Shown here piece after piece: positions 1-64,000 of a stretch of DNA of 64,000 nt. The first letter of the stretch is position 1, and each line of letters starts with the position of its first letter. Under the pieces are notes generated by a model, which saw nothing but the letters and a program-made list of their open reading frames with translations, made no database searches and was not told the DNA's origin. The DNA comes from Peristeroidobacter agariperforans (GTDB taxonomy: Bacteria > Pseudomonadota > Gammaproteobacteria > Steroidobacterales > Steroidobacteraceae). The stretch lies in NCBI RefSeq assembly GCF_004138335.1, contig NZ_RYFW01000006.1, positions 62,001 through 126,000 on the forward strand. The letters run 5' to 3'. The position numbers and the translations under genes were made by a program.

Positions 1-1246
1 ACACGACGCACGACGCGACGGTGCGCTCACCCATCGTGTGACTGATGTCGAAGCACTCTATACGCGCCGGTGGATTCGGCAGATTGAACACTTCCTGCAT
101 CGCTTGCAGCTGTTCGACACTCGTCGCCTCGGTGGCCCGGCGCATCTTCACGCCCAACTCGGCATTGGTGCGCGCCATTTCGAGCCAGCGCGCGCGAACG
201 CCACGGACGTTCGGGCGGATGCGCACCGACCGCTCCATCCGCTCGCTCAACGCCTGCTCGAGCGTGTCCGCGTCTTCGATCTGTTCGTTGATCAGAATCT
301 CGCCCGGCGCCTCGCGCCCCAGGTAGTACTGCGCCAGGAAGCCCGAGAGCAACTCCCCCGCTTCAGCAATGCCTGGCTTCGGGAAAAAGTTGCTGCTGCC
401 GAGATTGCGCCCGCCGCGCACGAACACGATGGAGACGCAGTGATCGCTGCCATGAGACACGAGCGCGACGGCGTCGATGTCCTCGGTGGCATTGCGTGTG
501 ACCGATTGAGTGGAGTGAATGGCCTTGATGCCATTGATTTGATCGCGCAATCGCGCCGCCTTCTCGAACTCCAGCTCCTGCGAGGCCTGCTCCATGCGCT
601 GGGCCAGGTCGTCGATCAGCTCGGCGCCCTTGCCTTCCAGCACCTTGATTGCATCGTTCACGTCCTGGCCATACTCCTCCGGCGAGATCAGCCGCACGCA
701 CGGCCCCGAGCAGCGCTTGATCTGGTGCTGCAAGCAGGGCCGCGAGCGATTGGCGAAGAAGGAATCGCTGCAGGGGCGCAGCAGGAACAACTTCTGCAAG
801 AGCAGGATGGTCTCGCGCGTCGCTCGAGCGTTGGGATACGGGCCGAAGAAGCGGCCCGGCAGCTTGCGACTGCCTCGATAGAAGCTGATGCGCGGGTATT
901 CGTCCTCGGTCGTGACGTACAGATACGGGAAGCTCTTGTCGTCGCGCAGAGTGACGTTGAAGCGCGGCCGATGGCGCTTGATCAAGTTGTACTCGAGCAG
1001 CAGCGCCTCGGTTTCCGACGCCGTCACCGTCACTTCGACATTGGCGACTTGCGAGACCATCGCCATGGTCTTCGCGGCCTGCGCCTTGCCCACGAAGTAG
1101 GTCGTGAGCCGATTCTTGAGATTGCGCGCCTTGCCGACGTACAGCACCTCGCCATCGGCGCCTATCATGCGATAGACGCCGGGGCGCTGGCTCACATTGG
1201 CCAGGAACAGCTTGGAGTCGAAGGTGGCGCTCGTTGGACCGGTCAT
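1..1246 (-). CDS. uvrC: UvrABC excinuclease subunit C, 3' end outside the window
   Basis: Nucleotide excision repair: UvrC joins the UvrB-DNA complex and makes the incisions on both sides of the lesion. About 415 of the usual 600 or so residues are present, from the N terminus. The frame opens with a GIY-YIG nuclease core (PGVYRMIGADGEVLYVGKA, residues 18-36). A UVR domain that would bind UvrB follows near residues 200-235 (QELEFEKAARLRDQING). The start of the RNase H-like 3'-side nuclease domain is present near the window edge (RIECFDISHTMGE). The ATG at 1246 is chosen because an ATG 8 bases upstream hits a stop at once. The gene continues past base 1. Confidence 0.95.
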   Translation of the reverse strand, partial: MTGPTSATFDSKLFLANVSQRPGVYRMIGADGEVLYVGKARNLKNRLTTYFVGKAQAAKTMAMVSQVANVEVTVTASETEALLLEYNLIKRHRPRFNVTLRDDKSFPYLYVTTEDEYPRISFYRGSRKLPGRFFGPYPNARATRETILLLQKLFLLRPCSDSFFANRSRPCLQHQIKRCSGPCVRLISPEEYGQDVNDAIKVLEGKGAELIDDLAQRMEQASQELEFEKAARLRDQINGIKAIHSTQSVTRNATEDIDAVALVSHGSDHCVSIVFVRGGRNLGSSNFFPKPGIAEAGELLSGFLAQYYLGREAPGEILINEQIEDADTLEQALSERMERSVRIRPNVRGVRARWLEMARTNAELGVKMRRATEATSVEQLQAMQEVFNLPNPPARIECFDISHTMGERTVASCVV

Positions 1247-1282
1247 GGCGCCATTTTAGTGGATGTACCCGGTCAACGCTGG

Positions 1283-2080
1283 TCAGGCATTGCCGGGCAC
1301 GGATTCAATGAGCGCCTTGGCCCGCTCAAACACCGCCTCGAACATCTCTTCAGTCAGCCTGCGCGTATTCGTGTTGTACCGGCTGCAATGATACGAGTCG
1401 ATCAACCACTGCCCGCCCGGCAGCTTGAACTCCGCGCCGTGACCGAACTTATAGTTGCTCGCCTTCAGGCCGAGCGTGCGAAGGACGGCGTTGTGACCGA
1501 TCGAGCCCAATGCGAGCAAAACGACGCCCTTTGGCGCTGTCGCGAGTTCCGCTTGGAGATAGTGATTGCAGGTCGTGATCTCGATCGGCAGCGGCTTGTT
1601 GTCCGGCGGGACGCACTTCACTGCGTTGCTGATGCGAGCGTCGATCAGTTTCAAGCCGTCGTTGCGATGAACCGACTCCGGCTTGTTCGCAAAGCCGAAC
1701 TTGTGCAGCGTCTGATACAGCAGCACACCCGCATAGTCACCCGTGAACGGCCGTCCCGTCGCATTGGCGCCGTGAAACCCGGGCGCGAGACCGATGATGA
1801 TCAAGTGGGCCTTGCGATCGCCGAACGGCGCGACCGGCGCGCAATAGTAGTCGGGATATTGCTTGCGCCCCTCCTCCAGGAAAGCCGCCAACCGTGGGCA
1901 GTCGGTACAGGTGCGGTCGAAAACTTCCCCGTCCGAGGGCCACAAGCCGTTCGCAGGGTTGTCATCGGTCAAAGCGAGCTGCTTGAGCGGAGCGCTCTTG
2001 TGGGTGCGGGGAATCGAGATGGGCTCGGCGCGTTTTGCCGAGGTTTTCGCGGCAGACTTGCGGGCGGATGGCTTGCTCAT
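1283..2080 (-). CDS. Family 5 (UDGb-type) uracil-DNA glycosylase
   Basis: Base-excision repair enzyme that removes uracil and related deaminated bases from DNA; 265 residues. The active-site block GLAPGFHGANATGRPFTGDY lies at about residues 97-116. A second family block, YHCSRYNTNTRRLTEEM, is near the C terminus and has Cys where Pro is usual. Cysteine pairs in the family positions (TCTDCPRL, and KCVPP followed by TTCNHYL) fit the 4Fe-4S cluster of families 4 and 5. The first 20 residues are Lys/Arg/Ala rich and may contact DNA. The ATG at 2080 is preferred over a start 36 bases upstream that would add residues unlike the family. It lies just upstream of uvrC on the same strand. Confidence 0.88.
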   Translation of the reverse strand: MSKPSARKSAAKTSAKRAEPISIPRTHKSAPLKQLALTDDNPANGLWPSDGEVFDRTCTDCPRLAAFLEEGRKQYPDYYCAPVAPFGDRKAHLIIIGLAPGFHGANATGRPFTGDYAGVLLYQTLHKFGFANKPESVHRNDGLKLIDARISNAVKCVPPDNKPLPIEITTCNHYLQAELATAPKGVVLLALGSIGHNAVLRTLGLKASNYKFGHGAEFKLPGGQWLIDSYHCSRYNTNTRRLTEEMFEAVFERAKALIESVPGNA

Positions 2081-2126
2081 CCGCCCATTGTAACGACCTA
2101 GCCCCGGACCAGGCACCGGCCACCTT

Positions 2127-2228
2127 CGGGTACATGGATGTACCCCGCCGCCTCAGGCGGCGGCGAGCAGCAGAAAGTCACGCCTTTTTGCTAGCTCGCA
2201 CGAGGGTCGTGGCAGGATGCCGATCCCT
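2127..2228. repeat. Three-hairpin dispersed repeat, copy 1
   Basis: About 100 bp made of three successive stem-loops. These are GGGTACAT-GG-ATGTACCC (2128-2145), CGCCGCC-TCA-GGCGGCG (2146-2162) and CACGA-GGG-TCGTG (2199-2211). A second copy sits at 56281-56382 in the same orientation. Both copies lie directly downstream of a minus-strand stop codon and upstream of another minus-strand gene. There is no long T tract, so simple intrinsic termination is not obvious. It looks like a REP/MITE-type intergenic element. Confidence 0.8.
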
Positions 2229-2313
2229 CGTTCAATCAGGTCTGCAGGCTTCCCTCCACTTCCTGCTCTCTCTGTGGCATAGAGCGGGAGGGAAGCCGCA
2301 GTGGATCAAATCA

Positions 2314-3600
<1,287 letters not shown>

Positions 3601-3644
3601 AAAAACCTCGAAGTGAATAGTGACTAATAACTGGTCGGAACGGC

Positions 3645-5249
3645 TCAGTGAATGACCCGGTAAGCCGGCAAAGTGATGAACGTTTCGAATTCCGGCGCCG
3701 TGGTGATCTCATCGAGCAACGCCGCGGCGCGCTCGAAGTTGCCAGCGGCGAAAGCTTTTTCTCCGACTGCGGCGCGCAACTTGCCCAGCTCTTCCCGCGT
3801 GATCGCACGAAACAACTCGGCCGTAACCTTGCGACCATCCTCGAGCACGCCGGCCGGATGTTTGATCCATTGCCAGATCTGTGCGCGAGAAATTTCCGCA
3901 GTCGCTGCGTCTTCCATCAAGTTGTTGATGGGTACGCAACCCAACCCCCCGAGCCATGCAGCGAGATATTGAATCGACACGCTCACGTTGCCGCGTAACC
4001 CGGCTTCGGTGATCGTGCCCTGCGGAATCTGTAACAGATCTTTCGCGGTGACGGCGACGTCCGGGATCTTGGTGAGCTGATTCGGCCCCGGCATCAACCG
4101 ATCGAACACTTCCATCGCCACCGGCACCAGGCCGGGATGCGCGACCCACGTGCCATCGTGCCCATCGCCCGCCTCGCGCTCTTTGTCCGCGCGCACCTTG
4201 GCAATCGCTTCGTCGTTGGCTTTCGGATCGTTCTTGATCGGGATCTGCGCCGCCATGCCGCCCATCGCGAACGCGCCCCGGCGATGGCAAGTGCGGATTG
4301 CGAGCTTCGAATACGAGCGCAGGAAGTGCGTGGTCATCGTCACCTGCTGCCGGTCGGGCAACACGAAGTCCGGCCGATGCGCGAACTTCTTGATGAAGCT
4401 GAAAATGTAGTCCCAGCGACCGCAGTTGAGCGCGACGATGAAATCTTTGAGCTCGAACAGGATCTCGTCCATCTCGAACGCCGCGAGAATAGTCTCGATC
4501 AACACGGTGACTTTGATGGTCTGCGACGCGAGGCCGAGCTTGTCTTCGGCATAGCGGAACACATCCGCCCACAGACGTGCTTCGAGATGACTTTCGAGTT
4601 TCGGCAAATAGAAATACGGACCGGTGCCGCGCGCCTGCAGCGCGGCGTGGTTATGGAACAGATACAGACCGAAGTCGACGAACGCACCCGGCGCGCGACG
4701 ACCGTCCACATATATATGTTTCTCGAACAGGTGCCAGCCGCGGGGCCGGACGATCAGCGTCGCGATCTGCGGATTGAGCCGGTACTGCTTGCCGTCGGGA
4801 TTGGTAAAGGAGATCGAGCGGTTCACCGCATCGCGCAGATTGATCTGGCCCTGCACGACGTTGTCCCAGGTCGGCGTCATCGAGTCTTCGCAGTCGGCCA
4901 TGAAGACTTTCGCGCCCGAGTTGAGCGCATTGATGATCATCTTGCGATCGGTCGGACCCGTGATCTCCACGCGACGGTCCTGCAGATCGGCGGGAATCGA
5001 AGTCACGCGCCAATTGCCTTCGCGAACACTGCGGGTCTCGGGCAGGAAGTCCGGCAAGGCGCCGCCGTCCAATTGGCGTTGGCGGGCCGCGCGCGCATCA
5101 AGAAGAGTGGTCACGCGATCGCCAAAGCGACGCGTCAGGTCGGCGACGAACTCCAGGGCGGCGGGGGTCAAAATCGAGTCATAGCCGGGCTGCAGTGCCC
5201 CGCGGATCTCGGTGCCCACAGTCGAGCTCACCGCCGGATTGGTCGCCAT
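3645..5249 (-). CDS. aceB: Malate synthase A
   Basis: Condenses glyoxylate with acetyl-CoA to malate, completing the glyoxylate shunt; 534 residues, as expected for isoform A. Recognisable blocks are the substrate-site stretch [17 protein letters not shown], the Mg/glyoxylate region [19 protein letters not shown] and the C-terminal active-site stretch [19 protein letters not shown]. The ATG at 5249 is preceded by a strong GGGGAGA ribosome site. A longer frame reaches 5342 but would run into the regulatory region. aceB is first in the aceB-aceA unit. Confidence 0.97.
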
Positions 5250-5350
5250 TGACTCTCCCCATTTGCGAAAGTGGGAGCACCTTAGCGATTTCCTCCCTGT
5301 GGGTAAAATATATGGTGAGTTAGAAACCGATATCTGATACATATCTCAGG
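5250..5350. promoter_or_regulatory. Divergent aceB / LysR control region
   Basis: A 101-bp AT-richer spacer between two divergent starts. The sequence around 5325-5347 (GATATCTGATACATATCT) is partly palindromic and contains T-N11-A spacing, the usual footprint of LysR regulators. This is a candidate operator only. Confidence 0.45.
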
Positions 5351-6265
5351 ATGGAACTGAGACATTTGCGCTACTTCATTGCTGTAGCTGAAGAAAAGCA
5401 CATGACCCGGGCGGCCGAGAGGCTGGGCATTCAGCAGCCCCCGCTCTCCATGCAGATCCGGGCGCTGGAACGGGAGCTGGACGTCCAGCTATTCCGCCGC
5501 CAGCCGCGCGGGGTCGAATTGACCGATGCCGGCCTGGCCTTCCTCGATCGGGCCCGCGGCATCCTGGACGAGGTGGACCGGGCAGTCGCGACCACTCGGC
5601 GCACGGCCCGCGGCGAGGAAGGCCGAGTGGTCGTAGGCTTCACCAGTTCGGCCCCCTTTCATCCGTTCGTGCCCCGGGTGTTACGAGCGTTTCGTGAAGC
5701 CGCCCCGCTGGTTTCTCTGGTGCTCGAGGAAAGCGGCAGCAGCGAGCTGGTGCAGGGCCTGCACAACGAAGACATCGATGCGGCGTTCATCCGTTCGCCG
5801 GTCGCGGATGTCGTCGGGCTCACCGTGCGACCGTTGTTGGAAGAGAAAATGCTCGTGGCTCTGCCGACCGGTCATATCTTCGCTCGTCGCAGCAGTTTCA
5901 GTCGTAGCGTGCTGCTGCCGCTGGCCGAGCTCGCTAAAGAAACATTCGTGCTGTACAAGCGGCCCGGCGGCCCGGGCCTGTATGACACCATCATCGCCAC
6001 GTGCAAGAGCGCCGGCTTCAGTCCACGCGTCGGGCAGGAAGCGCCGCGCATCATTTCGACGTTGAATCTCGTGGCCGCCGGCATCGGCGTGTCGATCGTG
6101 CCCGCCTCGTTGCAGCGACTGCAGATGGACGGCATCGTCTATCGCAAGCTCGAAGACATGCCGCAGCTCACCGCGCCGCTGATTCTCGCTTGTCGTCATG
6201 GCGAAAATGCCGCCGCCGTGCAACGCTTCATCGATCTGGTGCGCACCAGCGCCGAAAGCATTTGA
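5351..6265 (+). CDS. LysR-family regulator, probable glyoxylate-shunt regulator
   Basis: DNA-binding regulator of 304 residues. The N terminus (MELRHLRYFIAVAEEKHMTR, then AERLGIQQPPLSMQIRALE) is a classic LysR winged helix-turn-helix over residues 1-60. Residues about 90-295 form the inducer-binding domain; the sequence most resembles the BenM/CatM/CbnR-like branch. It diverges from aceB-aceA with a 101-bp shared spacer, so control of those genes is the natural inference. The inducer cannot be told from sequence. Confidence 0.9.
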   Translation: MELRHLRYFIAVAEEKHMTRAAERLGIQQPPLSMQIRALERELDVQLFRRQPRGVELTDAGLAFLDRARGILDEVDRAVATTRRTARGEEGRVVVGFTSSAPFHPFVPRVLRAFREAAPLVSLVLEESGSSELVQGLHNEDIDAAFIRSPVADVVGLTVRPLLEEKMLVALPTGHIFARRSSFSRSVLLPLAELAKETFVLYKRPGGPGLYDTIIATCKSAGFSPRVGQEAPRIISTLNLVAAGIGVSIVPASLQRLQMDGIVYRKLEDMPQLTAPLILACRHGENAAAVQRFIDLVRTSAESI

Positions 6266-6273
6266 TTCTGCCG

Positions 6274-6885
6274 ATGGATTCGCCCGCCCTGCTGTTGCTC
6301 AACAAGCCATTCCGCGTGCTCACTCAGTTCACCAGTGAGGACGGCAAGGCCACGTTGCGCGATTTCGTACACGCACCCGGGATGCGACCGGCCGGGCGAC
6401 TCGACTACGACAGCGAAGGTTTGGTCCTGCTGACCGACTCCGGGCCGTTACAAACAAAGCTCGCCGATCCGCGCTGGAAACAAGAGAAGACCTACTTCGC
6501 GCAGGTCGAAGGCGACATCGACGAGGACGCCCTCGCCCAGCTGCGCCGAGGCGTGAAGCTGAATGATGGAATGACGTTGCCGGCAGGCGCCGAACGCATG
6601 GATGAGCCCGAATGGCTCTGGTCGCGCGAGCCACCGATCCGGTTTCGCAAAGCCATTCCAACGAACTGGTTGAAACTCACGATTCGCGAAGGTCGCAATC
6701 GTCAGGTACGACGCATGACGGCGGCCGTGAACCTGCCGACGCTGCGATTGATCCGCTGGTCCGTGGGCCCGTGGACGCTGGCAGGACTCGCGCCCGGCGA
6801 ATCTCGGGCCGTCGAGCCGGCCGAGATCCAGAGCTTCCTCAAGTCCCTGTATCGACCAGCCTCTTCTCGCGCATCACGACGATGA
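6274..6885 (+). CDS. rluE: 23S rRNA pseudouridine synthase, RluE type
   Basis: RsuA-family enzyme of 203 residues expected to convert U2457 (E. coli numbering) of 23S rRNA to pseudouridine. The protein starts LLLLNKPFRVLTQF, with the catalytic motif GRLDYDSEGL near residue 44 (the Asp is the nucleophile). The family block EGRNRQVRRMTAAV lies in the second half. There is no S4 domain, as in RluE. The open frame extends upstream over the LysR gene, but the ATG at 6274, eight bases after the LysR stop, gives the normal RluE N terminus. Its 3' end overlaps the convergent transporter gene by 47 bp. Confidence 0.92.
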   Translation: MDSPALLLLNKPFRVLTQFTSEDGKATLRDFVHAPGMRPAGRLDYDSEGLVLLTDSGPLQTKLADPRWKQEKTYFAQVEGDIDEDALAQLRRGVKLNDGMTLPAGAERMDEPEWLWSREPPIRFRKAIPTNWLKLTIREGRNRQVRRMTAAVNLPTLRLIRWSVGPWTLAGLAPGESRAVEPAEIQSFLKSLYRPASSRASRR

Positions 6886-7747
6886 ACACGCCGATCAGCG
6901 TCACGGCGCCACCGAGCAACATACGCGCCGTCAGTTGATCGTTTAGCAGGGTCACACCGAAGAAAATGCCGAACAGCGGCGAGAGCAGCGTAACTGGCGA
7001 CAGACTCGTCACCGGATATTTACTGACGAGGTAGTACCACGCCGTATGAGCGAGCAGGCTCGACATCAAGGTCGTGAACGCCAGCGCCGTCCACGCCCTC
7101 CAGTCCGCTGCCTGAATGGCCTCCCACTGACCTTGCTCGAACAGCAGGCTCAGCAGCATCAGCGTCGAACCGCCGGCCACCGCGATCCAGGACTGCAATT
7201 CCAGCGCTTTGATGTTGTGTAGGCGCTTTACAAAGATCAACCCGAGCGCGCCGAAAAACGTCGATGCGACGACCAGCGCCAGGCCTTCCCAATATGCAAA
7301 CACGCGCGGATCGAAGCTGATGATCACCATACCGCCGAACGCGAGCGAGATACCCAGCGTACGACGCCACCGAATGGTCTCGCCGAGCAGCCAGATCGAC
7401 AGCAACGTCGAAATCGGCACGCTCATTTGACTGGCGATCGCAACCGTCGCCGCATCTTCCGCGTAATACACGCCGAGGAACAACAGCGAAAACGCAGCCG
7501 GCCCGGTCAGCATGGCAGCCAGGAACAAATTACCCATCTGGCCGCGATGAATCCTCAACAACGGCAACAGAAACAGCGCCAGCGAGCCGAAGCGCATCGC
7601 TGTGAACAGAATGGGTGGAAATTGCGCGACGCCAATCTTGGACGCGATCAGATTCAAACCCCACACGAGGTTCATCAGAACCAGCAGGACCAGATGCCGG
7701 GGCGCGATCGACGTGTCAACGACGCCGCTGGTAGAGCTTGCAACCAT
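6839..7747 (-). CDS. EamA/DMT-family transporter
   Basis: Inner-membrane exporter of the drug/metabolite transporter superfamily, 302 residues, with about ten hydrophobic segments in two EamA repeats (residues about 15-145 and 160-290). The first helix carries LLVLMNLVWGLNLIASKIG, typical of the family. Substrate unknown; metabolites or amino acids are common in this family. The ATG at 7747 lies 3 bp after the aminopeptidase stop, so the two genes form a unit. It overlaps rluE tail to tail by 47 bp. Confidence 0.88.
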   Translation of the reverse strand: MVASSTSGVVDTSIAPRHLVLLVLMNLVWGLNLIASKIGVAQFPPILFTAMRFGSLALFLLPLLRIHRGQMGNLFLAAMLTGPAAFSLLFLGVYYAEDAATVAIASQMSVPISTLLSIWLLGETIRWRRTLGISLAFGGMVIISFDPRVFAYWEGLALVVASTFFGALGLIFVKRLHNIKALELQSWIAVAGGSTLMLLSLLFEQGQWEAIQAADWRAWTALAFTTLMSSLLAHTAWYYLVSKYPVTSLSPVTLLSPLFGIFFGVTLLNDQLTARMLLGGAVTLIGVFIVVMREKRLVDTGT

Positions 7748-7750
7748 CAA

Positions 7751-9124
7751 TCAACGCACATATCGCTGTTTGAGGAATGCATATAACGCACGAACCGTCT
7801 GCGGTTCCGCGCCGACCGGTCGGCCCGGGCGTTCTTTGCCATTCCATGCATACAGATCGAGGTGCAGCCAGGTGCGCGCATTGCTCACGAAGCGACGCAG
7901 GAACAGGCCCGCGATGATGGAGCCCGAGAAGCCCGAAGTGGATACGTTGTTCATGTCGGCGATTTTGCTCGACAGCTCATCGTCGTAACCCGCCCACAAG
8001 GGCAGTCGCCACAAGGGATCGGACTCGGCGGCGCCGGCGCGTAACAGTTCTTCGGCCGCCGAGTCATCGTTGCTGTACAACGCCGGCAACTCCGGGCCCA
8101 GAGCCACTCGCGCCGCGCCGGTCAACGTCGCCGTGTCGATCAGCACGTCCGGTTGCTCTTCATCGGCCAGCGTCAACGCGTCACAAAGGATCAAACGTCC
8201 TTCCGCGTCCGTGTTGCCGACTTCCACCGTCAAACCTTTGCGCGTGCCGAGCACGTCCCCGGGACGGAAGGCGTTGCCCGCGATCGAGTTCTCGACCATC
8301 GGCAGGATCACACGCAATCGCACCGGCAGCTTCGCATCCATGATGGTCTGCGCCAGCGCCAGCGCGACCGCGGCGCCGCCCATGTCTTTTTTCATCAGCA
8401 ACATCGAAGCGCCAGGCTTGATGTCCAGGCCGCCGGTGTCGAAACAGACGCCCTTGCCCACCAAAGTCACTTTCGGCTTCGAGGCATCGCCCCATTCGAT
8501 ATCGACCAGCCTCGGCGCGACCGCGGCGGCCCGGCCGACCGCGTGCACGGCGGGCAACCGTTCTTTCAACAGGTCATCGCCGATGATGACTCGATGGCGC
8601 GCTCCATGGCGTCGAGCGACTTCCACCGCCGCCTGCGCCAGCGCTTCGGGCGACATGTCGTTGGCAGGCGTATTGATCAGGTCGCGCGCGAGCGAGCTCG
8701 CGGACTTCAATCTTTCCACCTCCGAGGCATCTGCGCCCTCGGGCAGTCGTAACTGCACCGAGCGTTGCGGACCACCGCGCTTGTAACGTTCGAAACGATA
8801 TTGTCCGTACGCCCAGCCGGCGGCGAACCGAGTCGCGGCGCGAGCCGGCAATGAGGTCGCAAGATGGTACTGGCCATCGGGCAGCCGGTCGGCGAGACCC
8901 GCACCGATCCAGTAGCTCTGCTCTTCACGGGGATTTTGCTTGCCGACGCCGACGATCACCGCCACCGGCCGGCCCTGCGGGCCCGGCAGCAACAGCGTTT
9001 TGTTTCGTTCGGCCTTGAAGCTGTGAGTCGCGGCCCAGTTGCGCACCGGCTCTTCTTGAGCCGTCCGCCACTGCTCGAACTCATCTTCGTGGAGCAGGTG
9101 CAAAGGAATGGAAATGGTGGTCAC
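7751..9124 (-). CDS. M17 leucyl aminopeptidase family protein
   Basis: Cytoplasmic two-metal aminopeptidase of 457 residues that removes N-terminal residues from peptides. The C-terminal half is the catalytic domain: VGKGVCFDTGGLDIKP with the first metal ligands at about 222-237, the lysine block MLLMKKDMGGAA, and the signature NTDAEGRL at 304-311. The N-terminal domain is less conserved. It starts with GTG at 9124; no nearby ATG is in frame. Resemblance is closer to the PepB-like/short M17 branch than to E. coli PepA. Confidence 0.92.
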   Translation of the reverse strand: MTTISIPLHLLHEDEFEQWRTAQEEPVRNWAATHSFKAERNKTLLLPGPQGRPVAVIVGVGKQNPREEQSYWIGAGLADRLPDGQYHLATSLPARAATRFAAGWAYGQYRFERYKRGGPQRSVQLRLPEGADASEVERLKSASSLARDLINTPANDMSPEALAQAAVEVARRHGARHRVIIGDDLLKERLPAVHAVGRAAAVAPRLVDIEWGDASKPKVTLVGKGVCFDTGGLDIKPGASMLLMKKDMGGAAVALALAQTIMDAKLPVRLRVILPMVENSIAGNAFRPGDVLGTRKGLTVEVGNTDAEGRLILCDALTLADEEQPDVLIDTATLTGAARVALGPELPALYSNDDSAAEELLRAGAAESDPLWRLPLWAGYDDELSSKIADMNNVSTSGFSGSIIAGLFLRRFVSNARTWLHLDLYAWNGKERPGRPVGAEPQTVRALYAFLKQRYVR

Positions 9125-9299
9125 GACGGTGCCGATCGATAGCGGTGGGCTGCTTGTTCACATGCTGGTCACAGCGTGACGCAGCGCTCACAAGAGTAGC
9201 GCAGCTTGACAAGTTACGCAGCCGTATGGTGCCATTTACAGGCTTTAACGCATCAATTCAGACGCACGCACCGTTTTTACCGTCGTTACAAGTTAGGCC

Positions 9300-9425
9300 A
9301 TGCCCGCTGTCACACACGCCTCCGCCGAGATTGTCGGCCTCGCAACGATCGCCGCGATCGTTGTAGTAGAGCGTGTAGTCGTCTCCGGCCTGCTGCGGCG
9401 GGTCGAGTGCGGGACCGGCGTCTGA
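9300..9425 (+). CDS. ilv-leu operon leader peptide (attenuation peptide)
   Basis: A 41-codon open frame beginning ATG CCC GCT and ending TGA. Its centre reads IAAIVVVERVVVSGLL, a run of Val, Ile and Leu codons, the three end products of the pathway downstream. This is the hallmark of peptide-mediated attenuation, as in ilvGMEDA and ilvBN leaders. The stop lies 26 bp before the terminator stem, and ilvC starts 131 bp further on. Low branched-chain aminoacyl-tRNA should stall the ribosome here and favour read-through. Confidence 0.82.
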   Translation: MPAVTHASAEIVGLATIAAIVVVERVVVSGLLRRVECGTGV

Positions 9426-9451
9426 TCACCACAGGATAGAGATTCGCCACA

Positions 9452-9495
9452 CGAACCCCGCACCGGCCAGCCCGAGGCGGGGTTCGCTCGTTTTT
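9452..9495 (+). terminator. ilv-leu attenuator terminator
   Basis: A perfect 10-bp GC-rich stem, CGAACCCCGC (9452-9461) with GCGGGGTTCG (9477-9486), a 15-base loop, and TTTTT at 9491-9495. GTGCGGG at 9407-9413, inside the leader-peptide frame, is complementary to CCCGCAC at 9457-9463 in the 5' arm and could form the competing antiterminator. Confidence 0.85.
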
Positions 9496-9556
9496 GAGAT
9501 ACAGATTTCTTTCAACACACACACGCTTTTTAGCTTGTTTTATTCGGAGAGCGACA

Positions 9557-10555
<999 letters not shown>

Positions 10556-10577
10556 TTTTTAAAACCTCAGTATCTGG

Positions 10578-10604
10578 AAACGGCGCCTTCGGGCGCCGTT
10601 TTCG
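10578..10604 (+). terminator. UUCG stem-loop after ilvC
   Basis: AAACGGCGCC-TTCG-GGCGCCGTTT, a 10-bp stem capped by a stable UUCG loop, with only four T bases in its tail. It sits between ilvC and ilvE. It could be a leaky terminator or a 3'-end stabiliser that makes ilvC mRNA more abundant than the downstream genes. Confidence 0.65.
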
Positions 10605-10635
10605 GCTACGGACCTCGCTAAAGGAGAACCTGACG

Positions 10636-11592
10636 ATGCCCATCAGTGCAGCGAAACACATCTGGTACAACGGCAAGCTCGTGCCCTGGGAAAAAGCCAC
10701 GGTACACGTACTGGCCCACGCGCTGCACTACGGCTCGACGGTATTCGAAGGCGAGCGCGCTTATCCGACGCCGAACGGGCCGGTGATTTTTCGTTTGAAG
10801 GATCACACCCGCCGGCTGTTCGACTCGGCGAAAATTTATTCCATCGAGATCCCCTATACGCCCGAGCAGATCAGCGCGGCGTGCAAGGAGATCATCAACG
10901 TCAACGGCCTCACCAACGGCGCTTACCTGCGGCCGTTCGCGTTTCGCAGCTACGGCGAAATCGGCGTCGCGCCCAAGATCGCGCCACCGATCGACACCGT
11001 GGTCGCGGCCTTCGAATGGGGCTCGTATCTCGGCTCTGAAGGTTTGGAGAATGGCGTCGATGTGATGGTGTCGTCGTGGCAGCGCCTTGCGCCGAACACG
11101 ATTCCGGCGCTGGGCAAGGCCGCCGGCAACTACCTGTCGAGCCAGCTGATCAGCATGGAAGCGAAGCGGCTTGGCTTTGCCGAAGGCATTGGCCTCGGCG
11201 TCGATGGCACGGTGAGCGAAGGTGCAGGCGAAAATCTGTTCGTGATCCGCGACGGCGTGATCTACACGCCGGGTCTCGCGAACTCGATTCTCCAAGGCAT
11301 CACGCGCGACAGCATCATCACGCTGGCGCGCTCCCATGGTTTCGAAGTCCGCGAGCAACCGTTGCCTCGTGAGTTCCTCTACCTCGCGGATGAGATCTTC
11401 ATGACCGGCACGGCAGCCGAGATCACACCGGTGCGCTCGGTGGACAAGATCAACGTCGGCGCCGGCAAGCGCGGCCCGATCACCGAGGCCATCCAGACAG
11501 CGTTTTTTGGTTTGTTCACGGGCAAGACCGCGGACAAGTGGGGCTGGCTGGAGCGATGCGAGGACGGTTCGAAGCAGGCGGTAGGCGCCTAA
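10636..11592 (+). CDS. ilvE: Branched-chain amino acid aminotransferase
   Basis: Class IV PLP aminotransferase catalysing the last step of valine, leucine and isoleucine synthesis with glutamate as donor; 318 residues. The PLP lysine is in ALGKAAGNYLSS (Lys161). The blocks VSEGAGENLFVIRDG and FMTGTAAEITPVRSVD match the E. coli enzyme closely. The ATG at 10636 follows an AAGGAGA ribosome site. A longer frame upstream overlaps ilvC and the stem-loop and is not credible. Confidence 0.97.
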   Translation: MPISAAKHIWYNGKLVPWEKATVHVLAHALHYGSTVFEGERAYPTPNGPVIFRLKDHTRRLFDSAKIYSIEIPYTPEQISAACKEIINVNGLTNGAYLRPFAFRSYGEIGVAPKIAPPIDTVVAAFEWGSYLGSEGLENGVDVMVSSWQRLAPNTIPALGKAAGNYLSSQLISMEAKRLGFAEGIGLGVDGTVSEGAGENLFVIRDGVIYTPGLANSILQGITRDSIITLARSHGFEVREQPLPREFLYLADEIFMTGTAAEITPVRSVDKINVGAGKRGPITEAIQTAFFGLFTGKTADKWGWLERCEDGSKQAVGA

Positions 11593-11727
11593 GCGTTTGA
11601 TTCGTACGGGCGCCGCTGCAATGGCGGCGCTCCATCTCTGCTGGCGATGGCCCGTTCGGGAATGGTCAGCCCTGCCGATCCTGGCCCCTGGCATGCTTGG
11701 CGCTTCACCCTGTATCGGTCTAGCTCC

Positions 11728-13134
11728 ATGTCCGCCAAGACCCTGTTCGAAAAAGTCTGGGAACAGCACCAGGTCGTGCCCGAGTCCGCCGACACCCCGG
11801 CGGTGCTGTACATCGACCTGCACCTCGTTCACGAAGTCACTTCGCCTCAGGCGTTCTCGGTGCTGCGTGCCCAGAATCTGAAAGTCCGTCGGCCCGATCG
11901 CGTGCTGGCGACCATGGACCACTCCACGCCCACCGATCCCGATGAGGTGTTCGGTCGCGTGCCGATCAAGGTCGAATCGGCCGCGCGTCAGGTGAAAGAG
12001 CTCGAGAAGAACTGCCGTGAGTTTGGCATCGAGCTGCACGGCCTCGATCGAGACACCCGCGGCATCGTGCACGTGATCGGCCCGGAGCTCGGCGCGACTC
12101 AGCCCGGCAAGACCATCGTGTGCGGCGACAGCCACACAGCGACGCACGGTGCGTTTGGCGCCCTCGCCTTCGGCATCGGCACCACCGAAGTGGGCCACGT
12201 GCTCGCGACGCAATGTTTGTTACAGCGCCGCCCGAAGACGCTCGCCATCGAAGTCACTGGCAAGCTGCGTCCCGGCGTGACGGCGAAAGATCTCATCCTC
12301 GCCATCATCGGCGAGATCGGCGTATCCGGCGGCACCGGCTACGTCATCGAATATCGCGGCTCGGCCATCGAAGCGCTGTCGATGGAAGAGCGCATGACCG
12401 TTTGCAACATGTCCATCGAAGCCGGTGCGCGCGCCGGCATGATCGCGCCGGACGAAACGACGTTCGCGTATCTCAAAGGCCGTCGCTTCGCGCCCCAGGG
12501 CAAAGCCTGGGACGAAGCCGTCGCGCGCTGGCGTGAATTGAAAACCGATCCGGGCGCGCAGTTCGATCGCGTCGTCAGCATCGACGCCAGCAAGCTCGAG
12601 CCCATGATCAGCTACGGCACGCACCCGGGCATGGTCGTGCCCATCAGCGGCAAAGTGCCCGAAGTCGCGAACGATCCCGTGCACGCGAAAGCGCTGAACT
12701 ACATGGGCTTGAATGGCGGCGAGCCGATGGTCGGCAAACCCATCCAGGTCGTGTTCATCGGCAGTTGCACGAACGGACGCTTGTCCGATCTGGAGCTCGC
12801 AGCGGGCGTGCTGAAGGGCCGCAAGGTTGCGAGCGGCGTTCGCATGCTCGTGGTGCCAGGCTCGCAGCAGGTGAAGCGCGAAGCCGAGCGTCTCGGCCTC
12901 GACAAGATCTTCACCGAAGCTGGCGCGCAATGGCGTGAGTCAGGTTGCTCGATGTGCATCGGCATGAACGGCGACACCGCCGCTCGCGGTGAATACGCCG
13001 TGAGCACGAGCAATCGCAACTTCGAAGGTCGTCAAGGCGCGGGCGCACGCACGTTGCTCGCGAGTCCCGCGACAGCGGCTGCCGCAGCGATCGCCGGCAA
13101 GATCGCCGATCCTCGCGCCTACCTCCCTAACTGA
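11728..13134 (+). CDS. leuC: 3-isopropylmalate dehydratase, large subunit
   Basis: Aconitase-family enzyme of leucine synthesis that works with LeuD to isomerise 2- to 3-isopropylmalate; 468 residues. Fe-S cysteines are in [13 protein letters not shown] and in [12 protein letters not shown] near the C terminus. The blocks [12 protein letters not shown] and [20 protein letters not shown] are standard. The start at 11728 ([14 protein letters not shown]) matches the family. The 135 bp between ilvE and leuC contain an imperfect GC hairpin near 11610-11631. Confidence 0.97.
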
Positions 13135-13144
13135 GCGCCCGACC

Positions 13145-13723
13145 ATGCAACCCATTCGCACGATCGAGTCTCGCACCGTCGTCATTCCGGTGACGAACAT
13201 CGACACCGACCAGATCATTCCCGCACGTTTCCTCACCACGACGACGCGTGAAGGCCTGGGCAAACAGGCCTTCGCCGATTGGCGTTACGACGCAAACGGC
13301 GCCGTGAAGAGCGACTTCATCCTGAACAAGCCGGAGGTCGCCGGCTGTGGGGTCCTGGTCGCAGGCCGCAACTTCGGCTGCGGCTCATCGCGCGAGCACG
13401 CGCCCTGGGCCTTGCTGGACTTCGGTTTCCGCGCCGTCATCAGCACCGAGATCGCCGACATCTTCCGCAGCAACTCGCTGAAGAACGGCCTGCTGCCCAT
13501 CGTCGTCGATGACCAGACGCATCAGTGGCTGATGAACCATCCAGGTGCGAACGTAAAGATCGACCTGGAAACGACCACACTCGCGTTGCCGACCGGCGCC
13601 ACCGCAAAATTCCCCATCGAAGGCTTCGCGCGCGTGTGCCTGATGAACGGCGTCGACGAGCTCGGCTTCCTGCTGCAACAAGCGCCGGCGATCGAGCGTT
13701 ACGAAGCCGCACGCACCTACTGA
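13145..13723 (+). CDS. leuD: 3-isopropylmalate dehydratase, small subunit
   Basis: Partner of LeuC, 192 residues, forming the swivel domain of the isomerase. Recognisable blocks are [30 protein letters not shown] and [12 protein letters not shown]. It starts 10 bp after leuC, so translation of the two is probably coupled. Confidence 0.97.
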
Positions 13724-13742
13724 TCAGCGCAAGATAGTTTCT

Positions 13743-14807
13743 ATGACCAAAGCAAGCATCGTGGTTTTGGGCGGCGACGGCATCGGCCCTGAAGTCACTC
13801 AACAGGGCGTACGCGTGCTGGAGGCGATTGCCAGCCGCTACGGACACGATTTCAAGTTCGAGCACCACTTGATCGGCGGCGCCGCGATCGATGCAACACA
13901 AAGCGCTCTGCCCTCGCAAACGACATCCGCGTGCGGCACTGCTGACGCCGTACTGCTGGGCGCGGTGGGCGGTCCGAAGTGGTCCGACCCGAATGCGAAG
14001 ATCCGTCCCGAGCAAGGCTTGCTCGCGCTACGCAAGGCGCTGGGCTTGTTTGCAAACTTGCGCCCGGTCTCGCTGCACGCCGAGTTGCTCGACGCCTCGC
14101 CGCTCAAGCCTGAAGTACTCAAGGGCACCGACATCATGGTCGTGCGTGAGCTGACCGGCGGCATCTACTTCGGTGAGAAGACCCGCACAGAGAATTCGGC
14201 AAGCGACCTGTGCACCTACTCGGTCGAAGAGATCACTCGCGTCACCCGCGTTGCCGGCAATCTCGCGCGTGGCCGACGCAAATTCATCACGTCGGTCGAC
14301 AAAGCGAACGTGTTGGAAACATCGCGGCTGTGGCGTAGCACGGTCGAGAAAGTGCTCAATGAGGAATTCCCGGACGTGAAGTACGAGCATCAGTTGGTCG
14401 ACTCCGCGGCGATGCTGTTGATCCGCAAGCCCGCTCACTTCGACGTCGTGCTCACCGAAAATATGTTTGGCGACATCCTCACCGACGAAGCGTCGATGCT
14501 CGCCGGCTCGCTCGGCCTGTTGCCATCCGCTTCGCTCGGCGCCGGCAAGCTGGGTTTGTATGAACCCATCCATGGTTCGGCGCCCGACATCGCGGGCAAG
14601 GGCATCGCGAATCCGTACGGCACCATCCTCAGCGTTGCGATGCTCCTGCGCCATTCGCTCGACCTGCCGAGGGAGGCCGCGGCGGTCGAAACGGCAGTCG
14701 CAGAGGTCATTTCGGAGGGCGTCCGGACGGCCGATATTGCCGCCGGCTCGCAGCCGGCGAGCACCGTTCAGGCGGGTGACGCGGTGCTGGCCAAACTCCT
14801 GAAGTAG
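13743..14807 (+). CDS. leuB: 3-isopropylmalate dehydrogenase
   Basis: NAD-dependent oxidative decarboxylation of 3-isopropylmalate to 2-ketoisocaproate, the last leucine-specific step before transamination; 354 residues. The N terminus [20 protein letters not shown] and the block [13 protein letters not shown] are typical. The metal-site region includes [20 protein letters not shown], and the NAD region [17 protein letters not shown] follows. Last gene of ilvC-ilvE-leuCDB; leuA, ilvB/N and ilvD are not in this cluster. Confidence 0.97.
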
Positions 14808-14866
14808 AACGCTAAGTCGTTGATTTCCTTCGAACGAAAAAGTTTTCAGCCGGTCGCAGAATAATC

Positions 14867-15105
14867 TTGACCACAATCCGGGCGAACCGGTTATGATCTG
14901 TCCCAAGCGACGGATTCGATCTCTTCCGCCGCTTCCGCCTTCGGGCAAATCTCCATGTCTCGGCCACTACGGTCGAGGTGTCTTTGGTGGAAACGGGACT
15001 CGTGTCGGGTTAGTCCCCAAGGTCGGTATCGGCTCAAACCGATGCCGCCACGACGTAAGTCTTAAGTTGCCACATCCCAGGCCGGCCTAGCGCCGGCCTG
15101 TTTTT
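14867..15105 (+). ncRNA. Putative free-standing structured RNA
   Basis: Between leuB and a convergent gene lies about 300 bp without a credible protein. A TATGAT element at 14893-14898, with TTGACC at 14867 at loose spacing, could start a transcript near 14905 that ends at a strong terminator at 15079-15105. Inside are several stems: GCC-TTCG-GGC, CTCGGCC-ACTAC-GGTCGAG, a nested CTTTGG/CCAAGG stem enclosing GGGACT/AGTCCC, and GGTATCGG-CTCAAA-CCGATGCC. I tested it by eye against 6S, SRP, tmRNA and RNase P landmarks and found no convincing match. Confidence 0.5.
15079..15105 (+). terminator. Intrinsic terminator
   Basis: AGGCCGGC (15079-15086), a five-base loop, GCCGGCCT (15092-15099), then G and TTTTT. 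The T run is only on the plus strand, so it ends plus-strand transcription (the putative RNA or leuB read-through) 11 bp before the stop of the convergent crotonase gene. Confidence 0.88.
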
Positions 15106-15116
15106 ATCTACAGCTT

Positions 15117-16010
15117 TCATGGTCTGCCGCCCGAGACCCACTCCTTATAAAAGGGTGGCAGGTCGGCACTCACCCGGGTCCTAAACTCGGGCGTCCGCTT
15201 TTCCAGGAACGACCGCACTCCTTCCTTGCCGTCGGCGATACTCGTGTAAAACATACTCAGTGAGTCGATCCGGTGCGCCTCGACCGGATGGGCCTGGGCA
15301 GCATTCCGGTAAAGCATCTGCCGAGCCAGCGCCAGCGCTACCGGCGACCGATTGTCGACAATCTTGTGGGCCAACTTGCGCGCCTCGTGCAGGAGCTGTT
15401 CCGCTGGATGGATCGACCTGACGAGTCGGCCGCGCAGGGCCTCCTGGGCATCGAAGATGTCCGCGGTATAAACCCATTCCAGCGCCTGCTGAATTCCGAC
15501 GATCCGGGGCAGGAACCAAGAGGAACAGGCTTCCGGAACGATGCCGATCTTTCCGAACACGAACCCGATCCGCGCCCTGTCGGACGCCAGCCGGATATCC
15601 ATGGCCAGGGTCATGGTCGCGCCAATACCGACCGCAGCACCGTTGATCGCGCAGATCACCGGCTTGGTGCACTCGTAAATCGCCAGGGTGACCCGGCCGC
15701 CTGTGTCGCGAACGGACTGCACGATGGCCGGATCGTCGAAGCGCTCGTGCATGTCCTCGAGCGTCGGCCGCAGCGACTCGTTCAGTCCAAACACATTGCC
15801 TACCGCCGACAAGTCCATGCCAGCGCAGAACGCCTTGCCCGCGCCGGTGACAATAATGGCGCGGACAGCATCGTCATTACTCGCGCGCTGGAACGCATCG
15901 ATCAATTCATCCGCCATCTCCGGCGTGAAAGCATTCATCTGCTCTGGACGGTGCAATGTGAGCGTGAGGATACCTTCGCTCACCTCGTAACGGATCGTTT
16001 GGTAGTTCAC
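15117..16010 (-). CDS. Crotonase-family enoyl-CoA hydratase/isomerase
   Basis: Acts on acyl-CoA thioesters, probably hydrating an enoyl-CoA; 297 residues. The oxyanion-hole stretches GAGKAFCAGMDLSAVG and INGAAVGIGATMTLAMDIRL are clear, and the acidic residue in GKIGIVPEACSSWFLPRIVG is in the catalytic Glu position. The GTG at 16010 is chosen because it has a GAGG ribosome site six bases upstream and gives the normal N terminus; an upstream extension overlaps the neighbour by 77 bp. It sits 7 bp behind a nitronate monooxygenase gene, so the pair is likely one operon. Confidence 0.9.
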   Translation of the reverse strand: MNYQTIRYEVSEGILTLTLHRPEQMNAFTPEMADELIDAFQRASNDDAVRAIIVTGAGKAFCAGMDLSAVGNVFGLNESLRPTLEDMHERFDDPAIVQSVRDTGGRVTLAIYECTKPVICAINGAAVGIGATMTLAMDIRLASDRARIGFVFGKIGIVPEACSSWFLPRIVGIQQALEWVYTADIFDAQEALRGRLVRSIHPAEQLLHEARKLAHKIVDNRSPVALALARQMLYRNAAQAHPVEAHRIDSLSMFYTSIADGKEGVRSFLEKRTPEFRTRVSADLPPFYKEWVSGGRP

Positions 16011-16017
16011 GTCAACC

Positions 16018-16986
16018 TCAGACAGCCACGAGCGCCGCGGCGGAACGCAGATGCTCGCGACAGTCGGCGACGATGCGTTCGACGAGATCGGCACAGCTCG
16101 GAACGTCGTCGATCAGCCCGATGACCATGCCGGCGCTGATAACGCCGCCGTCGATGTTTCCTTCCTTGAGCGCCTGCTTGCCGCGCACGCCCGCCACCAG
16201 CGGCCGTACCTCTTCGAACTTCGCGCCCTTCTTCTCCATCGAAACCACTTCGTTCGAGATCGCGTTCTTGAACACGCGTGCCGTGTTGTGCATCGTGCGG
16301 AAGATCAGGTTCGTGTCGCGCTCGCCGGCCTTGGCCAGAGCTTGTTTGATGTTGTCGTGAATCGGTGCTTCCTTCGTCACCATGAAGCGCGTCCCCATGT
16401 TGATGCCATGAGCGCCGAGCGCGAACGCCGCAGCCATGCCGCGCCCATCGCCAATTCCGCCAGATGCAATCACTGGAATCTTCAGTGCACGCACGGCGGC
16501 AGGAATCAGGATCAAATTGGGAATGTCGTCTTCACCGGGGTGGCCGGCGCATTCGAAACCGTCGATACTGACCGCATCGACGCCGGCCCGCTCTGCGGAC
16601 AACGCGTGACGCACCGACGTGCACTTGTGCACGACCTTGATGCCGCGCTCTTTGAGCTTGCCGATGAAATCTTTGGGATTGTTGCCAGCGGTCTCGACGA
16701 TCTTGACGCCGCTGTCCATGATGACCTGCAGATATTCCGCGTACGGCGGCGGCGTGATCGCCGGCAGAATCGTGAGATTCACACCGAACGGCTGATCCGT
16801 CATCGTCCGGCAGCGCTCGATTTCCTTACGCAGATCGTCCGGCGTCGGCTGGGTGAGCGCGGTGAGGATGCCAAGCGCGCCGGCGTTCGAAACGGCCGAG
16901 GCCAGTTCCGCAGTGCCGACCCACTGCATGCCGCCTTGAATGATGGGATAGCGCGTACCGAGCAGCTCGGTGACTCTGGTTCTCAT
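16018..16986 (-). CDS. Nitronate monooxygenase (2-nitropropane dioxygenase family)
   Basis: FMN-dependent TIM-barrel enzyme of 322 residues; the family oxidises alkyl nitronates, but some members are enoyl-ACP reductases of the FabK type. Family blocks include RYPIIQGGMQWVGTAELASA at the N terminus, GFECAGHPGEDD with the active-site His, and PVIASGGIGDGRGMAAAFAL with LGAHGINMGTRFM at the FMN phosphate site. The ATG at 16986 gives the canonical start. Pairing with a crotonase hints at a lipid or acyl-CoA role. Confidence 0.9.
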   Translation of the reverse strand: MRTRVTELLGTRYPIIQGGMQWVGTAELASAVSNAGALGILTALTQPTPDDLRKEIERCRTMTDQPFGVNLTILPAITPPPYAEYLQVIMDSGVKIVETAGNNPKDFIGKLKERGIKVVHKCTSVRHALSAERAGVDAVSIDGFECAGHPGEDDIPNLILIPAAVRALKIPVIASGGIGDGRGMAAAFALGAHGINMGTRFMVTKEAPIHDNIKQALAKAGERDTNLIFRTMHNTARVFKNAISNEVVSMEKKGAKFEEVRPLVAGVRGKQALKEGNIDGGVISAGMVIGLIDDVPSCADLVERIVADCREHLRSAAALVAV

Positions 16987-17049
16987 GCGAAACTTGGCCC
17001 TGTCTGGCGAGAGGGCCAAGAGTACCGAGGTTGTGCGGCGGATGTTTGT

Positions 17050-18216
17050 CTATTTGACCGCGGCCGCGCGATCCAATCCGGCCCGCAGATCCTGCACCAA
17101 ATCTTCCACCGCTTCGATGCCCACTGAGAGTCGCAGCAGAGTCTCGCCGATGCCCGCTGCGCGCTGAGCGTCAGCATCCATGGCCGCGTGAGTCATCGAC
17201 GAAGGGTGCGCGACCAGACTTTCCACGCCACCCAACGACTCCGCCAGCGAGAACGTTTGCAATCCTTCGAGGAAGGCACACACATTCGCAGTCCCGCCAC
17301 GCAGTTCAAAGCTCACCATCGCACCGAAGCCGGTCTGCTGACGCTTGGCCAGCTCGTGCTGAGGGTGCGACGGCAAGCCCGGGTAATACACCTTCTTCAC
17401 GGCCGGATGATCGTTCAGGACATTCGCAATCTTGAGTGCGTTGTCACCGTGCACTTTCAAACGAGCGTGCAGCGTGCGAATGCCTCGCAACGTCATGAAG
17501 CTGTCGAACGGCGCGCCGGTGACGCCGATACAGTTCGCCCACCACACCATGCGCTCGTGCAACTCAGGCGTCGAGGAAACAACTGCGCCACCGACCACAT
17601 CGCTGTGGCCGTTCAGATACTTCGTCGTCGAGTGCAGCACGAAGTCCGCGCCCAGCGAGAGCGGCTGCTGCCACACCGGCGAGAGGAATGTGTTGTCAAC
17701 GAGCAGCCATGCACCGATCGCGCGTGCTCTATCGGCGAGCTTGCGAATGTCGACGATACGCAGCAGCGGATTGCTCGGCGTTTCCACCCAAACGAGCTTC
17801 GGCTTGCGGGCCAGCGCCGCAGCCACTGCCGCTTCGTCCGTCTGATCGACAAACTCCACCCGCAGCTGTCCGCGACGCGCGAGGTTGCTGAACAGTCGAT
17901 GCGTGCCGCCATAACAATCATGCGGAGCGATCAACAGGTCGTCGTGCGACAGCAGCTGACAGGCAAGATGTACGGCCGCCATACCTGAAGCAGTCACCAC
18001 CGCACCGGCGCCACCCTCGAGAGATGCGATGGCTTCGCCCAATGCATCGCGCGTCGGATTGCCCGAGCGCGAATAGTCGTACGTGCGCTTCTCGCCAAAG
18101 CACTTGAACGAGAACGTCGATGTGAGATGCAGCGGCGGCACCACGGCGCCGTGCTGAGGATCGGAGTCGAGAGCGGCGCGGACTGCGCGAGTCGCGGCCG
18201 AGGGAGCCCAGGTCAT
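17050..18216 (-). CDS. metB: Cystathionine gamma-synthase / O-acylhomoserine lyase
   Basis: PLP enzyme of the trans-sulfuration family that joins an activated homoserine with cysteine (or sulfide); 388 residues. Blocks include YDYSRSGNPTRDALGEAIAS, the PLP lysine in HSTTKYLNGHSDVVGG, and ESLGGVESLVAHPSSMTHA. It starts inside the metX stop (ATGA, 4-bp overlap), so translation is coupled to metX. Whether the physiological sulfur donor is cysteine or sulfide is not decided by sequence alone. Confidence 0.92.
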   Translation of the reverse strand: MTWAPSAATRAVRAALDSDPQHGAVVPPLHLTSTFSFKCFGEKRTYDYSRSGNPTRDALGEAIASLEGGAGAVVTASGMAAVHLACQLLSHDDLLIAPHDCYGGTHRLFSNLARRGQLRVEFVDQTDEAAVAAALARKPKLVWVETPSNPLLRIVDIRKLADRARAIGAWLLVDNTFLSPVWQQPLSLGADFVLHSTTKYLNGHSDVVGGAVVSSTPELHERMVWWANCIGVTGAPFDSFMTLRGIRTLHARLKVHGDNALKIANVLNDHPAVKKVYYPGLPSHPQHELAKRQQTGFGAMVSFELRGGTANVCAFLEGLQTFSLAESLGGVESLVAHPSSMTHAAMDADAQRAAGIGETLLRLSVGIEAVEDLVQDLRAGLDRAAAVK

Positions 18217-19229
18217 TTCACATCTCCGTTAGTCGACAGCGCGCGGGTGAACACCTCACGCAGTGCCTGCGTCTCTTTCAGGAAGGCATCGTGGCCATAC
18301 AGCGACGAGAGTTCGGCGAGCTGCACGGGGCCGCTCACCGACTGCCTGAGCATTCGCATGTCAGACAGCGGTACCAACTGATCCTCGACCACGGCGACCA
18401 ACCAGGTGGCCATGCGAATCTTCACCGGATCGACCTGGTGCAGGTCGATGGACTCGGACAGGCACACGAACGCTTCGGGAATATAGGCGGCGGCATAAGC
18501 ATCGCCCCGCGACAGCAAATAAGACTCGACCGGAAATTGGAAACGTCCATCGACACGCGTCGCCGGCCCGGCAAAGCGCTGCTCGAATTCATTGGGACTG
18601 CGATACGTCGCCATCGCAAGCGCACGCGCCAGTCGCAGACCTTCAGCGCCCTGCCCGTTTTGAGCAGCGTAACGAACGATTGAACGCTGCACGCTACGCC
18701 ACGCGGTTGCCATGGGATGAGGCCGATGCGCGGCGCTGATGACGATGATGCGCTTCACCAGCTCGGGCCAGCGCTCCGCGAACGCGAGCGCCACCATGCC
18801 GCCATAGGAAGCGCCGACGATCGCTTCCAATCGCTCGAGCTTCAGATGCTCGGCGACTCGGCGCAGGATCTCGGCCTGGTCTTGCGAGGCGATCGACGGG
18901 AAATCGTTTTGACCGGCACGCGGACCGGTGCTCGCGCCGCTGCCGCCGAGGAAGTCGATGCCAAGGATGCGGTAGTTGCTGCTATCGAGCGCTCGACCGG
19001 GGCCGATGATGTCGCTCCACCAGCCCTTTTCGTGGGCGGTGTCGATGACGGATCGACCGGCGGAGATCCCGCCGAGGGCGGCAATGACAGGTGCTACGGG
19101 ATCGCCGACCAATCGCCAGGCGACCCGGACGTCACGCAGCTCGCCGCCAAAGTGCAGCGGCAACGGCTCTTGAAGCTCTAGCACGCCCTCGTGGACAGCC
19201 ACGGCGGCGGGCTCGGGCACAGCATTCAT
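18213..19229 (-). CDS. metX: Homoserine O-acyltransferase (MetX family)
   Basis: Alpha/beta-hydrolase-fold enzyme that activates homoserine with acetyl- or succinyl-CoA for methionine synthesis; 338 residues from the ATG at 19229. The nucleophile elbow reads GASYGGMVALAFAERWPELV, and the C-terminal His is in LYGHDAFLKE. The elbow differs from the classical acetyl type, and MetX proteins of related bacteria have been assigned as succinyltransferases, so the acyl donor should be left open. A GTG at 19259 is an alternative start. A SAM-I riboswitch precedes it. Confidence 0.9.
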   Translation of the reverse strand: MNAVPEPAAVAVHEGVLELQEPLPLHFGGELRDVRVAWRLVGDPVAPVIAALGGISAGRSVIDTAHEKGWWSDIIGPGRALDSSNYRILGIDFLGGSGASTGPRAGQNDFPSIASQDQAEILRRVAEHLKLERLEAIVGASYGGMVALAFAERWPELVKRIIVISAAHRPHPMATAWRSVQRSIVRYAAQNGQGAEGLRLARALAMATYRSPNEFEQRFAGPATRVDGRFQFPVESYLLSRGDAYAAAYIPEAFVCLSESIDLHQVDPVKIRMATWLVAVVEDQLVPLSDMRMLRQSVSGPVQLAELSSLYGHDAFLKETQALREVFTRALSTNGDVK

Positions 19230-19378
19230 GAATCGAACACTCCGTATCGGCTCCAGCACCGTGGCTGAAGGCCCGGGCTGAACAGGTTTCGCTCATCGCA
19301 GAAACCCCACGGAGGTCCGTAGAGGTAGGTCGCCGTGCCCCACCGCCCGGCGACGATGCCCGGCAGCTGCAACAGCAC

Positions 19379-19496
19379 CTCATCTGTCGGGGCTCCAAAT
19401 GGAGTCTCCCCGCAGGAGTTGGCACCTTTTCGAGATGGTTAGTCTCGACGGTTGCCCCGGCTTCAAAGGGCCTGACCCTCAGCCGGTCTCGATGAG
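19379..19496 (-). promoter_or_regulatory. SAM-I (S-box) riboswitch upstream of metX-metB
   Basis: Read on the minus strand, the 118 bases start with CTCATC and end with GATGAG, a perfect 6-bp P1 stem. Inside are the conserved blocks GAGGGTCAGGCCC, TTTGAAGCCGG and GGGGCAACC, then AAGGTGCCAACTCCTGC, in the order and spacing of the SAM-I aptamer. No terminator with a T run follows. Instead CTCCGT (19309-19314) can pair with ACGGAG (19240-19245), the metX ribosome site, suggesting translational control by SAM. Confidence 0.92.
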
Positions 19497-19503
19497 TAGC
19501 GCG

Positions 19504-19533
19504 AGTCTAGGGTCAAGGGGCGGATTCGGTCAA
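19504..19533 (-). promoter_or_regulatory. metX-metB promoter
   Basis: On the minus strand, TTGACC (19528-19533), an 18-bp spacer and TAGACT (19504-19509). The predicted start of transcription falls at about 19497, exactly at the first base of the SAM-I aptamer, which supports both calls. Confidence 0.7.
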
Positions 19534-19645
19534 GAAAACCCGCGGCAACAACCAACCCGCGTCACGAAAAAACTACCACGATTTCTTCGCCTTAGCGGTC
19601 GGGCGTCAATGTCGGCCTTGCCCCAAGCTGCTCCAATGTATTAAC

Positions 19646-19663
19646 GTGCTAATACACTAGTAC
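19646..19663 (+). promoter_or_regulatory. TrpR-family operator upstream of the his operon
   Basis: GTGCTA-ATACAC-TAGTAC is an 18-bp inverted repeat with one mismatch. The GTnCTA/TAGnAC half-sites closely resemble the E. coli trp operator core. It lies 40 bp before the TrpR-family gene that heads the his operon, so autoregulation by that protein is likely. Confidence 0.72.
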
Positions 19664-19703
19664 AGTATCTCGGTTACCGGCCCTCCATCAGCTTCGGGGC
19701 ACC

Positions 19704-20051
19704 ATGAAAGAGCATCGGGCATTGACGCCGCGCCAGGAGGCGCTGGCGGAACGGGCGCTGTTTGGCGCCATCCTGACGTTACGCAGCGTTGAAGAATGCC
19801 GCGCGTTCTTTCGCGACCTGTGTACGCCCGCGGAGCTGCAAGCCCTTGCCGATCGCTGGGCCGTGGTGGCCCTGCTCCAGCAGGGAGTGCCGTACCGGGA
19901 AATTCACAAGCAGACCGGCGTCAGCGTGACCACCATCGGTCGCGTCGCGCGCTACCTGCTCAACGGCAATGGCGGATACACCTTGGCCGCCGAGCGCATG
20001 AAAGATTCCACCGACTCCCGTTCACCCGACTCAGGGCGCGTCCGACCATGA
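19704..20051 (+). CDS. TrpR/YerC-family transcriptional regulator of histidine synthesis
   Basis: Small all-helical repressor, 115 residues. The core reads CTPAELQALADRWAVVALLQ, then GVPYREIHKQTGVSVTTIGR, which is the TrpR-type helix-turn-helix at about residues 57-85. The family is known as YerC/YecD, and related genes head his operons in Xanthomonadales, where the regulator is called HisR. It overlaps hisG by 4 bp (ATGA), and a fitting palindrome lies upstream. Probable role: repression of the his operon in response to histidine; the co-repressor is inferred. Confidence 0.88.
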   Translation: MKEHRALTPRQEALAERALFGAILTLRSVEECRAFFRDLCTPAELQALADRWAVVALLQQGVPYREIHKQTGVSVTTIGRVARYLLNGNGGYTLAAERMKDSTDSRSPDSGRVRP

Positions 20052-20950
20052 TGGACAAAGCAACCCGTCTCAAAGTAGCCCTGCAGAAATCCGGGCGACT
20101 CACCGAAAACTCGCTGGACCTGATGGTCCGCTGCGGCTTGAAGTACAGCCGCGGCAAAGACCAGCTGATGTGCTACGGCGAGAACATGCCGCTCGATCTG
20201 CTGTTCGTGCGCGACGACGACATTCCCGATCTGGTGCAGCAGGACGTCTGCGACCTGGGCATCGTCGGCCTCAACGTGATCGAAGAGAAGCGTCTCGCCT
20301 TCCAGGCGAAAGGCGTGCAGCCGTTGTTCGAACAGCTGATGACGCTCGACTACGGCAAGTGCCGCCTGTCGATCGCCGTGCCGGATGGCGTCGAATACAA
20401 AGACGCGCGCTCCCTGCACGGCAAGCGCATCGCCACGACTTATCCAAACATTCTCGCCCGCTACCTGCGTCAGCGCGATGTGCAGGCTGAGATCGTCACA
20501 CTGTCCGGCGCCGTGGAAATTGCGCCGCGTCTCGGCCGCGCCGATTTCATTTGTGACCTGGTGTCGACGGGCTCGACCTTGCTCGCCAACCATTTGTGGG
20601 AGGCCGAGACCATTCTCGAAAGCCAGGCCGCCATCATCACGACGCCGGTGCCGGTGTCGGCTGAAAAGCAGGACTGGATCCATCGCCTGACGATGCGCAT
20701 CGACGGCGTGCAGCAGGTGAAGGAAAGCAAATACATCATGCTGCACGCGCCGCGCTCGAAGCTTGCCGACATTCGCAAGCTCCTGCCCGGCAGCGAATCG
20801 CCGACCATCGTGCCGCTCGACGGCAATGGCGACAAAGTCGCCGTGCACGCGGTGTGTCGGGAGAACGTGTTCTGGGAGACGCTCGAGAGCCTGAAAGGTG
20901 CCGGCGCGAGCGCGATCCTGGTGTTGCCGGTCGAGAAGATGCTGGCGTGA
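20048..20950 (+). CDS. hisG: ATP phosphoribosyltransferase, long form
   Basis: First and feedback-controlled step of histidine synthesis, joining ATP and PRPP; 300 residues, so the long form that carries its own C-terminal regulatory domain and needs no HisZ. Blocks include RLKVALQKSGRLTENSLDLM, GKRIATTYPNILARYL and the PRPP-binding loop DLVSTGSTLLANHL. The start overlaps the regulator stop as ATGA; a second in-frame ATG follows at 20051. Confidence 0.97.
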   Translation: MMDKATRLKVALQKSGRLTENSLDLMVRCGLKYSRGKDQLMCYGENMPLDLLFVRDDDIPDLVQQDVCDLGIVGLNVIEEKRLAFQAKGVQPLFEQLMTLDYGKCRLSIAVPDGVEYKDARSLHGKRIATTYPNILARYLRQRDVQAEIVTLSGAVEIAPRLGRADFICDLVSTGSTLLANHLWEAETILESQAAIITTPVPVSAEKQDWIHRLTMRIDGVQQVKESKYIMLHAPRSKLADIRKLLPGSESPTIVPLDGNGDKVAVHAVCRENVFWETLESLKGAGASAILVLPVEKMLA

Positions 20951-21035
20951 TGCCGGCGGGGCGGCCGATGCCCGCTCACCGTTGATGTTTGCTTGTCGGC
21001 CGCAGGGCCGACTGACTTAGCCAGAGAGGTTGACC

Positions 21036-22349
21036 GTGAGCTTGTCGATGTTGGAGTGGTCGAGTCTTTCCGCGGATGAACGGCGGGCTGCCTTGCGGCG
21101 CCCGGCGCAGGCGGACACCGACGGCTTGCACCGACGCGTTCGCGAAATCATCGACGAAGTCCGCGCTCGCGGCGATCAAGCACTGCTCGACTTCACCGAA
21201 CGATTCGACGGCGTGAAGTTGCGATCGCTTGAAGTCGACGCCGCCGAATTCGACGCCGCCGAACAAGCGTTGACCGCCGATCAACGCGCGGCGCTCGAGC
21301 GCGCAATCAGTAACGTGCGCCGCTTTCATGAAGCACAGCTCAGCAATCCGCTGCGAATCGAAACGTCGCCGGGCGTGATCTGCGAACGTCACTTCCGGGC
21401 CATCGATGCCGTGGGTTTGTATGTACCCGCGGGCGTCGCTCCCCTGCCCTCGACCGCCGTCATGCTGGCCGTACCGGCAAGCATTGCAGGCTGTACCACT
21501 CGCATCATCTGCACGCCGCCTCGCAAAGACGGCAGCGCCGATCCTGCTGTGTTGTTCGTCGCCAAATTGTGCGGTATCAGCCGTGTGTTCAAGATTGGTG
21601 GCGCGCAGGCCGTCGCCGCCATGGCCTATGGCACCCGGAGCGTCCCCAAGGTCGACAAAGTCTTCGGCCCTGGCAACTCCTGGGTCACCGCTGCAAAGAT
21701 CATCGCGGCGAACGATCCGGATGGCGCCGCCCTGGACCTGCCGGCCGGCCCTTCCGAAGTGCTGGTGATTGCGGACCAGGAGGCCAACGCCGATTTCGTC
21801 GCCGCCGACCTGCTCGCTCAAGCCGAGCACAGCGCCGACGCTCAAGCCATTCTGGTCACGACATCCAGAGCGCTGGCCGAAGCGACCATCGAACAGCTGG
21901 AAGCGCAGATGCGCCGGCTCGGCCGCGAGAGCACGCTGCGCGAATCCATCAATCACGCGCGCCTGTTCATCGTCGACTCGTTGCAGTCTGCATTTGATCT
22001 GAGCAACGCTTACGCGCCCGAGCACTTGATCGTGCAGGTTGCGAAAGCTCGCGACTGGCTGCCGAGCATTCGAAATGCAGGCTCCGTGTTCCTCGGCGCG
22101 TGGACGCCCGAAACCATGGGCGACTACTGCAGCGGCACCAACCACGTGTTGCCCACCTATGGTTTTGCCCGCGCCTACAGCGGACTGTCGCTGGTCGATT
22201 TCCAGAAGCGCATGACGGTGCAGGAACTGAGCGCCGACGGCTTGCGCGATCTCGGTCCGACCGCCGTCACCATCGCCGGCCTCGAAGGCCTCGACGCACA
22301 CGCCAACGCAGTCCAAGTGCGCCTGCGCCAACTCGCGAATCTCTCATGA
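21036..22349 (+). CDS. hisD: Histidinol dehydrogenase
   Basis: Zn-dependent NAD enzyme carrying out the last two oxidations from histidinol to histidine; 437 residues. Conserved blocks are GLYVPAGVAPLPSTAVMLAV, KVDKVFGPGNSWVTAAK, DLPAGPSEVLVIAD, LLAQAEHSADAQ and APEHLIVQ. A GTG at 21036 preceded by AGAGAGG is the best start; a TTG six bases before and an ATG at 21048 are alternatives. It lies 85 bp after hisG, the widest gap in the his operon. Confidence 0.96.
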   Translation: MSLSMLEWSSLSADERRAALRRPAQADTDGLHRRVREIIDEVRARGDQALLDFTERFDGVKLRSLEVDAAEFDAAEQALTADQRAALERAISNVRRFHEAQLSNPLRIETSPGVICERHFRAIDAVGLYVPAGVAPLPSTAVMLAVPASIAGCTTRIICTPPRKDGSADPAVLFVAKLCGISRVFKIGGAQAVAAMAYGTRSVPKVDKVFGPGNSWVTAAKIIAANDPDGAALDLPAGPSEVLVIADQEANADFVAADLLAQAEHSADAQAILVTTSRALAEATIEQLEAQMRRLGRESTLRESINHARLFIVDSLQSAFDLSNAYAPEHLIVQVAKARDWLPSIRNAGSVFLGAWTPETMGDYCSGTNHVLPTYGFARAYSGLSLVDFQKRMTVQELSADGLRDLGPTAVTIAGLEGLDAHANAVQVRLRQLANLS

Positions 22350-23422
22350 ACCCGATCCTGAATCTCGCTCGGCCCGACATCCTGTCGCTACAGCCCTATC
22401 AACACGCGGCGTGGGAGCCCACGCTCGAGCGCATGCACGCCAACGAAATGCCGTGGCGTGCGCAAGGCGATGCGTCGCATGCCGGCCTCAACCGTTATCC
22501 CGAACCGCAGCCCGACGAACTGATCGAACATCTCGCCAGGCTGTACGGCACAGCGCCGAAGAATGTGATCGCCGGACGCGGCAGCGACGAAGGCATCGAC
22601 CTGCTCGTTCGCGCTTTCTGTCGCGCAGGCGAAGACAGCGTGCTGATCTGCCCGCCGACTTTCGGCATGTACAAAGTATCGGCGCGCATTCAGGGCGCGG
22701 GCGTCATCGAAGTGCCGCTCGTCAAAGAGCGCGGCTTCGAGTTGGACGTGCAAGCTGTGCTCGCCGCGTGGCGTGAGAACGTCAAGCTCGTCTTCATTTG
22801 CACGCCGAACAATCCGACCGGCAATCTGCTCGACCGCGCCTCGGTCGAAGTCCTGTGCGCGCACCTGAGTGACAAGGCACTGGTGGTTGTTGACGAGGCC
22901 TACATCGAGTTCGCCAATGCCCCCAGCATGGTGCGGGAGCTGGAGCGCTTCCCGAACCTCGTGATCCTTCGCACGCTGTCGAAGGCTTACGCATTGGCCG
23001 GCGCTCGCTGTGGCGCCCTGATCGCGCACGAAGACATCATCAGCCTGCTCGCTCGCGTGATTACCCCCTACGCGCTGCCGACGCACACCATCGACTCCGT
23101 GCTGCACTTGACTGACGAGGAGCATGTCGCCGAGTCGAAGCAGCGCATCGAGCTCATCTTGACCGAGCGAGCGCGCGTCTCTGAGGCGCTTGCCTCGTTG
23201 CCATTGGTTCGCGAGGTGTGGCCCAGCGATTCGAATTTCATCCTGGTCGACTGCAACGATGCAGATGCCGTTCTGCGTGCAGCGGTCTCGGCAGGGTTGA
23301 TCATTCGCGATCCACGCTCGCAACCCGGCCTCGGCAGCAGCCTGCGTATTTCCATCGGCACACCCGATCAGAATGACCGGCTCATTCGCGGGGTCAAGCA
23401 GGCTTCGGGAGGTCTCGCATGA
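22346..23422 (+). CDS. hisC: Histidinol-phosphate aminotransferase
   Basis: PLP aminotransferase converting imidazole-acetol phosphate to histidinol phosphate; 358 residues. Blocks include [38 protein letters not shown] and the PLP lysine in [16 protein letters not shown]. The ATG overlaps the hisD stop by 4 bp, and its own stop overlaps hisB by 4 bp. An open extension upstream inside hisD is a frame artefact. Confidence 0.96.
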
Positions 23423-24495
23423 GCGGCCAGCGCGTCTTGTTCATCGACCGCGACGGCACGATTATCACCGAGCCGGCGGACAAACAGATCGACAGCCTGC
23501 AGAAGTTCCGGCTGGTGCCGGACGTGATCGCGGGGCTGCAGCGTCTGCGCGATGCCGGCTACACGCTGGTGATGGTGAGCAATCAAGACGGCCTCGGTAC
23601 CGAGAGCTTCCCCGAGCCCACCTTCCGCGAGCCGCACGAGTTCCTTCGCGAGTTGCTGCAGTCACAGGGCATCACGTTTGCCGAGGAATTCATTTGCCCG
23701 CACAAGCCGGCGGACAACTGCCATTGCCGCAAGCCAAAGACCGGGTTGCTCGATGATTACTTGAAGAGCCATCCCATCGATCGTGAGCACAGCTATGTCA
23801 TCGGCGACCGGGAAACCGATCTGCAGCTGGCGCAGAATCTGGGCATCCAAGGCATCCGTGTGCGCACGGAAGAAACACCCGGCGATACCTGGCCGCAGAT
23901 CGCTGCTCGCCTGACTGCGCGGGCGCGTGTCGCGAACGTGGTGCGCAAGACGAAAGAAACGGACATCAAGGTCGAAGTAAATCTGGACCGCGAGTCGCCC
24001 ATCCATATCGAGACGGGCCTCGGCTTCTTCGATCACATGCTCGAACAGATTGCGAAGCACGGCGGCTTCTCGCTGCAGCTCATCTGCAAGGGCGACCTGC
24101 ACATCGATGAGCACCACACGGTCGAAGACTGTGCGCTCGCTCTTGGCCAGGCGTTGAAACAAGCGCTCGGCGACAAGCGCGGCATTCATCGCTATGGCTT
24201 CCTGCTACCCATGGACGAAGCCCTCGCCCAGGTCGCCATCGATCTTTCGGGTCGTCCCTACTTCGTGTTCGAAGGTCAGTTCGGTCGCGACACCGTCGGC
24301 CAGCTGCCCACCGAGCTCGTGCCGCACTTCTTCCGCTCGCTGGCGGAAACCTTGGGCGCGGCGATCAATCTGAAGGTTCAGGGCGAGAACACTCATCACA
24401 TGATCGAAGCCTGTTTCAAGGGCGTCGGTCGTACATTGCGCCAGGCGTTTCGTATCACGGACACGGAACTGCCGAGCACCAAGGGCACGTTGTAA
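23419..24495 (+). CDS. hisB: Bifunctional histidinol-phosphatase / imidazoleglycerol-phosphate dehydratase
   Basis: 358 residues with two domains. Residues 1-165 are a HAD phosphatase: [13 protein letters not shown] at the N terminus, the Zn-loop region [15 protein letters not shown] and the motif [11 protein letters not shown]. Residues about 170-358 are the dehydratase, with [33 protein letters not shown] and the C-terminal [15 protein letters not shown] with metal-binding His residues. The fused form is typical of gammaproteobacteria. It overlaps hisC by 4 bp and hisH by one base. Confidence 0.97.
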
Positions 24496-25100
24496 TGCAG
24501 CTCGCGATCATCGACAGTGGCGGCGCCAACATCGCCTCCCTCCGCTACGCCATCGATCGACTCGGCATGGCCTCGGAGCTCACGACCGATCCGGACAAGG
24601 TGCGCGCCGCCTCGCACGTGATTCTGCCGGGCGTCGGCGCCGCGGCCGATTGCATGAGCCGCCTGCAGAAAACGCCCGGCCTGGTCGAAACCATTCGCAA
24701 ACTGCGACAGCCCATGCTCGGCATCTGCGTCGGCATGCAGCTGTTGTTCGAATCCTCGGAAGAAGGCGAAGTGCCCTGCCTCGGCTTGCTGCCCGGACGC
24801 GTGCGTCGCTTCGCCGATCGTGACGATCTGCCCGTCCCGCACATGGGCTGGAATCAGCTGGAGTTCGAGCCGGGGTCGCCGCTGCTGAAGGACATCCAGC
24901 CGGGCGACCATGTTTATTTCGTGCACAGCTATTCGGCGCCGGTCAGCCCGCTGACGGTCGCATCCGCCACCTACGGCGAGCAGTTCTCTGCACTGGTCCA
25001 AAGCGGCAACGTGTTCGGCGCCCAGTTCCACCCGGAACGCTCGGCGCGCATCGGCTCGTTGCTGCTGCGTAATTTCCTGCAATTGCAACAGACTCAATAA
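24495..25100 (+). CDS. hisH: Imidazole glycerol phosphate synthase, glutaminase subunit
   Basis: Class I glutamine amidotransferase, 201 residues, supplying ammonia to HisF. The nucleophile Cys is in PMLGICVGMQLLFESSEEG, and the catalytic His and Glu are in FGAQFHPERSARIG. Starts on the last base of the hisB stop (TAATG). Confidence 0.97.
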   Translation: MQLAIIDSGGANIASLRYAIDRLGMASELTTDPDKVRAASHVILPGVGAAADCMSRLQKTPGLVETIRKLRQPMLGICVGMQLLFESSEEGEVPCLGLLPGRVRRFADRDDLPVPHMGWNQLEFEPGSPLLKDIQPGDHVYFVHSYSAPVSPLTVASATYGEQFSALVQSGNVFGAQFHPERSARIGSLLLRNFLQLQQTQ

Positions 25101-25106
25101 ACACCC

Positions 25107-25865
25107 ATGGAGCTGATTCCCGCCATCGATCTCAAGGACGGCCGTTGTGTCCGCCTGTTCAAGGGCGACTTTGCCGCCGAGACGGTGTATTCGAATGATC
25201 CGGCCGAAATTCTGGCCCGCTATCGCGCCTTCGGCGCGCGACGCATCCACGTCGTCGATCTCGACGGCGCGAAGGACGGCACGCAAGCGAATCGCGATGT
25301 CATCGTGAAGTTTGCCGGCGACCGTTCGCTCAAGCTGCAAGTCGGCGGCGGCCTGCGCTCGCTGGAGCGCGTCAAAGCGCTGTTGGATGCCGGCGTGGAA
25401 CGCGCCGTCATCGGCAGTGTTGCCATCAATTCACCCGATGTCGTGATTTCCTGGCTGTCGGAAGTCGACCCGACGCGTATCGTGCTCGCATTGGATGTGC
25501 GATTGGATGAGTCCGGCATGCCGATGCTCACCACACACGGCTGGCAGCAAACGAGCAGCGTGAATTTGTGGAGCCTGGTCGAACGTTTCGTGCGCTCCGG
25601 CATCGCTCACGTACTGTGCACCGATGTCGCGCGAGACGGCGCGCTCACCGGCCCGAACTTCGAGCTGTACGCGGACGCGGTACGAAGATTTCCCGAGCTG
25701 CAGTGGCAAGCATCCGGCGGTGTCGCCACCGCGCGTGACTTGATCGCCCTGCGCGAATGCGGCGTCGCTGCCGTGATCAGCGGCAAAGCGCTGCTGGAAA
25801 ACAAGATTTCACCTGAGGAGTTGCGGCCATTCTTGCCAAACGCATCATCCCCTGTCTCGATGTAA
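25107..25865 (+). CDS. hisA: ProFAR isomerase
   Basis: TIM-barrel enzyme that isomerises ProFAR to PRFAR; 252 residues. [19 protein letters not shown] carries the catalytic Asp near the N terminus, and [18 protein letters not shown] carries the second catalytic Asp. The phosphate-binding segments [11 protein letters not shown] and [12 protein letters not shown] are in place. It begins 6 bp after hisH, and its 3' end overlaps the true start of hisF by 37 bp. Confidence 0.97.
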
Positions 25866-26596
25866 GAGACGGGCAGGTCGTCAAGGGGGTGCGCTTCCGC
25901 GATCACGTGGTCGTGGGCGACATCCTCGAGCTGGCGCAGCGTTATCGTGACGAAGGTGCCGATGAGCTGGTGTTCTACGACATCACCGCGAGCCCGGACG
26001 GACGCACGGTGGATCGCAGCTGGATCCGCCGCATCGCGCGCATTCTGGATATTCCTTTTTGCGTGGCGGGCGGCATTCGCAGCGTCGCCGACGCCGAAGA
26101 GGTTCTAGGCGAAGGTGCGGAGAAGGTGTCGATCAACTCCCCTGCCCTGGCCGACCCTGAATTGATCAGCCGGCTCAGCGCGCGCTTTGGCGCGCAGTGT
26201 GTGGTCGTCGGCATCGATAGCCAGACGGTCGACGGCGTCTATCAGGTCTATCAATTCACCGGCGATCCGGAACGCACGCGCAATACCGCACGCAAGACGT
26301 TGGATTGGGTGCGCGAGGTGCAAGAACGCGGCGCGGGTGAGATCGTGCTCAACTGCATGGCAAGCGACGGCGTGCGCAAGGGCTATGACATCGCTCAGCT
26401 CAGTGCCGTGCGCGCTCAGTGTCGCGTGCCATTGATCGCATCAGGTGGTGCGGGCTCGAAGGAACATTTCGCCACGGTGTTCAATGAAGCGCGAGTTGAT
26501 GGCGCGTTGGCGGCGAGCGTGTTCCACACCGGTGCGTTACCGATTCCGGACCTGAAGAGCTACTTGCGCGATACCGACATCGAGGTGCGGCCATGA
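25829..26596 (+). CDS. hisF: Imidazole glycerol phosphate synthase, cyclase subunit, with ATT start
   Basis: TIM-barrel cyclase, 255 residues if started at ATT 25829. Catalytic Asp11 is in [17 protein letters not shown] and the second Asp in [14 protein letters not shown]. In this frame a TGA lies at 25814, and no ATG, GTG or TTG occurs until GTG at 25889, which would delete the first beta strand with Asp11. The codons from ATT read (M)[11 protein letters not shown], the normal HisF N terminus, and GGAG lies 8 bases before the ATT. A rare AUU start is therefore the best reading; a sequencing error is the alternative. Confidence 0.9.
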
Positions 26597-27222
26597 GGCT
26601 CGACCAGATCGAATCGTTCGACTGGAGCAAAGGCGACGGCCTGCTGCCTGCCGTCGTGCAGGACGCCACCAATGGCAAAGTGCTCATGCTCGGTTACATG
26701 AACCGCGAGGCGCTGCGCAAGACGCTCGGCGAAAAGCGCGTGACGTTTTACAGCCGGAGCAAGCAGCGGCTGTGGACCAAGGGCGAGACCTCCAGCAACT
26801 TTCTGCACCTGGTCGATGCCGCCATCGACTGCGACAACGATACGCTATTGATCACGGCCCGGCCCGATGGCCCGACGTGCCACAACGGCATGGATAGTTG
26901 TTTTGGAGATGACATCGGCACGACGGCAACTCGGCTCGCCTTCCTCTCCCGGCTCGAGTCGGTGATCGAGAAACGCGTGAGCGAGCGGCCTGAGGGCAGC
27001 TACACCGCGCGCCTGTGGGCCGATGGTCCAACTCGCATGGCTCAGAAGGTCGGCGAAGAAGGTGTCGAGGTTGCGCTCGCGGCAGTGACCCAGAGCGACG
27101 ACAAGCTCGTCGGAGAAGCCGCCGATCTACTGTTTCACCTGACGCTGCTGTTGAAGAGTCGTCAACTGTCCTTGGGCCACGTGGTCACAGAACTGGAACG
27201 GCGCCACACCGCCAAGAAGTAA
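26593..27222 (+). CDS. hisI: Bifunctional phosphoribosyl-AMP cyclohydrolase / phosphoribosyl-ATP pyrophosphatase
   Basis: Steps 2 and 3 of histidine synthesis in one 209-residue protein. The HisI half (residues 1-115) has [14 protein letters not shown], the Zn site in [11 protein letters not shown] and [12 protein letters not shown]. The HisE half (about 120-209) has [16 protein letters not shown] and [13 protein letters not shown]. Its start overlaps hisF by 4 bp. It is the last gene of the his operon. Confidence 0.97.
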
Positions 27223-27290
27223 GTTCAACAACGACTTGAGAGCTGCGAAAGTCAGCACTGCGCCCCGTCGCTCGCCATTCTCAAATATAT

Positions 27291-27321
27291 GTGCGCCGGC
27301 CTGCCTCCGGTCGCGGCGCAC
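27291..27321 (+). other. Stem-loop after the his operon
   Basis: GTGCGCCG and CGGCGCAC form a perfect 8-bp stem 69 bp after hisI, without a T run. The rest of the 237-bp spacer 27223-27459 holds a second imperfect hairpin at about 27333-27356 and two similar ATATGTGC segments. No promoter is convincing. It may stabilise or end the his mRNA. Confidence 0.4.
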
Positions 27322-27459
27322 CATCGGCTAGCACTTCTCCCGTGGGGCGCGGGAAGCATATGTGCCCGGTCTACCAGGGGCGTGGAACCGTGTGGCACAT
27401 AACCGTTCTCATGGCGTGCCGTCAGGCACTCGAGGACGCGGGCGGAGAACAACAATCGC

Positions 27460-28257
27460 ATGCTTTCGTACACGGCCCGGCCGGAGCCCTCGCCCCTATC
27501 GATCTGGATGGAACAAATCACTCCGTGCGCCGGGGAGCTCGCGTGGTGTCATTCCACCGATGCCTACCGGCTTCAGAAGATCATTCGTCGCGGCGAGCTA
27601 CGCTCGCCAACTCCCTGCAAAGTGTTTGGGGAGCCACTCTCTTATTTTTGCTACGGCAGACCCGCCTACAAGAAGGCTTCCTCAACGTCGATACGAACGA
27701 CGGGGTGTGCCCCGGTGGCAATCCTGATGTCATCCGAACTCCTGAAATGGCGCAAGCGGGTGTTTCCTTTCGATAGCGGAGGGTTCGTTCAAGGACGATA
27801 CAGCGCATGGCTGCACAGGTCGATGGAGCTTCACGAGTTCGACATCACCCGGTTGCCCGACTGCGCCCGGCGGTTCGTGCCCTCCTTCTACGCCACCCAT
27901 CTCGATTATCTGACGCTGCAACCCCGCCGCCCGACCATTCCCTATGCCGACTTCTATCAAGTCGAGGCGTTGGTCGCGATGCTGACCGATACCGACGCAT
28001 CCAAGGCCGACGACCGCCGCTTCATCGTCGAGCTGCAAGTCGAGCAGCCCATTCCATTCGAATGGCCGTTCGTGCGCGGCCTGATCCTGCCACAACAGCT
28101 TCGGGCGACATCCTTCGTCTCAACGTTCCTGAAGGGCCCGGGCCGCGGGGTGAAGGTTCGCTATTTTCATTGTTCGCCAAACAAAGTTGCCCTCGAATAT
28201 CAAGGGCTGCTCGAACACCTCGCTCTGCAACTGCAAAAAGAGTGGAGGATGCTATGA
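27460..28257 (+). CDS. Unrecognised protein, co-translated with a FecR-like gene
   Basis: 265 residues, no signal peptide or membrane segment, so cytoplasmic. I do not recognise the family. Visible features are an N-terminal block WCHSTDAYRLQKIIRRGELR (residues 29-48), then SYFCYGRPAYKK (61-72), a PVAIL strand (85-89) and a mostly alpha/beta remainder ending in a charged helix. The early H-S-T followed by a Y-GRPAY segment is faintly reminiscent of ADP-ribosyltransferase-fold proteins such as DarT-like toxins, but this is only an impression. Its stop overlaps the next ATG (ATGA), so the two products are made together. ATG 27508 is an alternative start. Confidence 0.65.
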   Translation: MLSYTARPEPSPLSIWMEQITPCAGELAWCHSTDAYRLQKIIRRGELRSPTPCKVFGEPLSYFCYGRPAYKKASSTSIRTTGCAPVAILMSSELLKWRKRVFPFDSGGFVQGRYSAWLHRSMELHEFDITRLPDCARRFVPSFYATHLDYLTLQPRRPTIPYADFYQVEALVAMLTDTDASKADDRRFIVELQVEQPIPFEWPFVRGLILPQQLRATSFVSTFLKGPGRGVKVRYFHCSPNKVALEYQGLLEHLALQLQKEWRML

Positions 28258-29345
28258 AGGATCAAAGCGGCGTCCTGATCGGCGTCTGTCGGCCCCTGCC
28301 CGACGTCCTCGGCTTTGTCACGCCCGTTTTCCGCGATCGCGCCGGGGAGCCTGTCGCCCAGATCGTAGAGAACGGTCGCATCGTACGCTTCGTGGAACTG
28401 GATCTCGGCGAAGAGTTCGTGCCGTTGAAAAGCTTTGCCAGCGTGAGTGTCGGAGAACCTGCGCTCTACGGGATGGAGTTCGAAGACTGCATCTGCGTGG
28501 GGTCACCGGGCGTGTCGGACTGGTCAGACGAGGATGCTCTCAAAACCGCCTTTGAAAACAGCCGTCATGACAAATCGACCGGGCTTCTGACATTTCCACA
28601 CCCCCAGACGCGCAAACGGAATCTCCGCATGGCGCTGGCAGCGTGCGTTGCCCTGCTGGCCTTCGGGTTGGCCTTCGTGGTGCAGGATTACCTGAAATCC
28701 AATCGGGTGATCGCAACGGACGAGAGACAGCTGGATCACAGCACGCTGCGTGACGGCACCGTCGTGCATCTCGGTGCTCTGACACAAATCAAGGTCGACT
28801 ACGTCGATGCGGCGCGCATCGTGTATGTGCACAAAGGCGATGTGGTGTTCGATGTGGCGAAGGATCGGCAGCGTCCGTTCATCGCGCGAACGGATTTGGT
28901 CGACATCACGGCGGTAGGCACGAGGTTCGGGGTCTCTGTCGACTCCGGGGTGACCACCACAGTGGCCGAAGGATCCGTGACAGTAACGCGCCGTGGAAGC
29001 GCTAGTGGCCTTGTCAGGTTGCTGAAGGCGGGCGAGGAACTGCGTGTGCCGGCAAACCCATCCACTTCATTACGGGTTGAGCCTGCGAACGCGGAACGCA
29101 AGCTGCAATGGGCGACGGGCTGGCTGGATCTCAGTGGTTTGACGGTGGCTCAGGGCATCGAGCAGCTCAACCTTCGCAATCGGATGCAGATCCAGGCGGA
29201 CAGTCCCACCATCAGCGAGCAGGTCGTCGATGTCGCGCTAGTGAAGGTCGACTCGCCGAAGCGGTACGCCAAGGCAGTCGCCGACGAACTGGGCGTCCGA
29301 ATGACGATCGATGAGGAAAACGGCGTGATCCGGCTCTCGGAATAA
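28254..29345 (+). CDS. FecR-like transmembrane signalling protein with unusual N-terminal domain
   Basis: 363 residues. One membrane span (about 125-145, MALAACVALLAFGLAFVVQ) separates a cytoplasmic N-terminal part from a periplasmic FecR domain (about 155-255, with LRDGTVVHLGALTQIKV and DITAVGTRFGVSVD) and a C-terminal STN/DUF4974-like region (285-360). FecR proteins normally begin with a short DUF4880 anti-sigma segment; here about 110 residues of different sequence (GVLIGVCRPLPDVLGFVTP onwards) take its place. No ECF sigma gene is adjacent. A GTGGAGG ribosome site precedes the ATG at 28254. Expected to relay a signal from the receptor encoded next. Confidence 0.82.
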   Translation: MKDQSGVLIGVCRPLPDVLGFVTPVFRDRAGEPVAQIVENGRIVRFVELDLGEEFVPLKSFASVSVGEPALYGMEFEDCICVGSPGVSDWSDEDALKTAFENSRHDKSTGLLTFPHPQTRKRNLRMALAACVALLAFGLAFVVQDYLKSNRVIATDERQLDHSTLRDGTVVHLGALTQIKVDYVDAARIVYVHKGDVVFDVAKDRQRPFIARTDLVDITAVGTRFGVSVDSGVTTTVAEGSVTVTRRGSASGLVRLLKAGEELRVPANPSTSLRVEPANAERKLQWATGWLDLSGLTVAQGIEQLNLRNRMQIQADSPTISEQVVDVALVKVDSPKRYAKAVADELGVRMTIDEENGVIRLSE

Positions 29346-29352
29346 ATTCCCC

Positions 29353-32178
29353 GTGCCCCTTCTCGGCTGCAGATTGTCATGGATGTTCGCGGCACTGCTG
29401 CTCCTGGCGTGCGCGTCCACTTACTCCGCGCAACCAGACCGCACCACGCAATTCAATTTCGATCTCAAGAGGGGCTCACGCGCCGCCGTCCTGAAACAGT
29501 TTTCTCGACGAACCGGTCTGCAGATCATCAATGTAAAGGGCAGCCAAACCAGGGAGCTCGGTCCGTACATCGGGTACGTTACAGTCGACGAGGCCCTGCA
29601 GGCGCTGCTACTGGACACCGACCTGTCCTACACATGGCAGGATGAGGACACGATAAAAACATATCTCAAGGTCGTCGAACCGCCGCGAGCGGAAGACGGC
29701 GTCAGAGAAGTGCTGGTCACCGGCAGTCGCCTCGGCTTTGGCGCGGAAGGACCCGTACCTGTCAGAGTGTATGACCGGCAAAGCATCGACCGACTCGGCG
29801 CCTCGAGTCTGCCTGCTGTGTCGAGCTACTTCACGCAGCAGCCCTTTTCGTTCAGCGAATGGGCTCAGCAGAGCGGAGCGCAACACATTCAGATGCGCGG
29901 CTTGGGCGTCGACACGACGCTCGTGCTCATCAACGGACGACGAGCGCCCCCCAGCACAAGTAGTGTCTCGCTAAACGCATTCGATTTGAACAGCATACCG
30001 CTGACGGCAGTGGAACGAATCGAAGTGATGTCCGATTCGGCGTCCGCCATCTATGGCGCCGATGCGATCGGCGGCGTGGTCAACATCATCCTGAGAGACA
30101 GGATCCGCTCGCCCGAGATCTTTCTACACTACGGTCAAGCCGCTGGCGGCGGCGCCGAGCAGCGCGTCGCAGGCTCGCTTGGCGCCACCACCGAGCGCCT
30201 GAAGTCCTCGCTGGTACTGGACTACTTCGACAGAGCCGCGCTCATGGGAGAGGCTCGGGATCTATGGCGAAATCAGGATTACCGTCGCTTCGGTGGATAT
30301 GACTATCGTGTCACCACGACGCAAGCCGGTAACGTCTATTCCCTGACCGGGGAGCCTCTGCCGGGGCTGCCCACATCGGCTGCCGCCGTTCCCTCCGGAA
30401 GGACGGGAGGACTCAGCCCGGCCGATTTCCTCGCAACGGCAGGCACAGTCAATCGGGGCAGCTCTTCCAGTGACCGGTCCATCAAGCCGCAATCGGTCCG
30501 CCTGAGCGCCTTTGGTTCAATAGAATTTGACCTCTCCGATCAGCTCAACTTCTTCGGAGAGCTGCTGGCGGTCAACGGCACGGTGACTTCCCTGAGCGCA
30601 CCGCCGTCCCTGACTCAGCAACTCGTTCCTGCTGACAATCCTTTCAATCCGTTTGGTGAGGCAGTCCTTGTCGATTATTCCTTCGCCGATCTGGATTCGA
30701 TCTCACACACTTACGACACCGAGCAAGTGCGCATGGTCCTTGGCGCTCGGGGCGAGCTCGGTCGGTGGGATTGGGAGTTTTCCGGTCAACGCAATCATGA
30801 AAATGGATCGAGTACGGTGCTGGGAGAGATCAACCTGGCCCGAGCCAGGGAAGCGGTCCATTCCGCCGATGCGCAAAATGCGCTCAATCTTTTCTCCGAT
30901 GGCCCAGCGGGCACTACTACGCTGCTGCAATCCCTGATGGATCCTCCGCGGCGTCTAGACACGTCGTTCTCCAGCTCCCAATGGTCTGCGTTCCTCAGAG
31001 GGCCGCTGTTCCAAATGCCCGGCGGGCGAGTAGAGGCAGTGGTTGGCGCGGAGTGGCGTCGTGATGCGGCTGAGTTCTTCGAATCGGGCACGCGCATCGA
31101 CGAGTACCGAGATGTCGCCTCGATGTTCTCGGAGATCAGGCTGCCATTGCTCGACCATCTGTCATTGAAGCTGGCTCTCCGCGGTGATAGCTATGGCTCC
31201 GCGAAGGACATGGTGACTCCCCAATACGGGCTTGTCTGGCGCCCGTCATCGCAGTGGCTGGTTCGCGCCGCTTATGGAACGAGCTTCCGGCCACCGTCGA
31301 TGCTCGCGTTGAATACGCCGATGTATCGATTCTCCTTCCCAATAGCAGACCCCTTCAGGGGCGGCTCCGTGTCGGCCGTCGCACTCATCGCGGGTGGCAA
31401 TCGTGATCTCGATGCCGTAACCGCGCACTCCTTCACCTCGGGTCTCACTTATCGATTTTCCGAGCTGCCCGGTTTGAGCTTGGGTGGCAGTTACTGGCGT
31501 GTTGCGATGGACAATCGGATCGTGGTGCCGCGCTACGCCGAACTGCTGAATCCGAAGAGTGACTTGGGCCATTATCGCTCGGTGCGCGACCCACCGAGCG
31601 ATGAGGATGTGCGGGCGGGCTGGGCGGGGCCGTTGCGCTCACTCGACCTTCGTCTCATCAACTATGGTGACTTGCAGACCAGCGGCGTTGACCTGGACGC
31701 ATCGGCGACTGTCGAGGGCAACCACGGAAGCTTACACGCGAAGCTGTCGGCGACCTGGGTCCACGAATACCTTGTGCGCGACACGAATCAGGCGTTGCCC
31801 CCGGATCGAGTAGGAATCGCGAATATACAAGGCACCATCCCGGCGTGGCGCGTCGTCGGCTCGCTGGTTTGGGAGTTTCGGTCGTTTGGCGCCTCGACCA
31901 CCGCGACGTTCACGCCGTCCTATCAGGATGCCGATGTGTGGTACGGGCCGCTCGATAGACACATCGCCTCTCGGACCCTCGTGGACCTGCAAGCCTGGGT
32001 GGATCTGGACATCGCCGGAACCACTTTGCTCGATGGAACGAGAGTCACGCTCGGCGCTCTGAATGTGTGCGACGAAACTCCAGACTTTGCAAACGCCGGA
32101 GCGTCGCTTGGATATGACATCTCCCAAGCGGACCTGACAGGCCGGTTCATCTATTTCCGGATTACGACGCGCTTCTGA
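29353..32178 (+). CDS. TonB-dependent receptor with N-terminal STN domain
   Basis: 941-residue outer-membrane receptor/transducer starting with GTG. A signal peptide covers residues 1-26 (FAALLLLACASTYSA). An STN (secretin/TonB short N-terminal) domain spans about 30-110. The plug begins near VREVLVTGSRLG and includes IQMRGLGVDTTLVLINGRR and SASAIYGADAIGGVVNIILR. A 22-strand barrel should follow, ending in FIYFRITTRF with a terminal Phe as is usual. The STN domain implies signalling through the FecR-like protein encoded 7 bp upstream. The ligand is unknown. Confidence 0.93.
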   Translation: MPLLGCRLSWMFAALLLLACASTYSAQPDRTTQFNFDLKRGSRAAVLKQFSRRTGLQIINVKGSQTRELGPYIGYVTVDEALQALLLDTDLSYTWQDEDTIKTYLKVVEPPRAEDGVREVLVTGSRLGFGAEGPVPVRVYDRQSIDRLGASSLPAVSSYFTQQPFSFSEWAQQSGAQHIQMRGLGVDTTLVLINGRRAPPSTSSVSLNAFDLNSIPLTAVERIEVMSDSASAIYGADAIGGVVNIILRDRIRSPEIFLHYGQAAGGGAEQRVAGSLGATTERLKSSLVLDYFDRAALMGEARDLWRNQDYRRFGGYDYRVTTTQAGNVYSLTGEPLPGLPTSAAAVPSGRTGGLSPADFLATAGTVNRGSSSSDRSIKPQSVRLSAFGSIEFDLSDQLNFFGELLAVNGTVTSLSAPPSLTQQLVPADNPFNPFGEAVLVDYSFADLDSISHTYDTEQVRMVLGARGELGRWDWEFSGQRNHENGSSTVLGEINLARAREAVHSADAQNALNLFSDGPAGTTTLLQSLMDPPRRLDTSFSSSQWSAFLRGPLFQMPGGRVEAVVGAEWRRDAAEFFESGTRIDEYRDVASMFSEIRLPLLDHLSLKLALRGDSYGSAKDMVTPQYGLVWRPSSQWLVRAAYGTSFRPPSMLALNTPMYRFSFPIADPFRGGSVSAVALIAGGNRDLDAVTAHSFTSGLTYRFSELPGLSLGGSYWRVAMDNRIVVPRYAELLNPKSDLGHYRSVRDPPSDEDVRAGWAGPLRSLDLRLINYGDLQTSGVDLDASATVEGNHGSLHAKLSATWVHEYLVRDTNQALPPDRVGIANIQGTIPAWRVVGSLVWEFRSFGASTTATFTPSYQDADVWYGPLDRHIASRTLVDLQAWVDLDIAGTTLLDGTRVTLGALNVCDETPDFANAGASLGYDISQADLTGRFIYFRITTRF

Positions 32179-32193
32179 GAGCTGACGCCTCTA

Positions 32194-32660
32194 TTAAGTT
32201 GCCTCCAGAACCACCGAATACGTGTAGCTCACGCCCTGCCGGCTATCCTTCGCAGGCGTCGGCCGATGACGCGACATTGCCAGATACAACGCCCGGCCCG
32301 CTCGGCTTGAAGCTGAATCGACCTTCTTTATCCGTCGTCACTTCGACGAACGGCTTCTGATCCGCGGAAAGCGCCTTGCCGCCGAAGATGGACACGGCAT
32401 GGCCGACGAGCGGCTTGCCATCGAATAGCACCTCGAACTTCACGTCCGACCCGACGAAAGTGGAGTTCGGATGGGACAGCGCTCGATACTCCAACCCCGT
32501 GTTGCGCGCAGCGAGCGCCTGCGCGTGACCTTGCCGTCGCCATCGTCATCCCACGTGCCGATGAATGCGTTGCCCGTGTGGCCGCCGGTGGGCATAGCTT
32601 TGCCAACTTCCGCGGTCTCGGCGCCATGGGCTCCGCTACGGATCGAGTCCACAACGTCGG
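32194..32660 (-). pseudogene. Decayed DUF4198-like periplasmic protein
   Basis: No single frame is intact, but neighbouring frames on the minus strand read as one protein. An upstream fragment is PTGGHTGNAFIGTWDDDGDG. A second frame gives ALAARNTGLEYRALSHPNST, then VLFDGKPLVGHAVSIFGGK and VTTDKEGRFSFKPSGPGV. A third frame gives DSRQGVSYTYSVVLEAT and a stop at 32194. This order fits the second half of a DUF4198 (metal-associated periplasmic) protein broken by at least two frameshifts. It lies just downstream of copB, so it was probably part of the copper operon. Where the original gene began is unclear. Confidence 0.65.
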
Positions 32661-32796
32661 GAGCGGTGCCAGATCAGTCGAAGCTCAGCCGTCCGTTGCG
32701 GACTGGTGTGGGCTGGCCCGAGAGCTGGCGGCTCGCCGGAGAACCCAGCGAGCGCCAGAGATGCTAACGATTCTCAACTTGTTGGCAAGTGCCTCG

Positions 32797-33633
32797 TCAG
32801 AACCAGACACGCAAGCCTGCGACGAATTGCAGCTCGTCTGTATCGTCACCGTGCTCGCGCGCGAGGTCGGCTGTGCCACCAAATTTCCGTGACCACACCG
32901 CCCCGAAATACGGCGCGAACTCACGACGGATCTCATATCGCAGCCGCAGTCCGAGTTCCGCGTCGCTGAACCCTGAACCGATACCGTTGGCCGGATCGTC
33001 CCTGCCGTAAATTTTTACTTCCACCTTCGGCTGCAATATCCAGCGTTGAGTTAGAAACATTTCGTACTCGGCGGAGAAGTTGGCCGCGGTCCGGCCCTCC
33101 TCGCCCACGTACGCCAATGCCTCGACTTCGAACCAGTACGGTGCGAGTCCTTGCACGCCGAACGTCGCCCAGGTTCGCGATGGACCTTCGCCAAAATCGT
33201 GCGCCACGCCGCCTTGCAGGCTCCACCAACGTGAGATCACACGGTCCCAGAGCAATTCGGCCGACCCTTCATAATCAGCGTCCGAGCGCTCGCCTTCAGT
33301 CTTGAGCAGCGCCTTGTTGTAGTCGTTGCCGAACCAGGCTCGACCGTCCCAGAAGAGCACATCGCCAGCGTCAGTGTCGCGCCACTCCAGTTGATCGAAT
33401 GCCACCATCCCGAACGGCGCGGTGTCGTCCATGTCCATCATCTCCGCCATTTCCTCTTCGGACATGTCGCCCATCGGGTGTTGCGGCGGCTCCGGCGGAA
33501 CGTGTGCACGCTCGCTCTGCGTGCGTTCCTCGGAATGATGCTCGTGGTGCTGATGCTCTTCCTGAGCAGCAGCAGTCGTCACAACCGAGCCAAACAAGGC
33601 CAGCGCGAGAGGCAGTTTGATCAGCGCGCTCAT
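32797..33633 (-). CDS. copB: Copper resistance protein B, outer-membrane beta-barrel
   Basis: 278 residues with a signal peptide (LALALFGSVVTTAAA). A His/Met/Asp-rich copper-binding segment follows: QEEHQHHEHHSEERTQSE, then MGDMSEEEMAEMMDMDD. A CopB barrel domain follows, with FDQLEWRDTDAGDVLFWDG and WSLQGGVAHDFGEGPSRTWA, and ends GLRVWF. The ATG at 33633 overlaps the copA stop by 4 bp; the frame open further upstream lies inside copA. It exports or sequesters copper together with CopA. Confidence 0.93.
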   Translation of the reverse strand: MSALIKLPLALALFGSVVTTAAAQEEHQHHEHHSEERTQSERAHVPPEPPQHPMGDMSEEEMAEMMDMDDTAPFGMVAFDQLEWRDTDAGDVLFWDGRAWFGNDYNKALLKTEGERSDADYEGSAELLWDRVISRWWSLQGGVAHDFGEGPSRTWATFGVQGLAPYWFEVEALAYVGEEGRTAANFSAEYEMFLTQRWILQPKVEVKIYGRDDPANGIGSGFSDAELGLRLRYEIRREFAPYFGAVWSRKFGGTADLAREHGDDTDELQFVAGLRVWF

Positions 33634-35432
33634 GAGTGATCTCCATGGCCGCCGTGATGCGCCATGCCATCTGCGGGCTCGACGTGCACCTCGCGGAACA
33701 TGCCGGCCTCCATGTGATACAGCAGATGGCAGTGATACGCCCAACGTCCCAGCGCATCCGCCGTGACTGCATAACTCAGCTTCTGCGCCGGCTGCACATT
33801 GACCGTGTGCTTGCGCACCTGGAAGTTGCCCGACGCATCTTCGAGCTCACTCCACATGCCGTGCAGGTGGATGGGATGCGTCATCATGGAATCGTTGACC
33901 AGCGTGATGCGCAGCCGCTCGCCGAGCTGAAACTTCAGTGGCTTGGCCTCGGAGAACTTCTGGCCGTTGAACGACCAGACAAATCTTTCCATATGGCCGG
34001 TGAGGTGCAGCTGGATCTCGCGCCCGGGCGGACGGCGATCGATCGAACCGCCGATGGTGCGCAAGTCCGCGTAGGTCAGCACGCGACGCCCGTTGTTTCT
34101 CAAGCCAATGCCCGGATCGTCGAGCTCGAGGTTCGGCCGATCGACCTGCATATCGAGCAATGGTGTTTGCTCGGTCGGCGGATGCTCGATCGTTGTCGAT
34201 GGAGCCGCTGCTCCATGCCCAGCGTGCGGATTTGCCGGAGCATGATTCATCTGACTGTGATCCATTGGCGCGCTACTCGACGCGCCATGACCGCCATGCC
34301 CCATGTCACCCATCGTCAGCAATGGCCGTGGATCGAGCGGCGGAATTTCCGCTTCCAATCCAAGACTCGGCGCCAGCGTGCCACGCGCGTAACCCGACCG
34401 ATCCATCGCCTGCGCAAAGATCGTGTAGGCGCGATCGTCCTTCGGCTCGACGATGACATCGTAGGTCTCCGCCGCGCCGATGCGGAACTCATCCACCGAC
34501 ACGGGCTCGACATCCACGCCATCGGTTGCAACGACGCTGAGCTTCAACCCCGGAATGCGCACATCGAAGAACGACATCGACGAGCCGTTGATGAAGCGCA
34601 GCCGTACTTTTTCACCGCGCGAGAACAGACCGGTCCAGTTGCCGGTCGGCGTCACGCCGTTCATCAAGTACGTGTACGCGTAGCCTGACACGTCGAGCGT
34701 GTCGGTGGGATTCATGCGCATCTCGCCCCACATGCGTCGATCGGCGAGCGTCTGGCCCAACCCGTTCTTGCGCACGTCGGCGAAGAAATCGCCCGCGGTG
34801 CGACGGCCGAAGTTGTAGTAGTCGCTGTGCTTCTTGAGCACGGAAAAAATCCGCTCCGGATCGAGATCGGTCCAGTCGGACAGCATCACCACGTAATCGC
34901 GCTCGGTCGGGAAGCGCTCGCCGCCGCGACGCTCGATCACGATCGGCCCGTAGAGCCCGGTCTGTTCCTGAAAGCGCGAATGCGCGTGATACCAGTAAGT
35001 GCCGTGCTGGTTCACCTTGAAGCGGTACAAATACTCGCCGCCGCTGGGAATACCGGCAAAACTCAGGCCCGGCACACCATCCATGTCCGCCGGCAGAATC
35101 ATGCCGTGCCAATGAATGGAGCTGCGCGCGGCGAGCCGATTGGACACGCGTAAGGTGACGGTGTCGCCCTCGCGCCAGCGAAGCAGCGGCCCCGGAATCT
35201 GCCCGTTCACCACGGTGCCGATTCGTTTGTGCCCCGTGAAATTGAACGACGCCTCGCCGATCTGCAGATCGAAATGACTGCCGGTCAGCACCGTCTGCGT
35301 CTGGCTTTGGGCCCAGACGTCGCTTGCTCGATGGGCGCCCAACACGAACAGCCCGGCGCCGGCCGCCTGCAAAAAACTCCTGCGCGAGAGCTGCGGCATG
35401 CGCGCTCGCGGTAACTGCATCATCGATGACAT
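33630..35432 (-). CDS. copA: Copper resistance multicopper oxidase CopA
   Basis: Periplasmic cuprous oxidase of 600 residues. A Tat signal (LSRRSFLQAAGAGLFVLGA) precedes three cupredoxin domains. Copper ligands are in SIHWHGMILP and HGTYWYHAHSRFQ near the N terminus, and in HPIHLHGMW and WAYHCHLLYHMEAGMF near the C terminus. Between them is a Met/His-rich stretch (DMGHGGHGASSSAPMDHSQM onwards) typical of CopA/PcoA. The ATG at 35432 has an AAGAGAG ribosome site that can pair with the 3' end of copL. Confidence 0.95.
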   Translation of the reverse strand: MSSMMQLPRARMPQLSRRSFLQAAGAGLFVLGAHRASDVWAQSQTQTVLTGSHFDLQIGEASFNFTGHKRIGTVVNGQIPGPLLRWREGDTVTLRVSNRLAARSSIHWHGMILPADMDGVPGLSFAGIPSGGEYLYRFKVNQHGTYWYHAHSRFQEQTGLYGPIVIERRGGERFPTERDYVVMLSDWTDLDPERIFSVLKKHSDYYNFGRRTAGDFFADVRKNGLGQTLADRRMWGEMRMNPTDTLDVSGYAYTYLMNGVTPTGNWTGLFSRGEKVRLRFINGSSMSFFDVRIPGLKLSVVATDGVDVEPVSVDEFRIGAAETYDVIVEPKDDRAYTIFAQAMDRSGYARGTLAPSLGLEAEIPPLDPRPLLTMGDMGHGGHGASSSAPMDHSQMNHAPANPHAGHGAAAPSTTIEHPPTEQTPLLDMQVDRPNLELDDPGIGLRNNGRRVLTYADLRTIGGSIDRRPPGREIQLHLTGHMERFVWSFNGQKFSEAKPLKFQLGERLRITLVNDSMMTHPIHLHGMWSELEDASGNFQVRKHTVNVQPAQKLSYAVTADALGRWAYHCHLLYHMEAGMFREVHVEPADGMAHHGGHGDHS

Positions 35433-35519
35433 GAAACTCTCTTGAACTAAAGCGTCGACGTGCGCACAGCGACGGCCATTGCCATCAGCGAGCGCTCAGC
35501 AAACATCGGCCGAAGAGAG

Positions 35520-35885
35520 TCAGGCGGGAGGTCTGAACAACCCAGTGGGACGCGCGGCAGGAATGGTTTGTGCGCCAGAGGGAACGCGCAGCAACGCCAC
35601 CGAGACAGGATTCATGATGACTGCACCGAGCGCTGCGCAAGGCAGGTGCAGGCACGGGCACTCGCAGTCGCCAGATTTGCAGCAGTCGTGCTCGCCACCG
35701 GAGTCATCGGAATGGTGGGTCTTAGGCGCTTCATGCTCGGCACAGGCCGGCTCGCCAGCCACTTCGGACGTCGCCGGCTGAAGCGTCGCCTCCGCCGCCA
35801 CCGGCATCGCATGACCCAGCTCGCCGACGACCAGACGGGCCATCAGCAAGAAGATCAGCGTCCAGCGTTGCCAGCAGAATTTCAC
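35520..35885 (-). CDS. copL: CopL-type Cys/His-rich copper-responsive leader protein
   Basis: 121 residues with an N-terminal hydrophobic segment (WTLIFLLMARLVVGELG) and a metal-binding stretch HHSDDSGGEHDCCKSGDCEC followed by PCLHLPC (about residues 57-83). CopL precedes copA-copB in xanthomonads and is needed for copper induction of that operon. Here it lies 87 bp before copA on the same strand. Sequence around its stop codon is complementary to the copA ribosome site, so it may act in cis as a sensing upstream gene. Confidence 0.85.
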   Translation of the reverse strand: MKFCWQRWTLIFLLMARLVVGELGHAMPVAAEATLQPATSEVAGEPACAEHEAPKTHHSDDSGGEHDCCKSGDCECPCLHLPCAALGAVIMNPVSVALLRVPSGAQTIPAARPTGLFRPPA

Positions 35886-36082
35886 GGCGCGAGAGTACAG
35901 GCCATCGCGGCAGCGCGCAACGACGCGGACATTAACTCCCGGTCATGCAGCGAGGGCCTCTCCTGACAAGGGGTCGGAAGTGCCTGAAAAACAGCCTCGC
36001 GATCGCTTGCGCACCGTGACCGCGCTGGAACTTGCCTTTCTGCACCACGTTGAGTGAGTACCCGAGGCTTGGGAGCTTCAAC

Positions 36083-36610
36083 ATGAAATCTTTCTCTTCA
36101 CGACTCATTCCCGTCGCGATCGCCAGCATCCTATGTGGGGTAGCGGTCGCCGGCGGCGGTAAAGACGATCACATGAAGATGATGGACAAGGACGGCGACG
36201 GCAAGATCACGGCTGCCGAGCACACCGCAGGCGCCAAGACGATGTTCACCAAGATGGACGCCGACAAGGACGGCCAGGTGACCGCCGCCGAAATGGACGC
36301 GATGCACGACTCGATGAAGGACAAGAGTCATGCAACGGCTCGTACCGAGGGTGGCCCGAACGAGCAAAAGATGGCCGATAAGAAGGCCTATGACGAAACC
36401 GGCACCGGCAAGAGCATGCCGAAGCAGATGTCCTCCGAGCAAAAAATCGCGAAGATGGACACCAATAACGACGGCAAGCTGAGCGCGGCCGAGCACGCCT
36501 CCGGCGCCAAGCAGATGTTCGGCAAGATGGATGCGGACGGTGACGGAGCGTTGACGGCGCAAGAGATGCGCGACGGTGAACGTAAGGAAATGACGGCGAG
36601 CGACGAATAG
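36083..36610 (+). CDS. Secreted EF-hand protein
   Basis: 175 residues: signal peptide (SRLIPVAIASILCGVAVA) and four EF-hand loops, DKDGDGKITAAE, DADKDGQVTAAE, DTNNDGKLSAAE and DADGDGALTAQE, in two pairs separated by a charged linker. Each loop has the standard calcium ligands. The HxxKMM and repeated KQMFGKM segments add Met and His. Its position divergent from copL-copA-copB suggests a link with metal stress, but no specific function is known. ATG 36083 is preferred because it begins the signal peptide. Confidence 0.88.
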   Translation: MKSFSSRLIPVAIASILCGVAVAGGGKDDHMKMMDKDGDGKITAAEHTAGAKTMFTKMDADKDGQVTAAEMDAMHDSMKDKSHATARTEGGPNEQKMADKKAYDETGTGKSMPKQMSSEQKIAKMDTNNDGKLSAAEHASGAKQMFGKMDADGDGALTAQEMRDGERKEMTASDE

Positions 36611-36633
36611 CTCGCTGTAGGAATTATCTAACG

Positions 36634-36670
36634 TCGGGCCGCCGGGCGCCGAGCGCCCGGTCCGGCCCGA
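36634..36670 (+). terminator. Large GC stem-loop after the EF-hand gene
   Basis: TCGGGCC and GGCCCGA enclose CCGGGCGC-CGA-GCGCCCGG, a nearly continuous 15-bp stem 23 bp after the stop. No T tract follows, so it may be a rho-independent-like stop or an mRNA 3' stabiliser. Confidence 0.5.
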
Positions 36671-36812
36671 TTGCGACGCGTCTGAGGACGCCGCGCGCCC
36701 TGATCTGTGAGCTTGCCCGTGTCCACGCGGGCCAGGATTGTTACAATCCGGCGATAACGATTCGTCCTGGCCCCTGCTCTGAACAACACGGAATCGTCTT
36801 CCGGGCTCGCTC

Positions 36813-39311
36813 TTGCAACTCGAACGCTGGCACCAGATCAAAGATCTCTTTTCCGCGGCTTTGGAACACCCCACTGCCGATCGTGCCGCCTTTCTCGACC
36901 GGACCTGCGGCAACGATATCGAGCTGCTGGCCCAGGTGCATTCGCTGCTCGATGCTCACGAAAGCAGCCTGGGCTTCATCGAGCGTCCCGCCATAGAGCG
37001 AGCCGGCCTCGCTCCACCCTTCGAGCCGTGGGATTGGCAGGGCCGGCGTCTGGGCAACTACCGCATCGTCAGCGAGCTCGGCCGCGGCGGCATGAGCCAT
37101 GTCTACAAGGCGGTTCGCGACGACGATCAGTACTACAAGGAAGTGGCCATCAAGCTGCTGCGCCCTGGCCTCGATACGCAGGGTCTGTTGCAACGGTTGC
37201 GTGACGAGCGCCAGATGCTCGCCGAGCTGAGTCATCCGAACATCGCTCAATTGCTCGATGGCGGCGTCACCGAGACCGGCGCGCCCTACCTGGTCATGGA
37301 GTACGTCGAAGGCCAACCGATCGATGAGTATTGCGAAGAGCGCGGGCTGAGCATCCCCGCGCGACTCGATCTGATGCGAACGTTGTGTGGCGCGGTCCAT
37401 TACGTGCACCAACATCTGATGGTTCATGGCGACCTGAAGGGCGGCAACATCCTGGTCACCCAGGGCGGCGTGCTGAAGCTGCTGGATTTTGGCATCGCCA
37501 AGCTGCTCAACGCGTCGAGCGAAGCCTCGCAGGCCCTGAACAATCAGTTCGTGGCGCTGACGCCGGCCTACGCGAGTCCCGAACAAATCCGTGGCGAGCC
37601 CATTACTACGGCGAGCGATGTCTACTCGCTAGGCGTCCTGCTCTACAAGTTGCTCGCGGGCACGTTGCCTTTCGAGGTGCCGGCCGAATTGTTCGGTCGG
37701 GATGCAGCGGCGGCCTCAGGCGATCGTCAGCCTCGTCTGCCCAGCATCGCTGCCGAGCAAGGAAAAATCGCTTCATATCGTCGCATTGCCCGGCAGTTGC
37801 GCGGCGATCTCGATGTCATCGCGATGAAGGCGCTAGCCAGGGAGCCCGAGGATCGCTACGGCTCCGCCGAACACCTCGCCGAGGATATGCATCGCTATCA
37901 GCGCGGCTTCCCGGTGCACGCGCATCCCCCGCGGGCCCTGTATCGCACACGAAAGCTGGTGATGCGTCACAAGGCGGCGACGGTTGCGTCGGGGTTGTTT
38001 GCTGTCGCAATTGTCTCCGGCATCGTCGCCACTGCGTGGCAAGCTCATGTGGCGAGCAACGAGCGCGCACGCGCCGAGCGCCACCTGGCAGAGATTCGGA
38101 AACTCACGAACACCTACCTGCGCGATGTCTACGACGCGGCAGTCAACCTGCCGGGCGCCACTGAAGTGCGCAAGCTGCTGGTGGAGAACTCGCTGAAACA
38201 CATCGCCGCGCTGGAGAGCGAATCGCAGGACTCGCTCGAGTTCAAGCGCGAGCTTGCACAGGCTTATCAGCGCTTTGGCGATGTGCAGGGAGACTATCTG
38301 GGCGCCAACCTCGGCGACACGGAGGGCGCGGTGCAAAGTTATCGTCGCGCGCTGCGCCTGCGTGAGCAGGTCGCACAGCAGAGCCCGACCCTCGCCGACG
38401 TGTCCGAACTGCTACGCAGCTACGTTTCTGTGAGCGAGCTGCTGGCGGCGCAAAGCAAGCTCGATGAGGCCATCGAGCTTGCGGAAGACGCCGACGACAT
38501 CGGCCAAAAGCTCGCGGCCATGCCGGGCGCCACTGCCCCCGAGCATCGGATGGCGGCTGCGGCTCGCATGCTGCTCGGAACGAACTTGAGCACCGTCGAT
38601 CTGCCGCGAGCCCTCGAAGCCCTGCAATCCGCACGAGCGACTTTCGAACGCCTGTTCGCTGAGCAACCCAAGAATCCAGGCGCGCGTCGCGACATGGCGC
38701 TGATTCACAGCCGCCTGGGCTTTGCTTATGCGCGCGCCTGGCAATACGAACAGGCCCTGGAGCATTACCTGCCCGCGTCCGACTACGCCGAACGATTGGT
38801 GGCGGAGTTCCCGGCGGATGCTGCGGCTTTACGAGGCGGGGCGTTTGCGCTCAACAACATCGGCGAAGTGTATAACGCCCTGGGCCAACCCGATCAGGCG
38901 CTCAGCCGATTGCAACTCGCGCTGGAACGCGTCGAGCATCTGCTGCGGATCGATCCCGTAAACGAGCAGGCATCCGTCGCCGTGGCTTACGTGTTGAATC
39001 AGCTCGGCGACAGTTATCTGTTGAAAGGCGAGCCCGCAACGGCCCTGACGCATTTGAATCGGGCCTTGCGGCTGGTCACTGAAGCGCCGCCGCCGAAGCC
39101 CACTGACATCGCCGAGGTCCGCATGCTTCCCGGCATGACGAACTTCCGTCTCGGCAAGGCGCACGCGCTGCTGAAGCATCAGCGCGAAGCTGCAACCTTT
39201 CTGGCAGCCAGCCTCACGCGGCTGGAGCCCCTGACCGCCGATCCGGTCGTCGGCAAGGATGCGCAGCGCCTCACCGAGGAAGCGAGGCAGCTGCTTCAAT
39301 CCGCGAGCTGA
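36813..39311 (+). CDS. Membrane Ser/Thr protein kinase with TPR-like C-terminal region
   Basis: 832 residues. The kinase domain (about 84-360) has the glycine loop ELGRGGMSHVYKAV, catalytic Lys114 in EVAIKLL, the loop VHGDLKGGNILV (Asp207) and DFGIAK (225-230). The residue before the catalytic Asp is Gly, not Arg, so it is a non-RD kinase. A membrane span near 390-412 (ASGLFAVAIVSGIVATAWQA) is followed by about 400 residues of helical TPR-type repeats, presumably periplasmic. The start is a TTG; a stop 11 codons upstream excludes others. Its stop directly abuts that of the convergent lysC-lysA fusion. Relatives are often paired with an ECF sigma gene; none is here. Confidence 0.9.
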   Translation: MQLERWHQIKDLFSAALEHPTADRAAFLDRTCGNDIELLAQVHSLLDAHESSLGFIERPAIERAGLAPPFEPWDWQGRRLGNYRIVSELGRGGMSHVYKAVRDDDQYYKEVAIKLLRPGLDTQGLLQRLRDERQMLAELSHPNIAQLLDGGVTETGAPYLVMEYVEGQPIDEYCEERGLSIPARLDLMRTLCGAVHYVHQHLMVHGDLKGGNILVTQGGVLKLLDFGIAKLLNASSEASQALNNQFVALTPAYASPEQIRGEPITTASDVYSLGVLLYKLLAGTLPFEVPAELFGRDAAAASGDRQPRLPSIAAEQGKIASYRRIARQLRGDLDVIAMKALAREPEDRYGSAEHLAEDMHRYQRGFPVHAHPPRALYRTRKLVMRHKAATVASGLFAVAIVSGIVATAWQAHVASNERARAERHLAEIRKLTNTYLRDVYDAAVNLPGATEVRKLLVENSLKHIAALESESQDSLEFKRELAQAYQRFGDVQGDYLGANLGDTEGAVQSYRRALRLREQVAQQSPTLADVSELLRSYVSVSELLAAQSKLDEAIELAEDADDIGQKLAAMPGATAPEHRMAAAARMLLGTNLSTVDLPRALEALQSARATFERLFAEQPKNPGARRDMALIHSRLGFAYARAWQYEQALEHYLPASDYAERLVAEFPADAAALRGGAFALNNIGEVYNALGQPDQALSRLQLALERVEHLLRIDPVNEQASVAVAYVLNQLGDSYLLKGEPATALTHLNRALRLVTEAPPPKPTDIAEVRMLPGMTNFRLGKAHALLKHQREAATFLAASLTRLEPLTADPVVGKDAQRLTEEARQLLQSAS

Positions 39312-41930
39312 TCAGATCAGCACTTCGATCGCGGGCTCACGCAGGTTGTAGGTCGAGCTCATCGCCCGTCCGTACGCACCGGCCGTGGCGATCAACAGCA
39401 CGTCACCTTCCTGCGTCGGCGGCAGCAGGCGGTCGTTGCCCAGCTGATCGCCCGACTCGCAGATCGGACCGACGACATTGAACACCTCGGTCGCGAGATC
39501 GTCCAGGCGAGAGAGATTCACGATCTCGTGGTGCGCGCCGTACAGCGCCGGGCGAATGAGTGAATTCATGCCCGTGGCGACGCCAACATAGTTCACTTCG
39601 CCCTTGCCCTTCAGCTGCGTCACCTGGGCCAGCAATACGCCAGCTTCAGCAACCAGATAGCGGCCCGGCTCGATCCACAGCGTCAGCTTCGGATGCGCCG
39701 TCTTCAGTGCGGCCAGCGTCTCGCCAAACTCGGAGAGCTGCACACCCTGTTGCCCCAGACGCTCCGGCACGCCGAGGCCACCGCCCAGATCGACGATGCG
39801 CACGTCCTTGAAGCGTTGTGTCAGCGCGGTGAGCGTGTCGCCCACCGACTTCCAATTGTCGACCGTGAACACACCGCTGCCAGTGTGTGCGTGCAGACCG
39901 ACAACCCGCGCCCCCGCCGCCTTCACCAGGCGCTCGAGCTCATCCATTTCGAACAACGGCACGCCGAACTTGGAGTGCACGCCCGCCGTGCGCACCTTGT
40001 CGTGATGACCCCGGCCATAGCCCGTGTCGATGCGAATGAACACGTCGCGGCCCTTGAAGACTTCCGGCCACGCCTTGAGCGGATGCAAGTTATCGAGCGT
40101 CACCCAGATGCCCTGCTGCACGCCCCACTCGTACTCCGCGCGCGGCGCGAAGTTCGGCGTGAACAGGATCTTCTGCTTGTCGAGCTTCGGCAGCGTCTTC
40201 ATGACGTGCTCGACTTCGAAACGCGATACGCACTCGAAGCCCAGGCCCTGCTCGGCAAACAACTTGAGGATCTCCGGATGCCAGTTGGCCTTCAGCGCAT
40301 AGAACACGCCTTCGATGCCCGGCAGTGCGCGCAATGCCTTGGCCTTGGCGGTGAGCGTCGCACGGTCGTAGACGAACGCCGCGCTGTGCTCGCGACCCAG
40401 CGAGATCAGATCGTTGCGACGGTCGTGCCACCACTGCTTCAGATCGATCGCCGCCTTGTCCTTCGGGCCGTACAGCTCTTCCCAGGTCGGGCCGAGCACC
40501 CGATCCGCGGTCATCTTCTGGATCGCAATGTCGTGCAGTCGCGAGACCAGGCGATCGCCCTGCCCCTCGTCGATCACGAAAGTGATATTGAGGTCGTTGG
40601 CCGCCTGCGTCACCAGATAGATCTTCTGCTCTTCGAACAGCTCGAGCGCATCACCGAGCCGGTGCAGGATGGCGCGAATGTTTCTTCCGACCAGGCTCAC
40701 GGCCGCGCACGGACCGATGACTTCGACGCGGCACAGCTTGCCCAGGTCCACGACCAGCGCATCGAGCGTCGCCTTGTCCAGCGTATTCGCGGCCGGATCG
40801 AGCGACACGGTGACACTGGTCTCGGACGTCGACACCAGATCGATCGACAGGCCGTGATCCTTGAACACCTGGAAGGCATCGGCGAGGAAGCCCACCGAAT
40901 GCCACATGCCGACCGTTTCCATCGACACCAGCGTGATGTTCTTCTTGATCGTGACTGCTTTCACCTGCGCGGCGACGTTGCCACCGTGCGTGGTGATGAC
41001 GGTGCCTTCGAGCTTCGGCGTCTGCGTCGCGTAGACATACAGCGGAATGCCGTACTGCTTCACCGGCATGATGCAGCGGGGATGCAGAACCTTGGCGCCG
41101 CTGCTAGCGATTTCCTGCGCTTCATCGTACTCGAGCGCACGAAGCAGTCGAGCTGTCGGCACCGAGCGCGGATTCGCGCTGAACATGCCGGGAACGTCGG
41201 TCCAGATTTCCAGGCGACGCGCGCCCAACTTCGCCGCGAAGTAACTGCCCGACGTGTCGGAACCGCCGCGCCCCAGCAGCACGGTGTCGCCGTGCTCGTC
41301 ACTCGCGATGAAGCCCTGCGAGATGAACACTGTGCCCTGCGTCGACCAGCGACGCTGCAACTCGAGATCGGGCTCGTAGTTGCAAGTGGCGGAGAGATAG
41401 CTCGAGCGCAGGTTCGCGTTGCGACGCTGCTCGGCCTTGAGCACCGTGCGAGCATCGACCCACTGCACATCCAATCCTTGAGCCGCGAGGAATGCAGCAC
41501 CGAGTCGCGTTGCCATCAATTCGCCCTGGGCCATCACGCGAGCACGCAGGCGCTCGCTCACTTCGCCAACCAGCGCGATGCCGGCCGCGATCTGCCGCAG
41601 CCGTTTGAACTGTTCCTCGAGATCCTGGCTGGGCGTGACCCCGAGATCGCGCGCCAGATCGCGATGGCGCTGTTCGATCTGATTCATCACCGCCTGCGCT
41701 TCATTGCCAAGCGTGTTGTGGCTGTCCAGCGAGACGGCGAGCAGCTGCTCGAGCCGGTCGGTAATGCCCGAGAGCGCCGAGTGGACAATGACCGGGCGCA
41801 GCCCTTCGGCGAGCCGGTCGCGAACCACTGCCGCGATATTTTTCCAATTCGCTACCGAGGAAACGCTGGTACCGCCGAACTTGAGCACCACCCACGGCGA
41901 CGCCGCGGGCGTGGAATCAGCCATCGTCAT
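39312..41930 (-). CDS. lysC-lysA: Bifunctional aspartate kinase / diaminopimelate decarboxylase
   Basis: 872 residues joining the first and last steps of lysine synthesis. Residues about 12-300 are aspartate kinase (VVLKFGGTSVSSVANWKNIA; LGRGGSDTSGSYFAA). Regulatory ACT domains follow to about 465 (VSMETVGMWHSVGFLADAF). Residues about 500-872 are the PLP decarboxylase: YALKANWHPEILKLFAEQG with the PLP lysine, GLHAHTGSGVF, VDLGGGLGVPE and the C-terminal RLLPPTQEGDVLLIATAGAY. Such fusions are known in xanthomonads. Having both ends of the pathway in one chain suits lysine feedback through the ACT domains. Confidence 0.95.
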   Translation of the reverse strand: MTMADSTPAASPWVVLKFGGTSVSSVANWKNIAAVVRDRLAEGLRPVIVHSALSGITDRLEQLLAVSLDSHNTLGNEAQAVMNQIEQRHRDLARDLGVTPSQDLEEQFKRLRQIAAGIALVGEVSERLRARVMAQGELMATRLGAAFLAAQGLDVQWVDARTVLKAEQRRNANLRSSYLSATCNYEPDLELQRRWSTQGTVFISQGFIASDEHGDTVLLGRGGSDTSGSYFAAKLGARRLEIWTDVPGMFSANPRSVPTARLLRALEYDEAQEIASSGAKVLHPRCIMPVKQYGIPLYVYATQTPKLEGTVITTHGGNVAAQVKAVTIKKNITLVSMETVGMWHSVGFLADAFQVFKDHGLSIDLVSTSETSVTVSLDPAANTLDKATLDALVVDLGKLCRVEVIGPCAAVSLVGRNIRAILHRLGDALELFEEQKIYLVTQAANDLNITFVIDEGQGDRLVSRLHDIAIQKMTADRVLGPTWEELYGPKDKAAIDLKQWWHDRRNDLISLGREHSAAFVYDRATLTAKAKALRALPGIEGVFYALKANWHPEILKLFAEQGLGFECVSRFEVEHVMKTLPKLDKQKILFTPNFAPRAEYEWGVQQGIWVTLDNLHPLKAWPEVFKGRDVFIRIDTGYGRGHHDKVRTAGVHSKFGVPLFEMDELERLVKAAGARVVGLHAHTGSGVFTVDNWKSVGDTLTALTQRFKDVRIVDLGGGLGVPERLGQQGVQLSEFGETLAALKTAHPKLTLWIEPGRYLVAEAGVLLAQVTQLKGKGEVNYVGVATGMNSLIRPALYGAHHEIVNLSRLDDLATEVFNVVGPICESGDQLGNDRLLPPTQEGDVLLIATAGAYGRAMSSTYNLREPAIEVLI

Positions 41931-42074
41931 TTTGGGAGCTCTTCTAGTGTGAGTAAAAGGATCGGGGTCGCGGGCCAGCGCGCACCATCCTGGCTCCGGC
42001 CTCGAGAGCTTTGCCGGAGTTAGCGGTCAGCTGCAGGGGGCGCGGTAGCCAAGTCTGGCTCGCGCGGCACCTTA

Positions 42075-42293
42075 CTATTCTTCTTCGAAATCGTTCAGTT
42101 CTTTCTTCAGGCGCCGGTCGGCCAAGACATCCTCGAGTTTGCTCCAGGCTGCTTTGCCTTTTTTCGCCGCGGCATTGGCGTTGGGTCGGGCGCGTCGGGC
42201 GCCCGAATCGATGAACTTCTCGTAATTCGAGTCCTCGTCGCTTTCGGCGACGAAGTCATCATCGATATCGAAGTGATCGTCGTCTCTCTCCAT
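42075..42293 (-). CDS. Small acidic protein, PA3496-like
   Basis: 72 residues. The N-terminal half is Asp/Glu rich (MERDDDHFDIDDDFVAESDE) and the C-terminal half is basic and helical (KLEDVLADRRLKKELNDFEE). This layout and the tail resemble the PA3496-type small proteins annotated as putative envelope-integrity factors; the function is not established. ATG 42293 gives the typical N terminus; an upstream frame start at 42326 is possible. Confidence 0.7.
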   Translation of the reverse strand: MERDDDHFDIDDDFVAESDEDSNYEKFIDSGARRARPNANAAAKKGKAAWSKLEDVLADRRLKKELNDFEEE

Positions 42294-42458
42294 CACGGCC
42301 TTTCCTGGAAAATCCAGCCAAATCAACTACATCGGTAACCGGCAAGGCCGGAAGCCTGCGGACTATATACGACTCGCGGCGGTTTTCAATGGCTTGGAGG
42401 ACAGGCCCTTCAAATAGTTCGCCCGCTCTGGTAGGGGCGTGCCCTGGCTGGACTCAGG

Positions 42459-43262
42459 TTAAGCGCCGTTGCTGACCACGACCGGGGCCCCCCGCCCCAG
42501 ACCCAGCGCCTCGGCCGCGCTCTGCTCCGCCCGGGCGATTTCGACGACGCCGAAGGAGTTGACGAGGGCCAGGAACTCCCCCGGGCTCACGTCCCCATAG
42601 GTGCGCCTGAGGGCAAAGCTGTGGCCCCCGGTTTTGACCATGGGTCGACGGAAGGACTCGATCAGCGCGCCGTCGATATTGGTGATCAGGTTGCCGAAAT
42701 GGTCGGTGGTAATGACCACCCCGGCCACCTGGTCGGCGGCCACTGTCGGCTCGTCCACCCAGGAAGGCACGATGTCGTGGGTTTCCGGCCCCAGGTCGGC
42801 CGGGGCCGCCCGCCGCCCGGCGATTTCCGCCGCCAGGGGCGCAAAAATGTCCCGGCCGTGGAAGGTGGCGCTGGCCGGCGGCAGCCTGAACTTGCTGCCC
42901 GCATTGGTGGCATCGAACCGGTAGATCTTGGCGCTGGGCACCTGGGTCAGGATCGGCGCGAGCAGCCCATTGTCCGGCGCCAGGAAGGCATGGCCATTGG
43001 CGACCACCGCAACGATGTCGCGCTTGGTGCCCACGCCGGGGTCGACCACCGCCACGTGCACCGAGCCCTCGGGGAAGTAGCTGTAGGCCCGCGCCAGCCA
43101 GAAACCCGCTTCGGCCGGCCAGTACACCGGCACATCGTGGGTCACATCGACGATCCGCGCCTCCGGTAATCGGGCCAGGATGCGACCCTTCATGGTCGCG
43201 ACGAAGGGCCCTTGCGGACCGAAGTCGGTGGTGAGCGTGATGACGCCGCAGGCTGAGAACAT
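42459..43262 (-). CDS. SAM hydroxide adenosyltransferase (DUF62 family)
   Basis: 267 residues of the fluorinase/chlorinase fold; bacterial and archaeal members without the halide loop hydrolyse S-adenosylmethionine to adenosine and methionine. Motifs: VITLTTDFGPQGPFVATMKG at the N terminus, VTHDVP, HVAVVDPGVGTKRD, APDNGLL and ITTDHFGNLITNI. The family Asp residues are present. A second long frame overlaps it on the same strand, but only this frame carries the motifs. Its stop-to-start neighbourhood with a MaoC hydratase gives no clear pathway link. Confidence 0.9.
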   Translation of the reverse strand: MFSACGVITLTTDFGPQGPFVATMKGRILARLPEARIVDVTHDVPVYWPAEAGFWLARAYSYFPEGSVHVAVVDPGVGTKRDIVAVVANGHAFLAPDNGLLAPILTQVPSAKIYRFDATNAGSKFRLPPASATFHGRDIFAPLAAEIAGRRAAPADLGPETHDIVPSWVDEPTVAADQVAGVVITTDHFGNLITNIDGALIESFRRPMVKTGGHSFALRRTYGDVSPGEFLALVNSFGVVEIARAEQSAAEALGLGRGAPVVVSNGA

Positions 43263-43285
43263 GGTTTCGATGAAAGCGTTTGAGT

Positions 43286-44155
43286 TCAGTTGCGATATTC
43301 GCAGCGACCGAAGTCTTGCACGATGACGTCCCGTTCGCTGGCGACCACCCGGAATGACGCGTCACCGGCACCGATGTTCCAGACGTCCACTCGCAATGTC
43401 TCACCGGGATAGACGGGACTGGTGAAGCGTGTGGCGAGTTGTAACAGCCGCGACGGATCGTCGCCGCACAGCGTCTTGATCAAGACGCGCCCCGCCATGC
43501 CGTAGTGACACAGCCCGTGCAGGATGGGCCGGTTGAAGCCGGCAATCGCTGCGATCTCCGGATCGCTGTGCAAAGGGTTGTAGTCGCCCGATAATCGATA
43601 GATCAGCGCCTGATTGCGCGGGCTCTTGATCGTGATGGAGTGATCCGCAGCACGGTCGGCCGGAACTGCCCTAGGCTTCGGTGCGCCTTCGCTCTTGCCG
43701 CCAAAGCCGCCGTCGCCGCGCAGGAACGCCACGTTGCCCATGGTGGCCAACAGATCGCCGGTGGCGCTATCGAAGAGTTTGCGCGTCATGTACAGGATCG
43801 CGCCCTTCGCCTGGCCCTTGTCGTAGATCTCATCGATGGTGAATTCGCCCTGCACCGTTCCCTCGGTGGGCAAGGGCTTGTGCACGGTGAGCGTCTGTTC
43901 GGCGTGCAGCAACATTTTGTAGTTGATGCCGAACGCCGGATCGGCCAGCAGCATCGGCGCGGTCGCCAGTGTCACCGCCTGCATCGGCAGAGCGACCAAC
44001 GATTTCTCGTAGACGTATTTGAGATCGCTCGCGTCAGTCGGATCCTCCGCGCCCACGCCCAGCCCGAGCGCATACAGCATCGTGTCGCGCCGGGTGTAGG
44101 TGTGGCGCAGGGGCTCGAACTGCATGCTCTTCAGCTTGGCATAGTCGATCGGCAT
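43286..44155 (-). CDS. MaoC-type (R)-specific enoyl-CoA hydratase
   Basis: 289 residues with two hot-dog folds, like hydratase 2 of the peroxisomal multifunctional enzyme. The active site is in SGDYNPLHSDPEIAAIAGF, with Asp, Asn and His of the hydratase-2 motif, followed by RPILHGLCHYGMAGR. The ATG at 44155 has GGAG six bases upstream; longer reading frames lack family sequence. Probably hydrates enoyl-CoAs to (R)-3-hydroxyacyl-CoA in fatty acid or sterol-like side-chain breakdown. Confidence 0.9.
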   Translation of the reverse strand: MPIDYAKLKSMQFEPLRHTYTRRDTMLYALGLGVGAEDPTDASDLKYVYEKSLVALPMQAVTLATAPMLLADPAFGINYKMLLHAEQTLTVHKPLPTEGTVQGEFTIDEIYDKGQAKGAILYMTRKLFDSATGDLLATMGNVAFLRGDGGFGGKSEGAPKPRAVPADRAADHSITIKSPRNQALIYRLSGDYNPLHSDPEIAAIAGFNRPILHGLCHYGMAGRVLIKTLCGDDPSRLLQLATRFTSPVYPGETLRVDVWNIGAGDASFRVVASERDVIVQDFGRCEYRN

Positions 44156-44259
44156 GGTCGCTCCGTAACGCAAGGTTCGCTGTTCGTCGGGATTGTCACC
44201 GAAACATTCCAGCGGCGCCATGACTGCCGCTGCGACTCCACATAACTTTTGGTGCCAGC

Positions 44260-44289
44260 TTGCAGAAATCTGAAACGTTGGCGTAGCAT
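44260..44289 (+). promoter_or_regulatory. glyA promoter
   Basis: TTGCAG (44260-44265), 18 bp, TAGCAT (44284-44289). Transcription would start near 44296, the first base of the ZTP aptamer. Confidence 0.6.
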
Positions 44290-44295
44290 CGGCTC

Positions 44296-44382
44296 CGCGC
44301 ATGTGACTGGCGTAGATGGAACAACCATCGGGAAGCATGCGTGCAGGGGCCCTCCCTGCCGCGGCCGCTCGCCTGGGCAACA
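44296..44382 (+). promoter_or_regulatory. ZTP (pfl-motif) riboswitch upstream of glyA
   Basis: The first half reads GCGCATGTGACTGGCG, then TGGAACAACCATCGGGAAGC and a closing CATGCG. A linker hairpin GCAGGG-GCCCT-CCCTGC follows, and then the second conserved element CTCGCCTGGGCA. This matches the ZTP/pfl consensus (GTGACTGGCG, CCaCGGGGAGC, GCCTGGGCA), and glyA is a known target gene. It should raise glyA expression when ZTP/ZMP accumulate under folate shortage. GGAGC of the ribosome site (44398-44402) can pair with GCTCC at 44292-44296, so control may be translational. Confidence 0.9.
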
Positions 44383-44408
44383 AGTCCACCCATCACTGGA
44401 GCGCCGCT

Positions 44409-45665
44409 ATGCAGATCTCATTCGACTTGCTGCGATCGTCCGATCCCGATGTTTTTGATGCCGTGCTCGGCGAAGAACGCCGCCAGCGCGAAGGGCTCGA
44501 ACTGATTCCGTCCGAGAACTACGCCTTCCCCGAGGTTTACGCCACCAACGGCTCGGTATTCGCCAATAAATACGCCGAAGGCTATCCGGGGCGCCGCTAT
44601 TACGGCGGGCAGCAATTCACCGACCGCATCGAGTCGCTCGCCATCGAGCGCGCCAAACGTTTGTTTCGCGCCGAGCATGCGAATGTGCAGCCGCTCAGCG
44701 GCTCACCGATGAACCAAGCGGTTTATTTTGCCTGCCTCACGCCAGGAGACACTGTGCTGGCGATGGATCTTTCGCACGGCGGCCACCTCACACACGGTGC
44801 TCCCGTGTCCTGCATGGGGCGCATTTTCAATTTCGTTCGTTATAAAACGGTTGGGGCCGATGGCCACATCGACTACGACGCCGTGCTCGAGACGGCACGC
44901 CAGGTGAAGCCGAAGATCGTGCTCTGCGGTCACTCATCTTATCCGCGTGAGATCGACTACTCGCGCTTCCGGGCGATTGGGGATGCCGTGGGTGCGTTGT
45001 GTATGGCGGACGTATCGCACGTCGGCGGCTTGATTGCCGGCGGCGCTCTGGCGAATCCGCTCGACGCTGGTTTCGATATCGTCACGACGACGACGCACAA
45101 GTCGCTACGAGGCCCACGGGGAGGAATGATTCTGAGCAACGCATCGCTTGCGCAGAAGATCGACTCGGCGGTGTTCCCTGGCATGCAGGGTGGCCCGCAC
45201 ATGAATGCCGTTGCGGGCATCGCTGTGACGTTGAAGCTCGCTGCTGAGCCCGCGTTCAAGGCTTATGCGGCGCAGGTGGTGAGGAACGCTCGCGTGTTGG
45301 CCGAAGAGCTGGTCAGTCACGGCTGCACGCTCATCACCGGGGGCACGGAGAATCATCTGATCGTCATCAACACGCTGCAGTCTTTCGACATCGATGGCCG
45401 CGTCGCGGAAACAGCGCTCGATCTCGCGGGGCTCACGGTGAACAAACAAGTGATACCGGACGACCCGCGTCCGCCGCTGAAGCCTAGTGGCATTCGGTTG
45501 GGGACGCCGGCGCTGACGACGCGAGGGATGAAGGAGCCGCAGATGAAACAAGTCGCGGCGTGGATGGTGAAGGCGCTTCGTTCTCCGCGGGATGAAGCAG
45601 CGCTTCGCGCCATTCACGAAGAAGTGCGGGAGCTGTGCAAGGGGTTTCCGGTTCCCGGGTTATAG
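44409..45665 (+). CDS. glyA: Serine hydroxymethyltransferase
   Basis: PLP enzyme interconverting serine and glycine with tetrahydrofolate, the main one-carbon source; 418 residues. Blocks include REGLELIPSENYAFPEVYAT, GSVFANKYAEGYPGRRYYGG, ADVSHVGGLIAGG and the PLP lysine in VTTTTHKSLRGPRGGMILS. The ATG at 44409 has GGAG seven bases before it. Preceded by a ZTP riboswitch. Confidence 0.97.
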   Translation: MQISFDLLRSSDPDVFDAVLGEERRQREGLELIPSENYAFPEVYATNGSVFANKYAEGYPGRRYYGGQQFTDRIESLAIERAKRLFRAEHANVQPLSGSPMNQAVYFACLTPGDTVLAMDLSHGGHLTHGAPVSCMGRIFNFVRYKTVGADGHIDYDAVLETARQVKPKIVLCGHSSYPREIDYSRFRAIGDAVGALCMADVSHVGGLIAGGALANPLDAGFDIVTTTTHKSLRGPRGGMILSNASLAQKIDSAVFPGMQGGPHMNAVAGIAVTLKLAAEPAFKAYAAQVVRNARVLAEELVSHGCTLITGGTENHLIVINTLQSFDIDGRVAETALDLAGLTVNKQVIPDDPRPPLKPSGIRLGTPALTTRGMKEPQMKQVAAWMVKALRSPRDEAALRAIHEEVRELCKGFPVPGL

Positions 45666-45735
45666 CGCTATCTCGTTGGCTGCCTAACGGCGGAGCTTCG
45701 CGCATTCGCTTCGCGTTGCGCGCAGCCCGTCGGCA

Positions 45736-45989
45736 GAGCTGGGGCGTAGGTGGGGGTCTCGGGAAACTCGCGAGCGTCTTCACTGTCGCTGTAGAGTCCT
45801 CGATGGTTGCCGCACGATTTGGTCAGTGGTTGCGGCACTTGCGGTGTCGCTCGCTGCGCGCTAACGCGCTGCGAGCTGCAACGCGTGTCGTCATCGGTAC
45901 TGCGAACGTGCAACGGCTTGCTCGAATGGCGGCGGCGGTACAGTCACCGTGGTTGCGAACTTCCCGAGACCCCCACCTTTCCCCAGCTC
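45736..45989. repeat. 254-bp unit bounded by long inverted repeats
   Basis: Left arm 45736-45773 and right arm 45953-45989 are inverted copies of about 37 bases, sharing GAGCTGGGG, then GGTGGGGGTCTCGGGAA, then TCGC, with three to six mismatches between these blocks. The 179-bp centre contains another hairpin, GCTCGCTGCGCG-CTAA-CGCGCTGCGAGC (about 45848-45876, one mismatch). No credible protein is inside. It occupies most of the 402-bp gap between glyA and the ABC ATPase and looks like a MITE or a large folded RNA. Confidence 0.65.
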
Positions 45990-46067
45990 GAAGATGCGCG
46001 ACTCGATGCCTCCGGGCGCCGGCGGCGGCTGAACGTGCTCGAGCCAGCTGATTGGCGCAATTCGAGC

Positions 46068-47153
46068 TCAACTGGTTGGCGCAATCCTCTGACCGCTTTC
46101 GGCGTCGAAGAAATGCAGGCGTTCCGGCATCACCTGCAAGGTGATCGTCGAGCCGAGCGGTGGCAGGTGATATGGCGACGATCTAACGATGATTCGCCAC
46201 GCGCCGACGCTCGCGTGAATGAACGCTTCGTTGCCCACGGTCTCGATTAGATCCACCAACACGGCCAAGCGAATATTCCCTGGCGGGCTCGCGCCGTCGA
46301 TTCGTTGCAAATCCTCGGGCCGAATGCCAACGACGATGGTCTTCCCCGCCGGCAGCCCGGGAGGAACGGCGAGCTCCGCGCCCTCACCATTCAATACGTT
46401 TCCGGCGCTATTTAGCGACCCACGAAAGAAATTCATCGCGGGATTGCCGAGGAAGCCGGCGACGAACAGATTCACTGGCCGCTCGTAAATATTCATCGGC
46501 GTGTCGATCTGCTGCACGATGCCTCGATCCAGCACCACGATGCGTTGGCCGAGCGTCATGGCTTCGACCTGATCGTGCGTCACATAGACCATCGTCGTCT
46601 GCAACGAGCGGTGCAACCGCGCAATTTCAGTCCGCATCGCCGAGCGCAACTTCGCATCCAGATTCGACAGCGGCTCGTCCAAGAGAAATACTTTTGGATG
46701 GCGCACCAACGCACGCCCGAGCGCAACGCGCTGCCGCTGGCCGCCGGACAACTGTTTGGGCAAGCGATCGAGCATGGTTTCCAGCTCGAGCCGGTCGGCC
46801 GCATCCTTGACCCGCTCCGCGACCTCGGCATCCGAATGGCCGCGCAGCTTCAAGCCGAATCCGAGGTTCTCGCGCACGGTCATGTGCGGATAAAGGGCAT
46901 AGCTCTGAAAGACCATGGCGATGTCCCGATCGCGCGGCTCGAGATTCGTCACATCGACATCGCCGATATGGATGCTGCCGGCGGTCGCCTCTTCCAGCCC
47001 GGCAATCAGCCGCAGCAGCGTGCTTTTGCCGCAGCCGGAGGGGCCGACCAGCACGAGCAGCTCGCCATCGGCGATATCGAACGAGGCGCTGTCGACGCCG
47101 ACATGGCCGTTGCTGTAAACCTTACGTACGGCTTTTAGTTTTACCGCTGCCAC
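46068..47153 (-). CDS. Carbohydrate ABC transporter ATP-binding protein (MalK/UgpC type)
   Basis: 361 residues, GTG start. Walker A GPSGCGKSTLL, Q-loop MVFQSYALYPHMTV, signature LSGGQRQRVALGRALVR, Walker B VFLLDEPLSNLD and H-loop VTHDQVEAM are intact. The C-terminal TOBE region (from about 240) carries the MalK-type VGIRPEDL block. It probably powers the permease pair encoded at 51.7-53.4 kb, although the GH1 gene lies between on the other strand; such ATPases are often shared among sugar importers. It diverges from that gene with 29 bp between starts. Confidence 0.93.
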   Translation of the reverse strand: MAAVKLKAVRKVYSNGHVGVDSASFDIADGELLVLVGPSGCGKSTLLRLIAGLEEATAGSIHIGDVDVTNLEPRDRDIAMVFQSYALYPHMTVRENLGFGLKLRGHSDAEVAERVKDAADRLELETMLDRLPKQLSGGQRQRVALGRALVRHPKVFLLDEPLSNLDAKLRSAMRTEIARLHRSLQTTMVYVTHDQVEAMTLGQRIVVLDRGIVQQIDTPMNIYERPVNLFVAGFLGNPAMNFFRGSLNSAGNVLNGEGAELAVPPGLPAGKTIVVGIRPEDLQRIDGASPPGNIRLAVLVDLIETVGNEAFIHASVGAWRIIVRSSPYHLPPLGSTITLQVMPERLHFFDAESGQRIAPTS

Positions 47154-47182
47154 GCTCGCCCGCGCTCCTTTAAGCTAGTGCG

Positions 47183-48541
47183 ATGATCAAACCCGCTCCC
47201 ATTCTCTTTCCCAAGGACTTTCTTTGGGGCTGCGCCACCTCGGCGTACCAGATCGAAGGCTCGCCGCTCGCCGACGGCGCGGGACCGAGTGTGTGGCACC
47301 GCTTCTCGCACACGCCCGGGCGTGTGCAGGACGGCGACACCGGCGATGTTACCTGCGATCACTATCGCCGTTGGGAAAGCGACGTCGATCTGATGCACTC
47401 GCTGGGCTTGAACTCGTATCGCTTCAGCATCGCCTGGGGCCGCGTCCTGCCCGACGGCGTCGGTCGCATCAACGCCGCCGGCCTGGATTTCTACGAGCGC
47501 CTGGTCGACAGACTCCTGTCGCGCGGCATTCAACCCATGGTGACATTGTTTCATTGGGACCTGCCGGCGGCACTGGACGATCGCGGAGGCTGGCTGAATC
47601 GCGATATTCCGCACTGGTTCGCCGAGTACGCCGACGTGATGTTTCGACGGCTCGACGATCGGGTCAACTACTGGACCACGTTGAACGAGCCGTGGGTGGT
47701 GGCTGATGGCGGCTACATGCACGGGGTGTTGGCGCCGGGTCATCGCAACATCTTCGAAGCGCCGCGGGCCGCGCATCATCTCATGATGGCGCATGGCGCA
47801 GCGGTACAGGCTTACCGTGCGACGGGGCGCAACAAGATCGGCTTGGTCGTGAACATCGAGCCCAAATATCCAGCGTCGCAATCCGACGCGGACTGCGCAG
47901 CGACGCGGCGCGCTGAAGCGTATATGAACCGGCACTATCTCGAGCCTGCCCTGCTCGGCTCGTATCCCGAAGAGTTGCACGAAGTGTTCGGCGACGCCTG
48001 GCCCCAATGGCCCGCCGCCGATCTCAGATTGATCAAGCAGCCGCTCGATTACATCGGCGTGAACTACTACACCCGCGCCGTGGTGCGCTCCGATCCCACT
48101 GCGTGGCCGTTGAAGTCCACGACGGTGAAACAAAAACAGCACACGCACATGGAGACCGGCTGGGAAGTGTATCCCCAAGGCCTCGTCGACACGTTGCTGT
48201 GGATCAAGGACAAGTACGGCAATCCGCCGGTCTACATCACCGAGAACGGCGCTTGTTTCTTCGATCCGCCGCAAGTTGAAGGGCCGGTGCTGGAAGATCC
48301 CTTGCGTGTCGACTACTTGCGCAAGCACATCACCGCCGTCCACACAGCGATGCAGCGCGGGGCGGACATCCGCGGCTATTTTGCCTGGTCGCTGTTCGAC
48401 AACTTCGAATGGGCCTTTGGCTTCTCCAAGCGCTTCGGCATCGTGCACATGAATTACGAGACGTTGAAACGCACGCTCAAGAGCAGCGCGCACTTCTACT
48501 CGAAGGTGATCGCCAGCAACGGCGCGGCGCTGTCGGAGTAG
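47183..48541 (+). CDS. GH1 beta-glucosidase
   Basis: 452 residues, (beta/alpha)8 glycosidase without a signal peptide, so cytoplasmic. The acid/base Glu169 is in TTLNEPW and the nucleophile Glu354 in YITENGA. The N-terminal FPKDFLWGCATSAYQIEGSP is the GH1 signature. It would split imported beta-linked gluco-oligosaccharides to glucose. Only plus-strand gene within this carbohydrate locus. Confidence 0.95.
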   Translation: MIKPAPILFPKDFLWGCATSAYQIEGSPLADGAGPSVWHRFSHTPGRVQDGDTGDVTCDHYRRWESDVDLMHSLGLNSYRFSIAWGRVLPDGVGRINAAGLDFYERLVDRLLSRGIQPMVTLFHWDLPAALDDRGGWLNRDIPHWFAEYADVMFRRLDDRVNYWTTLNEPWVVADGGYMHGVLAPGHRNIFEAPRAAHHLMMAHGAAVQAYRATGRNKIGLVVNIEPKYPASQSDADCAATRRAEAYMNRHYLEPALLGSYPEELHEVFGDAWPQWPAADLRLIKQPLDYIGVNYYTRAVVRSDPTAWPLKSTTVKQKQHTHMETGWEVYPQGLVDTLLWIKDKYGNPPVYITENGACFFDPPQVEGPVLEDPLRVDYLRKHITAVHTAMQRGADIRGYFAWSLFDNFEWAFGFSKRFGIVHMNYETLKRTLKSSAHFYSKVIASNGAALSE

Positions 48542-48546
48542 CTTCC

Positions 48547-51500
48547 TCATCGTGGGAAGACGATGGTGAACGGCAGCTCGTTGACGCGCAGGTCGGTGCC
48601 CAGCCAGCGGCCGAAGCCCTTTTGAATCGAATGATTCTTGGGCGGCGCCTCGCCGGGCCATGAAACCGCGATGCCGCCGACCGGCATTTGCTTCAGCGGC
48701 TCGATGTGCAGCGTGCCCTTGCCGTCCTCGATCTTCAACGAGTAGCTGAGCGGGCCGAACGGGGTGCGCAGGTTACGCACCGCGAAACCTTCCTTCCTGG
48801 TCCAGGCTTCCGGGATCCCGGCCATCAGCACCAATGTCTCATCCGCCTGGCGCTCGTACGCAAACATATCCAGCAGCGAGCGCCCGTAGTCGGAGGCGAC
48901 CCAGCCGTGCGGCATGTCGCCGATGAAGCGGCTCTTGCGGGGCTCACGGCCGACGACTTCGGCCCACTGATTCCATTCGCTGGGGCGCCGGTCGTTCATG
49001 AAAAACTCGATCAGATCCTGGCCCCGATCGCGCCAACGCAGGCGAATGAATGCGCCCAGGTTGCGCCATTCGTACGGCGTGTAGGCGTCCCAGGTGGTAT
49101 CGGTTTTGCGCTCGACGAAGTGTTTCCAGTAGCGCTCGAAAGTGGCGTGCAGCTCGTTCGGCGGCAGCATCTGGGTCTCGCCCACCGGCGCCAGGGCAAT
49201 CGTCGTCGAGGTCGCGTCGAAATCGCCCAGCTCCGCCGCGCCCGGCAGATAGTCGATCTTGTGGGTGCGCATGGCGATGTTGAGCGAGCGATACAGATCC
49301 GAGCGGAACTGATCGCGCGACTCGATGAATGCATACATCTGTTTCTTTTCTTTCAGCGTCCGGGCAATGCGGATCGACGCCTCGTAGCCGCCCAGGGCCC
49401 AGAAGTTGTCCCAGTACGAGTGCATGGGCTTGGCCGAGTAACCCTCGTGACTGATGGACGCGGGCATCAGCCCGTAAAACGCGGCGCGATCGCCCTTCTG
49501 GTTCTCTGGCGTTCGCTCCGAGAGACGCAGCTTGTCCATGTACTCGACCGCTTTGACCACCGCGGGCCACATGGAGCGCAGCAGTTGCTCGTCGCCCGTG
49601 TAGCGGTAGATCTCATCGATCAGGAACAGGAATTCGCCGCCGCTGTCGTTCTCCGGCACCGGATCGGCGCCGCGACGATCGACGCAGCACGGCACCTTGC
49701 CGTTCGCGAATTGATAAGGTGCGTACCAGGCGAGGAATTCCTTCGCGACCTCCTCATGGCCCATGCGCAGGAGCATTTCGGACGTCATCGCGCCATCGCG
49801 GATCCAGGAGCGCTCGTACGAGCGCGAGCCGGGCTGGATGGCCGGACCATCTCGGTTGATGAGCACGTGAGCGAGCGCGGTCCGCAGCGTGTCGTACAGT
49901 TTCTGATCCGCGTCCGGCAGCACTAGCTCGACACGATTCAACTTGTCGCGCCACTGCTGCTCGACCTCTGTCTTGGTCATCGGCGATTGAGAGCTCGTCG
50001 CAAGCTGCTGCTGCCGAGCGCCGATGCTGCCCTCGCCTCGCGGCGCGCCCGCGTGCTGCGGCAGGTCCAGAATGATTTGCTGGCTCTCCCCCGCCGCCAG
50101 ATCGAGCGTGTAGAGCAACGCGCCCGACGCGAAACCGCTCTCATCGGTGATCTTCGTCGGACCACTGGGAGCCGCAAGCCATTCGCACGGCGTGTCCGCC
50201 GCCAACGTCACCGCACGGAATGATTTAGGCGGTGTTCGTGGGAACACACTTGCGACGTTATCGACGCTCACCGCGCCGTCTTCGAACGCCAGCTCTTCGA
50301 TGGGGCTGACGCCACCTGGCGTATTTAGGAACTGCGCCGGAGGATTCACTTGAAATGGCCGCACCGCCAATGCCAGCGTGTACTGCCGACGGCTCTTGGT
50401 CGGATTGCGAACCGTGTACAGCGCCTCGGTGCGCCCCTTGCCCGGCTCACCGACGCTATAGGCGGTCGTCGTCACCATGACATCGGAGTGTTTCCATTCC
50501 ACCGACGGAATGGGCAGATAGTTATCCGCCAGTGAATGCCGAATCGACATGTCCGCCCAGGTGAGCCACTTGTCGCGCACGCGGACAAACGGCTCGATGG
50601 AGAAGCTGCCCTTGCGCACCTCGAGCGCGCCGTCCTCCGACAGCATGCTCTCTTCGGTATCGCCGTCGACACCGATGATGGTCCAATACGTTTGCTCGTT
50701 CGAATATGCCCGCGGATAGCAGCCGCGTCGTGCATCCTTCGCCAGGGACTCGATGAACGCATTCGGCGAGGCGCCGAATTGCAGATCGCGTACGTGCAGC
50801 TCGGAGATGCCGACCGCACGGCCGGGCTTCGGCATGGTCAGGCGAATGAATCTGGCTTCCGATTCGGGCAGCAAGTGCGAGTCACGACCGCCGTTACCAG
50901 CTTCGATGCTGCGGACCTTGTGCCAGGCCTTGCCGTCGCTCGACAGCTCAATGGTGTACCGCTGCGCGTACAGCTGCGTCAACCAATCGATCTCCAGGCC
51001 GCCGAATTCCTGCACTGCCTGCAGATCGAGCTGTAACGTTTGATCGTTGCCGCTCGCGTCGCTTTGCCAGGCCGTACGCGCCTGCCCGTCAAGAACCCGC
51101 GCGGCGCCGTTACTGCCTTCTTGGGATGAGGCGGTGACGGTGGGCTTGGCGACTTGCGAAGGTTTCTGCAAAGGCTTGATCGCCAGCCGATCGAACCACA
51201 AGCTGCCCTGGCCACCGTCCTGGCCGGCGGCGACGACGAACTCCAATCCAGCAAACGATTTGAGCGTGCGATCGTTCGTGGGTCCCCAGGCGAACTCGAT
51301 CTGGCGTCGTTTGATGCGGATCTGCTGCCACTCGCCGCTCACTTGAAAGTTCGGGCGCCGAAACCACCAGACGTTATCGCCCGACGCATCGACGAACTTC
51401 ATCTCGAAATGGTTGCGCCCTGCCTCGCCGCGCATCCAGAACGAGATCTCATAGTCTTCGGGGAGATCGACCGGCAATTTGCGCGTCGCGGCGGCATAGC

Positions 51501-51717
51501 CGGCGGTGTTGTTGAGATTGAACTCCAACACCAGCGCGTTGCCCTGGACACCTTTCGCGTTGTGCACGGAGGCGTCGACGCCGTCGGACGCCAATGATTT
51601 CCACTCGGCCGCGTTTTCCATCTCGTCGAGATGACGGATCTGCAGCTGTGGGGCCTGCTCCGCAGCCCGTACGAGCACCGGCAACAACAGCAGCAACGCC
51701 CAGCGCAGCGCCTTCAT
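48547..51717 (-). CDS. Large secreted discoidin-domain glycoside hydrolase
   Basis: 1056 residues with a signal peptide (ALLLLLPVLVRAA). Residues about 25-175 resemble a carbohydrate-binding jelly roll; a discoidin/F5-8C (CBM32-like) domain follows at about 175-295 (WQSDASGNDQTLQLDL, SEARFIRLTMPK). The second half (about 580-960) looks like an (alpha/alpha)6 barrel, with RSYERSWIRDGAMTSEMLLR and VPENDSGGEFLFLIDEIYRY holding likely catalytic acids. I cannot assign a GH family with confidence. The ATG overlaps the permease stop (ATGA). It probably cleaves the same glucan as the neighbouring GH144-like enzyme. Confidence 0.82.
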   Translation of the reverse strand: MKALRWALLLLLPVLVRAAEQAPQLQIRHLDEMENAAEWKSLASDGVDASVHNAKGVQGNALVLEFNLNNTAGYAAATRKLPVDLPEDYEISFWMRGEAGRNHFEMKFVDASGDNVWWFRRPNFQVSGEWQQIRIKRRQIEFAWGPTNDRTLKSFAGLEFVVAAGQDGGQGSLWFDRLAIKPLQKPSQVAKPTVTASSQEGSNGAARVLDGQARTAWQSDASGNDQTLQLDLQAVQEFGGLEIDWLTQLYAQRYTIELSSDGKAWHKVRSIEAGNGGRDSHLLPESEARFIRLTMPKPGRAVGISELHVRDLQFGASPNAFIESLAKDARRGCYPRAYSNEQTYWTIIGVDGDTEESMLSEDGALEVRKGSFSIEPFVRVRDKWLTWADMSIRHSLADNYLPIPSVEWKHSDVMVTTTAYSVGEPGKGRTEALYTVRNPTKSRRQYTLALAVRPFQVNPPAQFLNTPGGVSPIEELAFEDGAVSVDNVASVFPRTPPKSFRAVTLAADTPCEWLAAPSGPTKITDESGFASGALLYTLDLAAGESQQIILDLPQHAGAPRGEGSIGARQQQLATSSQSPMTKTEVEQQWRDKLNRVELVLPDADQKLYDTLRTALAHVLINRDGPAIQPGSRSYERSWIRDGAMTSEMLLRMGHEEVAKEFLAWYAPYQFANGKVPCCVDRRGADPVPENDSGGEFLFLIDEIYRYTGDEQLLRSMWPAVVKAVEYMDKLRLSERTPENQKGDRAAFYGLMPASISHEGYSAKPMHSYWDNFWALGGYEASIRIARTLKEKKQMYAFIESRDQFRSDLYRSLNIAMRTHKIDYLPGAAELGDFDATSTTIALAPVGETQMLPPNELHATFERYWKHFVERKTDTTWDAYTPYEWRNLGAFIRLRWRDRGQDLIEFFMNDRRPSEWNQWAEVVGREPRKSRFIGDMPHGWVASDYGRSLLDMFAYERQADETLVLMAGIPEAWTRKEGFAVRNLRTPFGPLSYSLKIEDGKGTLHIEPLKQMPVGGIAVSWPGEAPPKNHSIQKGFGRWLGTDLRVNELPFTIVFPR

Positions 51718-52535
51718 CCCTTCACGCTCCCCGCCAGGATGCCGGCGATGTAGTACCGCTGCAGCGCCAGGAACAGCGCGAGCACCGGCAAGACCGTGAT
51801 CACCGCGCCCGCCATCATCAATTCGTTGTCCTGCACGTGTTCGCGAGACAGCCCGGCCAGCGCGACCGGCAGTGTGTGCAGCTTCTGATCGGTCAGCACG
51901 ATCAGCGGCCACATGAAGTCATTCCACGTCGCGAGGAAGGTGAGAATCGCGAGCGTCACCAGGATCGGCTGCAGTAGCGGCACGACCAGCGACCAGAAGA
52001 TTTTCCCTTCGCTCGCGCCATCGATTCTCGCCGCCTCGAGCAACTCATCGGGCAGCGACAACGCATATTGGCGGATGAGGAAGATGCCGAACACGCTGGC
52101 AAGCGACGGCACGATCACGCCGCCGTACGTGCTGATCAGCCCCATCTCCTTCACCAACGCAAACAGCGGAATCATCGTGACCTGCGCCGGAATCACCAGC
52201 GCGCCGAGCAGCGTCTGAAAAATGCGCTCGCGGCCTTTGAATCTGAGCTTGGCGAACGCGTAGCCCGCCATCGTGTTGAGCACCAGTGCGATCACCGTCG
52301 CCAGGCTCGCGACGATCGCGCTGTTCAACATGTAGCGACCGGCATTGTGGTTGGCGAACAGCTGTCGATAGTTGTCCAACGTCGGCTCTGCCGGCAGCAA
52401 CGGTGGCGGATAGCTGCTCGCGGCGCCCGTTGGCATGAACGAGACCGAGAGCATCCACAACAGCGGAAATGCCGTCAGCACCGCACCGATGATGAGCAGC
52501 AGATTGACGACGACGGCCGGCCCCCTGCGCTTCAT
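51714..52535 (-). CDS. Carbohydrate ABC transporter permease (MalG type)
   Basis: 273 residues with six membrane segments. The EAA loop that contacts the ATPase reads LPDELLEAARIDGASEGKIF, and the following ILVTLAILTFLATWNDFMWP is typical of MalG-like permeases. Starts in the stop of the upstream permease (ATGA overlap at 52532) and its own stop overlaps the hydrolase start. Confidence 0.94.
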   Translation of the reverse strand: MKRRGPAVVVNLLLIIGAVLTAFPLLWMLSVSFMPTGAASSYPPPLLPAEPTLDNYRQLFANHNAGRYMLNSAIVASLATVIALVLNTMAGYAFAKLRFKGRERIFQTLLGALVIPAQVTMIPLFALVKEMGLISTYGGVIVPSLASVFGIFLIRQYALSLPDELLEAARIDGASEGKIFWSLVVPLLQPILVTLAILTFLATWNDFMWPLIVLTDQKLHTLPVALAGLSREHVQDNELMMAGAVITVLPVLALFLALQRYYIAGILAGSVKG

Positions 52536-53410
52536 CGATCGCCTCGCTGCCGCCCGAGGCGCAACTGAAACGCCGTCACCAGGAACATCAGCACGAACAA
52601 CAGGAACGCGACGGCCGAGGCGCGACCCAGGCTCCACCACTTGAAGCCCTCTTCGTACATGAAGTAGAGCACGCTCAGCGTACTCTGCAACGGCCCGCCT
52701 TCGGTCATCACATAGGGCTCGGCGAACAGCTGGAAATACCCAGTCATGGTGAGGATGCTGACCAGCAACAGCACCGGCGCGATGCCCGGGATCGTGATGT
52801 GACGAAACACTTGCCAGCCAGACGCCCCGTCGATGCGCGCCGCCTCGTAAAGATCCTCGGGAATGTTCTGCAGCGCCGCCAGCAGGATGATCATGTTGTA
52901 ACCAAAGTTCTTCCACACCGCCAGGATGACGATCGCCGGCATGGCCCAGTGCGGATCGCCCATCCAGTCGATCGGATCGATGCCCAGACCGCTCAGGCCG
53001 TAGTTCAAGAATCCATAGCGGGTGTGAAAGATGTAGCGCCACACGACCGCCACGGCCACCAGCGTGGTGACGACCGGTGCGAAGTAGACGGTGCGAAAGA
53101 AACTGCGGAATCGTCCCAGCTTGGAATTGACCAACAACGCCGCACCCAGCGACGCGCCGATCGACAGCGGTACGCCGAGCACGACGAAATACAACGTATT
53201 CCACAACGATTTCCAGAACAGCGGGTCCTGCAACAACGTCGCATAGTTGTGCAAGCCGATGAATCGCAGATTGCGCCAATCGCTCAGCGCATACAGATCG
53301 AAGTCCGTCAGGCTCATCAGCAGCGCGCCGATCACCGGCACAAAAAAGAACACGCCCAGCACGATCAGCGCCGGCCCGACGAACCACCACGCCGCCATCG
53401 AGCGCTTCAC
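52532..53410 (-). CDS. Carbohydrate ABC transporter permease (MalF type)
   Basis: 292 residues, six membrane segments. The first segment is WWFVGPALIVLGVFFFVPVI, and the EAA loop IPEDLYEAARIDGASGWQVF is intact. It forms the pore with the MalG-type partner and overlaps both neighbouring genes by 4 bp. Confidence 0.94.
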   Translation of the reverse strand: MKRSMAAWWFVGPALIVLGVFFFVPVIGALLMSLTDFDLYALSDWRNLRFIGLHNYATLLQDPLFWKSLWNTLYFVVLGVPLSIGASLGAALLVNSKLGRFRSFFRTVYFAPVVTTLVAVAVVWRYIFHTRYGFLNYGLSGLGIDPIDWMGDPHWAMPAIVILAVWKNFGYNMIILLAALQNIPEDLYEAARIDGASGWQVFRHITIPGIAPVLLLVSILTMTGYFQLFAEPYVMTEGGPLQSTLSVLYFMYEEGFKWWSLGRASAVAFLLFVLMFLVTAFQLRLGRQRGDR

Positions 53411-54687
53411 GTCGCACCTGGCAACGTATTGCGCTCGAGCATCCAGCGCCGCTTGGCGAGGATCTCATCGGTCTTGCGATCCAGCGCGACGACCGCCTCG
53501 TCAACCGTTTGCACCCGCTGCACGACTCGCTCGCCCGCGAGGCGCATCTCGGTGGCAATACGCTCCCACTCAGGCACCTTCGGCGGTGAGCGCACTCGAT
53601 CCAGTTGCTCGAGAAAGGCGCGCGCATAAGGTGACTCGACGAGGGTCGGCATTTGCCACGAACTGCGCCGCGACGGCATGTCGCCCGTCAGATCGTAGAA
53701 GCGCTGCTGAGTGGACGGGCGCGACAAATACTCGGCGAGCAGCCACGCTTCCGGCTTCACTTGCGATGTCTTGAACACAACCAGGCTCGATCCGCCGGCA
53801 CTGGAAACACCTGGCCCGTCCGGCCCGGGCATGGTCGCTGTCATCCACTCGTTCTGCACTGCCGGCGGCAGTCGCCGCTTGAACTCAGCGATATTCCACG
53901 GCCCGGAGATGTAGAACGAGAAGAAACCCCGCCCGAACTCATCCCACACATTCGAGATCTGAGTGTTCGTCATGCGTGGCGCCCAGCCGCGATCGAACAG
54001 GCTGGCGTAGAAAGAAAGCGCCTTCCGGAAATCCTCGCTACGAAAATTGCCGTAGCGCCCCTCCTCACGCAGCAACTCTGCGGGCAGCTGCAGTCCCAGC
54101 ACCAGCAGCGGCTCGAATTCATTCACAGGCAACAGCACCGAGTAGCGATCCGGCCCGACGAGCTTCTTGATCGCTGCCAGCATCTCGCTCCACTGATCCC
54201 AGGTCTGCGGCGGCTCGTCGAAGCCGGCCTGTCGCAGCAGGTCGCGACGGTAATAGAGCAAGCGCGTGTCGACGTACCAGGGAATGCCGAACAAAGTCTC
54301 ATCGATCCGGTTCGACGCCAGGATGCCCTCGAAATAATCATCGAGCTGCACTTCCTTGGATGCCGCGACATAGCTGTCCAGCGGCTCCAACGCGTCGAGC
54401 GCCGCGAACTCCGGGATCCAGGTGTTACCGAGCTGACAAAGATCCGGCAGCGTCTCGCCAGCATATGCAGTGAGCAACTTCTCGTGCGCGACGGTGAACG
54501 GCATCTTTTGGACGTTCACGCTGATCTCGGGATGCTCCTGCTCGAATCCGCGAATCAGCTCGGCGGCGATGTCGCCCTCCCGGCCCGCGCCCCAGAACGT
54601 GATCTCTTTCTTGTTGCTCGCACGGCCGCATCCAGCAAGCGCCAGTGCCGCGCCAGAGAGCGCGACAATCGCCTCCCGACGATTCAT
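53407..54687 (-). CDS. Extracellular sugar-binding lipoprotein of the ABC importer
   Basis: About 426 residues from ATG 54687. The N terminus MNRREAIVALSGAALALAGC is a lipoprotein signal with the lipobox at its end; the twin Arg may indicate Tat export. The rest is a family 1 solute-binding protein (ITFWGAGREGDIAAELIRGF; GIPWYVDTRLLYYRRDLLRQ). Earlier starts at 54714 and a TTG at 54726 that overlaps the upstream stop are possible. It delivers oligosaccharide to the two permeases encoded directly after it. Confidence 0.9.
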   Translation of the reverse strand: MNRREAIVALSGAALALAGCGRASNKKEITFWGAGREGDIAAELIRGFEQEHPEISVNVQKMPFTVAHEKLLTAYAGETLPDLCQLGNTWIPEFAALDALEPLDSYVAASKEVQLDDYFEGILASNRIDETLFGIPWYVDTRLLYYRRDLLRQAGFDEPPQTWDQWSEMLAAIKKLVGPDRYSVLLPVNEFEPLLVLGLQLPAELLREEGRYGNFRSEDFRKALSFYASLFDRGWAPRMTNTQISNVWDEFGRGFFSFYISGPWNIAEFKRRLPPAVQNEWMTATMPGPDGPGVSSAGGSSLVVFKTSQVKPEAWLLAEYLSRPSTQQRFYDLTGDMPSRRSSWQMPTLVESPYARAFLEQLDRVRSPPKVPEWERIATEMRLAGERVVQRVQTVDEAVVALDRKTDEILAKRRWMLERNTLPGAT

Positions 54688-54722
54688 CCCTGCGGCGAAT
54701 GGCATCGAAGCCATAGAGCGGC

Positions 54723-56225
54723 TCAAGAGCTGGGTTGCGATGGCGCGGGCTTATCGAGCCAGCCGCCCGTGAAGCCTGCCCGCTGCAGTCCCCGGCGGAT
54801 GTGCGGATTGTTCTGCATGACGCTCCAGATCAAGCCGCTGCGATAGTTCTCGATCATGGCGACGATGGGCCCCTGGTCGATGCCCAGATAGTCATCGGCG
54901 ATCCAGCCGATCCCTTCGACGATCCGGCCGTGGCGCAATGGCACATCGGAGAACGTAAAACTCGGGTTCACCGAATCCAGGAATCCATACTTCTGATACA
55001 AATGCTCCCCGAAACGCGCGCGGAACGCGCGAATCGCCGGGATCGCGATCTCCGGCGCGAAGGCGATCGAAGCGACGGATGCGGTCGGGGCGATCGTGCC
55101 ATCGTCGAGGATATGAATCGACGCGGTGCTGCGAGCCGCGTACGTGAAGAAGCCGCGCTCTTCATTGTTATAGATCTGCACCGTATCCGCCGGGCCATCG
55201 CACGCGGTCAGGCCCCAGATTTCGCTGTCGTAGCCGCGCCAGCGCATCGGGTTGGTTCGCGCGTATTCGCGCTGAGCGTACGAAGCACGCCGGCTGTTCT
55301 CGAAATAGTCGTAGCCCTTTTCGCGATTCCACGCATCCATGATGCCGCGGAAGTCGATCCACACGTGCGAGTACTGGTGGCCGAAGTGCGGGCCGAACGA
55401 AAGGAATTCCTGGCCATTGAACTTGCCGTACGTGTCTTTGTACGTGCGCATCCATTCGGTCCACGCTTCGGGCTCGATCGGGTGCGTGGGCGAGCCGAGC
55501 GCGAGGATGTACATCAACATGCCTTCGTTGTAGCCCCGCCAATCGAAGCGCAGGAAGCCGCTCTCCGGGCGCCAGCCGTGCGAAAGAATCGGCGGCCGGT
55601 TCTGCGCCCATTGCCAGTCGACGCGGGAGTAGATTTTCTCCGCCAGCTCGCGAATCTCGCGCTCGGACCGGCTGTCCTGATCGAAATAGCTTTGCGACAG
55701 CAACACGCCGCCGAGCAGCAGCGCGGTATCGACGGTCGACAGCTCCGACGTGCCGAAGCGCTGGCCGTTGTGCATGTGGACGAAGTGGTAGAAAAAACCC
55801 TTGTAGCCGCCCATGCCGGTTTCATCCGGTCCCTGCGGCATCGACTCGAGGAATCGCAACGTGCGCAACGTGCGTAAGCGCGCCTGCGAGCGCGACACGA
55901 AGCCCCGCTCCGCTCCAACCACGTAAGCCGTGAGCGCAAAGCCCACCGCCGCCGTGCTCGCGAACGAGGGCGATGGGAAGCGATCAGGCGCGAGACCGTT
56001 TTGCTTGTTGGTCGTGTCCCAGAAGAAGCGGAACGTGCGGCGCTGCAGATTGTTGATGACCGGATCGCCATCGCGCTCCGGATCGAACACTCGCGAGCGC
56101 TCCACCACGACTCCCGGCACCTTGGATTTAGCTCTCGGCTCCGCGGCGCCGGCGACGCCTACGAACAGCGCCGCCGCGAGGAGCCAAAGTAGCCGTGGCC
56201 AGGAGAAGGAGTCATGCAACCTCAT
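54723..56225 (-). CDS. Secreted GH144-like (glucoamylase-family) endo-glucanase
   Basis: 500 residues; signal peptide (LLWLLAAALFVGVAGA) then an (alpha/alpha)6 barrel of the glycoamylase-like type (PF10091). Blocks include NLQRRTFRFFWDTTN, GMGGYKGFFYHFVHM, ELSTVDTALLLGGVL, RGYNEGMLMYILALGSPTHP and WGLTACDGP. Characterised relatives in GH144 are endo-beta-1,2-glucanases, so attack on beta-1,2-glucan is the leading inference; binding-site residues were not checked. ATG 56225 begins the signal peptide. It is the first gene of a compact operon with the importer. Confidence 0.85.
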   Translation of the reverse strand: MRLHDSFSWPRLLWLLAAALFVGVAGAAEPRAKSKVPGVVVERSRVFDPERDGDPVINNLQRRTFRFFWDTTNKQNGLAPDRFPSPSFASTAAVGFALTAYVVGAERGFVSRSQARLRTLRTLRFLESMPQGPDETGMGGYKGFFYHFVHMHNGQRFGTSELSTVDTALLLGGVLLSQSYFDQDSRSEREIRELAEKIYSRVDWQWAQNRPPILSHGWRPESGFLRFDWRGYNEGMLMYILALGSPTHPIEPEAWTEWMRTYKDTYGKFNGQEFLSFGPHFGHQYSHVWIDFRGIMDAWNREKGYDYFENSRRASYAQREYARTNPMRWRGYDSEIWGLTACDGPADTVQIYNNEERGFFTYAARSTASIHILDDGTIAPTASVASIAFAPEIAIPAIRAFRARFGEHLYQKYGFLDSVNPSFTFSDVPLRHGRIVEGIGWIADDYLGIDQGPIVAMIENYRSGLIWSVMQNNPHIRRGLQRAGFTGGWLDKPAPSQPSS

Positions 56226-56280
56226 CGTGTACGAATGCCATGGTGTTCCAAGACGAAGATACCTCACCAAGTGCCACCCC

Positions 56281-56382
56281 CGGGTACATGGATGTACCCC
56301 GCCGCTGCAGGCGGCGGGCGAGCGGCACAAGTCTCGTCTTTTGCCGCCTCGCCACGAGGGTCGTGGCAGGATGCCCGATCCC
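56281..56382. repeat. Three-hairpin dispersed repeat, copy 2
   Basis: Same element as at 2127-2228. Stems are GGGTACAT/ATGTACCC, CCGCCGC-TGCAG-GCGGCGG and GCCACGA-GGG-TCGTGGC. The loop of the middle hairpin and the flanks of the third differ from copy 1 while the stems are kept. It fills the gap between the TonB receptor stop and the glucanase start. Confidence 0.8.
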
Positions 56383-56396
56383 GAGTTTCAAGATGC

Positions 56397-59291
56397 CTAG
56401 AAACTATACGACATTCCGACTTGGAATCGGCGACCCGGTTCGATCAACTCCGTCGGTTTACCGAAGGCCTCGTTGGTCGCACCCCCGAACGGGATGAAGC
56501 CGTTGTACGAGCGCGGATCGTAGTTCTCATAGTCGAACACGTTGAAGACCTCGCCAACGATGCTCAAAGCCTGCGAGCGGCCGAATTCGAAGCTCTTCTC
56601 CAGCCGGAAATCCAGGCTGCGATAAGCCCACGCGTCGACGCCCGGAATCAGGAACGAGTGTTTCGCAGGCCGGCCGGTAAAGTAGCGATATTGGATCTCG
56701 CCGGGGCCGGTGCCCTGCGATTGATCCGTGATCGTGTAACCCGTGCCCGAGCCTAAGGTCAACGTCGAGGACAACTTCATGTCCCACGGCAGCGCGACGA
56801 TGCCTGTCATCACGATACGGTGCCGCTCATCGCCGCTGGTGGGATGCCGGGGGAAATCGGAGACCAGCGGGTAGTCGAGACTGAACAGGTCGCCGCCCGT
56901 TTCCTCTGCCTCGCTGTAGGTGTACGCGAGCGTCATGCCCCACGGCGAAGCCTGGCTGTACGCCTTTTCCAGCGTCACGTACACGCCGTTGTACCAGGTC
57001 TGCTTGGCATCGCTGGACACCAGGATGTTGCCGAAGCCGCCGCTCACCGGCGCGCAGCAGCCCTCATCCGGCAGCGGACCGATCAAGCCATCGGGATTGC
57101 GGTTGCCGAAGATGTATGTGAAGCCGTGACGGCTGCGATTGCGAGCGAACGTGAGCGATGTCAGCCAGTCGTCGCCGAAGCGCTGACGCACGCCGAGGCT
57201 CGCTTGAATCGTTTCTGGAATGCGCGTCTCGCTGTCGATCAGAAAGATCTCCGGATTCGGCGCGACGCCCGAGGCGATCAACTGATTCAAACCCTCGACG
57301 CTGAGATAGGAGTCGTTCCACACGATCGTGGGCTGACCGTTGCGCGGCAGGCCGTCCTGCGAGAACTGGAACTTGCGCACGCCCCACTGCAAACGGAAGC
57401 GCTCATCGAGAATCTCGTTGTACAACACCCGATCGAAGTAACGACCCACGCCGCCGAAGATCACCGTGCGGTTGTCGTCGAACATATCGAACGAGAAGCC
57501 GAGGCGCGGCTGGATCAGGTCGGTCGGGCTGTCACGATCGTTGCCATCGGTGAAGTAACGATCCGGCACGTACTGAGAGGCGGCTGCGCGAATCGCGTCC
57601 GGCGTCACATAGTCCCTGCCGAGCAGATCGGTGTCATAGTCCCAGCGCACGCCGAGATTCAATGTCAGCCTCGGCGTGACCGACCAGTCGTCCTGGATGT
57701 ACAGACCGTATTGCGTGGTATCGCCCGACAGATCGGGATTGCCGGTGCCGTATTCCGCTTCGGCAGGGAACGAGAAGTTGCCGATCTCCGGACGGAACCG
57801 GAAGATGGGATTGGAGACCTGGAACTTCTGCACCTCGTAGTCGACCTGACTGATGCGCAAGCCGGTCTTCACCGAGTGACCGCCCAGCCACTCGAACTCG
57901 GTGAAGGTCAGGTCGTCCTTGAAGGTGAGCACCTCCTGGCCGATGTTCTGCTTGGTCGAGCCGCCGCCGATGCGAATGATGCCGACATACTCGCGGCCGA
58001 TCAGATCGTAGTTGACCGGCGTCGGATGCCATTCGTACTTCATGTACAGCAGCGTCGCTTCGTTGGTGAAGCTCTCGGCATCGTAGGTGTGGCCGAACTT
58101 GACGGTGCGCACCTCGTTTTGAATGTCGTTCGCGACCTCGTAACTGTTCTGGCCGCTGAAGTCCTTGATGTCGGATTCGTCGCGCAGGCTGAACGACAGA
58201 TCCATGGTCTGGTTGTACGTCGGCTGGAAATCGATCTTGCCGAAGAACAGATCCTCGCGGAACGGCTGCACGAACGAGCCTTCGTACTGACCGAAGATCG
58301 GCGCCGCCGCGGGATTGCCCAGTGTCACGCGCTCGGCGCGATCTTGATCGTTGCCCTCGTAAGCGACGAAGAAGTGCATCTTGTCCCTGATGATCGGGCC
58401 GCCGAACGACAGGCCGTATTGTTTGCGCTCGTACTCCGCCCTCGGCTCGCCGGGACGCGCGAAGTCATCCCTCGCGACCAGGCTCTTGTCCTGGTAATAG
58501 ATGAACGTGTCGCCGTGAAACTCGTTGGTGCCCGACTTCGTTTTAGCCGTGATGATGGCGCTGGACGCCTGTTCGTACTCGGCCTTGAAGTTCTGCGTGA
58601 TCACGCGGAACTCCTGCACGGCGTTCTGCGGAAACGGATTGCCGCGGCTCGAATCCTGACCGACGACGCCACCGTTGATCACCTGGTTCTTGTAGCTCAC
58701 GCCGTCGATATAGACGTTGACGGCGTTCGCGGTGAGCGCGCCCGCCTGGAATGTTTTCTCCGTGTCGCGATCGTTGATGCGCACGCCGGGCGCGAGCGCT
58801 GCGAAATTGAGGAAGTTGCGATTGCCCTGCGGCAGCGACTCGATCTGCTCGACGCTGATGTTGGTTGCGACTTCCGAGGTGCGCATGTCGACGAGCCGCT
58901 CGGCGGTCACCACGACTTCGTCGGTGAGCGCGACCGTTTCGGTCATCGCGTTCAAATCCAGATCGATCACTTGACCGATCGACACGCGTACGGCGCGCGC
59001 GGTGGGTTGAAAGCCTTCGCCTTCGATCTTGAGCTGATACGTGCCCGGCACCAGGCCGATCAATGCGTATGAGCCGTTGTCGTGCGTGGTTGCCTGCTTG
59101 GTGAAGCCGGTTTCTGAATTCGTGGCAATCACCTGTACGCCCGCCGGCACCGGGTTGCCATTTGCCAACACTCGGCCGCGCACGACCGCACTCGTAACTT
59201 GCGCTTCGACGATGCTCGGCGTGATCGCCGAGCCTGTCACAATCACAGACAAGCCCAGGGCCTGCAGAATCCCCCACCGCAACGTCTTCAT
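56397..59291 (-). CDS. TonB-dependent receptor with carboxypeptidase-regulatory-like domain
   Basis: 964 residues, outer membrane. Signal peptide, then a CarboxypepD-reg (SusC/Oar-like) domain at about 33-115 (VVRGRVLANGNPVPAGVQVI; GLVPGTYQLKIEGEGFQPTA). The plug starts near TDEVVVTAERLVDMRTSEVA, with ALTANAVNVYIDGVSYKNQV. The barrel ends RRFQVGMSYSF with the usual terminal Phe. Its place upstream of the glucanase and the sugar importer suggests it takes up large oligosaccharides across the outer membrane. Confidence 0.93.
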   Translation of the reverse strand: MKTLRWGILQALGLSVIVTGSAITPSIVEAQVTSAVVRGRVLANGNPVPAGVQVIATNSETGFTKQATTHDNGSYALIGLVPGTYQLKIEGEGFQPTARAVRVSIGQVIDLDLNAMTETVALTDEVVVTAERLVDMRTSEVATNISVEQIESLPQGNRNFLNFAALAPGVRINDRDTEKTFQAGALTANAVNVYIDGVSYKNQVINGGVVGQDSSRGNPFPQNAVQEFRVITQNFKAEYEQASSAIITAKTKSGTNEFHGDTFIYYQDKSLVARDDFARPGEPRAEYERKQYGLSFGGPIIRDKMHFFVAYEGNDQDRAERVTLGNPAAAPIFGQYEGSFVQPFREDLFFGKIDFQPTYNQTMDLSFSLRDESDIKDFSGQNSYEVANDIQNEVRTVKFGHTYDAESFTNEATLLYMKYEWHPTPVNYDLIGREYVGIIRIGGGSTKQNIGQEVLTFKDDLTFTEFEWLGGHSVKTGLRISQVDYEVQKFQVSNPIFRFRPEIGNFSFPAEAEYGTGNPDLSGDTTQYGLYIQDDWSVTPRLTLNLGVRWDYDTDLLGRDYVTPDAIRAAASQYVPDRYFTDGNDRDSPTDLIQPRLGFSFDMFDDNRTVIFGGVGRYFDRVLYNEILDERFRLQWGVRKFQFSQDGLPRNGQPTIVWNDSYLSVEGLNQLIASGVAPNPEIFLIDSETRIPETIQASLGVRQRFGDDWLTSLTFARNRSRHGFTYIFGNRNPDGLIGPLPDEGCCAPVSGGFGNILVSSDAKQTWYNGVYVTLEKAYSQASPWGMTLAYTYSEAEETGGDLFSLDYPLVSDFPRHPTSGDERHRIVMTGIVALPWDMKLSSTLTLGSGTGYTITDQSQGTGPGEIQYRYFTGRPAKHSFLIPGVDAWAYRSLDFRLEKSFEFGRSQALSIVGEVFNVFDYENYDPRSYNGFIPFGGATNEAFGKPTELIEPGRRFQVGMSYSF

Positions 59292-59400
59292 GGCTGTCCC
59301 GTCCTTCTGTCAGGAATGTTCTGCAACGAATCTGCGCCGAAAGAGTTCCGACGTGTTGTCGGAGTGCAACTTTAGAAAAAAAGTGCGGTAGGAAAAAGCT

Positions 59401-60675
59401 TCAATCGAGCTGATCGCGCGCACGCTCGCGCACGATGAACAGCACCACGCAGGTGATCAGCAAGGCAAGCGCGGCATACGAAGAAACCGCAAGAGGCGTG
59501 CCGAATCGTTGTAACAGTGCGGTAGACACCATGGGTGCGATGCCACCGCCGACTATACCGGCCAATGTATAGGCGAGCGACGCGCCGGCGTAGCGCACGC
59601 GTGTAGGAAACTGTTCAGCTATGAAGGCCGCCTGCGGCCCATACATCATCGCGTGCACAGTCAGCGCGACGACGATCGCGAGCACGATGAGCGCGGGCTG
59701 TCTGGTTTCGAGCAGCGGAAAGAATGCAAACATCCAGATCAGCCCGAGCACGGCGCCGGAGCCATACACGACGCGTCGACCCCAGCGATCCGACAATCCC
59801 CCGAACCATGGAATGGTGAGCGCATTGACGACGCCACCCAGCGACAGTGCTGTCAATGCCAGCGTGCGTGACAGACCTAGAACAGTTGTTAAGTAGCTCA
59901 GCGAGAACGCCACCGCCAGCGAGTACAACACATCGGGGCCGATACGCACGCCGCCGCCCACGACCAGACTCCGCCAGTGGCCACGCACGACTTCGCTGAT
60001 CGGCGCCTGCGCTTTCGAGTGCAGCTTCTCGATCTGCTTGAACAGCGGCGTCTCGTCCACACCGACCCGAATCCACAAACCAAACGCCACCAGCGCAACG
60101 CTTGCGAAGAACGGCACACGCCAGCCCCATGCGAGGAACTCATCCGGCGTCAGCAGCAAGGTGATCAATGCAATCGAGCCGGTCGCCAGCAGTGTTCCAA
60201 GCGATGGGCCCATCTGCGCCCACGACGCATTCCGCCCGCGGCGCTGAGGATCACCGTGCTCCACACTCAGCAACACCGCGCCTGCCCACTCCCCGCCCAG
60301 CGCAGCACCCTGAATGAATCGCAGCACAACCAGCATGATCGGGCTGGCGATGCCGGCGGTCGTATAGATCGGCAACAGCCCCATCAACCCGGTCGTCACA
60401 CCCATCAGCAGCAATGTCGCGACCAGGACGAAGCGCCGGCCATAACGATCGCCGAGGTGCCCGAAGATCACTCCACCGACCGGTCGCGACAGATAACCGA
60501 CTGCAAACGTCGAAAACGCGAGCAATGTCCCGGAGAGCGGATCGAAGGAAGGAAAGAACAGCTTGTTGAAGACGAGCGCGGCCAGCATGTTGTAGACCGC
60601 GAAGTCGTAGTACTCGAGCGTCGTGCCAACGATGCTCGCGGTCGCCAACCGGCCTGCTGCCGGCCGCTCAGCCAA
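59401..60675 (-). CDS. MFS transporter, metabolite:H+ symporter (MHS) type
   Basis: 424 residues, 12 membrane segments. MHS hallmarks are ASIVGTTLEYYDFAVYNMLA at the N terminus, GHLGDRYGRRFVLV in loop 2-3 and RFIQGAALGGEWAGAVLL. The TTG at 60675 is used because GGGAGG lies nine bases before it and no ATG fits; it overlaps the 5-oxoprolinase stop by 8 bp. Co-translation with that enzyme suggests uptake of 5-oxoproline or a related acid. Confidence 0.9.
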   Translation of the reverse strand: MAERPAAGRLATASIVGTTLEYYDFAVYNMLAALVFNKLFFPSFDPLSGTLLAFSTFAVGYLSRPVGGVIFGHLGDRYGRRFVLVATLLLMGVTTGLMGLLPIYTTAGIASPIMLVVLRFIQGAALGGEWAGAVLLSVEHGDPQRRGRNASWAQMGPSLGTLLATGSIALITLLLTPDEFLAWGWRVPFFASVALVAFGLWIRVGVDETPLFKQIEKLHSKAQAPISEVVRGHWRSLVVGGGVRIGPDVLYSLAVAFSLSYLTTVLGLSRTLALTALSLGGVVNALTIPWFGGLSDRWGRRVVYGSGAVLGLIWMFAFFPLLETRQPALIVLAIVVALTVHAMMYGPQAAFIAEQFPTRVRYAGASLAYTLAGIVGGGIAPMVSTALLQRFGTPLAVSSYAALALLITCVVLFIVRERARDQLD

Positions 60676-63600
60676 AGCCGCCGCCTCCCGGCGTCTGAAT
60701 CACGAACACGTCGTCCTGGTCGAGCTGCGCGGTGTGTGTAGCGCCGAAGTGCTCGACTGTGCCGTCGGCGTGTTCGATCCAATTCTTGCCGACCTGCGCG
60801 GGATCGCCGCCGTTCAGGCCAAAGGGCGCAACGGCGCGATGATTGGCGAGGATGTTCGCCGTCATCGGCTTCAGAAAACGCACGCGACGTTCGACGCCAT
60901 TGCCCCCTTTGTGCCGCCCTGCACCGCCCGAGCCCTGCCTGATGCTGAACGCATCCAGCCGCACCGGGAAGCGCCACTCCAGCACTTCAGGATCGGTGAG
61001 CCGCGAGTTCGTCATGTGCGTCTGAACCGCATCCGTACCGTCGAAATCCGGCCCGGCTCCGGAACCGCCTGCAATGGTCTCGTAGTACTGATGCTGGCCA
61101 TCGCCAAACGTGAAGTTGTTCATCGTGCCCTGGCTCGCGGCGAGCACGCCCAGCGCGCCATACAAGCAGTCGGTGACGACTTGCGAAGTCTCGACATTGC
61201 CGGCAACAACGGCGGCGGGCGGCTGCGGATTCAGCATGGAACGCGGCGGCACGATGATGTTCAGCGGCTTCAGGCAGCCGGCATTCATCGGAATCTCATC
61301 GACCACCAAGGTTCGGAATACATACAGAACGGCGGCGCGTGTGACTGACACCGGGGCATTGAAGTTATTCGACTGTTGAGCGCTCGTGCCGGCGAAGTCG
61401 ATGGTCGCTGAACGCGTCTGCGTATCGATATGGATGGACACCTTGACGCGTGCGCCGTTGTCCATCGCATACTCGAACTCGCCGTCGTGAAGCGCGTCGA
61501 TGACACGTCGGACGGCTTCCTCGGCGTTGTTCTGCACGTGCTGCATGTAGGCCTGAACGATCGGCAGGCTGAAATGCGAGACCATCGCTTCGAGCTCGGC
61601 AGCGCCCTTCTGGCACGCGGCTACTTGGGCGCGCAGGTCCGCGAGGTTCTGCTCGACGTTGCGGGCGGGATATTTGCTCGAGGTGAGCAGCTTGCGCATC
61701 TCTGCTTCGAGGAATACGCCATTCGCGACGAGCTGCACATTGTCGAGCAGCACGCCCTCCTCCTCGATGTGCGTCGAGTTCGCCGGCATCGAGCCAGGTG
61801 TCGAGCCGCCGATGTCGGCGTGATGGCCTCTCGCGGCGACGAAGAACGTCGGTTGTTTCGAGTCGGCGATGAAGACCGGCATTACGACGGTGACGTCCGG
61901 CAGATGCGTACCGCCGGCGTAGGGGGCATTCAGGACGAAAACGTCGCCTGGTCGCATCGTGGTCGTGCGCCGGCGCAGAATCTCCTGGACCGATTCACCC
62001 ATGGAACCCAAATGCACGGGCATGTGAGGAGCGTTCGCGATCAGGTGGCCGGCTTCATCGAAGAGCGCGCAGGAGAAATCCAGGCGTTCTTTGATGTTTA
62101 CGGAAGTTGCCGTGTTGGCGAGCGTCACACCCATCTGTTCGGCGATGGCCATGAAGAGGTTGTTGAACACCTCGAGCAGGATGGGGTCGGCCTGCGTGCC
62201 GATCGCATGCTCACGGCGCAGCGGCTGCACTCTTCGCAACGTTAGATGATCCAGCGCCGTGACTTCGGCTTGCCAACCGGGCTCGATCACGATGGTCGTG
62301 TTTCTTTCTCGGATCACAGCCGGGCCGGTCAGCTTCGCGCCCGGCAGCAGTGACGTGCGTTCGAAGAATGGCGTTGAATGCCAGGCGTTCTCGAAGTAGA
62401 CCGGGCGAGAGTCGATCGGTGTGGGCAGTGTCGCGGCCGATGCGACGTTGGTTGCGCGCGTTGGCGCCTGATGTGATGCGCCGATCGCCTCGACGGTGAT
62501 CGATTCGATGACCAATGCGCGCCCGGACATCAAGAATCCATAGCGTTGCCGGTACTCGTCATAGAAACGTGCGGCCAGCTGCGAGCTCGGGCCGTGCTTG
62601 GTTTCTGCTTCCGGCGATAGCAGCAACGTGCTGTCCGTGCCTGCGTACTTGATCGCTAGCTTGCGCTCGACGCGAATGCGTTCGAGCGGCACGCCCTGCG
62701 TTAGCAGGGTCTCGCGGGCGGCGGATTCCAGCGTGGCGAATGCAGACTCCAGGCCGGCGAGCACGTCATCGCGCAACTCCGCCTCGACCGCCTGCTGCTT
62801 CATCGAGGTCACATCAGCGAGCCCGATACCGTAGGCCGAGAGCACGCCGGCCAAGGGATGGATGTAAACCGTCTGCATTCCCAGTGCGTCGGCCACCAGG
62901 CAGGCATGCTGGCCGGCCGCGCCGCCGAAGCACACGAGCGTGTACTCAGTAACGTCGTGGCCGCGTTGTACGGAGATCTTCTTGATGGCGTTCGCCATGT
63001 TCTCGACTGCGACCCGAATGCAGCCGGCCGCGATACTCTCCGCACTATGTATGGCCGCTTTACCCGCAACGCTCGAGGTCCCTGCCGAGCCTGCGGCCAT
63101 CTGAGCTGCCAGCGCTGAGAAGCTGGCCTCGACTACAGCGCCATCGAGCGGCTGATTCCCCTCCGGTCCGAACACCGCCGGAAAGAACTCCGGCTGAATC
63201 CTTCCCAATAGAACATTCGCATCCGTCACCGTCAGCGGCCCGCCGCGACGATATGCAGCAGGGCCAGGATCTGCGCCCGCCGACTCCGGCCCGACCCTCA
63301 ACCTCACACCATCAAATCGACAAACGGAGCCACCACCGGCCGCGACGGTATGAATCTGCATGATCGGCGCTCGCAACCGCACGCCCGCCACTTCGGTATC
63401 GAACGCACGCTCGTACTCACCGGCGTAATGAGCAACATCCGTCGACGTACCGCCCATGTCGAAGCCGATGATCTTCCCGAATCCTGCCTCGCTCGCCGCC
63501 CGAACAGCCCCGACGATGCCACCGGCGGGCCCCGACAAAATCGCGTCTTTCCCTTGAAACTGGCGCGCATCCGTCAGGCCACCCGACGACTGCATGAACT

Positions 63601-64000
63601 GCAATCGCACACCCGGCAATTGCGACGCCACCTGCTCCACGTATCGTCGCAACACCGGCGACAAGTAGGCATCGACAACCGTCGTATCGCCACGAGACAC
63701 CAGCTTCATCAACGGGCTGACTTCGTGCGACACCGACACTTGCGAGAATCCAATCCGGCGTGCGAGCTCGCCAAGCTGTCGCTCATGCTCTGCATAGCGA
63801 TAACCGTGCATCAACACGATTGCGCAGCTGCGCACACCGCGAGCGAAAACCTCGCGCAGCGACTTCTCCGCCGACGCCGAATCCAACTCGCGAACGACAC
63901 TGCCATCAGCAGCGATACGCTCGTCGATCTCGACGACTTCTTCATAGAGCAACGACGGCAATTCGATGTGCCGCACGAAAAGCTTGGGCCGGTGCTGATA
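60668..64000 (-). CDS. 5-oxoprolinase (HyuA-HyuB fusion), 5' end outside the window
   Basis: ATP-dependent opening of 5-oxoproline (pyroglutamate) to glutamate; about 1110 residues are present, and the frame is open to the window edge, so roughly the first 100-150 residues are missing. The HyuA/oxoprolinase-A half has [39 protein letters not shown] and [13 protein letters not shown]. The HyuB half starts near [20 protein letters not shown] and has [19 protein letters not shown] and [17 protein letters not shown]. It ends QTPGGGGFG, the usual tail. Related hydantoinases have the two halves as separate genes. Confidence 0.93.

What the first reader, a model, noticed from the sequence alone, without database searches (positions are those of the whole stretch)
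27460..32178. Sigma-less FecR/TonB transducer cassette led by an unrecognised protein
Seen: three plus-strand genes with ATGA and 7-bp junctions. The first (265 aa) is not recognised. The second has a membrane span, FecR and STN-like parts, but its cytoplasmic end is about 110 residues unlike DUF4880. The third is a TonB receptor with an STN domain. Known: FecI/FecR/FecA systems use an ECF sigma factor encoded beside FecR. Inference: the first protein may take the place of the sigma factor as the cytoplasmic output of the FecR-like protein; its faint H-S-T and Y-GRPAY resemblance to ADP-ribosyltransferases would make that output enzymatic, with the new N-terminal domain as an inhibitor.
Basis: partly seen in the sequence, partly recalled or inferred. 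Interest (0 to 1): 0.72.

Follow-up and report, generated by a model that had tools for sequence, protein, structure and literature searches.

The report
Toxin-like enzyme wired to surface receptor
In this bacterium a cell-surface receptor relay that normally ends in a gene-switching sigma factor appears to end instead in a protein shaped like an ADP-ribosyltransferase, presumably held by a latch domain that other bacteria fuse to many different sensor-like proteins.

Summary
In detail: A (27460-28257), B (28254-29345) and a TonB receptor (29353-32178) form a tight plus-strand cluster without a sigma gene. A matches no Pfam, NCBIfam, PADLOC or PDB sequence, but its model (pLDDT 93) matches DarT-type ADP-ribosyltransferases (best E 1e-4); H31, Y62 and E191 are invariant in 55 aligned members and in 23 further ones. 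In other bacteria, of several phyla, A is followed by a gene with a conserved ~85-aa N-domain (BN; 78 of 84 loci, window included). Residues 5-85 of B are that domain (E 2e-9, window held out). Elsewhere BN carries other C-termini: ribosomal protein S9, IF2 C2 domain, RelA/SpoT, the DarG inhibitor domain, STAND ATPases. Here it carries a membrane-spanning FecR half. Four of the five nearest FecR homologues and the four nearest full-length receptor homologues sit side by side in sigma/FecR/TonB triads of the same genus, one in this genome; homology to those FecRs starts at the membrane span. So sigma plus anti-sigma domain seem replaced by A plus BN. Best reading: receptor, FecR, BN, then release or activation of a transferase. 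Catalysis, inhibition by BN and trigger are inferred; the FecR form was seen in one genome only.

The parts
27223..27459 (+). intergenic stretch after hisIE; presumed leader of the cluster
   Evidence: lies between hisIE and A; no sigma-70-like promoter pattern found
27460..28257 (+). gene A: 265-aa protein with predicted ADP-ribosyltransferase fold
   Evidence: AF2 model pLDDT 93.2; Foldseek PDB ranks 1-6 DarT chains, E 1e-4 to 1.6e-3; H31, Y62, E191 invariant in 55 of 55 and 23 of 23
28254..29345 (+). gene B: chimera BN domain - linker - membrane span - FecR - STN-like
28254..28508 (+). BN domain (residues 1-85), presumed cytoplasmic partner domain of A
   Evidence: BN profile of 72 other loci hits residues 5-85, E 2.1e-9; AF2 pLDDT 91-97 in blocks 1-80, 73 in 81-90
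28629..28685 (+). membrane span (residues 126-144)
   Evidence: highest Kyte-Doolittle window (2.35) of 73 B proteins
28710..28979 (+). FecR domain (residues 153-242)
   Evidence: PF04773 E 9.5e-14; PDB 4m0n putative anti-sigma factor E 1.5e-9
29106..29342 (+). C-terminal STN-like stretch of B (about residues 285-363)
   Evidence: by eye; homology to native FecR proteins runs to residues 361-363
29353..32178 (+). TonB-dependent receptor with N-terminal extension
   Evidence: plug E 1.4e-17, barrel E 2.2e-23; N-terminus aligns with receptors of sigma/FecR triads

Best explanation
The cluster is a TonB-receptor/FecR cell-surface relay whose cytoplasmic end has been exchanged. In its paralogues the end is an ECF sigma factor held by a DUF4880 anti-sigma domain; here it is protein A, of predicted ADP-ribosyltransferase fold, held by the BN domain of B. 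Shown: gene order, homology of each half, the point of exchange, the recurrence of A with BN in other bacteria, the predicted fold. Inferred, by analogy with FecR: a ligand or attacker (siderophore, bacteriocin or phage) that engages the receptor moves its N-terminal extension onto the periplasmic part of B; B is then cut or reshaped, BN lets go of A or carries it into the cytosol, and A transfers ADP-ribose from NAD to a target. Because A+BN travels as a compact pair, partly on plasmids and virus-like contigs, with BN fused to many unrelated C-termini, A is most likely a toxic or growth-arresting effector and B the latch that reports on whatever its C-terminus senses.
For: A+BN pairing: 78 of 84 loci with A have BN on the same strand at the stop of A (the 84 hold the window twice and at least four other redundant pairs; most partners had been picked by adjacency for the profile); two-fold hold-out 71 of 72, never a second ORF hit in a locus (the six loci without BN and six duplicates, window included, dropped beforehand); 4 of 4 loci fetched later (the other three of seven were already in hand). 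Window B is BN: E 2.1e-9 with the window held out; next best E 1.8 (an unrelated ORF in L095); one of 1000 shuffles at E 9.9. Fold. Invariant H31, Y62, E191. Exchange: FecR homology starts at residues 127-152, none significant over 1-120 (best E 0.64); five of five nearest FecR homologues have a sigma-like ORF upstream and a DUF4880-like N-terminus (by eye; by profile for the own-genome copy); four of them stand next to the four nearest full-length receptors. Latch logic: in L068 the order is DarT, a macrodomain-like ORF, A, then BN fused to the DarG C-terminal domain, matched to chain B of the DarT-DarG complex 7yk3 (E 4.8e-27).
Against: The FecR form was found in one genome only. With the A3 profile: 1 of 14 in the genus and 1 of 369 in the class sample, both times the own genome; with the single sequence 7 of 200 in the family sample at E<=0.01, but only the own genome strongly (8e-186; next 9.9e-4). 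So it could be an idle hybrid. No sequence relation to DarT: hhalign probability 0.2 against a shallow 6-row alignment, no Pfam DarT match in 55 members. Foldseek TM-scores are 0.39-0.54 with rmsd 7-8 A for the DarT chains, and the position of H31/Y62/E191 in the model was not inspected. No complex was predicted. No ADP-ribose-removing enzyme was seen in the three genes. One locus, L061, has a full-length A without BN. Toxicity and inhibition are untested; [quoted passage not shown] PMC11445053, listing), so the sign of a partner cannot be assumed.
Confidence: 0.6

Rival explanations
1. A is a regulatory, non-toxic enzyme: the receptor uses ADP-ribosylation of a cytoplasmic target as an ordinary physiological output (uptake control, metabolism), not as suicide or defence.
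For: Stands in the place of a regulatory sigma factor in a nutrient-receptor type triad; the window copy lies between his genes and copper-resistance genes, not among defence genes.
Against: Elsewhere A occurs on plasmids (13 of 72,556 records at E<=1; the ten fetched had phmmer E 1.8e-10 or better) and on 5 viral-collection contigs; near some copies lie Druantia, Lamassu, Septu and DarTG type genes and one remnant lies beside CBASS genes; the frame of A is split in L045 and L053 while B is open. The PADLOC signal is weak: a control of 39 window ORFs also gave 34 families.
Confidence: 0.2
2. BN is not an inhibitor but an adaptor that carries the transferase to a target or place: the ribosome (S9), initiator tRNA (IF2 C2 domain), nucleic acid (cold-shock domain), alarmone metabolism (RelA/SpoT), and here the inner membrane below a TonB receptor.
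For: Several C-termini are translation or nucleic-acid parts: S9 in 4 of 71 B proteins and one cold-shock domain, IF2 C2 (E 6.9e-22), RelA/SpoT (E 8.7e-33).
Against: STAND ATPase, FGE-sulfatase, TPR, RES and FecR C-termini share no obvious target; the DarG-CTD fusion matches the chain bound to DarT in a solved complex.
Confidence: 0.17
3. An idle hybrid: a chance recombination put an A+BN cassette onto an FecR/TonB pair; the product no longer signals.
For: Single genome (none with a FecR-type partner among the loci that were read).
Against: All three frames are open with tight junctions; A keeps H31, Y62, E191; the junction lies before the membrane span so that each half is a whole domain; the halves have diverged to 36-42% (FecR, local BLASTP) and 52-53% (receptor) from the paralogues without frame damage.
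Confidence: 0.12
4. An ordinary FecR protein with an undetected or distant ECF sigma factor; A is an unrelated neighbour.
For: 79 sigma r4_2 matches at E<=1e-3 in the genome; two other FecR genes also lack a DUF4880 match.
Against: Those two have a sigma match 0.6-0.7 kb upstream; residues 5-85 of B are a BN domain, whose neighbour elsewhere is A.
Confidence: 0.03

Closest known systems
FecI/FecR/FecA-type cell-surface signalling (ECF sigma, FecR anti-sigma, TonB receptor)
   Same: Gene order, membrane span, FecR domain, receptor with N-terminal extension; nearest homologues of both halves lie in such triads
   Different: No sigma gene and no DUF4880 domain; A and BN in their place. Proteolysis by Prc and RseP in the classical system: abstract and passages of PMC9249621
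IutY-type fusion of sigma factor and anti-sigma factor
   Same: A rearranged cytoplasmic output on one membrane-spanning relay protein (passage of PMC9249621)
   Different: Output there is still an ECF sigma factor
DarT/DarG toxin-antitoxin
   Same: ART fold; two-gene order (recalled for DarTG); one B protein carries the DarG C-terminal domain
   Different: No detectable sequence relation of A to DarT; no macrodomain match in the window cluster; BN has no PDB relative
CmdTAC
   Same: An ADP-ribosyltransferase in an anti-phage system (title and start of abstract in listing, PMC11618068)
   Different: Sequence relation not tested; chaperone-linked antitoxin as sensor there is recalled, here a receptor relay
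CapRel (fused toxin-antitoxin that senses a phage protein; recalled, from no call)
   Same: Antitoxin-like part doubles as sensor
   Different: Other toxin and folds; not compared here
Panacea, the promiscuous antitoxin domain
   Same: One partner domain shared by many systems (start of abstract in listing, PMC8832971)
   Different: There one antitoxin domain meets many toxins; here one effector family meets one latch domain with many C-termini

Membership tests
FecI/FecR/FecA cell-surface signalling | ECF sigma gene beside fecR | tested here: not met
   no r4_2 match within 1 kb upstream, while 18 of 20 FecR genes have one
FecI/FecR/FecA cell-surface signalling | DUF4880 anti-sigma domain at the FecR N-terminus | tested here: not met
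   PF16220 search of the genome; residues 5-85 are BN
FecI/FecR/FecA cell-surface signalling | membrane span plus periplasmic FecR domain | tested here: met
   domain and span by sequence; location inferred
FecI/FecR/FecA cell-surface signalling | TonB receptor with N-terminal signalling domain | tested here: met
   plug and barrel; N-terminus only by homology to triad receptors, no Pfam STN or PDB match
FecI/FecR/FecA cell-surface signalling | ligand-dependent transcription of the receptor gene | not testable with these tools
   needs experiment
ADP-ribosyltransferase superfamily | ART fold | tested here: met
   predicted model; Foldseek PDB ranks 1-6 DarT, 7 Tpt1, 8 a Salmonella effector solved with NAD; three matches at E<=0.001
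ADP-ribosyltransferase superfamily | H-Y-E catalytic triad in the NAD pocket (motif recalled) | tested here: inconclusive
   H31, Y62, E191 invariant in 55 of 55 and 23 of 23; position in the pocket not inspected
ADP-ribosyltransferase superfamily | transfer of ADP-ribose from NAD | not testable with these tools
   needs assay
DarT/DarG | DarT sequence family | tested here: not met
   no Pfam DarT hit in 55 members at E<=0.1; hhalign probability 0.2
DarT/DarG | DarG with macrodomain next to the toxin | tested here: not met
   B and C carry other domains
toxin-antitoxin pair | two adjacent, closely coupled genes | tested here: met
   ATGA overlap; adjacency in 78 of 84 loci
toxin-antitoxin pair | toxicity of one gene, rescue by the other | not testable with these tools
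   needs experiment
catalogued anti-phage systems (PADLOC 2.0.0) | match of A or B to a model | tested here: not met
   0 families at E<=1 for both

The most novel reading that the evidence does not exclude
A+BN is an undescribed surveillance platform: one ADP-ribosyltransferase effector, one latch domain, and a C-terminal bait or sensor that evolution swaps freely, including copies of the cell's own parts (ribosomal protein S9, the C2 domain of IF2, RelA/SpoT, the DarG inhibitor). In the window the sensor is an outer-membrane receptor relay, which would make it, as far as the searches named here show, the first known route by which a phage or bacteriocin that engages a surface receptor triggers an intracellular ADP-ribosyltransferase without any sigma factor.
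Probability: 0.4. Interest if true: 0.95.

Novelty: categorically new. Interest (0 to 1): 0.85.

Why it matters
TonB/FecR relays are known for one kind of output, transcription by an ECF sigma factor. Here the same relay seems to end in an enzyme, so a surface event could act on the cell directly and fast. The comparison also uncovers a widespread, unnamed effector/latch pair whose exchangeable C-termini are a ready list of what it may watch, which makes the question 'what does each one sense' directly testable; the paralogous sigma triad in the same genome is a built-in control.

Tried and rejected
Single-sequence search of genome contigs with A found nothing. Weak hits in family genomes (7 of 200 at E<=0.01, own genome included) were local matches; the two best others lie in MsrA-like ORFs (name by eye) and were rejected as chance. 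DarT homology by profile was tested and not found. BN has no PDB fold match at E<=0.001 and no PDB sequence match better than E 0.33; its fold is unnamed. The profile of A against PDB sequences gave nothing better than E 0.7. Base composition does not set A or BN apart: G+C 58.9% and 61.6% against 62.1% for the window. The genome-contig loci were found through the pattern around PFD[TS]GA, so the invariance of P103, F104, D105 and G107 in A3 is partly built in; in 23 members found by plasmid tblastn or profile P103 and F104 vary (22 and 21 of 23), while H31, Y62, D105, G107, D184, R186 and E191 stay (one of the 23, L083, duplicates L060). PADLOC on 216 neighbour ORFs of 57 loci (25 of 58 and 25 of 110 families shown) lists defence genes, but the control of 39 window ORFs gave 34 families, mainly kinase-type models in the 25 shown, MkoA and mad3 among them, so it is weak evidence. 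Pfam assigned a C-terminal type to a minority of the 71 B proteins. PglX-like (L143) and helicase-like (L144) C-termini are by eye; PDB searches gave nothing. Literature: none of the titles and abstract starts listed by ten searches (lists capped, for example 15 of 113 and 15 of 76) describes this pair or a FecR relay with an ART output; beyond listings only passages of PMC9503650 and PMC9249621 were seen. Most subscription papers and bioRxiv are outside that library.
Full report
What is there. Upstream lie his genes ending in hisIE, downstream, on the other strand, copB and a multicopper oxidase. A has no match at E<=1 in Pfam, NCBIfam or PADLOC, one PHROGs match at E 0.36 and no PDB sequence match at E<=10. 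B holds a FecR domain but no DUF4880; C holds a TonB plug and barrel.

Sigma-less, tested in the genome. The window lies in a 7.65-Mb genome with 20 FecR matches. In 17 of 20 a DUF4880 match lies in front and in 18 of 20 a sigma r4_2 match lies within 1 kb upstream (all 79 r4_2 rows used). The other gene without a sigma match in front is the second of two FecR genes in a row; the window gene is the only one of 20 with neither, and the nearest r4_2 match on its contig is 128 kb away.

A is a widespread family. tblastn of plasmids gave 13 of 72,556 records at E<=1, all under 60% identity; ten were fetched and all ten match A by phmmer at E 1.8e-10 or better. Of 50,697 phage records none matched (with another member as query none). 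With an alignment of 11 members 56 loci came from genome contigs and 5 from viral contigs; record titles name Alphaproteobacteria, Burkholderiales, Flavobacterium and Bacteroides, Clostridia, Verrucomicrobia and Planctomycetota (grouping recalled). Sampled genomes: 12 of 398 in the phylum, own included, 7 of 385 in the class of another carrier, but in the window's own class 1 of 369 and own genus 1 of 14, both times only the window genome. A is therefore a rare, probably acquired gene in this lineage (inference).

A has a predicted ADP-ribosyltransferase fold. The AF2 model has pLDDT 93.2, pTM 0.91. Foldseek against the PDB ranks DarT chains first to sixth (best E 1e-4, probability 1.00; TM-scores 0.39-0.54, rmsd 7-8 A), Tpt1 seventh, a Salmonella effector solved with NAD eighth; three matches have E<=0.001. 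The library of viral models gives seven matches at E<=0.001, five named only 'uncharacterized protein'. H31, Y62, P103, F104, D105, G107, D184, R186 and E191 are identical in 55 of 55 aligned members, window included. The PFD-G part was in the search pattern and is partly built in; H31, Y62 and E191 hold in 23 of 23 further members found otherwise. H, Y and E are the classical triad of one branch of the superfamily (recalled); that these three line the pocket was not inspected. Against: no profile relation to DarT, no Pfam DarT match in 55 members.

B is two proteins in one. A script took the ORF beginning at the stop of A in each locus: nearly all begin with the same ~85-aa domain, here called BN. 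A BN profile built from 72 loci without the window hits residues 5-85 of window B at E 2.1e-9; the next best among window ORFs, 20 FecR loci and 1000 shuffles are E 1.8 (an unrelated ORF in L095) and E 9.9 (one shuffle). In six frames of 84 loci with A, 78 have BN, always on the same strand beside the stop of A and never in a second ORF (the 84 hold the window twice and further redundant pairs). The six without: the stretch held ends near the gene in L052, L056 and L090, A is cut short in L017 and L069, and L061 has a full-length A without BN. Because partners were first picked by adjacency, I repeated the search as two-fold hold-out: 71 of 72 (those six and six duplicates dropped first), and on four loci fetched later: 4 of 4. 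The AF2 model of BN is confident over residues 1-80 and all-beta there, without a PDB relative.

C-termini behind BN. Pfam on 71 B proteins: ribosomal protein S9 in 4, nSTAND5 and nSTAND3 ATPases in 3 each, and one each of FGE-sulfatase, cold-shock, RES, TPR and FecR (the window), besides weak ATPase and OB-type hits; the rest unassigned. PDB searches added the IF2 C2 domain in L038 (E 6.9e-22), RelA/SpoT in L141 (E 8.7e-33) and the C-terminal domain of DarG in L068 (E 4.8e-27). In L068 the order is a DarT-like ORF (one DarT match among the neighbours; aligned with other DarTs), a 167-aa macrodomain-like ORF (by eye), A, then BN-DarG-CTD: the domain that sits on one ART in a solved complex has become the tail of the BN protein of another. 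Among 73 B proteins the window one has the strongest hydrophobic window (2.35, next 1.86).

The exchange. The membrane-FecR half of B is closest to FecR proteins of the same genus: 45% in G129, 41% in G115, 40% in the own genome, 38% in G074, 40% in G106 (L113, L114, L122, L115, L116). In these five a sigma-like ORF stands directly upstream and the N-termini look like DUF4880 (by eye; for the own-genome copy by profile). BLASTP homology of window B to the five starts at residues 127-152; residues 1-120 alone give nothing better than E 0.64. The four closest full-length homologues of receptor C (52-53%) are the receptors next to four of those FecR genes (G106, G115, own genome, G074); for the G129 gene the short stretch shows no receptor. 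So the trio corresponds to a sigma/FecR/receptor triad in which sigma plus anti-sigma domain are replaced by A plus BN.

How it most likely works. In FecR relays, receptor engagement is passed through the periplasm and ends in proteolysis of FecR (PMC9249621, abstract and passages). Put on this architecture: engagement of C changes or cuts B, and BN, instead of handing over a sigma factor, frees or delivers A. Shown: parts, homology, exchange. Inferred: binding, inhibition, NAD use, trigger. Whether A kills, arrests or regulates is open; the modular company it keeps elsewhere makes a toxic effector the first guess.

Verdict. The weak points are the single occurrence of the FecR version and the lack of any experiment.

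Noticed in passing
L031:3454-4233, L042:6710-7489, L054:3926-4705, L057:6705-7466: BN fused to a whole ribosomal protein S9; no second S9-like ORF was seen in these stretches, and a recombinase-like ORF (L031) or conjugation-like genes (L057) lie nearby, by eye.
   Followed up: partly
L038:6741-7472: BN fused to the C2 domain of IF2.
   Followed up: partly
L146:4871-6958 (same gene as in L141): BN fused to a RelA/SpoT-type alarmone synthetase/hydrolase.
   Followed up: partly
L068:4432-7931: DarT-like ORF, a separate macrodomain-like ORF, A, and BN fused to the DarG C-terminal domain in one row: a split DarG.
   Followed up: yes
L143 and L145, L144 and L147: BN followed by sequences that look like a BREX PglX methyltransferase and a helicase (by eye only; no PDB hit).
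   Followed up: partly
L017:4842-8640: Truncated A on a Paraburkholderia plasmid, with insertion-sequence genes on one side and CBASS genes on the other.
   Followed up: no
L045 and L053: Reading frame of A split while B stays open.
   Followed up: no
window 39315-41930: One ORF with aspartokinase-type (amino acid kinase, ACT) and pyridoxal-dependent decarboxylase domains.
   Followed up: no
window 36816-39308: Protein kinase domain with TPR repeats.
   Followed up: no
window 26844-26867 and 27462-27485: 24-nt direct repeat, 79% identical, inside hisIE and at the start of A; may be chance.
   Followed up: no
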